Below are positions 1-39,558 of a DNA stretch of 39,558 nucleotides, in pieces. The notes below the pieces were generated by a model. That model was not told the DNA's origin. It saw only the letters and a program-made list of their open reading frames with translations, and made no database searches. Within the stretch, counting starts at the first letter, position 1. The number at the start of each line of letters is the position of its first letter. This DNA comes from Candidatus Omnitrophota bacterium (GTDB lineage: Bacteria > Omnitrophota > Gorgyraeia > DTHP01), in the NCBI GenBank assembly GCA_023819145.1, contig JAMWCW010000012.1, positions 1-39,558 of the forward strand, in the 5' to 3' direction. The translations under genes and the position numbers were made by a program.

Positions 1-16
1 TGAACGATTAGTTCAT

Positions 17-45
17 ATTTTATGGACTTTAAAGAAAATTGTCAA
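17..45 (-). promoter_or_regulatory. sigma70-like promoter firing off the left edge
   Basis: On the minus strand a TTGACA (-35, 40-45) and a TAAAAT (-10, 17-22) are separated by exactly 17 bp. The 15 bp just upstream of the -35 (46-60) are nearly identical to those upstream of a second minus-strand promoter at 677-705. The transcript would leave the window, so the driven gene is not visible. Prediction from consensus match only. Confidence 0.5.
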
Positions 46-104
46 GCCCAAATTAATGTGGACTGGAAGGTGGGTAGCTGGTGTCCAAAAAGTGTCTATA
101 CACC

Positions 105-140
105 ATTAAAATTGGTTAAAATTTATTAAAATAGGTTAAA
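105..140. repeat. AT-rich direct repeat, 16-bp unit
   Basis: The unit ATTAAAATNGGTTAAA occurs at 105-120 and 125-140 (20-bp period), and a diverged third copy lies around 342-358. It stands in non-coding DNA between the tRNA fragment and the left-edge promoter. Function is unknown; simple AT-rich drift is possible. Confidence 0.4.
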
Positions 141-220
141 ACAAAAAATCTCCGCAACTTATTTATGGAGTTTGTATTTACAAACAAAATCAATTACTTA
201 TGAAAAATATCTCAAATCGT

Positions 221-259
221 TTATGAGTCAGCTGCTCTAACCATCTGAGCTATGGGCCC
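221..259 (-). tRNA. 5' half of a CAT-anticodon tRNA (truncated)
   Basis: Read on the minus strand, 259-221 is a canonical tRNA 5' half. It has acceptor arm GGGCCCA, TA at positions 8-9, a D-arm with GCTC/GAGC stem and a GG-containing loop, then the anticodon 5' stem GCTGA and loop CTCATAA (anticodon CAT: Met, or Ile after lysidine modification). The next bases, ACGAT, cannot pair with GCTGA, and no T-arm or 3' acceptor strand follows down to position 1. The gene is therefore cut at the anticodon loop, either a remnant of an integration or deletion or split by an intron reaching past the window edge. AT-rich promoter-like sequence sits just upstream. It is unlikely to yield a functional tRNA as it stands. 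Confidence 0.75.
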
Positions 260-440
260 GGAAATATTTGTAGCATTTTATATTACTATAAAGCAAAAAA
301 ATCGGCAAGGAAAAAGTTAATTTAACAAACCGGTAGAAAAACTTAAATTAGGTTAAAAATAAATAGGAGTTTAACAAAATAATGGGAGACGACTTACAAG
401 AGGATTATAAATCTTAGGCCATCTAATGTTACAAATTTAC

Positions 441-583
441 TTATGAACGAATTTGCCACCCATAAACAGAATTACATTCATTCATACTCCATTTCAGACA
501 CGTTACCCATTGCAACTTTATTCCTTGTTTACTTATCTTTATTTCTTTAACTGATGGGCTGACCCACTCCTTCTTTTTTTCAT
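441..583 (-). pseudogene. possible small peptide gene, frameshifted in an A run
   Basis: An ATG at 583-581 follows AGAGGG (about 590-595) at a normal ribosome-binding distance and lies about 95 bp downstream of a consensus-like minus-strand promoter. The ATG frame stops after 14 codons. If the run of seven A (574-580) had one more base, the frame would continue for 47 residues to the TAA at 441. The N-terminus would then be lysine-rich, followed by EWVSPSVKEIKI, then two Cys and four Trp residues. A Lys-rich start followed by W-x-x-P-x-V-K-E resembles leader peptides of ribosomally made modified peptides. This is weak evidence: the gene may be decayed, phase-variable, miscalled in the homopolymer, or not real. 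No maturase gene lies nearby in the window. Confidence 0.25.
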
Positions 584-676
584 CTTCAACCCTCTATTTT
601 ATCTTGTTATCTGCCAAACGTAACTTATTTACCACTGTACAGCCTCACCACCCACCTCTTCGTGGCTGAGGAATAA

Positions 677-705
677 ATAATATACCTTTCTAAACCTTCA
701 GTCAA
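677..705 (-). promoter_or_regulatory. sigma70-like promoter, minus strand
   Basis: TTGACT (700-705) and TATTAT (677-682) on the minus strand are 17 bp apart. The 20-bp stretch 701-720 is a near copy of 41-60, which places the same upstream sequence against the -35 of the left-edge promoter. It points towards the possible peptide gene at 441-583 and the tRNA fragment. Confidence 0.5.
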
Positions 706-751
706 GCCCAAAATAATGTATAAAGAACCTAGAACCTCAAACCAACCTCCC

Positions 752-838
752 CCACCTCGTAGGTGTCCAAAGTCGGCTGAGATAAGTGCCGTTAAATAAA
801 CGATTTATGGCAGGCGAAAAAGACCACCTACGAGGTGG
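752..838. repeat. 87-bp palindromic element, copy A
   Basis: The arms CCACCTCGTAGGTG (752-765) and CACCTACGAGGTGG (825-838) are perfect 14-bp inverted repeats. Each arm is itself a mini-hairpin (CACCT, 3-nt loop, AGGTG). The interior can form a further short stem. A second element of exactly the same length with the same arms lies at 33290-33376. Copy A sits 37 bp beyond the stop of the AsmA-like gene, so it could act as a 3' processing or termination structure. It may equally be a small non-autonomous mobile repeat (REP/BIME or MITE type). Confidence 0.7.
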
Positions 839-875
839 AGAAGGTATGAGAAGGGCAAACAAAAAAACTTTTGCC

Positions 876-1616
876 TTACTTTCCTCCAAAGGGAAGTTTT
901 ATTTTATCCTTTATCTTCTCGGTAGTATCGGAAATTAGGGACTCTGTTTTAGAAAGAGTGTCTCCCAGAGTAGTGGATAAGCCCCTAAGGTCAAAATTAA
1001 CCAGCCCGGAAATGGTAGTATTCATCATCGCCTTCACGAGGATAAGCGTGGCCAGTGCATTGGGGTCTTTTATGTCAGAATATGTTTCATCAAGGTTAAT
1101 ATTAAATTCTTTTACGACAGGAGTTGGTCCTTTGGAATAATCTTTATAGATAACCTTGCCTATCTTAAGCTGAAGTTTATCAATCTGGATTTGCGGGGTC
1201 TTTGCCTTTTCTTGGGATCCTTTACCTTCTTTTTGTACCTGAACAACCTTAAGGGCATCGAGATTGACTTTACCATCCTTGTTCTTCACAACTACAAATT
1301 CTTTAAGGTTAAATCTTGCTTCGTAAAGATGGACTTTGCGTTTTAGAAGTTGGGAAAGATTATACTTTACATAGATATGGGGAATATCAACCATTATTTT
1401 ATCTTCAAAATCTATAGGATTATAAAGCAAAAGTCCCTTTATATCAATTAGCGTGTTCAACAACTCTAAATTAACACTGGATAACTGTAAACGTAATCCG
1501 GTTACTATTTTTACTCCTTTTTCAACACCCACTTTAACAATCGTGTCTTTCAAAATAACTACTAAAGCAAACGCCACTAATAAGAAAATAATTACTGCCA
1601 TAAAAAATTTCTTCAT
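876..1616 (-). CDS. AsmA-like inner-membrane-anchored protein
   Basis: This 246-residue protein opens with one N-terminal membrane helix (about residues 4-24) and a soluble extracytoplasmic remainder rich in alternating beta pattern. The stretch around residues 50-80 (...LLLYNPIDFED...IPHIYVKYN...) is the hallmark of AsmA/DUF748-type proteins, in which NP-x-x-F follows a beta hairpin. Larger AsmA relatives are linked to outer-membrane lipid transport and biogenesis; this short version is known only by similarity. The start is supported by AAAGGAGGAG just upstream. It lies last in the minus-strand series after the Thi4 gene, but the 150-bp gap contains a TATAAT (1646-1651), so it may have its own promoter. 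The C-terminus is a Lys-rich amphipathic tail. Confidence 0.65.
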   Translation of the reverse strand: MKKFFMAVIIFLLVAFALVVILKDTIVKVGVEKGVKIVTGLRLQLSSVNLELLNTLIDIKGLLLYNPIDFEDKIMVDIPHIYVKYNLSQLLKRKVHLYEARFNLKEFVVVKNKDGKVNLDALKVVQVQKEGKGSQEKAKTPQIQIDKLQLKIGKVIYKDYSKGPTPVVKEFNINLDETYSDIKDPNALATLILVKAMMNTTISGLVNFDLRGLSTTLGDTLSKTESLISDTTEKIKDKIKLPFGGK

Positions 1617-1666
1617 GGACTCCTCCTTTCTTTGTGTATTGTAGGATTATATACTATCATCACAGA

Positions 1667-1720
1667 TGCCTCCCGCCTATTTGGCAGAGGTGGGACATTT
1701 ACCAGAAAAGGCGAGAGGCA
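1667..1720. repeat. 54-bp imperfect inverted repeat
   Basis: TGCCTCCCGCCT (1667-1678) and AGGCGAGAGGCA (1709-1720) pair at 11 of 12 positions around a 30-nt loop. The element lies between the Thi4-type gene and the AsmA-like gene. It could be a REP-like element or a 3' stabilising hairpin; there is no U-tract. Confidence 0.5.
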
Positions 1721-1735
1721 CGCTTTTATAGAGAT

Positions 1736-1756
1736 GCTCTGTAACGGAAACAGAGC
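1736..1756 (-). other. hairpin downstream of thi4
   Basis: GCTCTGT (1736-1742) and ACAGAGC (1750-1756) form a perfect 7-bp stem with a 7-nt loop, 12 bp after the stop of the Thi4-type gene. No run of T follows on the minus strand, so it does not qualify as an intrinsic terminator by sequence. Confidence 0.4.
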
Positions 1757-1768
1757 AAAGAAGGCAAG

Positions 1769-2593
1769 TTATATTTTATAGTTATGTCCGATAGTGTTGG
1801 ACTTTATCTCTTCCAAAAACAACAATTTTTTAACCTCTTCAGCAGCTTTAATTCCTGAATAAAGCATTGCTCCAAATGTAGGGCCCATACGCGGAAGACC
1901 AAAAACCGTTGCTACCGACATCCCACAAACAATCAAACCCGGATGAACCTCTCCGGTTTTTTCTATAATCAAATCCTCCGATGCCTCTACCCACATTGGA
2001 CCCATACCTTTAATTTTCAACAATCCCCGTTTATTTAAAGCTTCGCATATTATCGCGTCGTGACCGGTGGCATCAATCACCACTTTAGACTCTAACGCTA
2101 CCGGGTCAATACAATTTATCTGCCGGGGCAGAGTAGAAACAGGCGACCAATTTATTACCAAACCTGCCACCCGATTTCCCTGCTTTACAACCACATCGTC
2201 CACTTTCGTCATATTAAGGATTCTTAATCCTGCATCACAGGCAGAAGCAATCAATTTCGCACAGGCATGGGGAGCAAGAGTAGTAAAGAGCCCTTTTTCT
2301 ACCTCTTTATAGGGAATACCCAATTCCTCAAGGAGTTTCTCCGCCGGGGCACGGACGGTCAAAGTATTCATTAAATATCCTCCGCTCCAGAAGCCTCCGC
2401 CGAGATAATTATTTGCCTCTATAATTAAAACCTTTGCGCCTGCTTCGGCTAACTTTTTACCTGCCATAAGTCCTGAAGGGCCACCACCGGCAATAAGCAC
2501 ATCTACCCGCGTATTTTTAATAAACTCTTCAGAAAAATCTCTAACAATTGCCTGTGTAATTTTTTCTTCGGAAATTTTCTCAAACTTGACCAT
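1769..2593 (-). CDS. thi4: Thi4-type thiazole synthase (thiamin precursor)
   Basis: Thi4 enzymes build the ADP-thiazole precursor of thiamin from NAD and glycine, with sulfur from sulfide or from an active-site Cys. The 274-residue protein has the FAD/NAD-binding Rossmann start (VLIAGGGPSGLMAG, about residues 33-46), a GGGFWSGG loop near 66-73, and late motifs ATGHDA and PRMGPTFGAM. At the position where archaeal sulfide-using enzymes carry His (H-x-D-P) and yeast Thi4 carries the sulfur-donating Cys205 (C-M-D-P), this protein has C-I-D-P, with Cys about residue 161. That suggests a Cys-type, possibly single-turnover enzyme. Two ATGs are adjacent; the second is 6 bp from GGAGG and is preferred. 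The gene starts 40 bp after kdtA ends, in the same direction. No TPP riboswitch was seen upstream. Confidence 0.88.
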   Translation of the reverse strand: MVKFEKISEEKITQAIVRDFSEEFIKNTRVDVLIAGGGPSGLMAGKKLAEAGAKVLIIEANNYLGGGFWSGGYLMNTLTVRAPAEKLLEELGIPYKEVEKGLFTTLAPHACAKLIASACDAGLRILNMTKVDDVVVKQGNRVAGLVINWSPVSTLPRQINCIDPVALESKVVIDATGHDAIICEALNKRGLLKIKGMGPMWVEASEDLIIEKTGEVHPGLIVCGMSVATVFGLPRMGPTFGAMLYSGIKAAEEVKKLLFLEEIKSNTIGHNYKI

Positions 2594-2633
2594 CATCTAC
2601 CTCCATTTTTTAGTATATTAACACAGAAAATCA

Positions 2634-3920
2634 CTACCTGTCAAGGTATTTGGATAGCGCCTCTAAGTTCCTTGCAGTTGCCCCCCGCGCTTTTAAAACC
2701 ACTTCTTTAGCAAGTAAACCTATTCTTTCTCTTTCAGCCGGTGCATCAAGCAAATTAATAATGCAGTCTTTAAATTCCTTTTTATTTTCGCAAACAAGAA
2801 CAGCATTTTTTTCCTGAAAAACTTTAAAAATATCTAAAAAGTTGAAAAAGTATTTTCCGGAAATAACCGCTTTAGAGAAAACCGCAGGTTCAATAATATT
2901 GTGCCCTCCTTTCTTAGTTAAACTTCCTCCCACAAAAACAATGTCTGCTATCATATAGTAATTTCGCAACTGACCAACGGTATCAAGAATAAAAACCGTT
3001 AATTGGTAATTGGTAACTGGCAACTGATAATTTAAAGAAGATAATCTTATGGAGGAAAACCTCTTTTTAATAACCAATTTTTCTATTTCCGTGCTTCTTT
3101 CTGGATGGCGGGGAGCAAGGACTAATCGCAAATCAGGATAATCCAGGAGCAGTTCCTTATAAACCGCTAAAATAATTTTTTCTTCTCCTTTATGCGTACT
3201 TCCCGCCACCAGAAGCTTTTCTTTTGTTCCTATGCCTAATTTCCGTCTTAAATCAGTATAATCTTTTTTTGAATCCGCATAATCTGTGTCGTCAAATTTC
3301 ATATTTCCCGTAACGGAAACTTTTTCTTGATTTACCCCTAAATCAATAAATCTCTTTTTATCCTTCTGGGATTGCGCTAAAACCAAACTAATTCTTCTTA
3401 AAATCGGTTTCAAGAGAAACTTCACCAATCTATACCGTCTAAAAGCTTTGTCGGAAATCCTTGCATTAACTAATACCATCGGGATTTTGAGCATATAACT
3501 TTGAAAAATAAAATTGGGCCAGAGTTCTGTCTCTAAAACAACCAAGAGTGAAGGTTTAATGGCTCGAAAAGTTTTTCTCACTATAAAGCTGAAATCAAGG
3601 GGCGCATAGATTACTATCTCGTCGGGCAAAGCAAATTTTCTGGCTAAAACGTTTCCCGTTTTAGTAACCGTGGAGAAAACAATTTTATAATCCGCATAAC
3701 TCTCCCGCAAAAGTTTCCAGAGAAACCTGCTTGCATTCACTTCTCCAACGCTTACCGCGTGAATCCAAACAACTTTTTTCCCTTTTATTTTTTGGAAAAA
3801 ATTTTTAGGGAAAATCCCCAAACGTTGAAGAAAATCCCGATGATACTTTCTCTTGTAGATTAAGTAGGTAAGATAAAAAAAAGAAAGAAAGGCAAAAACT
3901 ATATCATAAAAAATATACAT
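2634..3920 (-). CDS. waaA: 3-deoxy-D-manno-octulosonic acid (Kdo) transferase
   Basis: WaaA/KdtA adds Kdo to the lipid A precursor at the inner membrane, an early step in LPS core assembly. The 428-residue protein has an N-terminal membrane anchor (about 5-20), the GT-B N-domain motifs VWIHAVSVGEV (about 50-60), ETELWPNF and ARISDKAFRRY, and the C-domain region APRHPER, DTVGQL, FVGGSL and GGHNIIEPA typical of the family. Its presence argues for a diderm with lipid A. Oddity: residues about 297-309 (NYQLPVT then NYQLTV) are encoded by five copies of the 7-bp repeat found between genes elsewhere in the window (2998-3032). They fall in a loop that varies in the family, so the enzyme probably still works. 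It lies 44 bp downstream of xerC in the same direction. Confidence 0.93.
   Translation of the reverse strand: MYIFYDIVFAFLSFFYLTYLIYKRKYHRDFLQRLGIFPKNFFQKIKGKKVVWIHAVSVGEVNASRFLWKLLRESYADYKIVFSTVTKTGNVLARKFALPDEIVIYAPLDFSFIVRKTFRAIKPSLLVVLETELWPNFIFQSYMLKIPMVLVNARISDKAFRRYRLVKFLLKPILRRISLVLAQSQKDKKRFIDLGVNQEKVSVTGNMKFDDTDYADSKKDYTDLRRKLGIGTKEKLLVAGSTHKGEEKIILAVYKELLLDYPDLRLVLAPRHPERSTEIEKLVIKKRFSSIRLSSLNYQLPVTNYQLTVFILDTVGQLRNYYMIADIVFVGGSLTKKGGHNIIEPAVFSKAVISGKYFFNFLDIFKVFQEKNAVLVCENKKEFKDCIINLLDAPAERERIGLLAKEVVLKARGATARNLEALSKYLDR
2998..3032 (-). repeat. 7-bp tandem repeat inside kdtA
   Basis: Five consecutive 7-bp units (GTTAATT, GGTAATT, GGTAACT, GGCAACT, GATAATT) lie in frame within the Kdo transferase gene. 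Three units make 21 bp, hence a seven-residue protein period (NYQLPVT/NYQLTV). The unit is the same family as the intergenic GTAATCN arrays at 19-39 kb. Confidence 0.8.
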
Positions 3921-3964
3921 CTTAAACCCTATGGTTTGAGAAACTTTACCATCAAATAAATGAC

Positions 3965-4831
3965 TTAAGCTCGGGGATGTGCCTTTTCATAAACTGCCTT
4001 AAGGCGCTCAGCAGTAACATGGGTATAAATCTGCGTAGTGGATAGATTGGCATGACCTAAGAGTTCTTGAACTGCTCTTAAGTCTGCTCCGCGTTCTAAA
4101 AGATGCGTGGCAAAAGAATGTCTTAAAGCATGGGGGGAAATTTTCTCCCGCAGTGCGGTTCTCCTGACATATTTATCCAGAATCAAGCGCACCCCCCGCA
4201 CAGTAATCCTTCTTCCGCGGTTGTTCAAAAATACTGCTTTGTGTTCTTTAAAAACAGGAAAACGCGATTCTAAGTAAGTCTTTATTGCTCTCAAAGCTCT
4301 ATCCCCAATGGGAACAAATCTCTCTTTTTTACCTTTTCCTCTCACCTTAACTGCTCCTCCAATAAAATCAATATCCTCGACATCCAAACCTACCAATTCC
4401 GAAATCCGCATACCTGTGCTATAAATTGTTTCCATAATCGCCCTGTCGCGCAGACCTGAAAGGTCATTTTCGGCAGATTCTATTAATTTTGCTACCTCAT
4501 CCACAGTAAGAAAAAGAGGTAGCTTCTTATCCAACTTGGGAGCACGCATTCCTAAGGCAGGGTTATTTTTAATGTATCCCTCCCTCACCAAAAACTTAAA
4601 GAAACTTCTCAGACACGACACTCTCCGGGCAACCGTTTTTTTGGAGAAATTCTTTGTTTTTAACTCTGCTAAAAATCTTCTTATATCCAAGTGATTTATC
4701 TCTTCAATGGGTTTTTCTCCAACAAAAGAAGAAAAATATTTCAAATCTATTGTGTAATTTATCAAAGTGTGCTCCGAATAATTTTTCTCAATTTTTAGAT
4801 AATTTAGAAATTTATCTATATAACGTTCCAT
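3965..4831 (-). CDS. xerC: site-specific tyrosine recombinase XerC
   Basis: XerC, with XerD, resolves chromosome dimers at dif. The 288-residue length is normal for Xer proteins. The N-terminal SAM-like core-binding domain (about 1-85, with YSEHTLINYTIDL) precedes the catalytic domain. The catalytic set is visible: Arg in TGMRISELVGL, Lys in GKGKKERFVP, H-x-x-R in HALRHSFATHL, His in LGHANLSTTQ and the nucleophile Tyr in IYTHV. Position downstream of topA and dprA matches the dprA-topA-xerC arrangement of many bacteria, which favours XerC over XerD or a phage integrase. There is no obvious Shine-Dalgarno before the ATG. Confidence 0.88.
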   Translation of the reverse strand: MERYIDKFLNYLKIEKNYSEHTLINYTIDLKYFSSFVGEKPIEEINHLDIRRFLAELKTKNFSKKTVARRVSCLRSFFKFLVREGYIKNNPALGMRAPKLDKKLPLFLTVDEVAKLIESAENDLSGLRDRAIMETIYSTGMRISELVGLDVEDIDFIGGAVKVRGKGKKERFVPIGDRALRAIKTYLESRFPVFKEHKAVFLNNRGRRITVRGVRLILDKYVRRTALREKISPHALRHSFATHLLERGADLRAVQELLGHANLSTTQIYTHVTAERLKAVYEKAHPRA

Positions 4832-4880
4832 CGCTCTATAAACTTAACCTCAAAATCCTATTTTATAACAAAAATGCCTT

Positions 4881-6896
4881 TTAGGAGTTAGTGTTTTGTA
4901 CCACGGGTAATTTGCGTGCCGTGAACTTACAATTGGGATAATTAGAACATCCATAAAAAAACCCTTTGCGCGATTTGCGCTCTACCAATTCTCCGTTACA
5001 TCCTTCTTGAGGACATTTTACGCCGGTAGTTATTGTCTTTGCGTTTTTGCATTCAGGATATCCAGAACAACTTAAAAATTTCCCCTTTCTGCCCCATTTA
5101 ATCACCATTGGCCTTCCGCACTCTGCACACACTTGGTCAGTAGCAATGGTTTCTTTTCTTACATTACGCATAGAGACCTGAGCAATGTTAAGTTTTCTCT
5201 TAAAAGGTTCATAAAATTCATGCAAAAGTTTTACCCAGTCCACACTACCCTCTTCCACCTCATCAAGTTTTTCCTCCATTTCTGCGGTAAACCGCAGATT
5301 AAGGATGTCAGGAAACGATTCCTCAAGCAGTTCGGTAACAATCATCCCCATCTCTGTAGGGAAAAAATATCCTTTATCTCGACGAACATAATCGCGGGCA
5401 ATTATGGTTTGAATAATCGGAGCGTATGTTGATGGACGACCAATGCCCTCCTCTTCCAGAGCCTTTACTAAAGTTGCGTCAGAATAGCGTGGTGGAGGTT
5501 TAGTAAAATGTTGAGAAGGAAGTAAATTCATAAGTAACAATTCCTCACCCTCTTCTAAGATGGGAAGAATATTTTCATTGTTGTTATCCTCTTTATAAAT
5601 AATTAAGTACCCCGGGAAAAGCAACTTTGAGCCACTGGCAGAAAACAGATATTCTCCTGCTTGAATATCCACGCTCATCACCTCAAATACTGCAGGGTTC
5701 ATCTGTGAAGCCACAAACTTCCTCCAGATAAGTTCGTAGAGTTTAAACTGTTCAGAAGTAAGATATCCTTTTATTTTATCCGGCTCACGCAAAACCGAGG
5801 TCGGGCGGATTGCCTCATGTGCCTCTTGGGCAGATTTTTTAGACCTGTATTGATAGGAAACATCCGGTAGATAATCTTTTCCAAATCTCTCCTGAATAAA
5901 CCGCCGTAATTCTTCTAAGGCAGAATCCGCAACCCTCACTGAGTCCGTGCGCATATAAGTAATTAAACCCACAGTTTCTTCTTTCCCAAGGTCTATACCT
6001 TCATATAATTGTTGAGCAATGCGCATGGTTTTCTCTGCAGAAAAATGTAGTTTATTGAATGCTTCTTGTTGAAGTTTACTGGTGGTAAATGGAGGCTGGG
6101 GATTTTTCCTTTTCTGTTTTAGCTCGATATTCTTTACTAAAAATTTCTCTCTTTTTATCTTCTCTACTAAATCCTCAGCGGTTTCTCTATTCTTTATCTC
6201 TGCTTTGTTTTCCCCAATCTTCTCTAACTTCGCCTTAAATGATTCTTCTGGAGGAGGGGTGCTTTTCCCCTCTACCAGCGGGGTGAGGTGTTCTATTTTT
6301 CTTTTTTTCAATTCCGCCTCAATTTCCCAGTATTCCTGAGGAATAAAATTTTTAATCTCCTTTTCTCTTTCTACAATTAATTTTACTGCCACTGACTGCA
6401 CCCTTCCCGCACTCAAACCTCTCCCTACTTTCTTCCAGAGTAGAGGACTCAAAGAATATCCCACAATTCGGTCAAGGATTCTTCTTGCCTGCTGGGCATT
6501 AACGAGATTCATATTGATGGTAGTGGGATGTTTAAAAGCCTCTCTTACTGCCTCGGGAGTAATTTCGTGAAAGACAACTCGATGCATAGTTTTATTTTTT
6601 CCTAAAAGATTAGAAAGATGCCAGCTGATTGCTTCTCCTTCACGGTCAGGGTCGGTTGCTAAATATAGGCAAGGCTCATCCTTTACCGTCTTTTTAAGCT
6701 TATTTATTACCTTTTTTCTTCCCGGCAGGATGCTGTAATGAGGCTTAAAATTATTCTCAATCTCCACCGACATAGAAGAACCGCGCAAATCCATTACATG
6801 CCCCATTGAAGATTCTACCGTGTAGCCGTCGCCTAAAATTTTATTCAGTGTCTTTGCTTTAGCGGGTGACTCAACAATGACCAGTCCTTTTGCCAT
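4881..6896 (-). CDS. topA: DNA topoisomerase I
   Basis: Type IA topoisomerase that relaxes negative supercoils. The 671-residue protein has the TOPRIM domain at the N-terminus (ESPAKAKTL, then the acidic DPDREGEAISWHL), the active-site Tyr in GLITYMRTDS, and ARY-DATLVKALEE-type hinge motifs later. At the C-terminus two four-Cys zinc-binding repeats are visible: CAECG...CSGYPEC and CPQEGC...CSNYPNC. The ATG at 6896 is 6 bp from GAGG and is preferred to the GTG one codon earlier. It is 46 bp downstream of dprA and 49 bp upstream of xerC, probably co-transcribed with both. Confidence 0.96.
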   Translation of the reverse strand: MAKGLVIVESPAKAKTLNKILGDGYTVESSMGHVMDLRGSSMSVEIENNFKPHYSILPGRKKVINKLKKTVKDEPCLYLATDPDREGEAISWHLSNLLGKNKTMHRVVFHEITPEAVREAFKHPTTINMNLVNAQQARRILDRIVGYSLSPLLWKKVGRGLSAGRVQSVAVKLIVEREKEIKNFIPQEYWEIEAELKKRKIEHLTPLVEGKSTPPPEESFKAKLEKIGENKAEIKNRETAEDLVEKIKREKFLVKNIELKQKRKNPQPPFTTSKLQQEAFNKLHFSAEKTMRIAQQLYEGIDLGKEETVGLITYMRTDSVRVADSALEELRRFIQERFGKDYLPDVSYQYRSKKSAQEAHEAIRPTSVLREPDKIKGYLTSEQFKLYELIWRKFVASQMNPAVFEVMSVDIQAGEYLFSASGSKLLFPGYLIIYKEDNNNENILPILEEGEELLLMNLLPSQHFTKPPPRYSDATLVKALEEEGIGRPSTYAPIIQTIIARDYVRRDKGYFFPTEMGMIVTELLEESFPDILNLRFTAEMEEKLDEVEEGSVDWVKLLHEFYEPFKRKLNIAQVSMRNVRKETIATDQVCAECGRPMVIKWGRKGKFLSCSGYPECKNAKTITTGVKCPQEGCNGELVERKSRKGFFYGCSNYPNCKFTARKLPVVQNTNS

Positions 6897-6942
6897 CACT
6901 TCCTCTCCCGTGGCAGAATAATTCTACCCTAAATTATTCCTA

Positions 6943-8034
6943 TTACTTTTTCACAAACATTTTACCCGGAAGCTGTTTAATCAATCCTTTTAACTCCAAC
7001 TTTACTAAAATATTTGCCAGTTCAGTTAATTCTAATGCTGCTTCCTCTTTGACTTCATCTATATATTTTGGTTCGTTGTCCAATAGATGATAAATTTTTT
7101 CCTCTTTTTCTTCAAGTGGAAGAATTTTGGCAGGTTTACTATTTTCTTCTTTTAAATCTAAGATGTCAAGTTTTAATTCTTCCAAGATATCTTCAACCGA
7201 AGAAACCAGTTTTGCTCCTTGCTTTATAAGACTGTGCGTCCCGCGGGAGGTGGGTGAATCTACTTTTCCAGGAACCGCAAATACTTCTCTGCCCTCATCA
7301 AGAGCAAAATCTGCAGTAATTAAAGCACCACTACTTTCTCCTGCTTCCACCACAATTACCCCTTTTGACAAACCACTGATTATACGGTTTCTACGGGGAA
7401 AATTCTGTTTTAAGGGTGGGTGTTTTAGAGGAAATTCTGAAATTATTGCACCGGAATTTTCTATCTCCTCTGCGATTTTTTTATTCTCTTGGGGATAGAT
7501 ATTAACCAAACCGCTTCCCAAAACCGCCAAAGTTCTTCCTTTGGCCCTCAAAGCTCCTTTGTGCGCCTGGGTATCTATACCGCGGGCTAACCCTGAAACA
7601 ATGGTTATCCCTCTTGAGGCAAGAAGAAAAGAAAATCTTTCCGCTAAAGAGAGACCGTAGTAGGAAGCAAGGCGGGACCCTACAATGGCTAACGCATTTT
7701 TGTCTATATTCTTCAAAGCGCCCTTTACATATAAAAGATAAGGTGGGTCATAAATTTCTTTTAGATTCTCGGGGTAATCATCATCATCTAAACTCACAAG
7801 AGTAATGTTTTTTTCCTTAACCAATGCTAATTCCCGCTGTAAATCAAATTCTTTAAATGCCTTCTTAATCTTTATCGCTAAATTCTTAGTTATACCCTCA
7901 ATTTTACACAATTCTTCTTCACTTTGAGCAAAGACTCTGTTAAAACTACCCACCGTCTCTTTTAGGCGTTTCAATTTTAGAAAACCTATGCTTTCTACAG
8001 AGTTAAGAATCATTAAAGCTTCTTTTTCTTCCAT
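6943..8034 (-). CDS. dprA: DNA processing protein DprA
   Basis: DprA (Smf) protects incoming single-stranded DNA and loads RecA during natural transformation. The 363-residue protein has an N-terminal helix-hairpin-helix/SAM-like region (about 1-75), a Rossmann-fold DprA core with GSRLASYYG, SGLARGIDTQAHKGAL, NRIISGLSKGVIVVEAG and GALITADFALDEGREVF, and a C-terminal winged-helix (DML1-like) domain (about 300-363). AAAGGAGGG lies at good distance from the ATG. A strong promoter at 8081-8110 starts this minus-strand run. The pilus locus elsewhere in the window could supply DNA uptake, but that link is inference. Confidence 0.93.
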   Translation of the reverse strand: MEEKEALMILNSVESIGFLKLKRLKETVGSFNRVFAQSEEELCKIEGITKNLAIKIKKAFKEFDLQRELALVKEKNITLVSLDDDDYPENLKEIYDPPYLLYVKGALKNIDKNALAIVGSRLASYYGLSLAERFSFLLASRGITIVSGLARGIDTQAHKGALRAKGRTLAVLGSGLVNIYPQENKKIAEEIENSGAIISEFPLKHPPLKQNFPRRNRIISGLSKGVIVVEAGESSGALITADFALDEGREVFAVPGKVDSPTSRGTHSLIKQGAKLVSSVEDILEELKLDILDLKEENSKPAKILPLEEKEEKIYHLLDNEPKYIDEVKEEAALELTELANILVKLELKGLIKQLPGKMFVKK

Positions 8035-8080
8035 AAAAAATAACCCTCCTTTTGACCGCCGAAAATTATTATTTTTAGTA

Positions 8081-8110
8081 AGTATAGCAAAGGAGTTTAA
8101 AGGATGTCAA
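8081..8110 (-). promoter_or_regulatory. promoter of the dprA-topA-xerC run
   Basis: On the minus strand TTGACA (8105-8110) and TATACT (8081-8086) are separated by 18 bp, followed by a short leader and AAAGGAGGG before the dprA ATG. It is one of the best consensus matches in the window. Confidence 0.7.
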
Positions 8111-8131
8111 ATGAAAGAATAACCCACCCTC

Positions 8132-8159
8132 TTGAAAGATACGAAGGATATGTTATATT
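8132..8159 (+). promoter_or_regulatory. promoter of the exported NTase-like gene
   Basis: TTGAAA (8132-8137) and TATATT (8154-8159) are 16 bp apart, with AGAGGG just before the ATG at 8179. It is back to back with the dprA promoter. Confidence 0.45.
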
Positions 8160-8178
8160 TTAATAAGAGGGATAAAAA

Positions 8179-9405
8179 ATGAAGAGGAAGTATTTTATTA
8201 TTTTTCTATTAATTTCTTCCATAACCTATCTATTTTCATCTACTTCTGACCTCAATACCCTTTTAACCTCTCTTGATAAAGCTTCTACTTCATTACGCAG
8301 AACAAAAAGCGGATATCAACCTTGGATTATAGAAGTCTCTTCTAAAAGACCGGGTTTAGAGGCCTATCAAATAGGAGAAATAATCAAGTCACTTCAGGCC
8401 CACAATTGTTACTGGCAGGTACTGAATGACTCCGCAAAAGAATTAGTTATACAGCGATTGCTCTCTCTTGACTTAGAAGAGTTTCCTTATAAACTTGCAC
8501 AATTTATACATAAAACCCTGCGGGGAGCAATTACCGGAGATTTGCAAAGAGAAACTTTTGAGGATGTGGCACAAAAAATATTAAGTATCAGTTTAGAAGG
8601 AAGTTTTCTCTGGGGATTTAAAGCACAGGATACAGATGAAGAAATATATGCTCCCAACGACTTTGACCTTATAATAATTATTAGGGATTCAGCTGTATTT
8701 AAAAAAATTAATCGAGAACTAAAACCCGAAGACCAAAGGTTTCTTTTCGGAAATAATCCCCGCGCACCTCCGCTTTTAAGTATTTTCATCATCGGAGATA
8801 AAAATCTTGTCCAAGCAGGATTAGATTACAAAAATCCCCAAAATTTTAGAACACTCGCAGTTATCTCCTCTCTTTTAAGTTCAGCAGCAAACATTAGCGG
8901 AACAGAGCTCAAAACAGACAACCTTCCCCTCTGGGTCGGGGATGTTTATATCAAAAGTATTGTGAGAAGTACATATCTAATAAAAGAAGTTCTACAAAAA
9001 GTTGAATTGACTGATAGCGAATTTGAAGAAATGTTATCTCTCCAAGAGAAAGAAACGCTTACTGAAGAAGAAGAATATCGCCTCATTGAGCTGTCTCAAA
9101 AGTTAGATGCTCAAATATACTGGTACCCAAAATTAATGAAACGCATTCTTGAGGCAGACTTACGCATAAAATTCATTGAAGAAAAGATACTTAATAAAAA
9201 AATTCTTCCCCTGAATATCACGCTGGGAGGAAAAGCGGTAAGTGAAATTATCAATGTCGCCCTTACCACCGGAATAAAGGATATAGAAGAAATTCTCTCT
9301 CTCAAAGAAGATTTATACAAAGCACTAAATCACCTAACCCATTGGGTAGAAACCTTTGAACAATATTTAAACCAAGTGGGTATAGAATGCCCTTCTTCTC
9401 CCTAG
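8179..9405 (+). CDS. exported protein with nucleotidyltransferase-like motif
   Basis: No named family was recognised. The 408-residue protein has a clear Sec-type signal (KRK then a hydrophobic stretch to about residue 20, no lipobox). Around residues 139-168 it reads LEGSFLWGF...APNDFDLIIII. A GS dipeptide (141-142), a Trp-Gly turn and an acidic D-x-D (161-163) before a hydrophobic strand match the nucleotidyltransferase-fold signature (GS...DxD). The rest is mostly helical and charged, including an acidic stretch rich in Glu near 285-305. A nucleotidyltransferase domain behind a signal peptide is odd, since these enzymes normally use cytosolic nucleotides. The fold could be catalytically dead, or the hydrophobic start could be an inner-membrane anchor facing the cytosol. 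The gene stands alone, divergent from dprA and convergent with the Mth938 gene. Confidence 0.55.
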   Translation: MKRKYFIIFLLISSITYLFSSTSDLNTLLTSLDKASTSLRRTKSGYQPWIIEVSSKRPGLEAYQIGEIIKSLQAHNCYWQVLNDSAKELVIQRLLSLDLEEFPYKLAQFIHKTLRGAITGDLQRETFEDVAQKILSISLEGSFLWGFKAQDTDEEIYAPNDFDLIIIIRDSAVFKKINRELKPEDQRFLFGNNPRAPPLLSIFIIGDKNLVQAGLDYKNPQNFRTLAVISSLLSSAANISGTELKTDNLPLWVGDVYIKSIVRSTYLIKEVLQKVELTDSEFEEMLSLQEKETLTEEEEYRLIELSQKLDAQIYWYPKLMKRILEADLRIKFIEEKILNKKILPLNITLGGKAVSEIINVALTTGIKDIEEILSLKEDLYKALNHLTHWVETFEQYLNQVGIECPSSP

Positions 9406-9438
9406 TGCTTCAGGCGAAGAAAGACTTCCGTTAAAACT

Positions 9439-9789
9439 TTAGCAGGTTAAGTGTAAACAGGCAATCGTTTTTTTCTTTTCCGAAAGCTTATTATATTCCT
9501 GGCAGGCTTTATTTGTAGGCAGGATTAATAACTCTATGTTTAGCGCTTTTATTTTCTCCTTGACCTTTTCGGAAACTTGCATTAAACCCACTGCACCTGT
9601 TCCGATAATCAAAACCTCTGGTTCTTCTTTTAAAACTTCTTCTATATCCTCAATAAACAGACTGTGTCCTTCTTTTCGCCACCAAGACGGATTGATTTTC
9701 TGAGGATAGATAATTACATCCTTGGCATAAAAAATACCATCAATAACAATTTCACCAAAGTTATATTTCTCTATCTTTGGTGGATACAC
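9439..9789 (-). CDS. Mth938-like (DUF498) domain protein
   Basis: The 116-residue protein matches the Mth938/NDUFAF3-like fold throughout. It has the FGEIVIDG start, WWRKEGHSL, the turn IIGTGAVGLM and the C-terminal YNKLSEKKKTIACLHLTC, where family members end in a conserved A-x-x-L-H-L-T-C pattern. Eukaryotic relatives assist complex I assembly; the bacterial role is unknown. The start is a GTG directly against the stop codon of the upstream coiled-coil gene (zero spacing), so translation is likely coupled. It ends 33 bp from the convergent gene at 8179-9405. Confidence 0.8.
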   Translation of the reverse strand: MYPPKIEKYNFGEIVIDGIFYAKDVIIYPQKINPSWWRKEGHSLFIEDIEEVLKEEPEVLIIGTGAVGLMQVSEKVKEKIKALNIELLILPTNKACQEYNKLSEKKKTIACLHLTC

Positions 9790-10077
9790 CTAAGTTCTTT
9801 TCTCTAATCCTTCTCTTCTTGCTCGCTCTTCTCCCAAATACCAGTTTGCCTCATCGCGTGCTTTACGAAGGCAGTCGCATTCTCGCTCTAACTCTTTAAC
9901 TCGCTCTTCAAGGGTAACTATTTTTTGTTGCAACTCCGCATTTTTTGATTTCTCCTCACCCAAATACCAATGGGCATCGTTCAATGCCTTTTGAAACCGA
10001 TTGACCGCCTCCATAAACTCTCCAATTGACTGAAGAAGCTTCTCCTTACACTCTTCAAAACTTTTTTCCTTTTCCAT
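9790..10077 (-). CDS. small coiled-coil protein with duplicated WYLGEE motif
   Basis: The 95-residue protein is almost entirely helical and heptad-patterned, with no membrane segment and no recognised family. The hexapeptide WYLGEE occurs twice (residues 37-42 and 79-84), exactly 42 residues or six heptads apart, inside longer similar stretches (LNDAHWYLGEE and RDEANWYLGEE). A C-x-C pair lies at 67/69 or so between them (ECDC). The ATG at 10077 is chosen over the earlier GTG at 10116 because GGGGGT lies just upstream. It is translationally adjacent to the Mth938 gene. A structural or scaffolding role is a guess. Confidence 0.65.
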   Translation of the reverse strand: MEKEKSFEECKEKLLQSIGEFMEAVNRFQKALNDAHWYLGEEKSKNAELQQKIVTLEERVKELERECDCLRKARDEANWYLGEERARREGLEKRT

Positions 10078-10168
10078 TTCTACCCCCTTTCCATTCTCCC
10101 CTCTTTCTGTAAACACAGATTGCGCCGCTCCAATTTTATATTCTCATCATTTTGTTAGCAAGAAAAAA

Positions 10169-11077
10169 TTAATTTTTATGCCAGTAGGAAGCAAGCAAAG
10201 AAGCCGTAAAAACAGACAAAATCACAAATACTCCCGCGGGAAGCGCACTTTTTTCTCCAAAGTGCTTCAAAGCAAGCACTACTCCCAGTCCCGCATTTTG
10301 CATTCCGATTTCAATGCTTAAAGTCCTTCGTCGTGAAATATTCAATCTAAAAAATTTCCCCACCCCATAACCTAAGAAGTACCCCAAAAGATTATGTAAC
10401 AAAACCACAAGCACTATTAAAGCGGTAAGGAGCATTAAATACCTTTGATTAAGCGCAACCACTAAAGAACAAATAAAGACGATAAAGGTAACAGAAATCG
10501 CCGGAAAGATTTTAATAAACGACTTAATTTTCCCCTTTAAAATACTTTTTATCCCAAAACCAACAAAAAGTGGCAATACCACCATCAAAAAAATATTTAA
10601 AAACATTCTCCAGAAATTAATTTTTAAAATGAACCTTGCCAAAAGATAAGTAAGCCCTGGCGTGGCAAGAGGAGAAAGCAGAGTAGAAACGGTGGTCAAG
10701 CAAACAGAATAGGCAACATCTGCCTTTGCCAGATAAGAAATCACATTAGAAGACATTGCCCCGGGAGCAGAGCCGGTTAAGATTATCCCCAAAGCGAGCT
10801 CTGGGGGTAAATTAAATAACTTTGCTAAACTAAATCCCAGAAGAGGCATTATGCTATATTGAGCAACCGTTCCCAAGAGAAGAATCTTGGGTGAATTTAA
10901 AGTATTCTTAAAATCTTTAGGCTCAAGCACAACTCCCATCCCAAACATCGTCAAAGCAAAAAACCAATCCATCCCCGGTCTTAGAGGAATAAAAAATTGA
11001 GGAAAGAAATAGGCAAGCCCGGCGAATAAAATCACCCAAAAACCAAAAAGCTTAGTGTAGAGGTCTAATAGATACAT
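10169..11077 (-). CDS. BASS-family sodium-dependent anion symporter
   Basis: This 302-residue protein is nearly all membrane helices (about 9-10). The family motifs are present: GMGVVLEPKDF in the N-terminal third, GSAPGAMSSNVISYLA around residues 105-120 (the crossover region that helps form the sodium sites) and EIGMQNAGLGVVLAL near 255-270 (the second crossover). Bacterial bile acid:sodium symporter homologues import organic anions such as bile acids, pantoate or related carboxylates with sodium. The substrate here cannot be told from sequence. It follows the inositol-monophosphatase-like gene across a 94-bp gap that carries a weak 9-bp repeat array. Confidence 0.85.
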   Translation of the reverse strand: MYLLDLYTKLFGFWVILFAGLAYFFPQFFIPLRPGMDWFFALTMFGMGVVLEPKDFKNTLNSPKILLLGTVAQYSIMPLLGFSLAKLFNLPPELALGIILTGSAPGAMSSNVISYLAKADVAYSVCLTTVSTLLSPLATPGLTYLLARFILKINFWRMFLNIFLMVVLPLFVGFGIKSILKGKIKSFIKIFPAISVTFIVFICSLVVALNQRYLMLLTALIVLVVLLHNLLGYFLGYGVGKFFRLNISRRRTLSIEIGMQNAGLGVVLALKHFGEKSALPAGVFVILSVFTASLLASYWHKN

Positions 11078-11091
11078 TATCTACTTTTTGT

Positions 11092-11136
11092 AGTTGTCTG
11101 GTTTGTTTAGTGCGTTGGACTCGTTTTGTTCGTAGC
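11092..11136 (-). repeat. degenerate 9-bp repeat array
   Basis: On the minus strand the units AACGAGTCC, AACGCACTA, AACAAACCA and GACAACTAC run in 9-bp register. This is a decayed version of the AACGAANNN arrays at 19-35 kb. It reads in the same direction as the flanking minus-strand genes. Confidence 0.55.
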
Positions 11137-11171
11137 AACCTAAATGTACAAACCAATAAAACCAAAAAAAC

Positions 11172-11954
11172 TTATTTCCTTAGCGAGCCCTGTATTATTT
11201 CAAGAACTTCTTGATGGACAATTCCATTTGAAGCAAGATAATTGGGCATTTTCAAATGCCAAGGATTACCCTTAAAGTCGGTAAATTCTCCTCCCGCCTC
11301 CTTTACTATTAAAGCTCCTCCTGCAAAATCCCAGGGCTGGTCATTGAACTCAATATCTAAATCAATTCTCCCTTCCGCCAGCAGTGCTAAATGTTCTGCA
11401 GTAGAACCAAACATCCGGATATTAAAAACTTTTGTAGAGAGATTTTTTAAGACTACGGACATCTCTTCCGGGCTATACCTGATAGAACTATCATAAACGC
11501 AAGTGGCGGAGGATAATTTTCTGTCGGAGACCTTTAATCGCTTCCCGTTTAAATACGCCCCTTTCCCTTTCTCTGCCCAGTATAACCGCCCATCCAAAGG
11601 AAAATAAATTACTCCCAAAACCACCTCGTTTTTATACTCCAAAGCAATAGAGGTGCCGAAGATGGGAATATTTTTCACAAAATTATGCGTCCCATCCAAG
11701 GGGTCAATAATCCATTTGTATTCTGAATTATTTAATTGTGGATTCTCTTCGGAAAGAATGGAATGTTCAGGAAAATGCTCCTTTATATTCTCAATGATAA
11801 CCTTTTCCGCTTCTAAATCTACATTGCTCACCAACTGCGTTTTTCCTTTGGATTTAATGTTTTTAACCTTCCCAAAATTTTCTTTCAATATTTCTCCTGC
11901 TTTTCTTGCGGAAATTATCGCCAGTTCTTTAAATTGAGAAATTCCATTTTTCAT
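11172..11954 (-). CDS. inositol monophosphatase family phosphatase
   Basis: The family removes phosphate from inositol phosphate, 3'(2')-adenosine bisphosphate or related small molecules using Mg2+. The 260-residue protein has the metal-binding Glu pair in LSEENP (about 68-73), the signature WIIDPLDGTHNF (about 82-93) and the late motif DQPWDFAGGALIVKEAGG (about 204-221), all intact. The length is normal. The ATG region overlaps the 3' end of the nitroreductase gene by 26 bp, implying translational coupling. The substrate cannot be assigned; a SuhB-like role is one possibility. Confidence 0.85.
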   Translation of the reverse strand: MKNGISQFKELAIISARKAGEILKENFGKVKNIKSKGKTQLVSNVDLEAEKVIIENIKEHFPEHSILSEENPQLNNSEYKWIIDPLDGTHNFVKNIPIFGTSIALEYKNEVVLGVIYFPLDGRLYWAEKGKGAYLNGKRLKVSDRKLSSATCVYDSSIRYSPEEMSVVLKNLSTKVFNIRMFGSTAEHLALLAEGRIDLDIEFNDQPWDFAGGALIVKEAGGEFTDFKGNPWHLKMPNYLASNGIVHQEVLEIIQGSLRK

Positions 11955-12450
11955 AGCAAACTATCTCCTCCATCTCTTTTCTATTGATTGTCGGGTTAAT
12001 TTCTTTAGGATAACCTAAAGTCATTAATTCTACTACGCGCACCTCACTGGGTATAGATAAAATTTCTTTTACCTTATCTTCATAAAAAGCACCGATAAAA
12101 CATGTCCCCAAACCTTCTTCCACCGCTTTTAAACTTATATGCGTAAGAGCAATTGCCACATCTATCGGATAAGCATACTGTCCGCAGGTCATCTTATAAT
12201 CGGTGTTTACTGCACAGGCAACAATTACTATTGGTGCTTCACTTACAAATTTCTGTCCTTTGGCAGCAGACATAAGTTCCAAACGCTTGTTTTTATCTCG
12301 GACGATAATAAAACGCCATTCTTGAAGGTTCTTTGCCGAAGGTGCCAGCCTCCCCGCTTCCAAAACTCTCTTTAATTTTTCCTCTTCAACCGGTCTATCC
12401 CGATAATTTCTTACGCTCCTTCTTTTATTTACTGCCTCCATTAATTCCAT
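11929..12450 (-). CDS. nitroreductase-family flavoprotein
   Basis: FMN-dependent NAD(P)H oxidoreductase of the nitroreductase superfamily. The 173-residue protein has the FMN-binding N-terminus (KRRSVRNYRDRPV), the LAPSAKNLQEWRFIIV segment and a C-terminal VVELMTLGYPKE strand. AGGAGG lies about 5 bp before the ATG at 12450, so this start is preferred to the ATG 30 bp upstream, which overlaps the GNAT gene. It overlaps the following phosphatase gene by 26 bp. Substrate unknown: members act on nitro compounds, flavins, enones or iodotyrosine. Confidence 0.85.
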   Translation of the reverse strand: MELMEAVNKRRSVRNYRDRPVEEEKLKRVLEAGRLAPSAKNLQEWRFIIVRDKNKRLELMSAAKGQKFVSEAPIVIVACAVNTDYKMTCGQYAYPIDVAIALTHISLKAVEEGLGTCFIGAFYEDKVKEILSIPSEVRVVELMTLGYPKEINPTINRKEMEEIVCYEKWNFSI

Positions 12451-12463
12451 CTCATCCTCCTCT

Positions 12464-13108
12464 TTAAAACCTCTTTCCATAAATATAGAACGAAACGTCT
12501 TTACCTAAAATATGCCTGAAATAAGACCTTTTGCCTTCATGCAAGAGTTTAAAACCCTCCCTTTCAAAAAATTTTTTCGCTTTCTCCGAGAGAGTTGCCA
12601 AATGGACTCCTGAAATTCTATTATTTTGAATGTGCTTCAAATAGCTATTCAGTAAGACCCTTCCTATCCCCAGATTACGAAACTCCTTTTCTATATTAAT
12701 ATGAAGATTGGCCGGATATTCCTTTATAAAAGAAGGTATTAAAAATTCCCCCTTTAATATACTCCTTATAAATCTAAAGATAAAGAGAAAATTTTTCTTC
12801 TTTAAAAAACTGAACCTACAAAAAAATCTTAACAATATTTTAGGAAAAATCTTAAGTAAAAACATCCGATTAAACCTCGCCACATCTTTAGAGCCAAATA
12901 TATAACCCAAAACCTTACCCTTTCTTTCCGCGACAAAACAGGTTTCGGGTTCGTAATCAGTAAAGTAGCAAGTCAGAACATCGGCAACAATTTCTTTATC
13001 CGTAAAGAAAATGTCTGCAGGTTCTCCTATAAAAGCAGTCTCCCAAGCAATTTTTCTTACATAATTACGGTCTTCGTTTCTATAGGCACGAATTACTATA
13101 TCTTTCAT
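12464..13108 (-). CDS. GNAT-family N-acetyltransferase
   Basis: The 214-residue protein carries the GNAT acetyl-CoA loop in HINIEKEFRNLGIGRVLLN (R-x-x-G-I-G, about residues 140-158 of this start) and the FEREGFKLL motif B end. An unusual basic, aromatic-rich insertion (about 80-115, many Phe/Lys/Arg) lies between the N-terminal strands and the CoA motif and may contact membrane or nucleic acid. The start at 13108 is chosen because it forms a one-base TGATG overlap with the PIG-L gene; a longer start at 13132 is possible. Substrate unknown. Confidence 0.78.
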   Translation of the reverse strand: MKDIVIRAYRNEDRNYVRKIAWETAFIGEPADIFFTDKEIVADVLTCYFTDYEPETCFVAERKGKVLGYIFGSKDVARFNRMFLLKIFPKILLRFFCRFSFLKKKNFLFIFRFIRSILKGEFLIPSFIKEYPANLHINIEKEFRNLGIGRVLLNSYLKHIQNNRISGVHLATLSEKAKKFFEREGFKLLHEGKRSYFRHILGKDVSFYIYGKRF

Positions 13109-14496
13109 CACTCTAGTTCTATAATTCTCCAAGCAGTTTCATCAAATGGTAAAAGGCGGACACGGGAACTGGCGGAGGCAAGAATATAATCCGGGTCTCC
13201 CAAGACCGAATAAGGTACCTTAATCACCATAGTTCTTTTTTTATTCTCATATTTTAAATTAACATCTTTAATAAAAAGGGTGTGTTTTTTATCTTTTACA
13301 CGGACCCCACTCATATCTATTATCAATTTTAACTTCGGCATCTGAGAAAAGTCTTCATTTGTTTTATAACCAATAAGAAACACAGAAATCCCAAAATCTT
13401 TATCTATTCTTCTTCTCAAATTAAGCTTAACAAAGAAATTTTCTTTATCTGAACCGCAAGCAAGAGCAGAGATAATTTTTTCCGGAGGATTCTCTCCTTC
13501 AACGTACTCTTCCTCCCCCGGAAATTTAAACCCGTGCCATAATAGACTATCTTCCCTCTTTAATTTAATAGATGAGTGTTTAACAAAAAGTTCGTTTCTC
13601 CGGGCAAAAGTGGGGAGATAAATGGGATAGGGTTTTACCTGGCTTTTGTAGAGCAATATCGCTTCGTATTTCTTCTTGATTTCCTCTTCAGAAAGCTCTA
13701 TGTTATACCAATCGATATCACTATCTTTTAATTTCTTGGGTGGTGCAATCTCCAGCTCAGGCTTATAGCCCCTTGGCTTAGGCCAGCCCCAAATATGGAT
13801 AAGATAGGAAAAAATTTCGGGTTTTTCTATCTGACCGTTTAGTTCCCAAAGAGCAATTTGTAAAAAAAGATAGAGAGCTCGATGGTCGGGGTTAGTATCT
13901 ATCGGATGAGAAACAAAAATTTTGGTAGGTTTAAAATCTAAAATCACATTCTTTAAATCTTTCAAGATGCTTTCACCAAGATAAGGAGCGCCGGGAGAAA
14001 AACATTCTCCACACATTACTTTGGGAATACGGGTAAGTAAATTTTTGTAAGGAGAAACTTCCCCCCAATATTTGGTCAAAATTTCCATCGTTCCTCTATC
14101 CGGATAACCCAAAAAAATAACATCCTTATTTTTTAAGCCCAAAAATTCCATTGCCTGAATTGTTTCCTTCCTTCTTAGTTCCCCCAAATGAAGAAATTCT
14201 TTCTTTCTAAAAACAAGTCTTTTTTCATAGACAATGAAAGCCAACTCGTTATGGTCGCCGTTGGTAAAAACTGCCACCTTAACTTCTGCTAAGGATTTAA
14301 TTGCCTTCTGAATTACTCCTCCTGTTCCGATAACCTCATCATCAGGATGGGGAGCGAGGATAAGAACGCGGTCTTTTTGAGAAAATTCAATTGCTTTGAA
14401 TTCTTGTGCATAAGTAGAAACGGAAGAAAAAAAGAAATAGAGGATAGAAAGTAATAGAATTGTTTGGTTTAATCTGGACTTTACACTTGTGTTCAT
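13108..14496 (-). CDS. exported PIG-L (LmbE-like) deacetylase
   Basis: PIG-L enzymes are zinc-dependent N-acetylglucosaminyl deacetylases. This 462-residue protein has a signal peptide (hydrophobic stretch about 10-30, ending STYAQ). The catalytic motif APHPDDE lies at about 48-54 and the third zinc ligand region HPIDTNPDHRAL near 200-211. The catalytic domain fills about 35-300. A C-terminal extension of about 150 residues has alternating beta pattern and may be a carbohydrate-binding or other all-beta module. Export is unusual, since many relatives act in the cytosol; it suggests a periplasmic or surface glycan substrate. It shares one base with the GNAT gene. The 5' leader contains ACACAGATT repeats. 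Confidence 0.85.
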   Translation of the reverse strand: MNTSVKSRLNQTILLLSILYFFFSSVSTYAQEFKAIEFSQKDRVLILAPHPDDEVIGTGGVIQKAIKSLAEVKVAVFTNGDHNELAFIVYEKRLVFRKKEFLHLGELRRKETIQAMEFLGLKNKDVIFLGYPDRGTMEILTKYWGEVSPYKNLLTRIPKVMCGECFSPGAPYLGESILKDLKNVILDFKPTKIFVSHPIDTNPDHRALYLFLQIALWELNGQIEKPEIFSYLIHIWGWPKPRGYKPELEIAPPKKLKDSDIDWYNIELSEEEIKKKYEAILLYKSQVKPYPIYLPTFARRNELFVKHSSIKLKREDSLLWHGFKFPGEEEYVEGENPPEKIISALACGSDKENFFVKLNLRRRIDKDFGISVFLIGYKTNEDFSQMPKLKLIIDMSGVRVKDKKHTLFIKDVNLKYENKKRTMVIKVPYSVLGDPDYILASASSRVRLLPFDETAWRIIELE

Positions 14497-14506
14497 CGCT
14501 ATCCTA

Positions 14507-14555
14507 AATCTGTGTCTTAGAATCTGTGTAATCTGTGTTTAAAAAACTGTGTAAT
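14507..14555 (-). repeat. ACACAGATT 9-bp repeats
   Basis: On the minus strand ACACAGATT occurs three times (14507-14515, 14521-14529, 14530-14538), two of them in direct tandem, with a partial fourth near 14547-14555. They occupy the gap between YjbQ and the PIG-L gene. Single copies of the same word occur near 10112 and elsewhere. It is a different 9-mer from AACGAANNN but has the same period and the same coding-strand orientation. Confidence 0.65.
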
Positions 14556-14565
14556 CTACATTATT

Positions 14566-14982
14566 CTATCCCCCAATTATCTTAATCAAAACTTTTTTTG
14601 GTCTTTGTCCGTCAAATTCTCCATAAAAAATTTGCTCCCAAGGACCAAAATCAAGTTTTCCCCCCGTTATAGCCACTACCACTTCTCTTCCCATAATTGC
14701 CCGTTTCAGATGGCTGTCGCCGTTATTCTCACCGCTTAAATTGTGTTGATATTTATCCTTACCGTAAGGAGCAAGTTTTTCTAACCAAGTTTTAAAATCC
14801 TCATGAAGCCCCTCTTCATCATCGTTAATAAAGATGCTGGCAGTGATGTGCATCGCATTGACAAGACACAAACCCTCCTTTATACCGCTCTTTTTAACCG
14901 CCAATTCCACTTTAGGTGTAATATTGACTAACTCAAACCGCTCCTTCGTATTAAAAAGAAGGTACTCGGTATGCACTTTCAT
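14566..14982 (-). CDS. YjbQ/UPF0047 family (secondary thiamin-phosphate synthase type)
   Basis: The 138-residue protein matches YjbQ along its length: [15 protein letters not shown] (about 43-57), the [20 protein letters not shown] stretch (about 77-97), and the C-terminal [17 protein letters not shown]. Homologues show weak thiamin-phosphate synthase activity in vitro, but the physiological role is unsettled. It may be relevant that a Thi4 gene lies 12 kb away, although no operon link exists. It lies upstream of the PIG-L gene in the same direction. Confidence 0.85.
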
Positions 14983-15047
14983 TGTGCCTCACCTCCAAAG
15001 ACATAAAAGTCTGTGTTTGTCAAAAGGTTAAAAGTGGGTATTTTATT

Positions 15048-15620
15048 TTACCTGGATTTCTTTTGCAGAGTATATTCTACATATCCGGAGAGCACTTCCT
15101 GTAGTTTCATTGGTGGTGGAACCACAAAATAGTTATTCATAATTGCGTGGGCTATTTCATGTCCCAAAATACCCACTCTGAGATTATCCAAAGAGATATA
15201 GATGGTATTTGTTTCGTAGATATAAAAAGAGGGGGCTTTAAGATTCATACGGTAAAGTTTATAGAATTCTGAATCCAGTGTTTTGAAATCGCGCAGGATT
15301 CTCAAGCTACCTTTGAAACTATAAAGATGAATATCCAGAATATCAGAAACTTCAAGAAATAATGCATCCAAGGTCTTAGCAAGAATTGCTTCGGGATTAT
15401 TGGAGCCATTCTTTAGGTAATTGGTGCCGATTTGTAGGTGCGGAGAAGAAAAATCTAGCCTTTGCGCTATCTCCAGAGGATTTAATCCGTAGTAATAATA
15501 GATATTAAAGTAATTCCCCTCAATCCTTTTCTCCTCGGCATAAGCAGAAATGTTAAGAAATATAAAAAATAAAATAGAATGAAAAACAACTCTCGTTAGG
15601 TGCCTATCTCTTACAGGCAT
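15048..15620 (-). CDS. exported HExxH metallopeptidase-like protein
   Basis: The 190-residue protein has a signal peptide (about residues 12-29, ending AYAEE). Near the C-terminus GHEIAHAIMNNY (about 152-163) carries the HExxH zinc motif of gluzincin-type metallopeptidases, and a Glu in the helix LQEVLSGYVEY about 20 residues later could be the third ligand. The domain is short for a peptidase, and the gene ends soon after. It could be a minimal enzyme or a chaperone-like relative. No family name was recognised. It is flanked by the HAMP protein gene upstream and yjbQ downstream, same strand. Confidence 0.6.
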   Translation of the reverse strand: MPVRDRHLTRVVFHSILFFIFLNISAYAEEKRIEGNYFNIYYYYGLNPLEIAQRLDFSSPHLQIGTNYLKNGSNNPEAILAKTLDALFLEVSDILDIHLYSFKGSLRILRDFKTLDSEFYKLYRMNLKAPSFYIYETNTIYISLDNLRVGILGHEIAHAIMNNYFVVPPPMKLQEVLSGYVEYTLQKKSR

Positions 15621-15727
15621 AAGTTTGCGGGTTAATTTATATCCCCTATTAGTTTCTCTTATGGGTGTGAATTTGTGTTTTTATTTGTATTTATTCGGAT
15701 CCTTTAATTCGGGATAATTTTAGCGTA

Positions 15728-16309
15728 CTAAACTTTAAAATATTCTAATTTCTCCTTAATTTCCTCAATGGTTTTCTCCATTTCTGCAACTGTCCGAGAA
15801 TCGTGGGAAATAGTTGGTTTTATCGCTTTATCCCAAGATTCTTTGAGTATAGCGTAGCGTTTCTTCAACTCCATAAAATTTTCTCTTAACCTATTAATCA
15901 TCTCATTCATGCTCAAAGCCAAATCCTGCAGTTGGTCATTTTTACGAATCTGAAAGTTGCGACTTAAATCCCCTTTTCCCACAGAACTTAATTCATTCTT
16001 AAAACGATAAAGAGGCCCTGCAATTTTATGGGAGACAAAAAGGGTCAAAATTATCGTAGCAATACCCACGAGTATTGTCGTGACCAAAATCGTCTGAATT
16101 AGAATGGGGAAAAGAAAATCGGCGGTAGTTTTAACAGTTGCCCTTAGATTTTCAAAGGTCACGGTTGTTGACCCCCTGGTAAATACATAAAGTAGTCCCC
16201 CGATAAACAGAGAACCGAGAATAACCAGAATACAAAATTTAATAATAAACCGCAACTGAAACTTCTTCTCAATAAAATAAACCCTTCTCCGAATCATCCT
16301 CTTCTCCAT
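15728..16309 (-). CDS. membrane protein with HAMP domain, no output domain
   Basis: The 193-residue protein has two membrane helices (about 18-45 and 70-95) around a short extracytoplasmic loop. A HAMP linker follows (HKIAGPLYRFKNELSSVGKGDLSRNF, quoted here in part: HKIAGPLYRFKNEL) and then a long coiled coil to the C-terminus. There is no kinase, cyclase or methyl-accepting domain, so the HAMP/coiled coil must act by partner binding. Similar stand-alone HAMP proteins occur near pili and chemosensory genes. The ATG at 16309 lies 9 bp after GGGAGG and is preferred to the ATG at 16318, which touches it. Confidence 0.72.
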   Translation of the reverse strand: MEKRMIRRRVYFIEKKFQLRFIIKFCILVILGSLFIGGLLYVFTRGSTTVTFENLRATVKTTADFLFPILIQTILVTTILVGIATIILTLFVSHKIAGPLYRFKNELSSVGKGDLSRNFQIRKNDQLQDLALSMNEMINRLRENFMELKKRYAILKESWDKAIKPTISHDSRTVAEMEKTIEEIKEKLEYFKV

Positions 16310-16422
16310 AGTAATCATCCTCCCTTCTTAAAAAATAAAATTTAAAATTGCATCTCAAAGAGAAAAATTGCCACTAACTAAATAATCTTAATTACTATAT
16401 TTACATTTTTTTGTTGTCATCT

Positions 16423-16998
16423 TTAATTTTGCATCTTGGATTTTGAACTCTCTTCTATCCCCAGTGCTTTTTTATCTATCTCAATTTTTGCCTTTGTCTT
16501 CAAACTCTCCACCCAACTATTAAATGCCCGCTCCTGATTATTCCTTATAACCTGCCATCTTATCTCTTTATAAACCTCAGAAAGGGGCTTCTCAATCAAA
16601 CCCTTTTCTTTTAACTCCTTATAGTATGCCTCAACCTCTTGTTCACTCACCTGTATACGGGAAGCAAATTCATTGCTCTTCTTATCTAAAACCGCTTTAA
16701 GTAGTGTCTGTTCATAGAAGCGCTCAATGGATTTAAGAAATCCTTTATCCTGATTTAAACCCAGGCGTTCTGCTTCCTGTAGAATCAACTTCCGATTAAC
16801 TAAATTCTCCAAAAAAGTTTCCTTCTGATTCCTTGGTCCTAAAAGTCCTGCCCCTGCCTCCTTAAATTCCTCCTCAAATTCCTTTGCGGTCATCTGAAAA
16901 TTGTTAATTTTTAAAGCAGCTCTTCCCTTACTCTTTTTGGCGCAACCGAGAAACAAAAATACAAAAATAACCATAAATATCACAACATTTTTTCTCAT
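16423..16998 (-). CDS. SurA-N-like periplasmic chaperone lipoprotein
   Basis: The 191-residue protein has a lipoprotein signal (hydrophobic stretch ending FLFLGC, Cys about residue 19). A helical SurA-N/trigger-factor-like segment follows: FEEEFKEAG, then NLVNRKLILQEAERLGLNQDKGF (in part: LVNRKLILQEAERLGL), which is the usual N-terminal half of PpiC/SurA isomerases. The parvulin isomerase domain itself is absent, and the helices resume with VSEQEVEAYYKE. A periplasmic chaperone without prolyl isomerase activity is likely. AGGAGG 5 bp before the ATG lies inside the end of the AbiEii gene; the two genes are 2 bp apart. Confidence 0.75.
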   Translation of the reverse strand: MRKNVVIFMVIFVFLFLGCAKKSKGRAALKINNFQMTAKEFEEEFKEAGAGLLGPRNQKETFLENLVNRKLILQEAERLGLNQDKGFLKSIERFYEQTLLKAVLDKKSNEFASRIQVSEQEVEAYYKELKEKGLIEKPLSEVYKEIRWQVIRNNQERAFNSWVESLKTKAKIEIDKKALGIEESSKSKMQN

Positions 16999-17000
16999 CG

Positions 17001-17642
17001 CTACCTCCTGTTTTCGAAATTATTTTTTGCCAATTTCTTTACTTCCCTCTCAAAAAATTCTTTTACATTTTCCCAATCAACTTTTTTTAGCATTTTGGGC
17101 ATCTCTTCTTCTTCAGCATCCTCAAAATAAACTAAACTTTTTTGGATATGCACCAGGTTGGCAGTCAGAGTTTTGTACTTACGGTTATATAACAAGAGAG
17201 TTTCTTTCAGAGATATCCCTTCTTTACAAATGAAATAAAGGTCAATAAAATCGCGTTTGGTTCCCCGGCAAGCGATAGCCGTTATTTTCATGACTGCCAC
17301 ATCAGAAATATCCGCAACATTTATCATTCCAAATTTTTTAAACGGATAAAACAAAGGATATTTATAGTAAAATATACTGAATTTTACACCCTTAAAATTA
17401 CCTATTATTGTCCTCCAGGAAATTCTCTCGAGATGAAAACCACTTATTTCCTCCACCTCCGGCAAAAGCAGATTTTCATCAAATGCTTCTTGAGTAAAGA
17501 AGTCTAAGTCATAAGAAATACGATGTCCCAATTGCAGTGCCAAGGCAGTTCCTCCTGCCAGATATGCTTTCTGAATAATCTGGTTTTTCCCTAATAAGGC
17601 CAGAATTGCTTTTGTATTCCCCGGAAGGACCTCTGCAAACAT
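17001..17642 (-). CDS. AbiEii/AbiGii-type nucleotidyltransferase toxin
   Basis: AbiEii proteins are nucleotidyltransferase-fold toxins of toxin-antitoxin or abortive-infection systems. The 213-residue protein has the signature AYLAGGTALALQLGHR (about 27-41, GGT at 30-32) followed by SYDLDFF with D45-x-D47, the second motif FSIFYYKYPL, and KITAIACRGTKRDFIDLYF (about 118-136), where the K-x-x-A...R-x-x-x-R-D-F-x-D pattern is characteristic. It overlaps the upstream small gene by 52 bp, a common toxin-antitoxin layout. Confidence 0.8.
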   Translation of the reverse strand: MFAEVLPGNTKAILALLGKNQIIQKAYLAGGTALALQLGHRISYDLDFFTQEAFDENLLLPEVEEISGFHLERISWRTIIGNFKGVKFSIFYYKYPLFYPFKKFGMINVADISDVAVMKITAIACRGTKRDFIDLYFICKEGISLKETLLLYNRKYKTLTANLVHIQKSLVYFEDAEEEEMPKMLKKVDWENVKEFFEREVKKLAKNNFENRR

Positions 17643-17893
17643 TTTATCCTTTCTTTTTCAATTCCCAGAATTAAAGCCCAAAAGTTAGCAGTTTTTGGCG
17701 AGTATCCACGGAATTTGCACAAAGTATTTTTTATCTCGTCTTTCCTAAACTCTTTAAACATCCATCGCACTGCTTCCTCATCTCCATATTCCAGAATTCG
17801 TTTTAAGACATATACACGGTGATTTTTAAAATCTATCTGCTCAAAATCCGTATCCCAGAAATACTTCTTTAAGAATTTAGGTAATTCTCCCAT
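17591..17893 (-). CDS. small partner of AbiEii (DUF6922-like antitoxin)
   Basis: The 100-residue protein reads PKFLKKYFWDTDFEQIDF...RILEYGDEEAVRWMF...FRGYSPKTANFWALILGI. This resembles the short DUF6922-type proteins that precede AbiEii-like toxins, where the FWD-x-D-F and ERILEYGD-x-x-A-V-x-W signatures recur. The antitoxin role is inferred from the overlap and order, not shown. No clear Shine-Dalgarno precedes the ATG. It is divergent from the ExeA-like gene. Confidence 0.65.
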   Translation of the reverse strand: MGELPKFLKKYFWDTDFEQIDFKNHRVYVLKRILEYGDEEAVRWMFKEFRKDEIKNTLCKFRGYSPKTANFWALILGIEKERIKCLQRSFRGIQKQFWPY

Positions 17894-17959
17894 AGTTAAC
17901 TTTTATTCTATCACTTTTATTATGCCTTATCCAGCTAAATCTTGCAATAATATTTCTCT

Positions 17960-17989
17960 TGAATCAAGCACAATCAATATTGTAGAATA
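17960..17989 (+). promoter_or_regulatory. promoter of the secretion/pilus locus
   Basis: TTGAAT (17960-17965) and TAGAAT (17984-17989) are 18 bp apart. Transcription would start near 17996, so an upstream ATG at 17989 falls inside the -10; the next in-frame ATG at 18013 must then be the start. Confidence 0.5.
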
Positions 17990-18012
17990 TGTTTTACAAA
18001 AACTTACAAAAT

Positions 18013-18825
18013 ATGTACGAAGAATTCTTTAAGTGGAAAGAGAATCCTTTTTGCATCACCCCTGACCCAAGTTATCTATTTTTAAGCCGACGCCATACCG
18101 AAGCCTTAAATCACTTGCGCTACGGCATAGAATCGCGCAAAGGTTTCATTCAGATAACCGGGGAAATCGGGACGGGAAAAACCACGCTTTGTCGCGCGCT
18201 CTTAAACAGTCTAAACTCCTCTACCCGAAGCGCACTCATCCTTAATCCCACGCTCTCAGAGAATCAACTTCTGGAAAATATCATAGAAGATTTTGGCATA
18301 CCTCTAACCAAACGCAGCCGTTTAAGTATGCTTAAAGCACTTAATCAATTTCTGCTGGAGGAACTTGCCCGTGGACACAACTGTATCCTAATCATTGACG
18401 AAGCCCAAAACATTAAACCCAGCCAACTGGAGCACTTGAGGCTTCTCTCCAATTTAGAAACCGCTAAAGAAAAACTCTTACAAATTATCCTCGTGGGGCA
18501 ACCGGAGTTAAAAGAAAAACTAAATGTTCCCCAACTGAAACAACTGCGCCAAAGAATAGTTGTTCGTTACCATATCCAGCCCTTAGAACGCGATGAAGTA
18601 CTTTCTTACATAAAACATCGGATGAGGGTAGCAGGCTGTGAGGATTCGGCAAACTTTACTTCTCTTGCTTTAGAAAAAATATACTTTTATAGCCAGGGAG
18701 TCCCGCGCTTAATTAATGCTTTGTGTGAGAAAGCCCTGCTCTGCGCCTATACTTTGGAAACCCACGAGATAACCGAAGAAGTGATTGGCCGAGCAGAACA
18801 AGAATTGGAGGGTATTATCGTATGA
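18013..18825 (+). CDS. ExeA/GspA-like AAA ATPase
   Basis: ExeA/GspA ATPases help insert or assemble the secretin through peptidoglycan, together with GspB. The 270-residue protein starts MYEEFFKWKENPF...TPDPSYLFLS, the family N-terminus. Walker A is GEIGTGKTT (about 50-58), Walker B CILIIDEAQ (about 124-132), sensor-like GQPEL and the late Y-x-Q-G-V-P-R-L-I-N motif. There is no peptidoglycan-binding C-terminal domain. A longer start at 17989 overlaps the predicted -10 and is rejected. The stop overlaps the start of the GspB-like gene (ATGA). Confidence 0.88.
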   Translation: MYEEFFKWKENPFCITPDPSYLFLSRRHTEALNHLRYGIESRKGFIQITGEIGTGKTTLCRALLNSLNSSTRSALILNPTLSENQLLENIIEDFGIPLTKRSRLSMLKALNQFLLEELARGHNCILIIDEAQNIKPSQLEHLRLLSNLETAKEKLLQIILVGQPELKEKLNVPQLKQLRQRIVVRYHIQPLERDEVLSYIKHRMRVAGCEDSANFTSLALEKIYFYSQGVPRLINALCEKALLCAYTLETHEITEEVIGRAEQELEGIIV

Positions 18826-19307
18826 GCATCATCAGCGATGCCTTAATAAAGGCAGAGAAAGAAAAGAAGAAACCGGGTTCGCCTTTGTCTCTTCCCTTAA
18901 AGAACACTCATCACCATAAAACACCAAAGGGAAAGAAAATAAATTTATGGATTTTGCTCCTATTTTTATTGGGAATTGCATTACTCAGCCAGGCAAAATA
19001 CAAAAATATAAAGATAGAAAAATGGGCAAAAAAGATTATGCCTCAAAGTAGAAACCATATTAAAATAGTTTCCAAGGTCCCGCCAACTGAAGTAACGACA
19101 CCTCTTGCTGAAGCCCCCAAACAGGAAGAAAGAATAAGTTTTGTTCTTTCAGGTATTCTCTTTGACAAAAAAGATGCTCTGGCGATCATCAACGGAGAAC
19201 TGGTGAGAGAAGGAGAAAGCGTAGAAGAAGCTACGGTAATGGAAATCGGTCCGAAACAGGTAAAATTACGCTACGGAGAAGAGACGATTACCCTGAAACT
19301 ACCGTAA
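18822..19307 (+). CDS. GspB-like secretion accessory protein
   Basis: The 161-residue protein has a cytosolic basic start (MSIISDALIKAEKEKKK), one membrane helix (about 45-62) and a periplasmic C-terminal domain (about 108-161) with FVLSGILF, AIINGELVREGESV and the closing IGPKQVKLRYG pattern. That is the GspB/PilP-like fold which docks on secretins. Known GspA-GspB pairs promote GspD assembly. The ATGA overlap with the ExeA-like ATPase confirms the pair. Confidence 0.82.
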   Translation: MSIISDALIKAEKEKKKPGSPLSLPLKNTHHHKTPKGKKINLWILLLFLLGIALLSQAKYKNIKIEKWAKKIMPQSRNHIKIVSKVPPTEVTTPLAEAPKQEERISFVLSGILFDKKDALAIINGELVREGESVEEATVMEIGPKQVKLRYGEETITLKLP

Positions 19308-19317
19308 TCAAGAAGTG

Positions 19318-19582
19318 TAAAGTTTAAAGCGCAAAACTAAGATAACGAATATAACGAATTTAACGAAATTAACGAACACAACGAACCAAACAGGGATCCG
19401 TAAACCGTAATCGGTAACCCGTAATAAGAAGCGTAAAGTACAAAGCGCAAAGCGCAAAACGGAAAACGAGCAAAACGAATAGAACGAACTAAACGAAAAT
19501 AACGAATAGAACGAATTCAACGAACATAACGAAATTAACGAAACTAACGAACACAACGAACTAAACGAATATAACAAACATT
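19318..19582 (+). repeat. compound 9-bp/7-bp repeat array
   Basis: The gap opens with AAGCGCAAA-like sequence, then AACGAANNN units in strict 9-bp steps. A block of 7-bp units (CCGTAAA, CCGTAAT, CGGTAAC, CCGTAAT) follows, then a second AAGCGTAAAG block and about a dozen more AACGAANNN units up to the pilin ATG. Bases 19393-19461 match 20192-20260 at all but two of 69 positions. No Shine-Dalgarno is left before the next gene. The unlikely minus-strand reading frame here is a translation of the array (Phe-Val-x)n. Confidence 0.9.
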
Positions 19583-20080
19583 ATGAAAAATAGTGGTTTT
19601 ACGCTCATGGAGATTGTTTTGGTAATTGTTTTAGTGGGTATTTTAGGTATTACTTTTGCGGTGAAATATTCTGGTTTTGAGGAGACAAAACTTTCTTCAG
19701 CAGCAAGTAAACTTGCCGCGGATATTGCTTATGCCCAACAATTGGCAATTACCACCCAACTCTACCACGGAATCTCTTTTGACTCTAACGCTGAAGAATA
19801 TTATCTTTTTCGCATTGAAACAAATAACACTCAAACCACCATAAAAAACCCTTCTACAGGAGAAGATTTTGTGGTAGAATATGATTTTGGAGAATTGCAG
19901 GGGATTAATCTCCAAACAGTAAATATCGGCGGAGGAACAGAAATTATTTTTGACTGGCAAGGAATACCTTATGATAATTCAAAAACCGCTCTTACCAGTG
20001 ATGCTACAATTACTTTAGAATATAGAGGGCGAACAAAAACCTTAACCGTGATTGCGGGAACGGGAAAAGTAAGCTGGTAA
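19583..20080 (+). CDS. GspH/FimT-like minor pseudopilin
   Basis: The 165-residue protein begins with a prepilin signal: a short leader ending in SG, then FTLMEIVLVIVLVGILG with Phe+1 and Glu+5. The C-terminal beta-rich globular domain and the AADIAYAQQLAITTQ helix are typical of GspH/FimT, minor pseudopilins of the initiating tip complex. No Shine-Dalgarno precedes the ATG, which directly follows a repeat array. Order H-I-J-K downstream matches type II secretion operons. Confidence 0.87.
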   Translation: MKNSGFTLMEIVLVIVLVGILGITFAVKYSGFEETKLSSAASKLAADIAYAQQLAITTQLYHGISFDSNAEEYYLFRIETNNTQTTIKNPSTGEDFVVEYDFGELQGINLQTVNIGGGTEIIFDWQGIPYDNSKTALTSDATITLEYRGRTKTLTVIAGTGKVSW

Positions 20081-20092
20081 ATCAGTAATCCG

Positions 20093-20337
20093 TGATAATT
20101 TAGGGATTCGTAATCCGTAAATCGTAATTCGTAATTACAACTAAACGAACTAAACGAATTTAACTAAATTAACGAACAAAACAAACTAAACGGGATCCGT
20201 AAACCGTAATCGGTAATCCGTAATAAGAAGCGTAAAGTACAAAGCGCAAAGCACAAAACGAAAATAACGAACCCAACAAATTTAACGAAATTAACGAACT
20301 AAACGTTTTACCAATTACTGATTTACCGATTACGAAC
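20093..20337 (+). repeat. compound 7-bp/9-bp repeat array
   Basis: It opens with 7-bp units in the GTAATCN sense (ATTCGTAATCCGTAAATCG...), continues with AACGAANNN units, the 69-bp copy at 20192-20260 and more AACGAANNN units. It closes with units in the opposite sense (CCAATTACTGATTTACCGATTACG) that abut the next ATG. The opening and closing 7-bp blocks are mutually complementary and could pair across the gap. Confidence 0.88.
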
Positions 20338-20339
20338 GT

Positions 20340-20735
20340 ATGCAGATGAATCGTGGTGTTACTTTACTGGAATTGGTTGTTTTTATCATCGTCGCCGGAA
20401 TTGCTCTGCCTCCCCTTTTAATGGTCGCTTCCCAAGCGGTGCACAATGCTGTAGTCAATGAAATAATTTTAACCAGCACCGGTTTAGCAGAAGGAAAAAT
20501 GGAAGAAATAAAATTGCTTAATTTTGATAATGTAGGAGATAGCTTGGGAACATTTAGTAGTCCGTTTGGAAATTATAGTTTTTCGGTAAGTGTGGGTTGC
20601 GTTACTAGTTCTAATTATGATAATCCCCAAACCTGCCAACCAACCGATAATTATAAACGTGTGGCAGTAACCGTAAGTAATTCCATTATTCCCCAAATAG
20701 ACTCAACTTTAGTCACCATAATCACCAAAAGATGA
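20340..20735 (+). CDS. GspI/PilV-like minor pseudopilin
   Basis: The 131-residue protein has the prepilin motif NRG then VTLLELVVFIIVAGIAL with Glu+5, and a small C-terminal domain with two Cys (about 82 and 94) that could form a disulfide. The size and the place between H- and J-like genes fit GspI/PilV, which nucleates the pseudopilus tip. No ribosome-binding site is visible. The stop overlaps the next start (ATGA). Confidence 0.83.
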   Translation: MQMNRGVTLLELVVFIIVAGIALPPLLMVASQAVHNAVVNEIILTSTGLAEGKMEEIKLLNFDNVGDSLGTFSSPFGNYSFSVSVGCVTSSNYDNPQTCQPTDNYKRVAVTVSNSIIPQIDSTLVTIITKR

Positions 20736-21181
20736 GGGGTAACTTAAATAAAAAATCGGGCTTTACTCTGCTGGAGTTAGTGATTGTGATTGCCTTGGTG
20801 GGCATACTTGCTCTTTTCTTAGCGGAAGTAATAAGAAGAGGTGTGGAGTCCTGGTATTTCGTGATGGACAAGGAGGAGCTTGCTCTGCAAACTCCTTATG
20901 TTTTAACGCGTCTGGTGCGGGAATTGCGCACTGCCAATACGGTAACTTCTGCTTTGGGAAATACCATTGTTTTTAAAGATTACCAAAATAATACTTTTAA
21001 CTACGCTCTTTTCGGCAATGTTCTTTACCGCAACGGAAGTCCATTATTAGATGGAGTAACAAATTTCTCTTTACAATATTATCCCTCAAGTAGTAATATA
21101 AGAATGGTAACTATAAGTTTACAAAGAAGTAAAGGCGCCTATAGTCTATCCTTGCAGAGCGGAGCGAAACTGAGAAAGTGA
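20732..21181 (+). CDS. GspJ/PilW-like minor pseudopilin
   Basis: The 149-residue protein has the prepilin motif KSG then FTLLELVIVIALVGILA with Glu+5. The body, with SWYFVMDKEELALQTPYVLTRLVRELR after the helix (in part: LQTPYVLTRLVRELR), is GspJ/PilW-like. It is translationally coupled to the GspI-like gene. It is shorter than typical GspJ (about 190-200). Confidence 0.82.
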   Translation: MRGNLNKKSGFTLLELVIVIALVGILALFLAEVIRRGVESWYFVMDKEELALQTPYVLTRLVRELRTANTVTSALGNTIVFKDYQNNTFNYALFGNVLYRNGSPLLDGVTNFSLQYYPSSSNIRMVTISLQRSKGAYSLSLQSGAKLRK

Positions 21182-21182
21182 G

Positions 21183-21240
21183 AAGTTAAACGAATCAAAC
21201 GAACACAACGAACTAAACGAACACAACGAACATAACTGAC
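21183..21240 (+). repeat. 9-bp repeat array
   Basis: Six AACGAANNN units in 9-bp register (variable triplets TCA, CAC, CTA, CAC, CAT) fill the gap between the GspJ-like gene and the MntA-like gene. They read in the direction of both genes. Confidence 0.85.
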
Positions 21241-21247
21241 ATAAAAA

Positions 21248-21550
21248 ATGGTTAAAGCTTCTAAGGATGATATAATTACTTATCTTAAAAAAAATAAGCG
21301 GTTTTTTAAAAAAGAATTTGGGGTGAGGGATATAGGAATTTTTGGAAGTTTAATCACTGACAGCCGGGTTAAAGGAAGCGACATAGATATTATCATTGAA
21401 ATGGAGAAAGATAAGAAAAATATACATAATTTTCTCAACTTTAAAAGATTTTTAGAAAACCAGCTACAAACGGAGATAGATTTGGGTTTGGCAGATGCCT
21501 TGAAGCCGGCAATAAAGGAAGAAATAGAAGACAAGATAATTTATGTCTGA
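21248..21550 (+). CDS. mntA: MntA-like nucleotidyltransferase antitoxin
   Basis: MntA-type antitoxins adenylylate the HepT toxin. The 100-residue protein has the exact minimal-nucleotidyltransferase motif: GS (33-34), ten residues, then D-I-D (45-47), followed by a further acidic residue in the EIDLGL strand (about 76). It overlaps hepT by 8 bp. Both genes sit inside the pseudopilin series, bordered by repeat arrays on each side. Confidence 0.85.
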   Translation: MVKASKDDIITYLKKNKRFFKKEFGVRDIGIFGSLITDSRVKGSDIDIIIEMEKDKKNIHNFLNFKRFLENQLQTEIDLGLADALKPAIKEEIEDKIIYV

Positions 21551-21890
21551 AAAGAGGCGCGAGGAACTCTATTTACAAGATATTCTTGATTCCGGCAATG
21601 CAATTCTTGAGTTTGTTAAAGGTTTATCCCTTGGTAAATTTATCAAAGATAGGAAAACTTACTCTGCGGTAATTAGAGAATTTGAGATTATTGGTGAGGC
21701 AGTGGGGAAAATTTCCCAACCGAGAAAAGCAAAATATCCCCGCGTAGCGTGGCAAGATATAAAAGATTTTCGCAACTTATTGAGTCATGAATATTTTGGC
21801 GTGGATGTGGAAATAGTTTGGAAGATTATAAAAGATGATTTACCTACTCTCTTAGCCACGGCAAAAGAAATGTTGGGAGAATTGAAATAA
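21543..21890 (+). CDS. hepT: HepT-like (DUF86) RNase toxin
   Basis: The 115-residue all-helical protein has the HEPN RNase motif R-x4-H-x-Y: R77-NLLS-H82-E-Y84. The surrounding YPRVAWQDIKDFRNLL segment and the N-terminal FEIIGEAVGKIS helix are typical of DUF86/HepT. Paired with the MntA-like gene it forms a type VII toxin-antitoxin module, cargo unrelated to secretion. Base usage looks like the neighbours. Confidence 0.86.
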   Translation: MSEKRREELYLQDILDSGNAILEFVKGLSLGKFIKDRKTYSAVIREFEIIGEAVGKISQPRKAKYPRVAWQDIKDFRNLLSHEYFGVDVEIVWKIIKDDLPTLLATAKEMLGELK

Positions 21891-21903
21891 TAATAAAGAT
21901 AAA

Positions 21904-22012
21904 TTACGCCAGTAACGAATACAACGAATATAACGAACAAAACGAGATTAACGAATAAAACGAACCTAACGAACAAAACGAAAATAACGAAATTAACAAA
22001 CTAAACGAGAAT
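21904..22012 (+). repeat. 9-bp repeat array
   Basis: About twelve AACGAANNN units in 9-bp steps run from behind hepT to near the Shine-Dalgarno of the next gene, with triplets such as TAC, TAT, CAA and CCT. The orientation matches both flanking genes. Confidence 0.88.
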
Positions 22013-22037
22013 CGGTAACGAAATAAGGAGTGGGCAA

Positions 22038-23099
22038 ATGAAATTACGAAAATTTAAAAGAAACACAAAGGATGCTAAGAAAAAGAAACAGGGGATTTCT
22101 CTCTTGGCAGTAATTGTTACCATCGTCTTTCTTACCTTAGTGGGTTTTGTAGGGCTTTCTATGCTCTCTACAGGGACGCGAAAGTCAGTAGACTATCTTT
22201 ATTCCGAGAAGGCATTTTACATTGCCGAAGCAGGAGTAGAGGTAGCTTTAAGGAAATTGCAAGATAATTGGGATAATTGGAAAACCTCTTCAAATTTTCC
22301 CAATGGGAGCCTTGCAGGAGGCACCTTTAGTTTATCTGTATACGACGATGATGATGGAGACAATAACCCTGACACTGACTCCAATAACTGCGTAATCATT
22401 GAATCTACAGGAGAGTATCAACAAGCGAGAAGAAGAATTAAGGTCTATGTAGATAGAAGTGGTCTCCCTGATGCTGCCATCTATTCAAATAATAATGTAG
22501 ATGTAAAATCTAACAGTGCTGATGTCACAGGAAATGTGGTTGCCAATACCATAAATGATCCCCATAATCGTATCAGTGGGGAAAAGGAAACAGGTAATAC
22601 TTTTTTACCTACTTTAGACCTTGCCTGGTTTAGAGCGCAAGCGGAGGCAAATACTTTAAATGGCAATAAAGGCTCCCCCGGTAATTATTTCCCCGGCGAA
22701 TTCAAAACAAACCTCCCATCCTTAAATGGGGTTATTTATATTGATACTTATGTAAGCGGAAATAACAAACACAAAGTAACCATAAGCGGTAACATTATCA
22801 CTGAGAGTGGAGAAGGAAATCCTGCGGTACTCATTATCAATGGTGACCTCAATCTAAAAGGAACAGGCGCGGGTCTTAAATTTAATGGGCTTATTTATGT
22901 TACCGGTGAAGTGGAGGCAGACAGTGATATTGGAGGAAATGTAGAAATTTCAGGGATGGTTATTTCCAACGGCGCACTGGACATCGCAGGAAATGCTGTT
23001 ATAGGTTATAATGCGGATTCTATTCCCGGTAGCGTCCGAAATCATCTTTACGGAACACCACGGATGTTTAATTTTAAAGAAATAGCAAGTATCCCTTAG
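22038..23099 (+). CDS. GspK/PilX-like pilus component
   Basis: The 353-residue protein has a long basic leader ending KKKQG, then ISLLAVIVTIVFLTLVGFV. Position +5 is Ala, not Glu; in type II secretion the tip pseudopilin GspK is the one that lacks Glu+5. The helix continues AFYIAEAGVEVALRKL, a PilX-N signature. The rest (about 75-353) is beta-rich with many Asn/Asp/Gly, DNN-type turns and a repeating VTGNVV/ISGNII/ISGMVI rhythm that suggests a beta-helix. AAGGAGTG precedes the ATG. Likely tip or surface-exposed minor component. Confidence 0.75.
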   Translation: MKLRKFKRNTKDAKKKKQGISLLAVIVTIVFLTLVGFVGLSMLSTGTRKSVDYLYSEKAFYIAEAGVEVALRKLQDNWDNWKTSSNFPNGSLAGGTFSLSVYDDDDGDNNPDTDSNNCVIIESTGEYQQARRRIKVYVDRSGLPDAAIYSNNNVDVKSNSADVTGNVVANTINDPHNRISGEKETGNTFLPTLDLAWFRAQAEANTLNGNKGSPGNYFPGEFKTNLPSLNGVIYIDTYVSGNNKHKVTISGNIITESGEGNPAVLIINGDLNLKGTGAGLKFNGLIYVTGEVEADSDIGGNVEISGMVISNGALDIAGNAVIGYNADSIPGSVRNHLYGTPRMFNFKEIASIP

Positions 23100-23154
23100 T
23101 GCAAATTATAACTATTTTCATAAATTATACCTATTTTCATAAAATTATAAAAAG

Positions 23155-24849
23155 ATGGAGAACCTTAATAAACCCATAGAAGAAATTATGTTGGATAGCG
23201 GCTTAATCACTCCCCAACAATTAACCCAAGCAAAAGAAGAAGCGCAGAAATTCGGCTTATCTTTAGAAGATACTTTGCTAAGGCTGGGTTTTATCACCGA
23301 AGACGCCTTAACGAGTAAAATTGCCGAGTCTCTTTCTCTTCCCTATGTAAAATTAAGCAATTACCTTATTGACCAGAAAGTGATAAAACTTGTACCTGAG
23401 GAAATTGCCCGCAAACATAAGCTCATTCCCCTCTTTATGTTAGAAGATACTCTCACCTTAGCCATGGCAAACCCCCAAAATATTGTTGCCTTGGATGAAA
23501 TAAGATTAAAAACAAAATTAAAATATGTGGATGTGGTGATGGCGGGGAAAACCGAAATAGAAAATGCCATCAACCAATATTACGGGGGAAGCGGCGATGT
23601 AGGGACAATCATTGAGGACATAAATATTGAAGAATTGCGTCGGGTTTCCGAGGACACTAGCCCCGAGTTACTTGCCCAGATTGCTGAAGAAACACCGGTA
23701 ATCAAACTGACTAATCTCCTTCTCCAGGAAGCCATTAAAAGTAAAGCAAGTGATATCCACATTGAGCCCGAATTGAACATGCTTCGCGTACGCTACCGTA
23801 TTGATGGCATTCTTCATGAAGCCTATAAACTGCCAAAGCAAGTCTCGGGACTAATTATCTCCCGCATAAAAATTTTAGGAGGTTTAGACATTGCCGAAAA
23901 ACGCAAACCCCAAGATGGCAGATTCCGCATAAATCTAGACAATCGCGAGATAGACATCCGGCTTTCCTCCTTTCCCACGATGCATGGCGAGAATTTAGTG
24001 ATGCGCATTTTAGACAAATCAAGCGTCTTGTTAAGACTGGTGGATCTAGGATTTGGTCTTCTTGACTTAGAAAAATTTAACGCGCTCATTCATGCCCCTT
24101 ACGGCATAATTTTGGTTACCGGACCCACAGGAAGTGGAAAAACCACTACTCTCTACGCGGCACTCTCAGAGATAAACTCTCCGGAAATAAACATTATGAC
24201 CATTGAAGACCCCATTGAGTACCAGATACCTCTTTTACGACAGACACAAATCAATCCCAAAGCAGGGCTAACTTTTGCCACCGGCTTAAGAAGCATCCTG
24301 CGGCAGGACCCGGATGTGGTGATGGTTGGAGAAATCCGTGATTTAGAAACCGCAGATATTGCCATTCAAGCGGCGCTTACCGGACACCTCGTCTTCTCTA
24401 CTCTGCACACTAACGATTCAGCAGGAGCTTTAACCCGACTCATTGATATGGGAATTGAACCATTTTTGGTTTCCAGTTCGGTAATTGGAGTAATTGCCCA
24501 GCGTCTGGTGCGGATAATCTGTCCCCACTGTAAGGTTGAATACACCTCTCCCGAAGAAGTACTTAAGAACTTGAATCTTGAACCAAAATCAGGAGAAAAA
24601 TTCTATCGCGGGGCAGGATGCGAAAAATGCAAAAAAACTGGTTATTCCGGAAGAAAAGGCATTTTTGAAGTACTGGTCATTAATGAAGAAATTCGCAAAC
24701 TCATTGTTTCCAAAGCCTCTGCTTCGGTAATAAAACAGACTGCTGTCTCCCAAGGGATGACTACCTTGATGGGCGATGGTTTAAATAAAGCACGAATGGG
24801 CATTACGACTTTAGAGGAAGTGCTGCGACTGACAAAGCTGGAGGAATGA
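23155..24849 (+). CDS. gspE: GspE/PilB assembly ATPase
   Basis: Cytosolic hexameric ATPase that drives pseudopilus or pilus extension. The 564-residue protein starts with a MshEN/T2SSE-N domain (about 1-150, LGFITEDAL). It then has the linker TPVIKLTNLLLQEAI, Walker A GPTGSGKTT (about 322-330), an Asp-box, Walker B VVMVGEIRD (about 385-393), the His-box LVFSTLHTND and a zinc finger CPHC...CEKC (about 457-491). That finger is usual in assembly rather than retraction ATPases. The ATG has no clear Shine-Dalgarno. It overlaps gspF by 4 bp. Confidence 0.92.
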   Translation: MENLNKPIEEIMLDSGLITPQQLTQAKEEAQKFGLSLEDTLLRLGFITEDALTSKIAESLSLPYVKLSNYLIDQKVIKLVPEEIARKHKLIPLFMLEDTLTLAMANPQNIVALDEIRLKTKLKYVDVVMAGKTEIENAINQYYGGSGDVGTIIEDINIEELRRVSEDTSPELLAQIAEETPVIKLTNLLLQEAIKSKASDIHIEPELNMLRVRYRIDGILHEAYKLPKQVSGLIISRIKILGGLDIAEKRKPQDGRFRINLDNREIDIRLSSFPTMHGENLVMRILDKSSVLLRLVDLGFGLLDLEKFNALIHAPYGIILVTGPTGSGKTTTLYAALSEINSPEINIMTIEDPIEYQIPLLRQTQINPKAGLTFATGLRSILRQDPDVVMVGEIRDLETADIAIQAALTGHLVFSTLHTNDSAGALTRLIDMGIEPFLVSSSVIGVIAQRLVRIICPHCKVEYTSPEEVLKNLNLEPKSGEKFYRGAGCEKCKKTGYSGRKGIFEVLVINEEIRKLIVSKASASVIKQTAVSQGMTTLMGDGLNKARMGITTLEEVLRLTKLEE

Positions 24850-26066
24850 TGCCTACCTTCAAATATCGAGCGCGGAATAAACTGGGAAAATTGGTAGAAG
24901 GCACTATCCAAGTAAACTCTCAGGAACTGGTAGCAGAGAAATTACTGGAGATGGGGTTTACCATTTTGGGTATTTCCCAGGTCCAGGAAGGAAAGAACTT
25001 CAAAGCTTTTCTGAACCTCCAACTCAAAAGAGTAAAACCTGCAGAGCTTGTTCTTTTCAGCAGACAACTCTATACCCTTTTAGATGCAGGCGTTCCGCTC
25101 ATTTACTCCTTGGAATCCCTTGCCCAACAGGTGGAAGGAACCTATCTGGAAAAGGTCATTAAAAGCCTTACCGAGGATATCCGTTCGGGTAAAAGTTTTT
25201 CCGGCGCCTTGGAAAAATTTCCCCGTGTATTCAACAATCTCTACCGCAACCTGATTAAATCCGGAGAGGCAAGTGGAAAATTGGATGAGGCATTAAACCG
25301 TTTAGCCACGATGGGAGAATATGATGAGGAGATGCGCACGCGTATCCGCTCGGCGGTAATGTATCCGATAATTGTCATCTGTGCCTTAACCGGCACCTTT
25401 ATTTTAATGGTTACCTTTGTTTTACCCCGCTTTGCCAAAATGTTTTCCCGGTTTAAAACCAGCCTCCCTCTCCCCACCCGAATCCTTTTGGTAATAAATC
25501 ATCTTACCAGTAACTACGGAATATTTTTGTTGGGAGGACTGGTAATCTTAATTTTTGCCTTGATAAAATTTAATCAGACTCCCAAGGGAAAAGAATTTTT
25601 TGACCGCTTGAAACTAAAACTTCCTATCTTTGGACCTTTATTTCTGAAGCTGGCGCTTTCTCGTTTCTGCCGCACAACCAGTGGACTTATCCAAAGTGGA
25701 ATTCCCGTGATTAAAACTTTAGAACTCGTAGAACAAGTTACGGGAAATGTCATCATCTCCCGTTCCATTGAAAATATTAAAATCGGTATAAACACCGGTG
25801 AATCCTTGCAGGGCATGATGCGTCAGGAGAAAATTTTCCCACCGATGGTCGTCCAGATGGTAGCCATTGGCGAAGAAACGGGGAAGATAGATGAACTCCT
25901 GCTTAAAGTCTCAGATTATTTTGATTATCAAATAAACTATACAGTCAAGAACCTTACGACCTTAATTGAACCTATCCTCCTTTTAGTCTTAGGAGGAGCA
26001 GTGCTGATTATGTCCTTAGCAATCTTTATGCCCATGTGGAACTTGATTTATTTGTTTAAGAAATGA
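24846..26066 (+). CDS. gspF: GspF/PilC inner-membrane platform protein
   Basis: The 406-residue protein has the FKYRARNKLGKLVEG start, two repeated T2SSF cytosolic domains (about 70-195 and 270-395; LFSRQLYTLLDAGVPL in the first and LSRFCRTTSGLIQSGIPV in the second), and three membrane helices (about 170-190, 220-240, 375-395). It anchors GspE to the inner membrane. It overlaps gspE by ATGA. Confidence 0.92.
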   Translation: MMPTFKYRARNKLGKLVEGTIQVNSQELVAEKLLEMGFTILGISQVQEGKNFKAFLNLQLKRVKPAELVLFSRQLYTLLDAGVPLIYSLESLAQQVEGTYLEKVIKSLTEDIRSGKSFSGALEKFPRVFNNLYRNLIKSGEASGKLDEALNRLATMGEYDEEMRTRIRSAVMYPIIVICALTGTFILMVTFVLPRFAKMFSRFKTSLPLPTRILLVINHLTSNYGIFLLGGLVILIFALIKFNQTPKGKEFFDRLKLKLPIFGPLFLKLALSRFCRTTSGLIQSGIPVIKTLELVEQVTGNVIISRSIENIKIGINTGESLQGMMRQEKIFPPMVVQMVAIGEETGKIDELLLKVSDYFDYQINYTVKNLTTLIEPILLLVLGGAVLIMSLAIFMPMWNLIYLFKK

Positions 26067-26068
26067 AA

Positions 26069-26140
26069 AAAACGCAAAGCGCAAAACGAATAAAACGAAT
26101 CTAGCGAATATAACGAACCCAACAGACCTAACGAAACTTA
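26069..26140 (+). repeat. 9-bp array with 7-bp tail
   Basis: After ACGCAAAGCGCAAA come AACGAANNN units, some decayed (CTAGCGAAT, CCAACAGAC). 7-bp GTAAGNN-type units follow to about 26175. They read in the gene direction. The pilin promoter lies just downstream. Confidence 0.8.
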
Positions 26141-26164
26141 CGGCGTTCCGTAAGCTGTAAGTTA

Positions 26165-26233
26165 TAATTGGTAAATAATTTATTTGACATAAGCGGGTAT
26201 TTTTTGCTAAAATTATCTCACAATTACCAATTA
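26165..26233 (+). promoter_or_regulatory. inverted repeat bracketing the pilin promoter
   Basis: TAATTGGTAA (26165-26174) and TTACCAATTA (26224-26233) are perfect 10-bp inverted repeats, and the -35/-10 of the major pilin promoter lies between them. The arms belong to the 7-bp repeat family. They could be operator halves, a cruciform or a chance product of the repeats. Confidence 0.5.
26184..26213 (+). promoter_or_regulatory. major pilin promoter
   Basis: TTGACA (26184-26189) and TAAAAT (26208-26213) are 18 bp apart, and TGC before the -10 makes an extended -10. The transcript would start near 26220 and reach AAGGAGGTGA before the ATG at 26267. A separate strong promoter suits the most abundant subunit. 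Confidence 0.7.
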
Positions 26234-26266
26234 CTGATTCCAAAAAAAGGAAGGAGGTGAAAAGAG

Positions 26267-26632
26267 ATGAAGAAAGGTGGTTTTACCTTAATTGAGTTGG
26301 TGATCGTTATTGTCATCATTGGCATCTTGGCCGCGATTGCTATTCCCCGTTACTTAGACCTGCAGACAGAGGCAAAAAGATCATCCTGTCAGGGAACTAT
26401 TGGTGCTATCCGTGCTGGAATCCAGATTTATCTTGCTAAGGAAAAAGCTTTTCCTCCGGCAGATGCGAGCATCGATGATGTAATCACTGAGGATTATGAT
26501 GCTACTCTTTGGACAACTACAACCCTTGATGGTGCGGTCTGCGACTATGGGGATCAGCAGTTTACCTGTGACTACTCCGCAACAGATGGCTCATTTATTT
26601 GTACTGAGGGAGCAGGTGGAGGTGGTGGTTAA
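26267..26632 (+). CDS. major pseudopilin/pilin (GspG/PilA-like)
   Basis: The 121-residue protein has the shortest leader of the set (MKKGG) and then FTLIELVIVIVIIGILAAIAIPRYLDLQ, the classical prepilin helix (in part: FTLIELVIVIVIIGILA), Glu+5 included. A small C-terminal domain with four Cys follows (about 39, 85, 94, 105). It lacks an obvious GspG calcium-loop signature, so T4P-like PilA is equally possible. It ends in a run of Gly encoded by GGT/GGA repeats that continue past the stop. It has the best Shine-Dalgarno and its own promoter, consistent with high expression. Confidence 0.88.
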   Translation: MKKGGFTLIELVIVIVIIGILAAIAIPRYLDLQTEAKRSSCQGTIGAIRAGIQIYLAKEKAFPPADASIDDVITEDYDATLWTTTTLDGAVCDYGDQQFTCDYSATDGSFICTEGAGGGGG

Positions 26633-26688
26633 GGTAGAGGTGTAGGTGGATAAGAGAAAAACCAAAGTCTAAACAGTCAAAAACTCAA

Positions 26689-28266
26689 TTGCAAAAAAAA
26701 AATAAAAAAATACTGGCGCTGGATGTAGATGGAGAAATAATTACCCTTGTTCTGGCGGAATTAGCCAAAGAACAAATTAAACTCGTAGGAATAAAAACTA
26801 TTTCTCTATTAGGGCTAAGTCCAGCGGATTATACTCAAGAACTAAGTGCAAGAATTCAAGAGGCATTAAAAGAATTCTCACCTCTGGGTCGGGAAGTGCT
26901 CGTTTCTCTCCACTCAAGTTCCCTTTATCTGGGAAGATATGCCCTTCCCGGCCTTCCGCAAAAAGAAATCTCCTCTGCTTTACGCTGGCAGTTCAAAGAT
27001 GCCGTCTCCGAGAAAGAAGAAGATATCCTCTTTGATTACCTTCTAGTAAAAGAAACCACGGACTCTGAAGGTTTAAGACAGAAACATTATCTGGTCTGTC
27101 TGGTTCCTAAAAAAGAAGTAAACGCTCTCTGTCAACTCTTAGAAAAAATAAACCTTGAACCTTTAAAAATAACTCCTCCACCATTTTCTTTAGGTAAACT
27201 GCTTCCGGAAAATATTCTTCCTCAAAAGATATATGCGGTTTTAGATTTCGCTTGGACAACTTCTACGCTTTCTTTTTATCGGAATCGTGAAATTCTTTTT
27301 TCCCGACTTATCCCCGTGGGGGTAAAGAATCTGGTAAATTCTCTGTGTATTTCTCTTGTTTATAAAGGAAATAATCTCTCCTTAAATTCTCAAAGTGCTT
27401 GGCAACTACTCCAGGAGGTAGGCATTCCAGAAACTACCGAAGGGGAATGGCATGGTTTTCCTTTTTCCCAAATACTCATCCTTCTTCGTCCGGAACTGGA
27501 ACGACTTGCCACAGAGTTAATCCGTTCCTTGGATTATTTCTCCTTTACCTTGAAAGAAGGAACTCCAGAAAAAATCTTTCTTACAGGTATTGGCTCAGCT
27601 ATTAAAGGCTTGCTTAAAATCTTAACTCCTAGTCTTCATTTTCCTTTAGAAGTACTAACTTTCCCTGTGGCAACAAGTTTAGAACTCTCCCCTCAGGAAA
27701 AAAATGCACTTACCGCTCCACTAGCAAATATCTTGAATCGCTTCCATAAAACAATTGATTTCCTGCCTCAAGAATTTAGGATAGCACAAATCCCTGCTCT
27801 CAAAAAAGCAATAAATTTATTTTCCTTAATAGTTACTTTCTTTCTCTTGGGCTCAATAATTCTTGCTTTGCCGCGAAATATAATCCAGAAAAAGGAACTC
27901 ACACGCTTTAAAAAGCAGATGCCCAATTTTGAGAAACTGAGAGCCTTAAAACAAGAATTTGACCGAAAAAGAGAAATTAAAGATATTATTTCCGCGGGAA
28001 AAATGAATTTTAACTGGGTAATTCAGGAAATCTCAGCCCTTCTTCCTCCCAAAGCAATAATTTCCCGCATGAACATCGATAAAAACTCCCGTAGTATTGA
28101 GCTTCTGGGGGTAATCTTTGCCGGAGATTTTGTGGAAAACATCGTGGTGGAGATGATGAAAAATATGGAAAATTCAAAAATTTTCTTTGAACCAAAATTA
28201 GAATCTATTAGAAAATCGCCCGAGAAGAGTCTTGCTGAGTTCAAAATAAAGGCACGAATAAGATGA
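26689..28266 (+). CDS. PilM-PilN fusion protein
   Basis: PilM is an actin-like cytosolic protein that binds the PilN N-terminus; here both seem to be one 525-residue chain. The first about 350 residues have the actin-like pattern (ILALDVDGEIITL, SLHSSSLYLGRYALPGLP, FAWTTSTLSFYRN, FLTGIGSAIKGL). A membrane helix follows (about 374-392) and then a PilN-like periplasmic coiled coil and ferredoxin-like domain. The start is a TTG; no ATG or GTG lies between the upstream stop and it, and the Shine-Dalgarno is weak. It overlaps pilO by ATGA. Confidence 0.78.
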   Translation: MQKKNKKILALDVDGEIITLVLAELAKEQIKLVGIKTISLLGLSPADYTQELSARIQEALKEFSPLGREVLVSLHSSSLYLGRYALPGLPQKEISSALRWQFKDAVSEKEEDILFDYLLVKETTDSEGLRQKHYLVCLVPKKEVNALCQLLEKINLEPLKITPPPFSLGKLLPENILPQKIYAVLDFAWTTSTLSFYRNREILFSRLIPVGVKNLVNSLCISLVYKGNNLSLNSQSAWQLLQEVGIPETTEGEWHGFPFSQILILLRPELERLATELIRSLDYFSFTLKEGTPEKIFLTGIGSAIKGLLKILTPSLHFPLEVLTFPVATSLELSPQEKNALTAPLANILNRFHKTIDFLPQEFRIAQIPALKKAINLFSLIVTFFLLGSIILALPRNIIQKKELTRFKKQMPNFEKLRALKQEFDRKREIKDIISAGKMNFNWVIQEISALLPPKAIISRMNIDKNSRSIELLGVIFAGDFVENIVVEMMKNMENSKIFFEPKLESIRKSPEKSLAEFKIKARIR

Positions 28267-28832
28267 AACTAATTACCATATTAAAAAAATACAAAAGGCT
28301 AATCCGTTTAGGCATCCCCTTAACTATTCCCCTTGCAATTTATCTCTTTATCTATCTTCCCATCCACAAACAAATAAAGAATATCGCCAGTGAACATAAA
28401 AAATATAGTGAGATAGTAAAGGAACTGGGAATATCCTCTGCTTCCGCGGTAACAGCCCCCACATTCAACCGCCAAATACTGGAATTGGAGAAAACTTTCT
28501 TCTTAAGCGATGCGGAATCTTTGGACAGCATCTCCCGTTTCTGTTATGACTTAGGCTTGGAACTGGTGGCGATAAATCCGTTAAAGAAAGAAAAAATAAT
28601 TGATAAAGAGAAAAAACCTCTCACTCTGGGAAAAAAAAGTATTTATCGCTTAGGGTTTAAAATCTCTCTTCAGGGCAATTTCACGATGTTGATGAAATTC
28701 TTGGAAGAGGTAGACAAAGGAGAAAAATTTCTGATTTTAAATAATTTTACCATTGGCAAAATAGCACCTTTAGACCCAACTTCTGATAGTTTGAAGCTTG
28801 ATTTAGAATTGGAAGCATTTGTGCTGGGGTGA
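28263..28832 (+). CDS. pilO: PilO-like inner-membrane alignment protein
   Basis: The 189-residue protein has one membrane helix (about 17-35), a coiled coil, and a ferredoxin-like C-terminal domain (LGLELVAINPL, YRLGFKISLQGNFTMLMKFLEEV; in part: ISLQGNFTMLMKFLEEV), as in PilO/GspM. It pairs with the PilN-like half of the upstream fusion, to which it is coupled by an ATGA overlap. Confidence 0.82.
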   Translation: MKLITILKKYKRLIRLGIPLTIPLAIYLFIYLPIHKQIKNIASEHKKYSEIVKELGISSASAVTAPTFNRQILELEKTFFLSDAESLDSISRFCYDLGLELVAINPLKKEKIIDKEKKPLTLGKKSIYRLGFKISLQGNFTMLMKFLEEVDKGEKFLILNNFTIGKIAPLDPTSDSLKLDLELEAFVLG

Positions 28833-28845
28833 GAGAGAAAGGGTA

Positions 28846-29010
28846 AAACTTAAAGCGCAAAACGAATAAAACGAAAATAACGAAATCAACGAAATCAACG
28901 AACAAAACGAAGATAACGAATAGAACGAATTCAACGAACAAAACGAGCCAAACGAGATTAACGAATTTAACGAAAATAACGAACTAAACGAACAAAACGA
29001 ACTAAATCCG
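28846..29010 (+). repeat. long 9-bp repeat array
   Basis: After AAAGCGCAAA about sixteen AACGAANNN units run in 9-bp register between pilO and pilP. Some units are altered (AACGAGCCA, AACGAGATT). The orientation matches the genes. It is one of the longest uninterrupted arrays here. Confidence 0.9.
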
Positions 29011-29044
29011 CCTTTCTTTGGGGCGGAAACTTTGACCCTTTTAT

Positions 29045-29494
29045 ATGTTAGACAAAAAAAAGCTTAATCTGATTGCAGGAGTTTTAATTGTGGTCTTTAT
29101 CTTAATGCTTTTCCCCTCATTAGCGAAGATAAAGAAACATTCCAAAAGGGCAAAAAAACCCGCAAAGACTGCTTCTCTTCCAGCAAAAACCACACCGTCT
29201 GTTTCGGAGAAAGAGCTTAGGGAATATTTTGCCCAATTGGGACTGGTGCGTAATCCCTTTACTTTAGGCGGAAAAATTTCAAAACGCGAAGAAACTTCCG
29301 AAAAAAAATCCCAAACTCTGCACTTAAGTGCGATTGTCTGGGACAAAATCCAACCCCTGGCAATCATCAATAACCAAGTATTAGGTGTGGGAGAGGTATA
29401 TGAGAATTTTAAAATAATTTCTATCGAAAAAGAAAAGGTCGTAGTAAACAAAGAAGGAGAAACCGTAGAATTAACCATTTCGCCGTTAGAGTAA
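29045..29494 (+). CDS. pilP: PilP-like lipid-free secretin docking protein
   Basis: The 149-residue protein has an N-terminal membrane helix (about 8-27), a Lys/Ala-rich linker, and a C-terminal PilP/HR-type beta domain (HLSAIVWDKIQPLAIIN...VGEVYENFKIISIEKEKVVV, in part: VGEVYENFKIISIEKEK). Classical PilP is a lipoprotein; here a transmembrane start replaces the lipobox. It resembles the GspB-like protein at 18822 in its C-terminal domain. It probably links PilMNO to the secretin. Confidence 0.78.
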   Translation: MLDKKKLNLIAGVLIVVFILMLFPSLAKIKKHSKRAKKPAKTASLPAKTTPSVSEKELREYFAQLGLVRNPFTLGGKISKREETSEKKSQTLHLSAIVWDKIQPLAIINNQVLGVGEVYENFKIISIEKEKVVVNKEGETVELTISPLE

Positions 29495-29502
29495 TAGAAA
29501 AA

Positions 29503-29597
29503 CACGGGATTCGTAATCCGTAACCCGTAAAGCGTAACTTTTAATTCTGATTACTGATTACCAATTACTGATTACCGATTACGGATGTACCAATTAC
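29503..29597 (+). repeat. 7-bp repeat array with inverted arms
   Basis: 7-bp units run first as GTAATCN (ATTCGTAATCCGTAACCCGT) and then as GATTACN (GATTACTGATTACCAATT...). The first and last blocks are complementary at about 14 of 17 positions, so the leader of the secretin gene can fold into a long hairpin ending about 20 bp before AGGAGGGGG. Confidence 0.82.
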
Positions 29598-29622
29598 TGA
29601 GTTTAAAGAAAGGAGGGGGATA

Positions 29623-31257
29623 ATGTGTAAGTCTTTTGGATGTAGAGTCACTGCTTTTTTATTCATGATGTTTTTTGTAAGTAGTTTGAGTTTCGGCCAG
29701 GAGAAATCTTCTTCGGTAGTGGGAGAAATCACCGAGACTGCCTCGGGAAACCTCACTATGACTTTTAAAGATGCCGACCTGCTTACGGTCTTAGAACTAC
29801 TTGCCCGTAAAGGAGGGGTAAATATCATTGCCGGAAAAGAGGTTAGTGGAAGCGTAACTGTTAAACTGGTGGATGTTCCTTGGGAAAAAGCCTTAAAGGC
29901 AATTCTTAAAATCAATAACTTAGGCTATGAACGCGAGGGGAACATCATTACTGTGATGAGTCAAGAGAAACTTGCCTCGCGCAGCAAATCCGAATCGGAA
30001 ATCTCAGAAGTTCAACCGGTGATTACCGAGATATTTTATCTTAAAAATCTAGACGCTAACGACGCAAAAAGCGCCATTGCTCCGCAGCTATCAGGACGGG
30101 GGAAAATTTCCGTCGTAGCAATCAAAGGACAGCGGGGTTGGGTCTTTGGTGCAGAAACAACTATGGAAAAACGCACTCGTGTCCAGAAAGCAGAAACTGA
30201 AGGTAAAGCCAAAATCCTAATTGTTTCGGATATTCCTCCAGTAATTGAAAGAGTAAGAGAGATTATCAAAACCATTGATATCGCCCCGCGACAGGTAATG
30301 ATTGAGGCAAAAATTCTGGAGGTTAACCACGATAAATTAAAGGATTTTGGCCTGGACTGGGGAAGCGGTTCTACCGGTGCGGAAAATTCCACCCTCTCCT
30401 TTGTAGACATAGAACGCGATGTCAGTAGAACTCCTCCCAAGGTTCATTCCCAACTTGCAGGTAAGCAGTTAGGCGCACAAAAAGCACCTTCTGTCTTTGA
30501 ACCCAAAGCAGATTTAAGCGGAAATTTACCTTTTGATGCTGGACTGACCCTTGCCTACAAGAGACTCACTGGTTTTCAATTTGAGGCAATTCTACATGCT
30601 TTAAGTGAAGATGTAAGTGCAAATTTACTTTCTGCTCCACGCATTATGACTTTAGATAATCAGGAGGCAACTATTCTCGTGGGGACAAAATTCCCTATTT
30701 TAAGCACCAATGTCTCTGGCGAAACCACAACCACGGTCACCAGCACCCTTGACTACTTCCAGGAGGTAGGCATCCAGTTAAATGTCGTGCCCCAGATTAT
30801 TTCCGAGAACCAAATCAATATGATTGTCCACCCTGCAGTTACCTCCATCATTGATTATGAAGAAGCGCAAAGTTCAGAGGGAAATGTTCTGGCCAGATAC
30901 CCGGTAATTACCACGCGCGAGGCAGAAACTCAAGTCATCATAAAAAGTGGGGAAACCATTGCCATTGGAGGACTGCTTAAGGATATAAAGAAAGAGAGTA
31001 AAGTCGGTGTTCCCCTATTAAAAGACATACCTCTTTTTGGGCTTCTTTTCCAGCGCACTACTACCGATGTGGAGAAAATTGACCTTTTAATCTTCTTACG
31101 CGCCTTTATTGTGGAACCTCCGCAACTTACGGAAACCGAACAAGAACGTGTTACCAGTATTGACTCCGCAGACAAAATAATCAGCGAAGAAAAAATCTAC
31201 AAGGAAAACAAACAAGGAGTCCTCGGTCGCTGGAAGAAGTTGTTTAAGGAACAGTAA
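29623..31257 (+). CDS. secretin (GspD/PilQ family)
   Basis: Outer-membrane channel through which the pilus or secreted proteins pass. The 544-residue protein has a signal peptide (ending SLSFGQ, about residue 26), a STN/N0 domain (about 43-110, FKDADLLTVLELLARKGGVN), secretin N1-type domain (about 130-220, with a Gly/Ser-rich insertion) and the C-terminal secretin domain, in which GFQFEAILHALSEDV, GTKFPIL and VPLLKDIPLFGLLFQ are the signatures. AAAGGAGGGGG precedes the ATG. An extra start-associated hairpin array lies just upstream. Confidence 0.9.
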   Translation: MCKSFGCRVTAFLFMMFFVSSLSFGQEKSSSVVGEITETASGNLTMTFKDADLLTVLELLARKGGVNIIAGKEVSGSVTVKLVDVPWEKALKAILKINNLGYEREGNIITVMSQEKLASRSKSESEISEVQPVITEIFYLKNLDANDAKSAIAPQLSGRGKISVVAIKGQRGWVFGAETTMEKRTRVQKAETEGKAKILIVSDIPPVIERVREIIKTIDIAPRQVMIEAKILEVNHDKLKDFGLDWGSGSTGAENSTLSFVDIERDVSRTPPKVHSQLAGKQLGAQKAPSVFEPKADLSGNLPFDAGLTLAYKRLTGFQFEAILHALSEDVSANLLSAPRIMTLDNQEATILVGTKFPILSTNVSGETTTTVTSTLDYFQEVGIQLNVVPQIISENQINMIVHPAVTSIIDYEEAQSSEGNVLARYPVITTREAETQVIIKSGETIAIGGLLKDIKKESKVGVPLLKDIPLFGLLFQRTTTDVEKIDLLIFLRAFIVEPPQLTETEQERVTSIDSADKIISEEKIYKENKQGVLGRWKKLFKEQ

Positions 31258-31261
31258 TTAA

Positions 31262-31397
31262 GAAGCGTAAAAGCGAACCAAACGAATAAAACGAACACAA
31301 CGGACACTAGCGCACCAGAACACCAGTGAAAAACGGGGATTCGTAATTCGGATTACTGATTACCGATTACCGATTACTAATTACGGATTACGGATTC
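31262..31397 (+). repeat. compound 9-bp/7-bp array
   Basis: A short, decaying 9-bp block (AACGAATAA, AACGAACAC, AACGGACAC, TAGCGCACC) is followed by a 7-bp block in the GATTACN sense (GATTACT, GATTACC, GATTACC, GATTACT...) ending near TCTAGAATTC. It lies after the secretin and before the kinase promoter. Confidence 0.82.
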
Positions 31398-31434
31398 TAG
31401 AATTCTCTCTTCATCCCTCCTTCCCAGTTTATCC

Positions 31435-31463
31435 TTGACAAACCATTCCCACTATTCTACAAT
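31435..31463 (+). promoter_or_regulatory. promoter of the kinase/regulator pair
   Basis: TTGACA (31435-31440) and TACAAT (31458-31463) are exactly 17 bp apart, with AAGGAGGG before the ATG at 31520. So the two-component genes have their own start and do not depend on the pilus transcript. Confidence 0.72.
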
Positions 31464-31519
31464 TTTCTGATAATCTGCTATTTTTTTAAAAATACGAACT
31501 TAAAATTGAAGGAGGGAAA

Positions 31520-32848
31520 ATGCGCAAAACAGCCGAGAAAATAGAATTGTTTATTTGGGTTTTAATTTTTGGAGGAGTTATTTTTCTCAATCTTTCACCG
31601 CAATTGGTGAGCTTGAGGCGTATTCATCTTCTCGCGTTTCTTTCCTCGCTATTGATCTTCTTTCTCGCTGAGCAATTTATTTTTAAGCGCATTGCTAAAC
31701 CTCTTAAGAGGAATCTTCTGCGGATTTTAAGTTTTTCTTCTTATATCGCGGTCATTTTATTTATACTTATTTTCCATAAAAACAGTGTATGGATTTTTTA
31801 TTTCTTTCCCCTTCTTCTGGCTTTTTCTTTATCGCTAACTTTTGTAATCCAGCCCCGCACCTTTGTTCTCCTTTTGGTAATGGTTTCTCTGTTTCTTTTA
31901 GGTGAGATTTACTGGGAGGCAAGAATCCCCCCAGAGAATTTGGTAAGGCTTGAGTTACCCCTTCCTTTTACCAAAATATTTAGCCTTTCGCTTTTGGCAA
32001 TCTTTGGATATTACCTCTACCGCAATCAGGTTCTAGTGAGAAGGGCACTTGAGGAATACAACGAGAAACTCAAAAATCTCAATGAGGAACTGCGCAGAAA
32101 AACCGAAGAATTGGAAACCGCCAATAAGCACCTCCAGGAGCTTTCTGAGGCAAAATCGGTGTTTGTGGCAACGGTTTCCCACGAACTACGCACTCCGCTT
32201 ACCGCCATACTCAATTCTCTGAAATTAATTGGCTATGAGACGGCGAGCAATGAAAAGGTTAAGGAGTATATGGAAATCATTAAGAAAAACATAGACCGGC
32301 AATCAATAATGATTGATAATCTCCTGGACACCGCACGGCTTGAGCGGGGAACTTTTGAGATAAAACGCACGCATTTTGAGTTAAATGCTCTTATCTCGGA
32401 AGTGGTAGAAACGATGCGTCCTCAGGCAAAGAGCAAGGAAATAACAATTGATTTTTCTCCCTTATATGGTGATTCTTTTCTCTGGGGAGAAGAAGATGGG
32501 TTAAGAAGGGTTTTTATCAACCTCTTGGACAACGCCATAAAATTTACACCACAAGGGGGAAAGATTGAAATCTTTATGAGTCAGGAAGGTGCTAACTTAA
32601 AAGTTGTAGTAGCAGATACCGGTTGTGGAATTCCCAAAGAAGAACAGGAAAGAATTTTTGAGCCCTTTGTGCAGGCGCTAATGGAGAATAAACCCTCGCG
32701 GAGAGGCATTGGCTTGGGGCTGGCGATTGTCAGAGAAGTGGTTAGTCGCCATCAGGGAAAGGTGTGGCTTGAGTCGGAGGTAAACAGAGGAAGTAAATTC
32801 TATATTTTATTGCCCATCGACTTAAGAAAGAGTAAGAGAGATGAGTAA
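31520..32848 (+). CDS. membrane histidine kinase
   Basis: The 442-residue protein has about six N-terminal membrane helices (about 10-175) with no large extracytoplasmic domain, then a coiled coil. It continues with HisKA (FVATVSHELRTPLTA, phospho-His about 220) and HATPase (N box FINLLDNAIKF, G1 ADTGCGIP, G2 GIGLGLAI). The signal is probably sensed within the membrane. It overlaps the receiver gene by 8 bp, so they form a pair. Confidence 0.87.
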   Translation: MRKTAEKIELFIWVLIFGGVIFLNLSPQLVSLRRIHLLAFLSSLLIFFLAEQFIFKRIAKPLKRNLLRILSFSSYIAVILFILIFHKNSVWIFYFFPLLLAFSLSLTFVIQPRTFVLLLVMVSLFLLGEIYWEARIPPENLVRLELPLPFTKIFSLSLLAIFGYYLYRNQVLVRRALEEYNEKLKNLNEELRRKTEELETANKHLQELSEAKSVFVATVSHELRTPLTAILNSLKLIGYETASNEKVKEYMEIIKKNIDRQSIMIDNLLDTARLERGTFEIKRTHFELNALISEVVETMRPQAKSKEITIDFSPLYGDSFLWGEEDGLRRVFINLLDNAIKFTPQGGKIEIFMSQEGANLKVVVADTGCGIPKEEQERIFEPFVQALMENKPSRRGIGLGLAIVREVVSRHQGKVWLESEVNRGSKFYILLPIDLRKSKRDE

Positions 32849-33260
32849 TCGGATTTTACTCGTGGAAGATGAGGAGGATATTCGCAAAACCTTAGAGGAA
32901 ATTTTGGTGCGTGAAGGTTTTGTGATAGAATTTGCCCGCGATGGCTTGGAAGCAATGCATAAACTGGAAGGAGCCAGTTTCAATTTAATCATTTTAGACC
33001 TAATGCTTCCTAAATGGGACGGCTTTAAGATTTGTAAGACCATCAAGCAGCATAAATTACACAAGGATGTTCCGGTAATTATTCTCACCGCCATGGCTCA
33101 GGATGAAGACCGCGAGAAATGTCTTTCCTATGGAGTGGATGAATATATCAAAAAACCCTTTGACCCCGATTTTCTCCTGCGAAGAATCCGCGAACTCTTA
33201 GAACGCCCTCCGGCAACCGATGCCCAATCCCCTCTCTCCAACCCCTCTAACCCCAGCTAA
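32841..33260 (+). CDS. receiver-only response regulator
   Basis: The 139-residue protein is a single receiver domain: acidic pocket VEDEED (10-13), phospho-Asp53 in ILDLMLPKWDG, Thr83 in ILTA and Lys105 in EYIKKPF. There is no DNA-binding or enzymatic output; the Pro/Ser-rich tail (PPATDAQSPLSNPS) is disordered. It probably signals by protein contact, for example with the pilus ATPase. It is coupled to the kinase gene by overlap. Confidence 0.87.
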   Translation: MSNRILLVEDEEDIRKTLEEILVREGFVIEFARDGLEAMHKLEGASFNLIILDLMLPKWDGFKICKTIKQHKLHKDVPVIILTAMAQDEDREKCLSYGVDEYIKKPFDPDFLLRRIRELLERPPATDAQSPLSNPSNPS

Positions 33261-33289
33261 ACCCCAACCAAAACCTAACCAAACCTAAC

Positions 33290-33376
33290 CCACCTCGTAG
33301 GTGTCCCATAACTACCTCCATAAGTCGATAATTTATCGATACTTAAGTAGGCCGATTCTGGACACCTACGAGGTGG
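33290..33376. repeat. 87-bp palindromic element, copy B
   Basis: Perfect 17-bp inverted arms (CCACCTCGTAGGTGTCC at 33290 and its complement ending 33376), each arm a mini-hairpin, flank an interior TCGATAA/TTATCGA stem. It is the same length as copy A at 752-838 but has a different interior. It lies between convergent genes, so it may terminate or stabilise both transcripts. Confidence 0.75.
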
Positions 33377-33390
33377 TAGACGGTTGAGGA

Positions 33391-33450
33391 AAGGTTTGGT
33401 TGGTTTGTTAGTTTCGTTTAGTTCGTTTAGTTCGTTAAATTCGTTTAATT
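33391..33450 (-). repeat. 9-bp repeat array
   Basis: On the minus strand AACGAANNN units (triplets TTA, TTT, CTA, CTA, ACT) follow the stop of the receiver gene at 33457. They read in that gene's direction even though the neighbouring plus-strand gene is on the other strand. Confidence 0.85.
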
Positions 33451-33456
33451 CGTTAC

Positions 33457-33888
33457 CTACTTCTTCACTCCGCGTTCAACGGTTATTTTTCCTAAGAGTT
33501 TTTCTAAGGCAGGGAACATTTCTTGGGGCTTAAAGGGTTTGGTGAACCAAGCGTCCACACCTACTTCTTTTGCCGGTTCTTCGCCCAACTTATCGGAACG
33601 GGCGCTAAACATCACCAAGGGGATATTGCGGAAGCGTTTGTCAAATTTAATAAAGCGTGCCACTTTATAGCCATTCATCTCGGGAAGCATTAAATCCAGA
33701 ATAATTAAGTCTGCAGGCGCCTCTCGTAACTTCCTCAGCCCTTCATTACCCGAGAGGGCAAGCGTTACCTTATAGCCAGCCGACTCTAAGTGTTCTATGA
33801 GCTCCTTAACGGTTTCCGGCTCATCGTCAATGATTAAGATTTTCTTCTGCTCGGCAGTTTTCTCTTTTTCGGGCGTATCTTTTTTCAT
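33457..33888 (-). CDS. receiver-only response regulator
   Basis: The 143-residue protein is one receiver domain with a charged N-terminal extension (about 1-15). It has D21-D22 in IIDDEPET, phospho-Asp65 in ILDLMLPEMNG, Ser95 in place of the usual Thr (MFSAR) and Lys117 in WFTKPFKP. No output domain. It lies downstream of the GAF histidine kinase in the same direction, likely its partner, separated by a repeat array. Confidence 0.86.
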   Translation of the reverse strand: MKKDTPEKEKTAEQKKILIIDDEPETVKELIEHLESAGYKVTLALSGNEGLRKLREAPADLIILDLMLPEMNGYKVARFIKFDKRFRNIPLVMFSARSDKLGEEPAKEVGVDAWFTKPFKPQEMFPALEKLLGKITVERGVKK

Positions 33889-33898
33889 GGGTTAGTTA

Positions 33899-34000
33899 GG
33901 TTCGTTTAGTCCGTTGGGTTCGTTAATTTCGTTATATTTGTTGTGTTCGTTAATCTCGTTGAATTCGTTTTATTCGTTTTGTGCGCTTTACGCTTTTTAA
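33899..34000 (-). repeat. 9-bp repeat array
   Basis: On the minus strand, after AAGCGTAAAGCGCAC, about ten AACGAANNN units run between the kinase stop and the receiver start. Some are altered (AACAAATAT, AACGGACTA). The orientation is the coding strand. Confidence 0.87.
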
Positions 34001-34003
34001 TGA

Positions 34004-35302
34004 TTATCCTTCTATCTGCTTTTTCTGGGGAAGGCTGACGATAAAGGTACTTCCTTTACCCACTTCCGAAACCACATTTATCTCTCCGCCATGACGACGG
34101 ATGATTTCCCGAGAAATATACAAACCCAAACCATGGCTATCAACATTGTCTCCATTGAAACCCGCCGCGGAATTATACCTCTGAAAAATCTTCTCCCGAT
34201 TTTCCGGAGAAATCCCTATACCTGTGTCGGAGACATAGATTTTTACCAAATCCTTATTTTCCGAAACCTCAAAACTTACCTCAACTGTTCCATTTTCCTT
34301 GTTATATTTTACCGCATTATGAATCAAATTAACCAAAACCTGAGTTATCTCATCTTCATTTGCCCAAATTTTTAGTTCCGCGCTGTGCGGGAAAAGTCCT
34401 TTAATCACGACACCCTTGTTTACGGCTAAAATATCTAACGAATAAATAACATGTTTTACCGTGCTGACTAAATCAAAGAATTTTCCCTCTATCGCTACTT
34501 TCTTATTACCGCCGTTTTTGGCATAGGTAAGCCAATCCTCAACAAAGCGCTTTAAACGTTGGGTGCTCTGTCTAGCTAAGGCAAAAAGGCGCTTCTGTCT
34601 ATCGTTAAGCGTCGGGTTAAGTTCCTCAACAAGCATCTCCAGGACCTCATCAATGACAGTTACGGGAACTTTAAATTCGTGGGAAAGATGGGAAACAATC
34701 TCCTCTTTTACGTTAGGGATGGTCTTCTTTCTATGCTCAGTGATACTCTCCAAATAAACGCTCAACAACTCCCCGATTTTCGTCAAAAGACTGAGGTCGT
34801 TTAAATTAAAGACCTCACGCGAGGTTTTATTATTTATATTGATTACCCCAATTACTTTTTCTTTTTCCTTCAAGGGAACGCTTAAAAGAGAATTATTATA
34901 GTATCTACCTCTTCTTATCGGAAACCTCCCATCACGCACAAGGTCTTCTACCAAAAGGGGCTTACCGGTTTTTATAACCCAGTGAATAATCGTTTTAGGC
35001 GGGTCCTCTTCTTCAATTATGGTATTCTCGACAATCTCTTCACTTAAACCCCGTGCACATCTTATCTTTAAAATGTCAGAATGCTCTTCTTTTAAAACGA
35101 TAGAAACTGTCTCTACCGAGAATAATTGTGCAATCCTTTCCGCAACAATCTTCAGACAATTATCTAAATCAGCACAGGTGCTTATTTCCCGTGCTAATTG
35201 ATAAACTGCAGAAAGTTCAAAGAGATAGCGCTCAATTACCGTCCTCTGCTTTTCCTGAATCCCTCCCAAGAGGGCGTGGATTTGTTCTTTTAATTCGTCC
35301 AT
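34004..35302 (-). CDS. soluble GAF-domain histidine kinase
   Basis: The 432-residue protein has no membrane helix. A GAF domain (about 35-180, with LLSVPLKEKEKVIGVINI) precedes HisKA (SHLSHEFKVPVTVI, phospho-His about 208) and HATPase (VNLIHNAVKYN, SDTGIGIS, GLGLYISREI). The ATG at 35302 lies 8 bp after GGAG and is preferred to the one at 35323, which falls inside a 7-bp repeat unit (ATTATGGATTACGG). It is the likely partner of the receiver at 33457-33888. Confidence 0.87.
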   Translation of the reverse strand: MDELKEQIHALLGGIQEKQRTVIERYLFELSAVYQLAREISTCADLDNCLKIVAERIAQLFSVETVSIVLKEEHSDILKIRCARGLSEEIVENTIIEEEDPPKTIIHWVIKTGKPLLVEDLVRDGRFPIRRGRYYNNSLLSVPLKEKEKVIGVININNKTSREVFNLNDLSLLTKIGELLSVYLESITEHRKKTIPNVKEEIVSHLSHEFKVPVTVIDEVLEMLVEELNPTLNDRQKRLFALARQSTQRLKRFVEDWLTYAKNGGNKKVAIEGKFFDLVSTVKHVIYSLDILAVNKGVVIKGLFPHSAELKIWANEDEITQVLVNLIHNAVKYNKENGTVEVSFEVSENKDLVKIYVSDTGIGISPENREKIFQRYNSAAGFNGDNVDSHGLGLYISREIIRRHGGEINVVSEVGKGSTFIVSLPQKKQIEG

Positions 35303-35324
35303 CTGAAAAACTCCGTAATCCATA

Positions 35325-35432
35325 ATCAGTAATTCGAAACCCCTTGTGTTCGTTGGGTTCGTTAGTTCGTTATATTCGTTAATTTCGCTTAATTCGTTAT
35401 TTTCGTTTTGCGCTTTGCGCTTTAAACTTTTA
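35325..35432 (-). repeat. compound 9-bp/7-bp array
   Basis: On the minus strand, AAAGCGCAAAGCGCAAA, then AACGAANNN units, and at the end 7-bp GATTACN units (GAATTACTGATTATGGATTACGG) that run into the kinase start. The block order is the same as in the plus-strand arrays. Confidence 0.87.
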
Positions 35433-35442
35433 GTTTTTTTCT

Positions 35443-38400
35443 CTACCTCGGTTTGGGTCCCCTGCCCCGTCCTTCTTCCTCATCTTCTTGTTGTCCAGGC
35501 GGAGTTCCGCCTTGTCCGGGCGGTGTCCCACCTTGGCCGGGTGGGGTACCTCCTTGTCCGGGTGGATCGCCGGGTTTTCCCGGGTCTTCAGGTTTTCCCG
35601 GTGGTTCATCGGGCTTCTTTCCCTGTCCGGGCGGCTCTCCGGGCTTCCCCGGGTCTTCGGGCTTTCCCGGTGGTTCTGGCGGTTTATTCCCCTGACCTTG
35701 AGCACCTCCTGTACCCGTGGGGGTCGTGGTAGTGGTTGTAGAACCTTCTGCTGTGTGCCCAGAATTGTTATATTCATCTAAAGCGTCTTTTAGACGCAAG
35801 AGATATTCTCTATCTAAAGATGGGTCAAGCAGAGCATTATCTGCCTCTTCAATCAACGCCAGAATATCATCGGTATAAGTAGCACCATTAGCAATGTTTA
35901 ATTTGGCGGCCAGAAGCTGGGCTCTAAGCATACTGTAGGGGTCTTTAGCATCTGCTCCCTGCAAAATCTCATAAGCTTGCTCTACTGTCTCAATACGCAC
36001 CCCTCCAAGATAAATCTCATTTTCACTAAGTATCCGCGCCAAGTGCTCCCGATGTGGGGCGGTCTTCCAATAGCCAATAGTCAATGTTCCTGTGCTCGGT
36101 GGTTGTGGTGGCTCGGGCGGTTCTGGTGGCTCCGGGGGTTCTGGGGGCTCTGGCGGTTCCGGCGGTTCTGGTGGCTCCGGCGGTTCCGGTGGCTCCGGCG
36201 GTTGCGGCGGTTCTGGAGGTTGCGGCGGTTCTGGAGGTTGCGGCGGCTGGGGTGGGCAGATACAAACTGGACACTCTGGTCCTTGGCAAGGCACAAGATT
36301 AATCACCCAAAACTTATTGTCGCCATTCACAAAATTAACCGCTAATTCCTGCTGTAAACCTTCGTTGTCCGAATCAAGAGCCATTATCCCGTTAATTTCG
36401 GGAACAATCTGCCCGGGGCAAACGGTTTCATCTTCACTAAAGTGCTCTCTTAGAACAAGCTCAATTTCTCCCGCCTGATTAAAAATATCGTAAATATTTA
36501 AGCGGTTCTCCAAAACTCTTCCACCTGTGCCATACTTTACTAAAGCCACCGCTAAATTATAATCAATTCCCGCATTGTCATTGCGTGAAAGATAAAGCGC
36601 CATATCCTTTACGCTGTAACCCTCTTCTACCAGTTTTTGCCTCAAGACCGTAATTGCCTGCAAAAGGGGAATCTTAATCCCCAAACTTTCGGCGATTCCC
36701 GGAATTAAACCTTCGGATTTAAGCCCATTTTCTAAACTCATTCTTGAACTAAACTCAATTGCCTCTTTTACTTTAACCGCCACACTACCTTCTACGGTAT
36801 TTTCCAGCTTTAGGGCATAACGCTTTCCTTCTTTATCTTGAGCAACCAAATAATAACCATCTTCAATACGTGTAAAACCTACAGGAGTAAACCCTTGAGG
36901 TAAGGGCGCGCTGATTGCTTTTACCACTTTTCGCGGAGAATTCTGGTCCAAATAGCCATGCACTTCTAAGAAATAACGCTCGCCTTCCTTAAAGACCACA
37001 AAGAGCTCTTCATTGCCCACAATTTCCTCATCGTAATTATCTATAAGGTCAAATTTACCCACCGCCACAATTTTGTCCGCAGGAGCAAATAAAGACAAAT
37101 CAATGATGGCATTAATCTGCCCATTGGGATAGAGAATTCCCGAATCAAGAATAGCAGGAATTTCGGTCTGATAAGCATCGGCGTCAAAAATTATTCCTCT
37201 CCACTTGGTCCAAACCGCTAATACCGCTTGCAATTCTTGAGATACAAGCGTTTGAGGAAATTCCGTAGTAGTCGCTACTGTTACGGGTGTTTCTTCCCTC
37301 TCAGCTACTACTGTTTGTGGCTGCCGAGTAATACTAAACCTTTTTCCTCCGCCAAAATCCGCGCTCTGGGCAACAATTTCGCCTCGCTCTTCCTTAATTG
37401 CCTTTACTTTAAAAATATATTCTCCACTTCCCAATTTTGAAACATCAAGTTGAAAGGCGCTTGCGCTAACTCTCCCGCAATAATCAGTAAGAGCAGTTTC
37501 CGTTCCATCAGGATTTATTTTAAATAATTGCCACAGATAAGCGCTTGCCTCAGGAATGCTTTCCCAGTTAAAATATTTTACATTGGGGTTAAGCAATTCT
37601 ATTAAGTCCGTGCGTGGAGAAACACCAACCGTAGCTAAGCTCCTCATTGCCGAAGTAGAAACCACTTGCTTCTCCACTGCTGGTGTCTGAACAACAACCG
37701 CAGGTGTTTGCGTTACCACTTGTTGTGGAGAAGGATTAACCACTGCTGTGCTTCCTGTAGGTTGTGTTGGATTTACTACGGGAAGCGATCTCTCTGGAGA
37801 GGTTAGGGGTTTTTCCACAGTGGAAGAGGCAGCAGTCACACTTCCCGCCTCTTTACGCATTTCGGCAAGTGCCTCATTAAAACTAATCGGGCGCGCTTGG
37901 GGAGTTGCCCGATTGATATACCAGCTTCCTCTTTGGGTATAAGCGAAAATCTCCTCCCATTTAATTCTTTTGGGTCCTATCTGTTCCAACTCCTCAATCA
38001 CCCGTTCGGTAAACCGCTGGCTTACCATCTGTAAAAACTCCCCATAAGTTCCTCTGGCACCTGAATAAATGGTTTCCCAACCAGTGTAAACTCCCGGTGC
38101 TTTTTCCAAAAATAAATCCAGTCCTTGAGTCCAACCACTTATTCCTATAATTAAGGTATTTAAAGCCTGATTCACAAACTCTAATACCTCTTTGCGTGTA
38201 TCAAAGTAATTTTCTGCAGCCTCTAACAGTGGTGTTTTTACTTTTTGTTCAAAATAAGATGCAGTGGCATCAAGAGAAGTTCCCCTTAGATTCCAATTTG
38301 CGGAAAGAATGCCGGAAATATCAAGGGTAGATTGCCGGGGACTAACCGGTAAAATCCCCGGACTTCCTGTTCCTAAAAAACCATCTGCATAAAGTTTACT

Positions 38401-38445
38401 TACTAACATCAAACTTAAAACCAGAAACAAAACTCCTTTCTTCAT
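35443..38445 (-). CDS. large exported Pro/Gly-rich protein
   Basis: No named family was recognised for the whole 1000-residue protein. It has a signal peptide (about 1-20, ending LYA). The N-terminal third is helical; a fibronectin/Ig-like segment lies around 295-375 (YFNWESIPEASAYLWQLF, in part), then a beta-rich middle. A Cys cluster (CQGPECPVCIC, about 716-728) precedes a Pro-Glu-Pro stalk of about 50 residues (about 731-783, PPEPP units). A GTLTIGYWKTAPHREH domain follows (about 787-905), reminiscent of the GYWK modules at the C-termini of surface proteins. The end (about 918-1000) is collagen-like, with G-x-P and GGTPPGQ tandem units. AGGAG precedes the ATG. Probably a secreted or surface structural protein, perhaps a client of the nearby secretion system. 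Confidence 0.6.
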   Translation of the reverse strand: MKKGVLFLVLSLMLVSKLYADGFLGTGSPGILPVSPRQSTLDISGILSANWNLRGTSLDATASYFEQKVKTPLLEAAENYFDTRKEVLEFVNQALNTLIIGISGWTQGLDLFLEKAPGVYTGWETIYSGARGTYGEFLQMVSQRFTERVIEELEQIGPKRIKWEEIFAYTQRGSWYINRATPQARPISFNEALAEMRKEAGSVTAASSTVEKPLTSPERSLPVVNPTQPTGSTAVVNPSPQQVVTQTPAVVVQTPAVEKQVVSTSAMRSLATVGVSPRTDLIELLNPNVKYFNWESIPEASAYLWQLFKINPDGTETALTDYCGRVSASAFQLDVSKLGSGEYIFKVKAIKEERGEIVAQSADFGGGKRFSITRQPQTVVAEREETPVTVATTTEFPQTLVSQELQAVLAVWTKWRGIIFDADAYQTEIPAILDSGILYPNGQINAIIDLSLFAPADKIVAVGKFDLIDNYDEEIVGNEELFVVFKEGERYFLEVHGYLDQNSPRKVVKAISAPLPQGFTPVGFTRIEDGYYLVAQDKEGKRYALKLENTVEGSVAVKVKEAIEFSSRMSLENGLKSEGLIPGIAESLGIKIPLLQAITVLRQKLVEEGYSVKDMALYLSRNDNAGIDYNLAVALVKYGTGGRVLENRLNIYDIFNQAGEIELVLREHFSEDETVCPGQIVPEINGIMALDSDNEGLQQELAVNFVNGDNKFWVINLVPCQGPECPVCICPPQPPQPPEPPQPPEPPQPPEPPEPPEPPEPPEPPEPPEPPEPPEPPEPPQPPSTGTLTIGYWKTAPHREHLARILSENEIYLGGVRIETVEQAYEILQGADAKDPYSMLRAQLLAAKLNIANGATYTDDILALIEEADNALLDPSLDREYLLRLKDALDEYNNSGHTAEGSTTTTTTPTGTGGAQGQGNKPPEPPGKPEDPGKPGEPPGQGKKPDEPPGKPEDPGKPGDPPGQGGTPPGQGGTPPGQGGTPPGQQEDEEEGRGRGPKPR

Positions 38446-38461
38446 CTGATTCTCCTTTCTG

Positions 38462-38492
38462 AAAAGTTTAGACTGTTTGGTTTACGAATTAC
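38462..38492 (-). repeat. short 7-bp repeat block
   Basis: On the minus strand GTAAATC, GTAATTC, GTAAACC follow the PilZ gene stop in 7-bp steps and lead to the Shine-Dalgarno of the large exported protein. Confidence 0.65.
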
Positions 38493-38495
38493 GAT

Positions 38496-38849
38496 TTACT
38501 TCTCGCTTCTCTGCTTCTGGGATATACTGAAATACTTCTCCAGTTCCTGTTTCCCTTCCTCAAACAATTCTTTGAACTCTACCGCGATCCAATATGAAGA
38601 GATAGTTTTTATTTCTTCACAGCGCTTTACTTCGCCCTTAAAAACTAAAAAATCCCTTCGGTCAGGGAATTTTATCTGTAATTCTAAAACTTCACCCACA
38701 GGAAACGGCCGGTTGCTCGGGAAAAGACATCCTCCTTTACTGATATTTTCCACAGTAGTAAATTCGCATGCCTCCGTTCCCTTTTTCTCCTCCCTGCATC
38801 TTAAGATAAACCGCCATTTAAATCGGGGATGCGCCCGGCGTTCCAACAC
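38496..38849 (-). CDS. PilZ domain protein
   Basis: The 117-residue protein is one PilZ domain: the c-di-GMP-binding R-x-x-x-R in ERRAHPRF (4-8) and the second motif N-I-S-K-G-G (about 34-39), followed by the beta barrel. This points to cyclic-di-GMP control of the neighbouring surface proteins or pilus, though no cyclase is in the window. The start is a GTG at 38849; the following TTG is also possible. Confidence 0.82.
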   Translation of the reverse strand: MLERRAHPRFKWRFILRCREEKKGTEACEFTTVENISKGGCLFPSNRPFPVGEVLELQIKFPDRRDFLVFKGEVKRCEEIKTISSYWIAVEFKELFEEGKQELEKYFSISQKQRSEK

Positions 38850-38861
38850 TACCTAAACTCC

Positions 38862-38925
38862 ATCGCAATTCTGTAACCCGAATTTCGTAATTCCCCAATT
38901 CACGATTTACGGATTACTGATTACT
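38862..38925 (-). repeat. 7-bp repeat array with opposing blocks
   Basis: After the MBG-protein stop, the minus strand reads GTAATCA, GTAATCC, GTAAATC, and then, in the opposite sense, AATTACGAAATTCGGGTTAC. The two blocks can pair. The order of senses is the same as in the pilus-locus arrays. Confidence 0.75.
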
Positions 38926-39558
38926 TCCTTTTCTTAAACTCCTCTTCCAGCCAGGGGAAGAATTCCTGTCCTCGGGCGCGGATAGAATTTTCAATAAACT
39001 CATACATATCTGCGGTCAAAGCCAGCCCCTGGAAAGCTCCCGCATCGGTGGGTGTAACCGGATGATAGAAATAAACGGGTATGGGTTTTATCTGCGGATC
39101 CATCGCATAGACACGCGTTCCCGTATCCGTGCCAATAATCTCCTGCACCGGCCAACGCCAGCGTTCTGTGAGATAATCATAAACCAATGCTTCAGTGGTG
39201 GGAGTGGGAGGAACAACCGCCGCGAGAATCGTAAAGAGCGCACTGATGAAATCTATAGCGTAGTTATCTCCTAAGGTTAAGGTTCCCTGTAAAATCGCAT
39301 AGTCACCGGGGTCCTCACCCGGTTCGCGGGTTAAAGCTCCAGTAAAGCTATCATCACCTACCAATGAACCCGAGGTTATCTGATAGGTGAGTGCTGGGTC
39401 AGGCTCTCCTTGGGTTTTACTCTGACCCGAATCCGCGGTTACGGTGATTGGTTTGGCAGTAACAGTCAACGTGCCATTGTTGTAGGTGATCGTGTAATTT
39501 CCTAATCCTTCCCCTGACGCCCCGTTGATATCTATAGAATAGGAACCAACACTGGCAT
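38921..39558 (-). CDS. MBG-repeat surface protein, C-terminal part (cut by the edge)
   Basis: The open frame continues through the right edge, so only the C-terminal about 212 residues are seen. Two MBG-type repeats are clear: the end of one (GNYTITYNNGTLTV) and a full one (AKPITVTADSGQSKTQGEPDP...DDSFTGALTREPGEDPGDYAI, in part: GSLVGDDSFTGALTREPG), ending NYAIDF. MBG domains are beta-sandwich repeats of long bacterial surface adhesins. The last about 100 residues (from about TEALVYDYLTERWRW) are a different domain ending in FPWLEEEFKKRK, with no membrane anchor. The apparent TTG start at 39469 is an artefact of the edge. Confidence 0.72.
   Translation of the reverse strand, partial: ASVGSYSIDINGASGEGLGNYTITYNNGTLTVTAKPITVTADSGQSKTQGEPDPALTYQITSGSLVGDDSFTGALTREPGEDPGDYAILQGTLTLGDNYAIDFISALFTILAAVVPPTPTTEALVYDYLTERWRWPVQEIIGTDTGTRVYAMDPQIKPIPVYFYHPVTPTDAGAFQGLALTADMYEFIENSIRARGQEFFPWLEEEFKKRK

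Follow-up and report, generated by a model that had tools for sequence, protein, structure and literature searches.

In the Omnitrophota genome considered here, the run of 7-bp repeats inside the gene for the Kdo transferase WaaA, an enzyme of outer-membrane lipid synthesis, quite probably (roughly 0.7) belongs as a single copy to a dispersed family of short 7-bp tandem arrays peculiar to the genome, and is lodged in a surface loop that acts as a tolerant landing pad rather than as a functional element. Essential genes are usually said to avoid short tandem repeats. Across the class, however, units are common to unlinked genes within a genome and mostly different between genomes, a small set of loops has received arrays independently and repeatedly, unit number shifts by three units (21 bp) where frame must hold, and among coding arrays the frames are intact and a sense bias is present. 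The window, by which is meant the whole stretch of 39,558 nucleotides that was analysed, is positions 1-39558 of contig C12 in the source genome (G000; 1.51 Mb, 97% complete).

The WaaA Gene and Its In-Frame Array

The features of the window on which the argument turns are these:

2634..3920, minus strand: kdtA/waaA, Kdo (3-deoxy-D-manno-octulosonic acid) transferase, 428 aa; intact ORF, PF04413 E=1.2e-59
2998..3032, minus strand: in-frame 7-bp tandem array of the TAAYYRG family, inside kdtA/waaA in a loop of the C-terminal domain, encoding NYQLPVTNYQLTV
29547..29600, strand not assigned: intergenic TAAYYRG array, from the pattern search
31351..31396, strand not assigned: intergenic TAAYYRG array, from the pattern search

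The ORF at 2634-3920 has the PF04413 domain, the WaaA fold and the conserved motifs of the enzyme; sequence comparison with the WaaA of PDB entry 2xci gives 4.4e-31, and the closest named relatives are Omnitrophota MAGs. An initial annotation counted five 7-bp units in kdtA at 2998-3032. Four are clear, reading TATCAGT TGCCAGT TACCAAT TACCAAT on the minus strand (plus-strand units at 3000-3027: TAATTGG TAATTGG TAACTGG CAACTGA), but the fifth, TAACGGT on the minus strand, is degenerate and matches at only 4 of 7 bases. The heptapeptide that it reported, NYQLPVT followed by NYQLTV, agrees with the in-frame minus strand, AAT TAT CAG TTG CCA GTT ACC AAT TAC CAA TTA ACG GTT, which translates as N Y Q L P V T N Y Q L T V at residues ~297-309 of the 428-aa protein. 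The array is ~30 bp long, non-palindromic and without a hairpin. Its lag-7 score is 15, every other period from 5 to 12 scoring at most 7, and none of 5000 codon shuffles of the gene reached 15. Synonymous recoding of the same protein did so in 44 of 5000 trials (0.9%) because the heptapeptide itself holds part of the periodic signal, as expected if the peptide is itself a translated repeat.

Placing the loop on a structure, a check suggested with the annotation, was done with an AlphaFold model (mean pLDDT 93.9; best fold match Aquifex WaaA 2xci, E=1.3e-24). In this model residues 293-307 join strand 289-292 to strand 308-311 of the C-terminal domain, and the array thus lies in a low-confidence loop connecting two beta strands (pLDDT 80 for residues 291-300, 73 for 301-310). 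The sole other block of comparably low pLDDT is 211-220 (71), the interdomain linker, and two other genomes (L021, L138) carry WaaA arrays at residues 212-229, adjoining that linker. The two sites of WaaA arrays are therefore the two least confident segments of the model.

A Dispersed Family in the Source Genome

The pattern (TAAYYRG)x3, searched with up to 1 mismatch over the 1.51-Mb genome, gave 20 overlapping matches, or about 10 arrays, against 0 for the reversed pattern used as control; about half are intergenic and half lie in ORFs. In the window the intergenic stretches that fit the unit are 29547-29581 and 31356-31383. A narrower unit, TAAYTGR, was rejected as the family definition, since (TAAYTGR)x3 matches a single site in the genome, that in WaaA. 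In an exact search for TAAYYRG, 12 of 99 genomes were positive, and the source genome ranked highest. The proposal that an intergenic family expands into coding DNA is thus borne out: besides WaaA, TAAYYRG arrays lie in IleRS (ITNYGLP), in a ValRS on contig C17 (LTSNQQPVT), in a GT9-GT9 fusion and at the C-terminus of a prepilin peptidase, where they encode LLITGYWLLGK. In the fusion (L257, G000:C9, around 14000) the array marks the precise join between two fused GT9 (heptosyltransferase-like) domains and encodes LITDYRLLVS, as if it were a bridge merging two genes into one ORF. In the C17 ValRS array, the single position where TAA would fall in frame reads CAA.

The assembly has two ValRS genes (C17:9571-11769 and C2:31538-33664), 77% identical. 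Contig C17 may be a binning contaminant, because its ValRS is 100% identical to that at G001:C102. Contaminant or not, the pair is a good presence/absence comparison: the C2 copy is without the C17 array and carries a GAAATCC array at residues 512-521, where the C17 copy has none.

Other repeats of the window deserve mention in their own right. A 9-bp unit, AACGAANNN, its last bases variable, forms intergenic arrays mixed with 7-bp ATCCGTA/ATTCGTA units; the long arrays of the 9-bp unit are:

19342-19581, intergenic
20106-20305, intergenic
21188-21232, intergenic
21913-22012, intergenic
28859-29006, intergenic
33888-33982, intergenic
35358-35407, intergenic

A 1000-aa ORF at 35443-38445 on the minus strand contains internal 18-, 21- and 69-bp tandem repeats rich in Gly/Pro/Ser codons, and a tRNA-like fragment (GGGCCCATAGCTCAGATGGTTAGAGCAGCTGACTCAT) at about 200-260 on the minus strand seemingly lacks its 3' half.

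Recurrent Arrays in the WaaA Loop Across the Class

A class-wide sample of 172 scorable WaaA genes was drawn from the same class as the window (Omnitrophota), with codon shuffles as the null; matches in the low-complexity N-terminal membrane helix and in runs of N (L199, L055) were discarded. Pooled autocorrelation of the loop was set aside: it shows only a modest lag-7 peak (0.307 vs ~0.26) because most loops have no array, and per-gene local scores were adopted accordingly. By these, period-7 arrays appear in 24 of 173 raw rows (~23 without the N-run row), compared with 0 per shuffled gene. The loop that contains the array in the window holds a 7- or 8-bp array in 20 of 172 genes, the units mostly unrelated, where 1.5 would be expected if ~25 arrays were spread uniformly along the gene. 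On a tree built without the loop, presence and absence require 17 state changes, hence many gains and losses.

The diversity of units is considerable. Heptamers in the loop include GCCTCCA (G020), AAACCCA (G271), ACGAGCG (G240), AACCTTA (G201) and CGACCAT (G362), and 8-mers occur in four further genomes (G004, G315, G091, G380); one genus (g20) alone has GCCTCCA, AGCCGTC, AACCTTA and ACGAACG. In G210 the array is ACGAACG/ACGAATC across 55 bp, and G247, which has this array in common with it, differs in length by exactly 7 aa, or 21 bp. This pair bears upon the annotation's statement that frame is kept in every copy step, which does not stand: one 7-bp step by itself shifts the frame, which is preserved only when units change in multiples of three. 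The loop, which was correctly described as varying across the family and is hypervariable among aligned relatives, often keeps an unchanged length when it has an array (29-30 aa being the class mode), so that the event is replacement as much as insertion. No aligned WaaA relative has NYQLPVTNYQL, whose conservation in distant relatives was named beforehand as evidence that would count against a repeat origin. Arrays also occur in this loop in one Nitrospiraceae and one Planctomycetota genome. As a separate observation, hairpin-type repeats of other families fill the same loop at L021, L197 and L210 (peptides SFAKASEGRR, EIASSPSAPRND and SVRGKHPAPG).

Other Host Genes and Units Held in Common

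Similar recurrence is seen in other core enzymes. Among 47 ValRS sequences from 46 genomes, arrays fall in loops 220-243 (n=13), 453-464 (n=12) and 510-522 (n=3), with a null of 0; the first two are strong hot loops, and Thermus ValRS (1gax) has a gap where 220-243 falls. The closed Ca. Velamenicoccus genome also carries a ValRS array. IleRS has three arrays at one loop. In ~1.2 Mb of flanks, whose ORF calls were mechanical, the density of period-7 arrays per 10 kb is 3.98 between genes, 0.97 in WaaA and 0.21 in the interiors of other coding sequences; across the class, intergenic DNA is ~19 times as dense in arrays as coding interiors. Notable enrichment in these flanks is confined to periods 7 and 8, periods 5, 6 and 9-11 being rare. 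The genic copies lie in frame within conserved protein genes that stay open, and their peptides are mostly hydrophilic (25 of 35 comparable cases), with nothing else in common.

Units are characteristic of genomes. The pattern (AAGGGAC)3, with up to 2 mismatches, has 85 matches in G051, 45 in G010 and 0 in 14 other genomes, and (GCCTYCA)3, among 16 genomes, has 18 in G020, 5 in its congener G095, 2 each in G010 and G258 and 0 in 12. Units are more similar within genomes than between them (p<=0.002), and the resemblance among units from different loci of one genome exceeds that in a control with composition kept (p=0.004); sharing of period-8 units is not significant after composition control. 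Many arrays of one genome nevertheless carry different units, and some local birth of arrays must therefore also occur.

Of the AAGGGAC arrays sampled in G051, 20 of 22 lie inside ORFs, in hosts including PyrK, LpxK, FtsK, GT9, LeuRS, CysRS, TrpE, CdhD, L22 and L10 along with spermidine synthase-like, RnfC-like and CusB-like proteins and a 2-oxoacid:ferredoxin oxidoreductase. Nineteen of 20 coding arrays read in the KGQGTRD rather than the VPCPLSL sense (p=4e-5). A heptamer-hairpin-heptamer composite of ~60 bp, (AAGGGAC)n-CCCCATACGAAAATCGAAGATTTCGTACGGGG-CAGGC-(AAGGGAC)n, is 95-98% identical among the loops of WaaA and ValRS, a pair of sites in LeuRS and a CusB-like gene; such identity across unrelated genes shows that copying from gene to gene has taken place. 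Hairpins between arrays are found in G051 and G055, and composites with a hairpin belong to some genomes only. G051 has several other hairpin families besides a perfect 76-bp inverted repeat (GACCTAACTTTACTTGGCAAGGCTGGACCTCGGC...), identical at L378 2229-2304 and L372 3965-4040.

How Arrays May Arise and Persist

The explanation we favor is that families of 7-bp (less often 8-bp) units, each genome having its own unit or units and two arrays sometimes flanking a hairpin, would have spread to many loci in Omnitrophota. We infer that existing arrays serve as templates from which copies are written in the course of repair or replication. Template switching or microhomology-mediated repair would be the likeliest route, because the end of any array can prime on any other. 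Selection would remove arrays that land in a structured region or out of frame, that bring an in-frame stop or whose peptide is unfavorable, so that genic arrays would survive only in flexible surface loops, linkers and tails; a retained array would then drift, changing by multiples of three units. Among the loci examined, no array intermediate, target-site duplication or dedicated enzyme was identified. Most genomes compared are metagenome-assembled, but assembly error is an unlikely source of the arrays because they are shorter than reads.

Were the arrays of purely local origin, slipped-strand duplication of a random 7-mer in place, within a loop that tolerates everything, should account for all of them. 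The hypervariable, tolerant character of the array loops, the unrelated units in many arrays of one genome and the three-unit difference between G210 and G247 all fit slippage, but the units common to unlinked genes of one genome and the near-identical hairpin-containing composites in unrelated genes do not, and plain slippage leaves the strong preference for 7 over 5, 6, 9 and 10 unexplained. Already weakened by these observations, local origin alone is unlikely. It is decidedly improbable, likewise, that a Y1 (RAYT-like) transposase mobilizes REP/MITE-like hairpins of which the arrays are the flanks. Hairpins do separate arrays in G051 and G055, and Y1_Tnp genes are present in 47 of 57 genomes (5 in G000, 6 in G051), but most arrays, that of the window WaaA included, have no hairpin, and array-rich G010, with three arrays in ValRS and 93% completeness, has no Y1_Tnp match; the transposase was rejected as sole driver, being unnecessary.

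An adaptive origin, with the arrays serving as phase-variation (contingency) loci or as peptide modules whose function is selected for in these loops, is scarcely credible. The same loops are hit recurrently and heptamer steps would switch frame, but hosts include ValRS, LeuRS, CysRS, L10 and L22, where switching off would be lethal; phase variation in synthetases and ribosomal proteins is unlikely, and the peptides share nothing beyond their mostly hydrophilic character. Dispersal of a genome-specific family, with retention in tolerant loops, is thus the reading retained here.

Relation to Known Repeat Systems

Several known systems resemble parts of this picture. The TAACTGA direct repeats of Beggiatoaceae, Cyanobacteria and Bacteroidetes are 7-bp, dispersed and mostly intergenic (MacGregor 2015, PMC4679880); in the stop-free orientation some lie in ORFs (11), mainly at protein ends, and encode the heptapeptide LSVISYQ (PMC4679880). 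The Omnitrophota arrays are likewise 7-bp direct tandem units at many loci, mainly intergenic as in the STRR/TAACTGA type and sometimes translated, and the unit family of the window WaaA array (TAAYTGR) is almost identical. The WaaA units are, however, TAATTGG, TAACTGG and CAACTGA rather than TAACTGA itself, and where that system has one conserved unit and no recurrent site (PMC4679880), here the units are genome-specific and the arrays occupy loops away from the ends of essential enzymes, one and the same loop being used in many lineages.

Rickettsia palindromic elements (RPE; Ogata et al.) are palindromes of 105-146 bp, fused also into RNA genes (review PMC2229807). Like them, the present repeats are dispersed, short and fused in frame into conserved protein genes with function kept (PMC2229807); unlike them, the unit is a 7/8-bp tandem array with a hairpin only sometimes, and at ~30 bp for the window array and ~60 bp for composites it falls short of a 100-150-bp palindrome. 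In the Nostoc tRNA-Leu intron, 7-nt repeat motifs that differ between lineages have filled the P6b loop again and again (PMC4476775), which is similar in that one structural loop receives different heptamers per lineage, although that is an RNA loop with two motif classes and these are protein loops with many. GGGNATC heptamers of Xanthomonas and Nostoc form genome-wide arrays, typically of four units, that are under-represented in coding regions and read as G-quadruplexes (PMC4692102); Omnitrophota arrays are also dispersed genome-wide, but their units need no G-tract. Compared with REP/BIME elements with RAYT, which pair a hairpin unit with its cognate Y1 transposase, Y1_Tnp is present in G000 and G051 and absent in G010, and the window WaaA site has no hairpin. 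In the literature searched we found no paper on Omnitrophota repeats, nor the combination of genome-specific 7/8-mers with recurrence, throughout a class, in particular internal loops of essential proteins. Heptamer arrays and mobile palindromes that code for protein are each known already, which makes the present arrays a variation on them.

Implications

The whole class carries repeats in the same core-enzyme loops, with a unit of its own in each genome. A practical caution follows for predicted proteins, as peptides like RDKGQGT, NYQLPVT and SFAKASEG are likely translated DNA repeats and not functional motifs. More speculatively, and with considerable doubt, Omnitrophota and some neighbors may harbor an active process that works in a 7/8-bp register and writes the unit peculiar to a genome into chromosomal breaks wherever they occur, in the manner of telomere-type synthesis at internal sites or of template switching. 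Tolerant loops in essential proteins would thereby keep receiving new peptide sequence, and the process, if real, would be a general source of loop diversification. With a conserved gene, a fixed loop and a changing unit, the system is a natural recorder, and the old question of how bacterial heptamer arrays spread becomes directly testable.

Follow-up and report, generated by a model that had tools for sequence, protein, structure and literature searches.

A predicted HepT/MntA toxin-antitoxin module inserted in a pilus/type II secretion operon and bordered by nine-base-pair arrays

The window, that is, the whole stretch of 39,558 nucleotides analysed here, is the entire contig C12 of the draft genome G000 (1.51 Mb, 31 contigs, 96.7% complete). 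On its plus strand an MntA-like MNT gene, encoding a predicted adenylyltransferase antitoxin (21248-21550; PF01909, 3.7e-10; PADLOC PDC-S09, 1.3e-27), is followed by a HepT-like gene for a predicted HEPN RNase toxin (21543-21890; PF01934, 8.7e-25), whose product found no match in the PADLOC search. The two open reading frames, of 100 and 115 amino acids respectively, overlap by 8 bp. Both signature motifs are exact, GS(LITDSRVKGS)DID in MNT and R(NLLS)HEY in HepT, and in alignments of 21 sequences each G33, S34, D45, D47 and D78 of the MNT protein and R77, H82 and Y84 of the HepT-like protein are invariant. A sequence-only reading of this DNA had announced a complete toxin-antitoxin (TA) pair with exact GSx10DxD and RxxxxHxY motifs, and the reading frames, Pfam matches and motif residues confirm it.

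As single sequences neither protein found a solved structure at 0.001 (phmmer). Profiles built from each protein and 20 others, two of them from G000, did so: the best match of the HepT profile among solved chains was 6m6u (3.2e-8), and the MNT profile matched 5yep (4.6e-9), ranked after 1wot (6.1e-19), a putative minimal nucleotidyltransferase. The 6m6u and 5yep entries are solved HepT/MntA chains, which we take to be from Shewanella. Scores against NCBIfam NF047751 (HepT, 39.3 bits) and NF047752 (MntA, 32.2 bits) lie under the 60-bit cut-off, and the pair is therefore not filed under either family. As defined in PMC7641770, class I HEPN/MNT modules combine a HepT that carries Rx4HxY and PF01934 with a neighbouring MNT that carries GSx10DxD and PF01909, and HepT is an RNase toxin held in check when AMP is transferred to the tyrosine of its motif. 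Both sets of sequence features are found in the 21248-21890 pair, which by its sequence is a class I HEPN/MNT (HepT/MntA, "type VII") module. It shares the PF01934 and PF01909 families, both motifs and gene adjacency with Shewanella oneidensis SO_3166/SO_3165 (PMC7641770), but identity is low and the G000 pair lies inside a pilus operon.

The last gene before the pair is a GspJ-like prepilin gene (20732-21181, plus strand; PF07963, 1.4e-7), which matches the TIGR01711 GspJ model weakly, at 16 of 64.85 bits. After the pair comes a gene at 22038-23099 (plus strand), 80% identical over residues 8-353 to G001:C28:6731-7768 and with a longer N-terminus than its counterpart there. Its protein has no Pfam match at 0.001, and the label GspK-like is given by operon position. 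The placement of the pair between GspJ-like and GspK-like genes thus stands as to position and the prepilin type of J, while the GspJ model is weak and K takes its name from its place in the operon.

In G001, the nearest genome with a homologous operon, from the same family as G000 and another genus, the GspJ- and GspK-like genes overlap by 4 bp. Local alignments to this junction stop at window position 21177 and resume at 22077, delimiting a lineage-specific inserted stretch at 21178-22076 (plus strand) whose ends are approximate. It holds in order the J stop codon, the left array, MNT, HepT, the right array, a ribosome site and the first 13 codons of K, and the break points imply that the inserted stretch itself supplies the stop codon of J and the ribosome site and first codons of K. 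G001 has five PF01909 matches, none of them at the J/K junction. We fetched 29 K-type loci from relatives and read 11, one of which ends at a contig edge; in none of the 11 are J and K separated by an MNT or HEPN gene. In eight of the ten with an upstream prepilin-like gene J and K overlap or are at most 16 bp apart, the other two gaps measuring 84 and 163 bp. A second relative, G002 (81% complete), has no match to the K protein. These observations bear out the earlier claim that the module was inserted, since the G001 junction holds neither module nor arrays, and the contrary outcome, a module fixed at this place in relatives without the arrays, was not seen. A derived insertion at J/K is therefore supported by the sequence comparison. 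The junction has a close homologue in one genome only, G001, and loss of the module there is countered only by more distant K-type loci that are 26-37% identical and may not all be orthologues.

Of 285 genomes taken from the phylum, G000 among them, 54 have HepT matches at E<=1e-15. At 17 of 19 HepT loci of relatives BLAST matched both MNT and HepT; of the remaining two, one has a HepT with an in-frame stop and the other an MNT recognised by motif only. A motif search of the flanks of these 19 loci, about 1.5 kb on each side, found no prepilin motif. One HepT locus of a relative (L048) lies close to small frames that by eye resemble Flp pilins. Within the window itself an AbiEii and DUF6922 pair lies on the minus strand at 17001-17893, without bordering arrays, and the genes beside it, one ATPase-like (ExeA type by eye) and one weakly T2SSB-like, are missing at that place in G001.

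The arrays that border the module, as the earlier reading had correctly placed them, are built of a fixed AACGAA followed by three variable bases that are poor in G (8 G in 396 spacer positions). The left array (21189-21233, plus strand) has 5 units; by eye one more degenerate unit and then AAAAA lead directly to the MNT start, with no Shine-Dalgarno sequence. The right array (21914-22012, plus strand) has 11 units. The 9-mers are often preceded by GTAATC-type heptamers and a AAAGCGCAA stretch, which makes them part of a dispersed composite repeat. A 125-bp piece of this composite occurs at 22 places in G000, itself included, at one place weakly in G001 and nowhere in G002. Exact three-unit matches number 37 in G000, 32 of them in C12 between 19.3 and 33.5 kb; the reversed pattern used as a control gave 0 matches in G000, and G001 has no 9-mer arrays. 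Among 384 genomes of the class six contain the three-unit pattern, and the five other than G000 have one or two matches each: inside open frames in G369 (twice), G373 and G256, and between genes in G200 and G289, in the latter against gene direction. A wider scan of the contig collection for array runs returned at least 117 stretches with at least 121 runs, of which at least 18 have three or more different spacers. At one further locus (L060, 1943-2264) arrays lie on both sides of an apparent serine tRNA gene.

Most array-filled gaps hold no cargo, and several of them are nearly closed in G001. Cargo-free arrays on the plus strand include a composite of 9-mers, heptamers, an AAAGCGC head and 9-mers before the first pilin gene (19335-19581), a second composite between two pilin genes where the gap in G001 is 15 bp (20109-20301), an array in the F/G gap (26085-26138) and a 16-unit array in the O/P gap (28861-29004). 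On the minus strand one array (33401-33454) occupies a convergent gap and shares its strand with the gene at 33457-33888, another reaches the start codon of that gene (33889-33978) and a third lies between two minus-strand genes (35346-35407). When gaps of at least 15 bp are counted with a simple gene caller, 9-mer or heptamer arrays are present in 12 of the 14 gaps at 18.9-39.5 kb of the window and in none of the 14 gaps at 1-18.9 kb. In a genome sample of 20 spread stretches (343 genes, 359,990 readable bases) the figure is one of 162 gaps. In the gaps whose sequence was inspected, the 9-mer arrays are on the strand of an adjoining gene. A simple rule that arrays follow gene direction was nevertheless rejected, since the heptamer runs at 29549-29583 and 31351-31392 are on the strand opposite to the genes, and the two-unit run that fills the single positive gap of the sample is oriented opposite to its genes. 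The window also has two copies of a palindromic stretch of 90-100 bp (33290-33376 and 743-838), possibly a miniature element.

A promoter of its own for the pair was considered and rejected: promoter-like sites between 19200 and 23200 number 12 against 11.3 expected, none of them in the gap that precedes MNT. In four of the eight array-bearing gaps of the window, those before MNT and the first pilin gene among them, a simple test detects no Shine-Dalgarno sequence. At 19583, 21248 and, by eye, 33888 (minus strand) the array reaches the start codon or ends a few bases from it, and no Shine-Dalgarno sequence was seen. One may speculate that the arrays help translation or have an effect at the level of the transcript.

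By four family or protein searches and by reading we counted 12 TA or TA-like modules in G000, an incomplete list that excludes a nucleotidyltransferase match in C7 (419 amino acids) and includes an AbiEii-like gene in C9 on its family match. The others are the MNT-HepT and AbiEii-DUF6922 modules of C12, MNT-HepT2 and a DUF6036/AbiEii-type module in C1, HTH-Fic in C15, two MNT-HepT in C26, an MNT-HEPN and two further nucleotidyltransferases in C28, and one MNT-HEPN at the end of contig C13. The C26 pairs are both on one 3.9-kb contig (L035), together with a gene that reads as transposase-like. Three modules have 9-mer arrays on both sides: the C12 MNT-HepT, the C1 MNT-HepT2 and, in degenerate form, the C15 HTH-Fic.

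Four TA or TA-like modules elsewhere in G000 lie between direct repeats, two of them in array-bearing DNA. The clearest case is HTH-Fic in C15, flanked by 115-bp direct repeats identical at 114 of 115 positions (L244, 1-115 and 995-1109); each consists of an array joined to a segment in which a promoter can be made out by eye. Contig C1 opens with a third copy (L261, 1-105), 105 bp long and identical to the right one, before a gene that reads as ATPase-like. MNT-HepT2 in C1 is flanked by a 57-bp direct repeat (47 of 57 positions, 82%; L055, 6164-6220 and 7054-7110) that lies inside composite arrays; its right copy starts at the HepT2 stop codon, and no further copy was found among the G000 loci of the BLAST database. 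The G002 locus of the gene neighbouring this module has other neighbours and so provides no empty site. In C28 (L242) 49-bp repeats flank the MNT-HEPN, 85-bp repeats flank a lone MNT, and a 158-bp sequence recurs at both ends with 95.6% identity. Repeated pieces of 49, 85 and 158 bp separate the MNT modules of C28 and of the C13 end (L243); by position they are not arrays and read as fragments of a gene for a membrane protein.

Repeat pairs of this type (45 bp, 75% identity, 300-2500 bp apart) were found once in the 360-kb genome sample and not at all in C26, at the C13 end or at the array loci of C2, C6 and C16. With looser settings (30 bp, E 1e-3) one of 19 HepT loci of relatives and none of 28 control loci at K-type genes had flanking direct repeats, and most HepT modules of relatives are thus without them. 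The single positive is the MNT-HEPN pair of G022, with 113-bp direct repeats that are 88.5% identical (L044, 956-1068 and 1862-1974) and a second pair of 45 bp. Together the repeats suggest that long direct repeats came in with some of the G000 TA modules, as reported for genes of restriction-modification systems. Because the numbers are low and gaps with arrays cluster, we claim no precise probability.

The sequence-only reading had proposed that the arrays at J/K served as recombination points for cargo. On this reading the junction would have held an array beforehand, and recombination with an incoming array-bearing fragment would have left the module, carried on that fragment, between two half arrays. 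Both bordering arrays have the same orientation, and the module is bracketed by no direct repeats other than a 48-bp pair of 83% identity running from array to array. The 115-bp repeats at HTH-Fic, made of a degenerate 9-mer array and a promoter-like stretch, and the 57-bp repeat inside the composite arrays of MNT-HepT2 offer parallels. However, 12 of the 14 gaps in this part of the window hold arrays, so that finding two next to the pair is to be expected and uninformative. The left and right arrays match at 37 of 45 positions, a likeness equalled or bettered by 50 of the 153 pairs among 18 arrays, and the same repeat search gave 17 pairs in the window, all in arrays. A target duplication at this module, looked for as well, was not recognisable among such ordinary array matches, and the only alignment between the tail of J and the head of K is short and falls in the right gap, outside K. 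Exchange of array segments between gaps was likewise rejected, shared spacer runs (k=2) numbering 25 against 24.5 expected after shuffling of 19 arrays. Furthermore, no bordering arrays were seen at seven further TA or TA-like modules, namely two in C26, three in C28, one in C13 and the C12 AbiEii pair, within the stretches read, some of which are ended by contig edges. Since G001 lacks 9-mer arrays, no junction inside an array can be shown. The arrays fill gaps with or without cargo and the bordering two are no more alike than others, and the claim is unsupported at this site. We regard it as rather unlikely here; repeat-mediated insertion is plausible at the level of the genome, but at J/K the sequences do not demonstrate it.

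That the module came first, by any route, and that arrays spread later into the two new gaps as elsewhere in the operon, comes close to an even chance in our judgement. Cargo-free gaps have been filled too, for example between the pilin genes, and the first pilin gene and the gene starting at 33888 (minus strand) have arrays up to the start codon just as MNT does. Against this order of events, arrays in C1 and C15 are few and most lie at TA borders, the exceptions being at 70.2 kb of C1 and 3.8 kb of C15, and only a strain in an intermediate state would separate it from insertion through the arrays. A module ancestral at J/K and lost together with the arrays in G001 and other relatives is highly improbable: we found no point in its favour, J/K is compact in G001 and in seven of nine more distant loci with an upstream prepilin-like gene, and HepT is patchy in the phylum.

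A parallel for the repeats at other modules comes from restriction-modification genes, which Nobusato and colleagues reportedly described in 2000 as inserting with long target duplication. Such insertion is also described in PMC3031569 and PMC3874152. As there, addiction-type genes lie between direct repeats of about 100 bp at other G000 TA modules, but the genes are TA and not restriction-modification genes, and in two cases the repeat is array-bearing. Repeats of that length are clear at C15 and shorter or diverged at C1 and C28. The arrays themselves recall the TAACTGA repeats of Beggiatoaceae and cyanobacteria (PMC4679880): short intergenic tandem repeats with one G per unit, mostly in gene direction and often at start codons without a ribosome site. 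They differ in the unit (AACGAA plus three G-poor bases), in the accompanying heptamers, in reaching 16 units and in their concentration in one 16-kb stretch. Cassettes of super-integrons that carry TA operons (PMC2654758) also have TA units bordered by repeats, whereas the repeats of G000 are arrays or ordinary sequence.

The account we favour, and hold to be probable, is that a complete class I HepT/MntA module entered the GspJ/GspK-like junction of the pilus/type II secretion operon after the lineage split from G001, and that the arrays, dispersed repeats of intergenic DNA, came to occupy operon gaps whether or not these held cargo. The module may have entered by the route that left direct repeats at other G000 TA modules, either recombination between repeats or insertion that duplicated a long target; any footprint at J/K would be older or masked by the arrays, and the array-to-array repeats around the module, of a kind common among arrays, are no telling trace of such a route. 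Since the gap before the pair has neither a promoter-like site nor a Shine-Dalgarno sequence, we infer that the pair is read through the array as part of the operon. HepT would cut RNA, and MntA would silence it by adding AMP to Tyr84, as in Shewanella. A bolder view, which we think unlikely, is that in this lineage dispersed array-bearing repeats provide shared homology by which unrelated addiction cassettes, of the MNT-HepT, MNT-HepT2, HTH-Fic and perhaps AbiEii types, are captured and moved without a dedicated recombinase, the module of the pilus operon being an older product.

The J/K module is in itself ordinary, one of very many. A predicted RNase toxin inside a pilus operon could tie toxin dose to pilus expression, which we offer as an idea only. 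The possible weight of the finding lies in the genome, in which several unrelated TA modules sit between long direct repeats, some on the same arrays. If confirmed in close strains, this would extend to TA modules a mobility route of restriction-modification genes, and would offer a place to study how small addiction cassettes move without a transposase.
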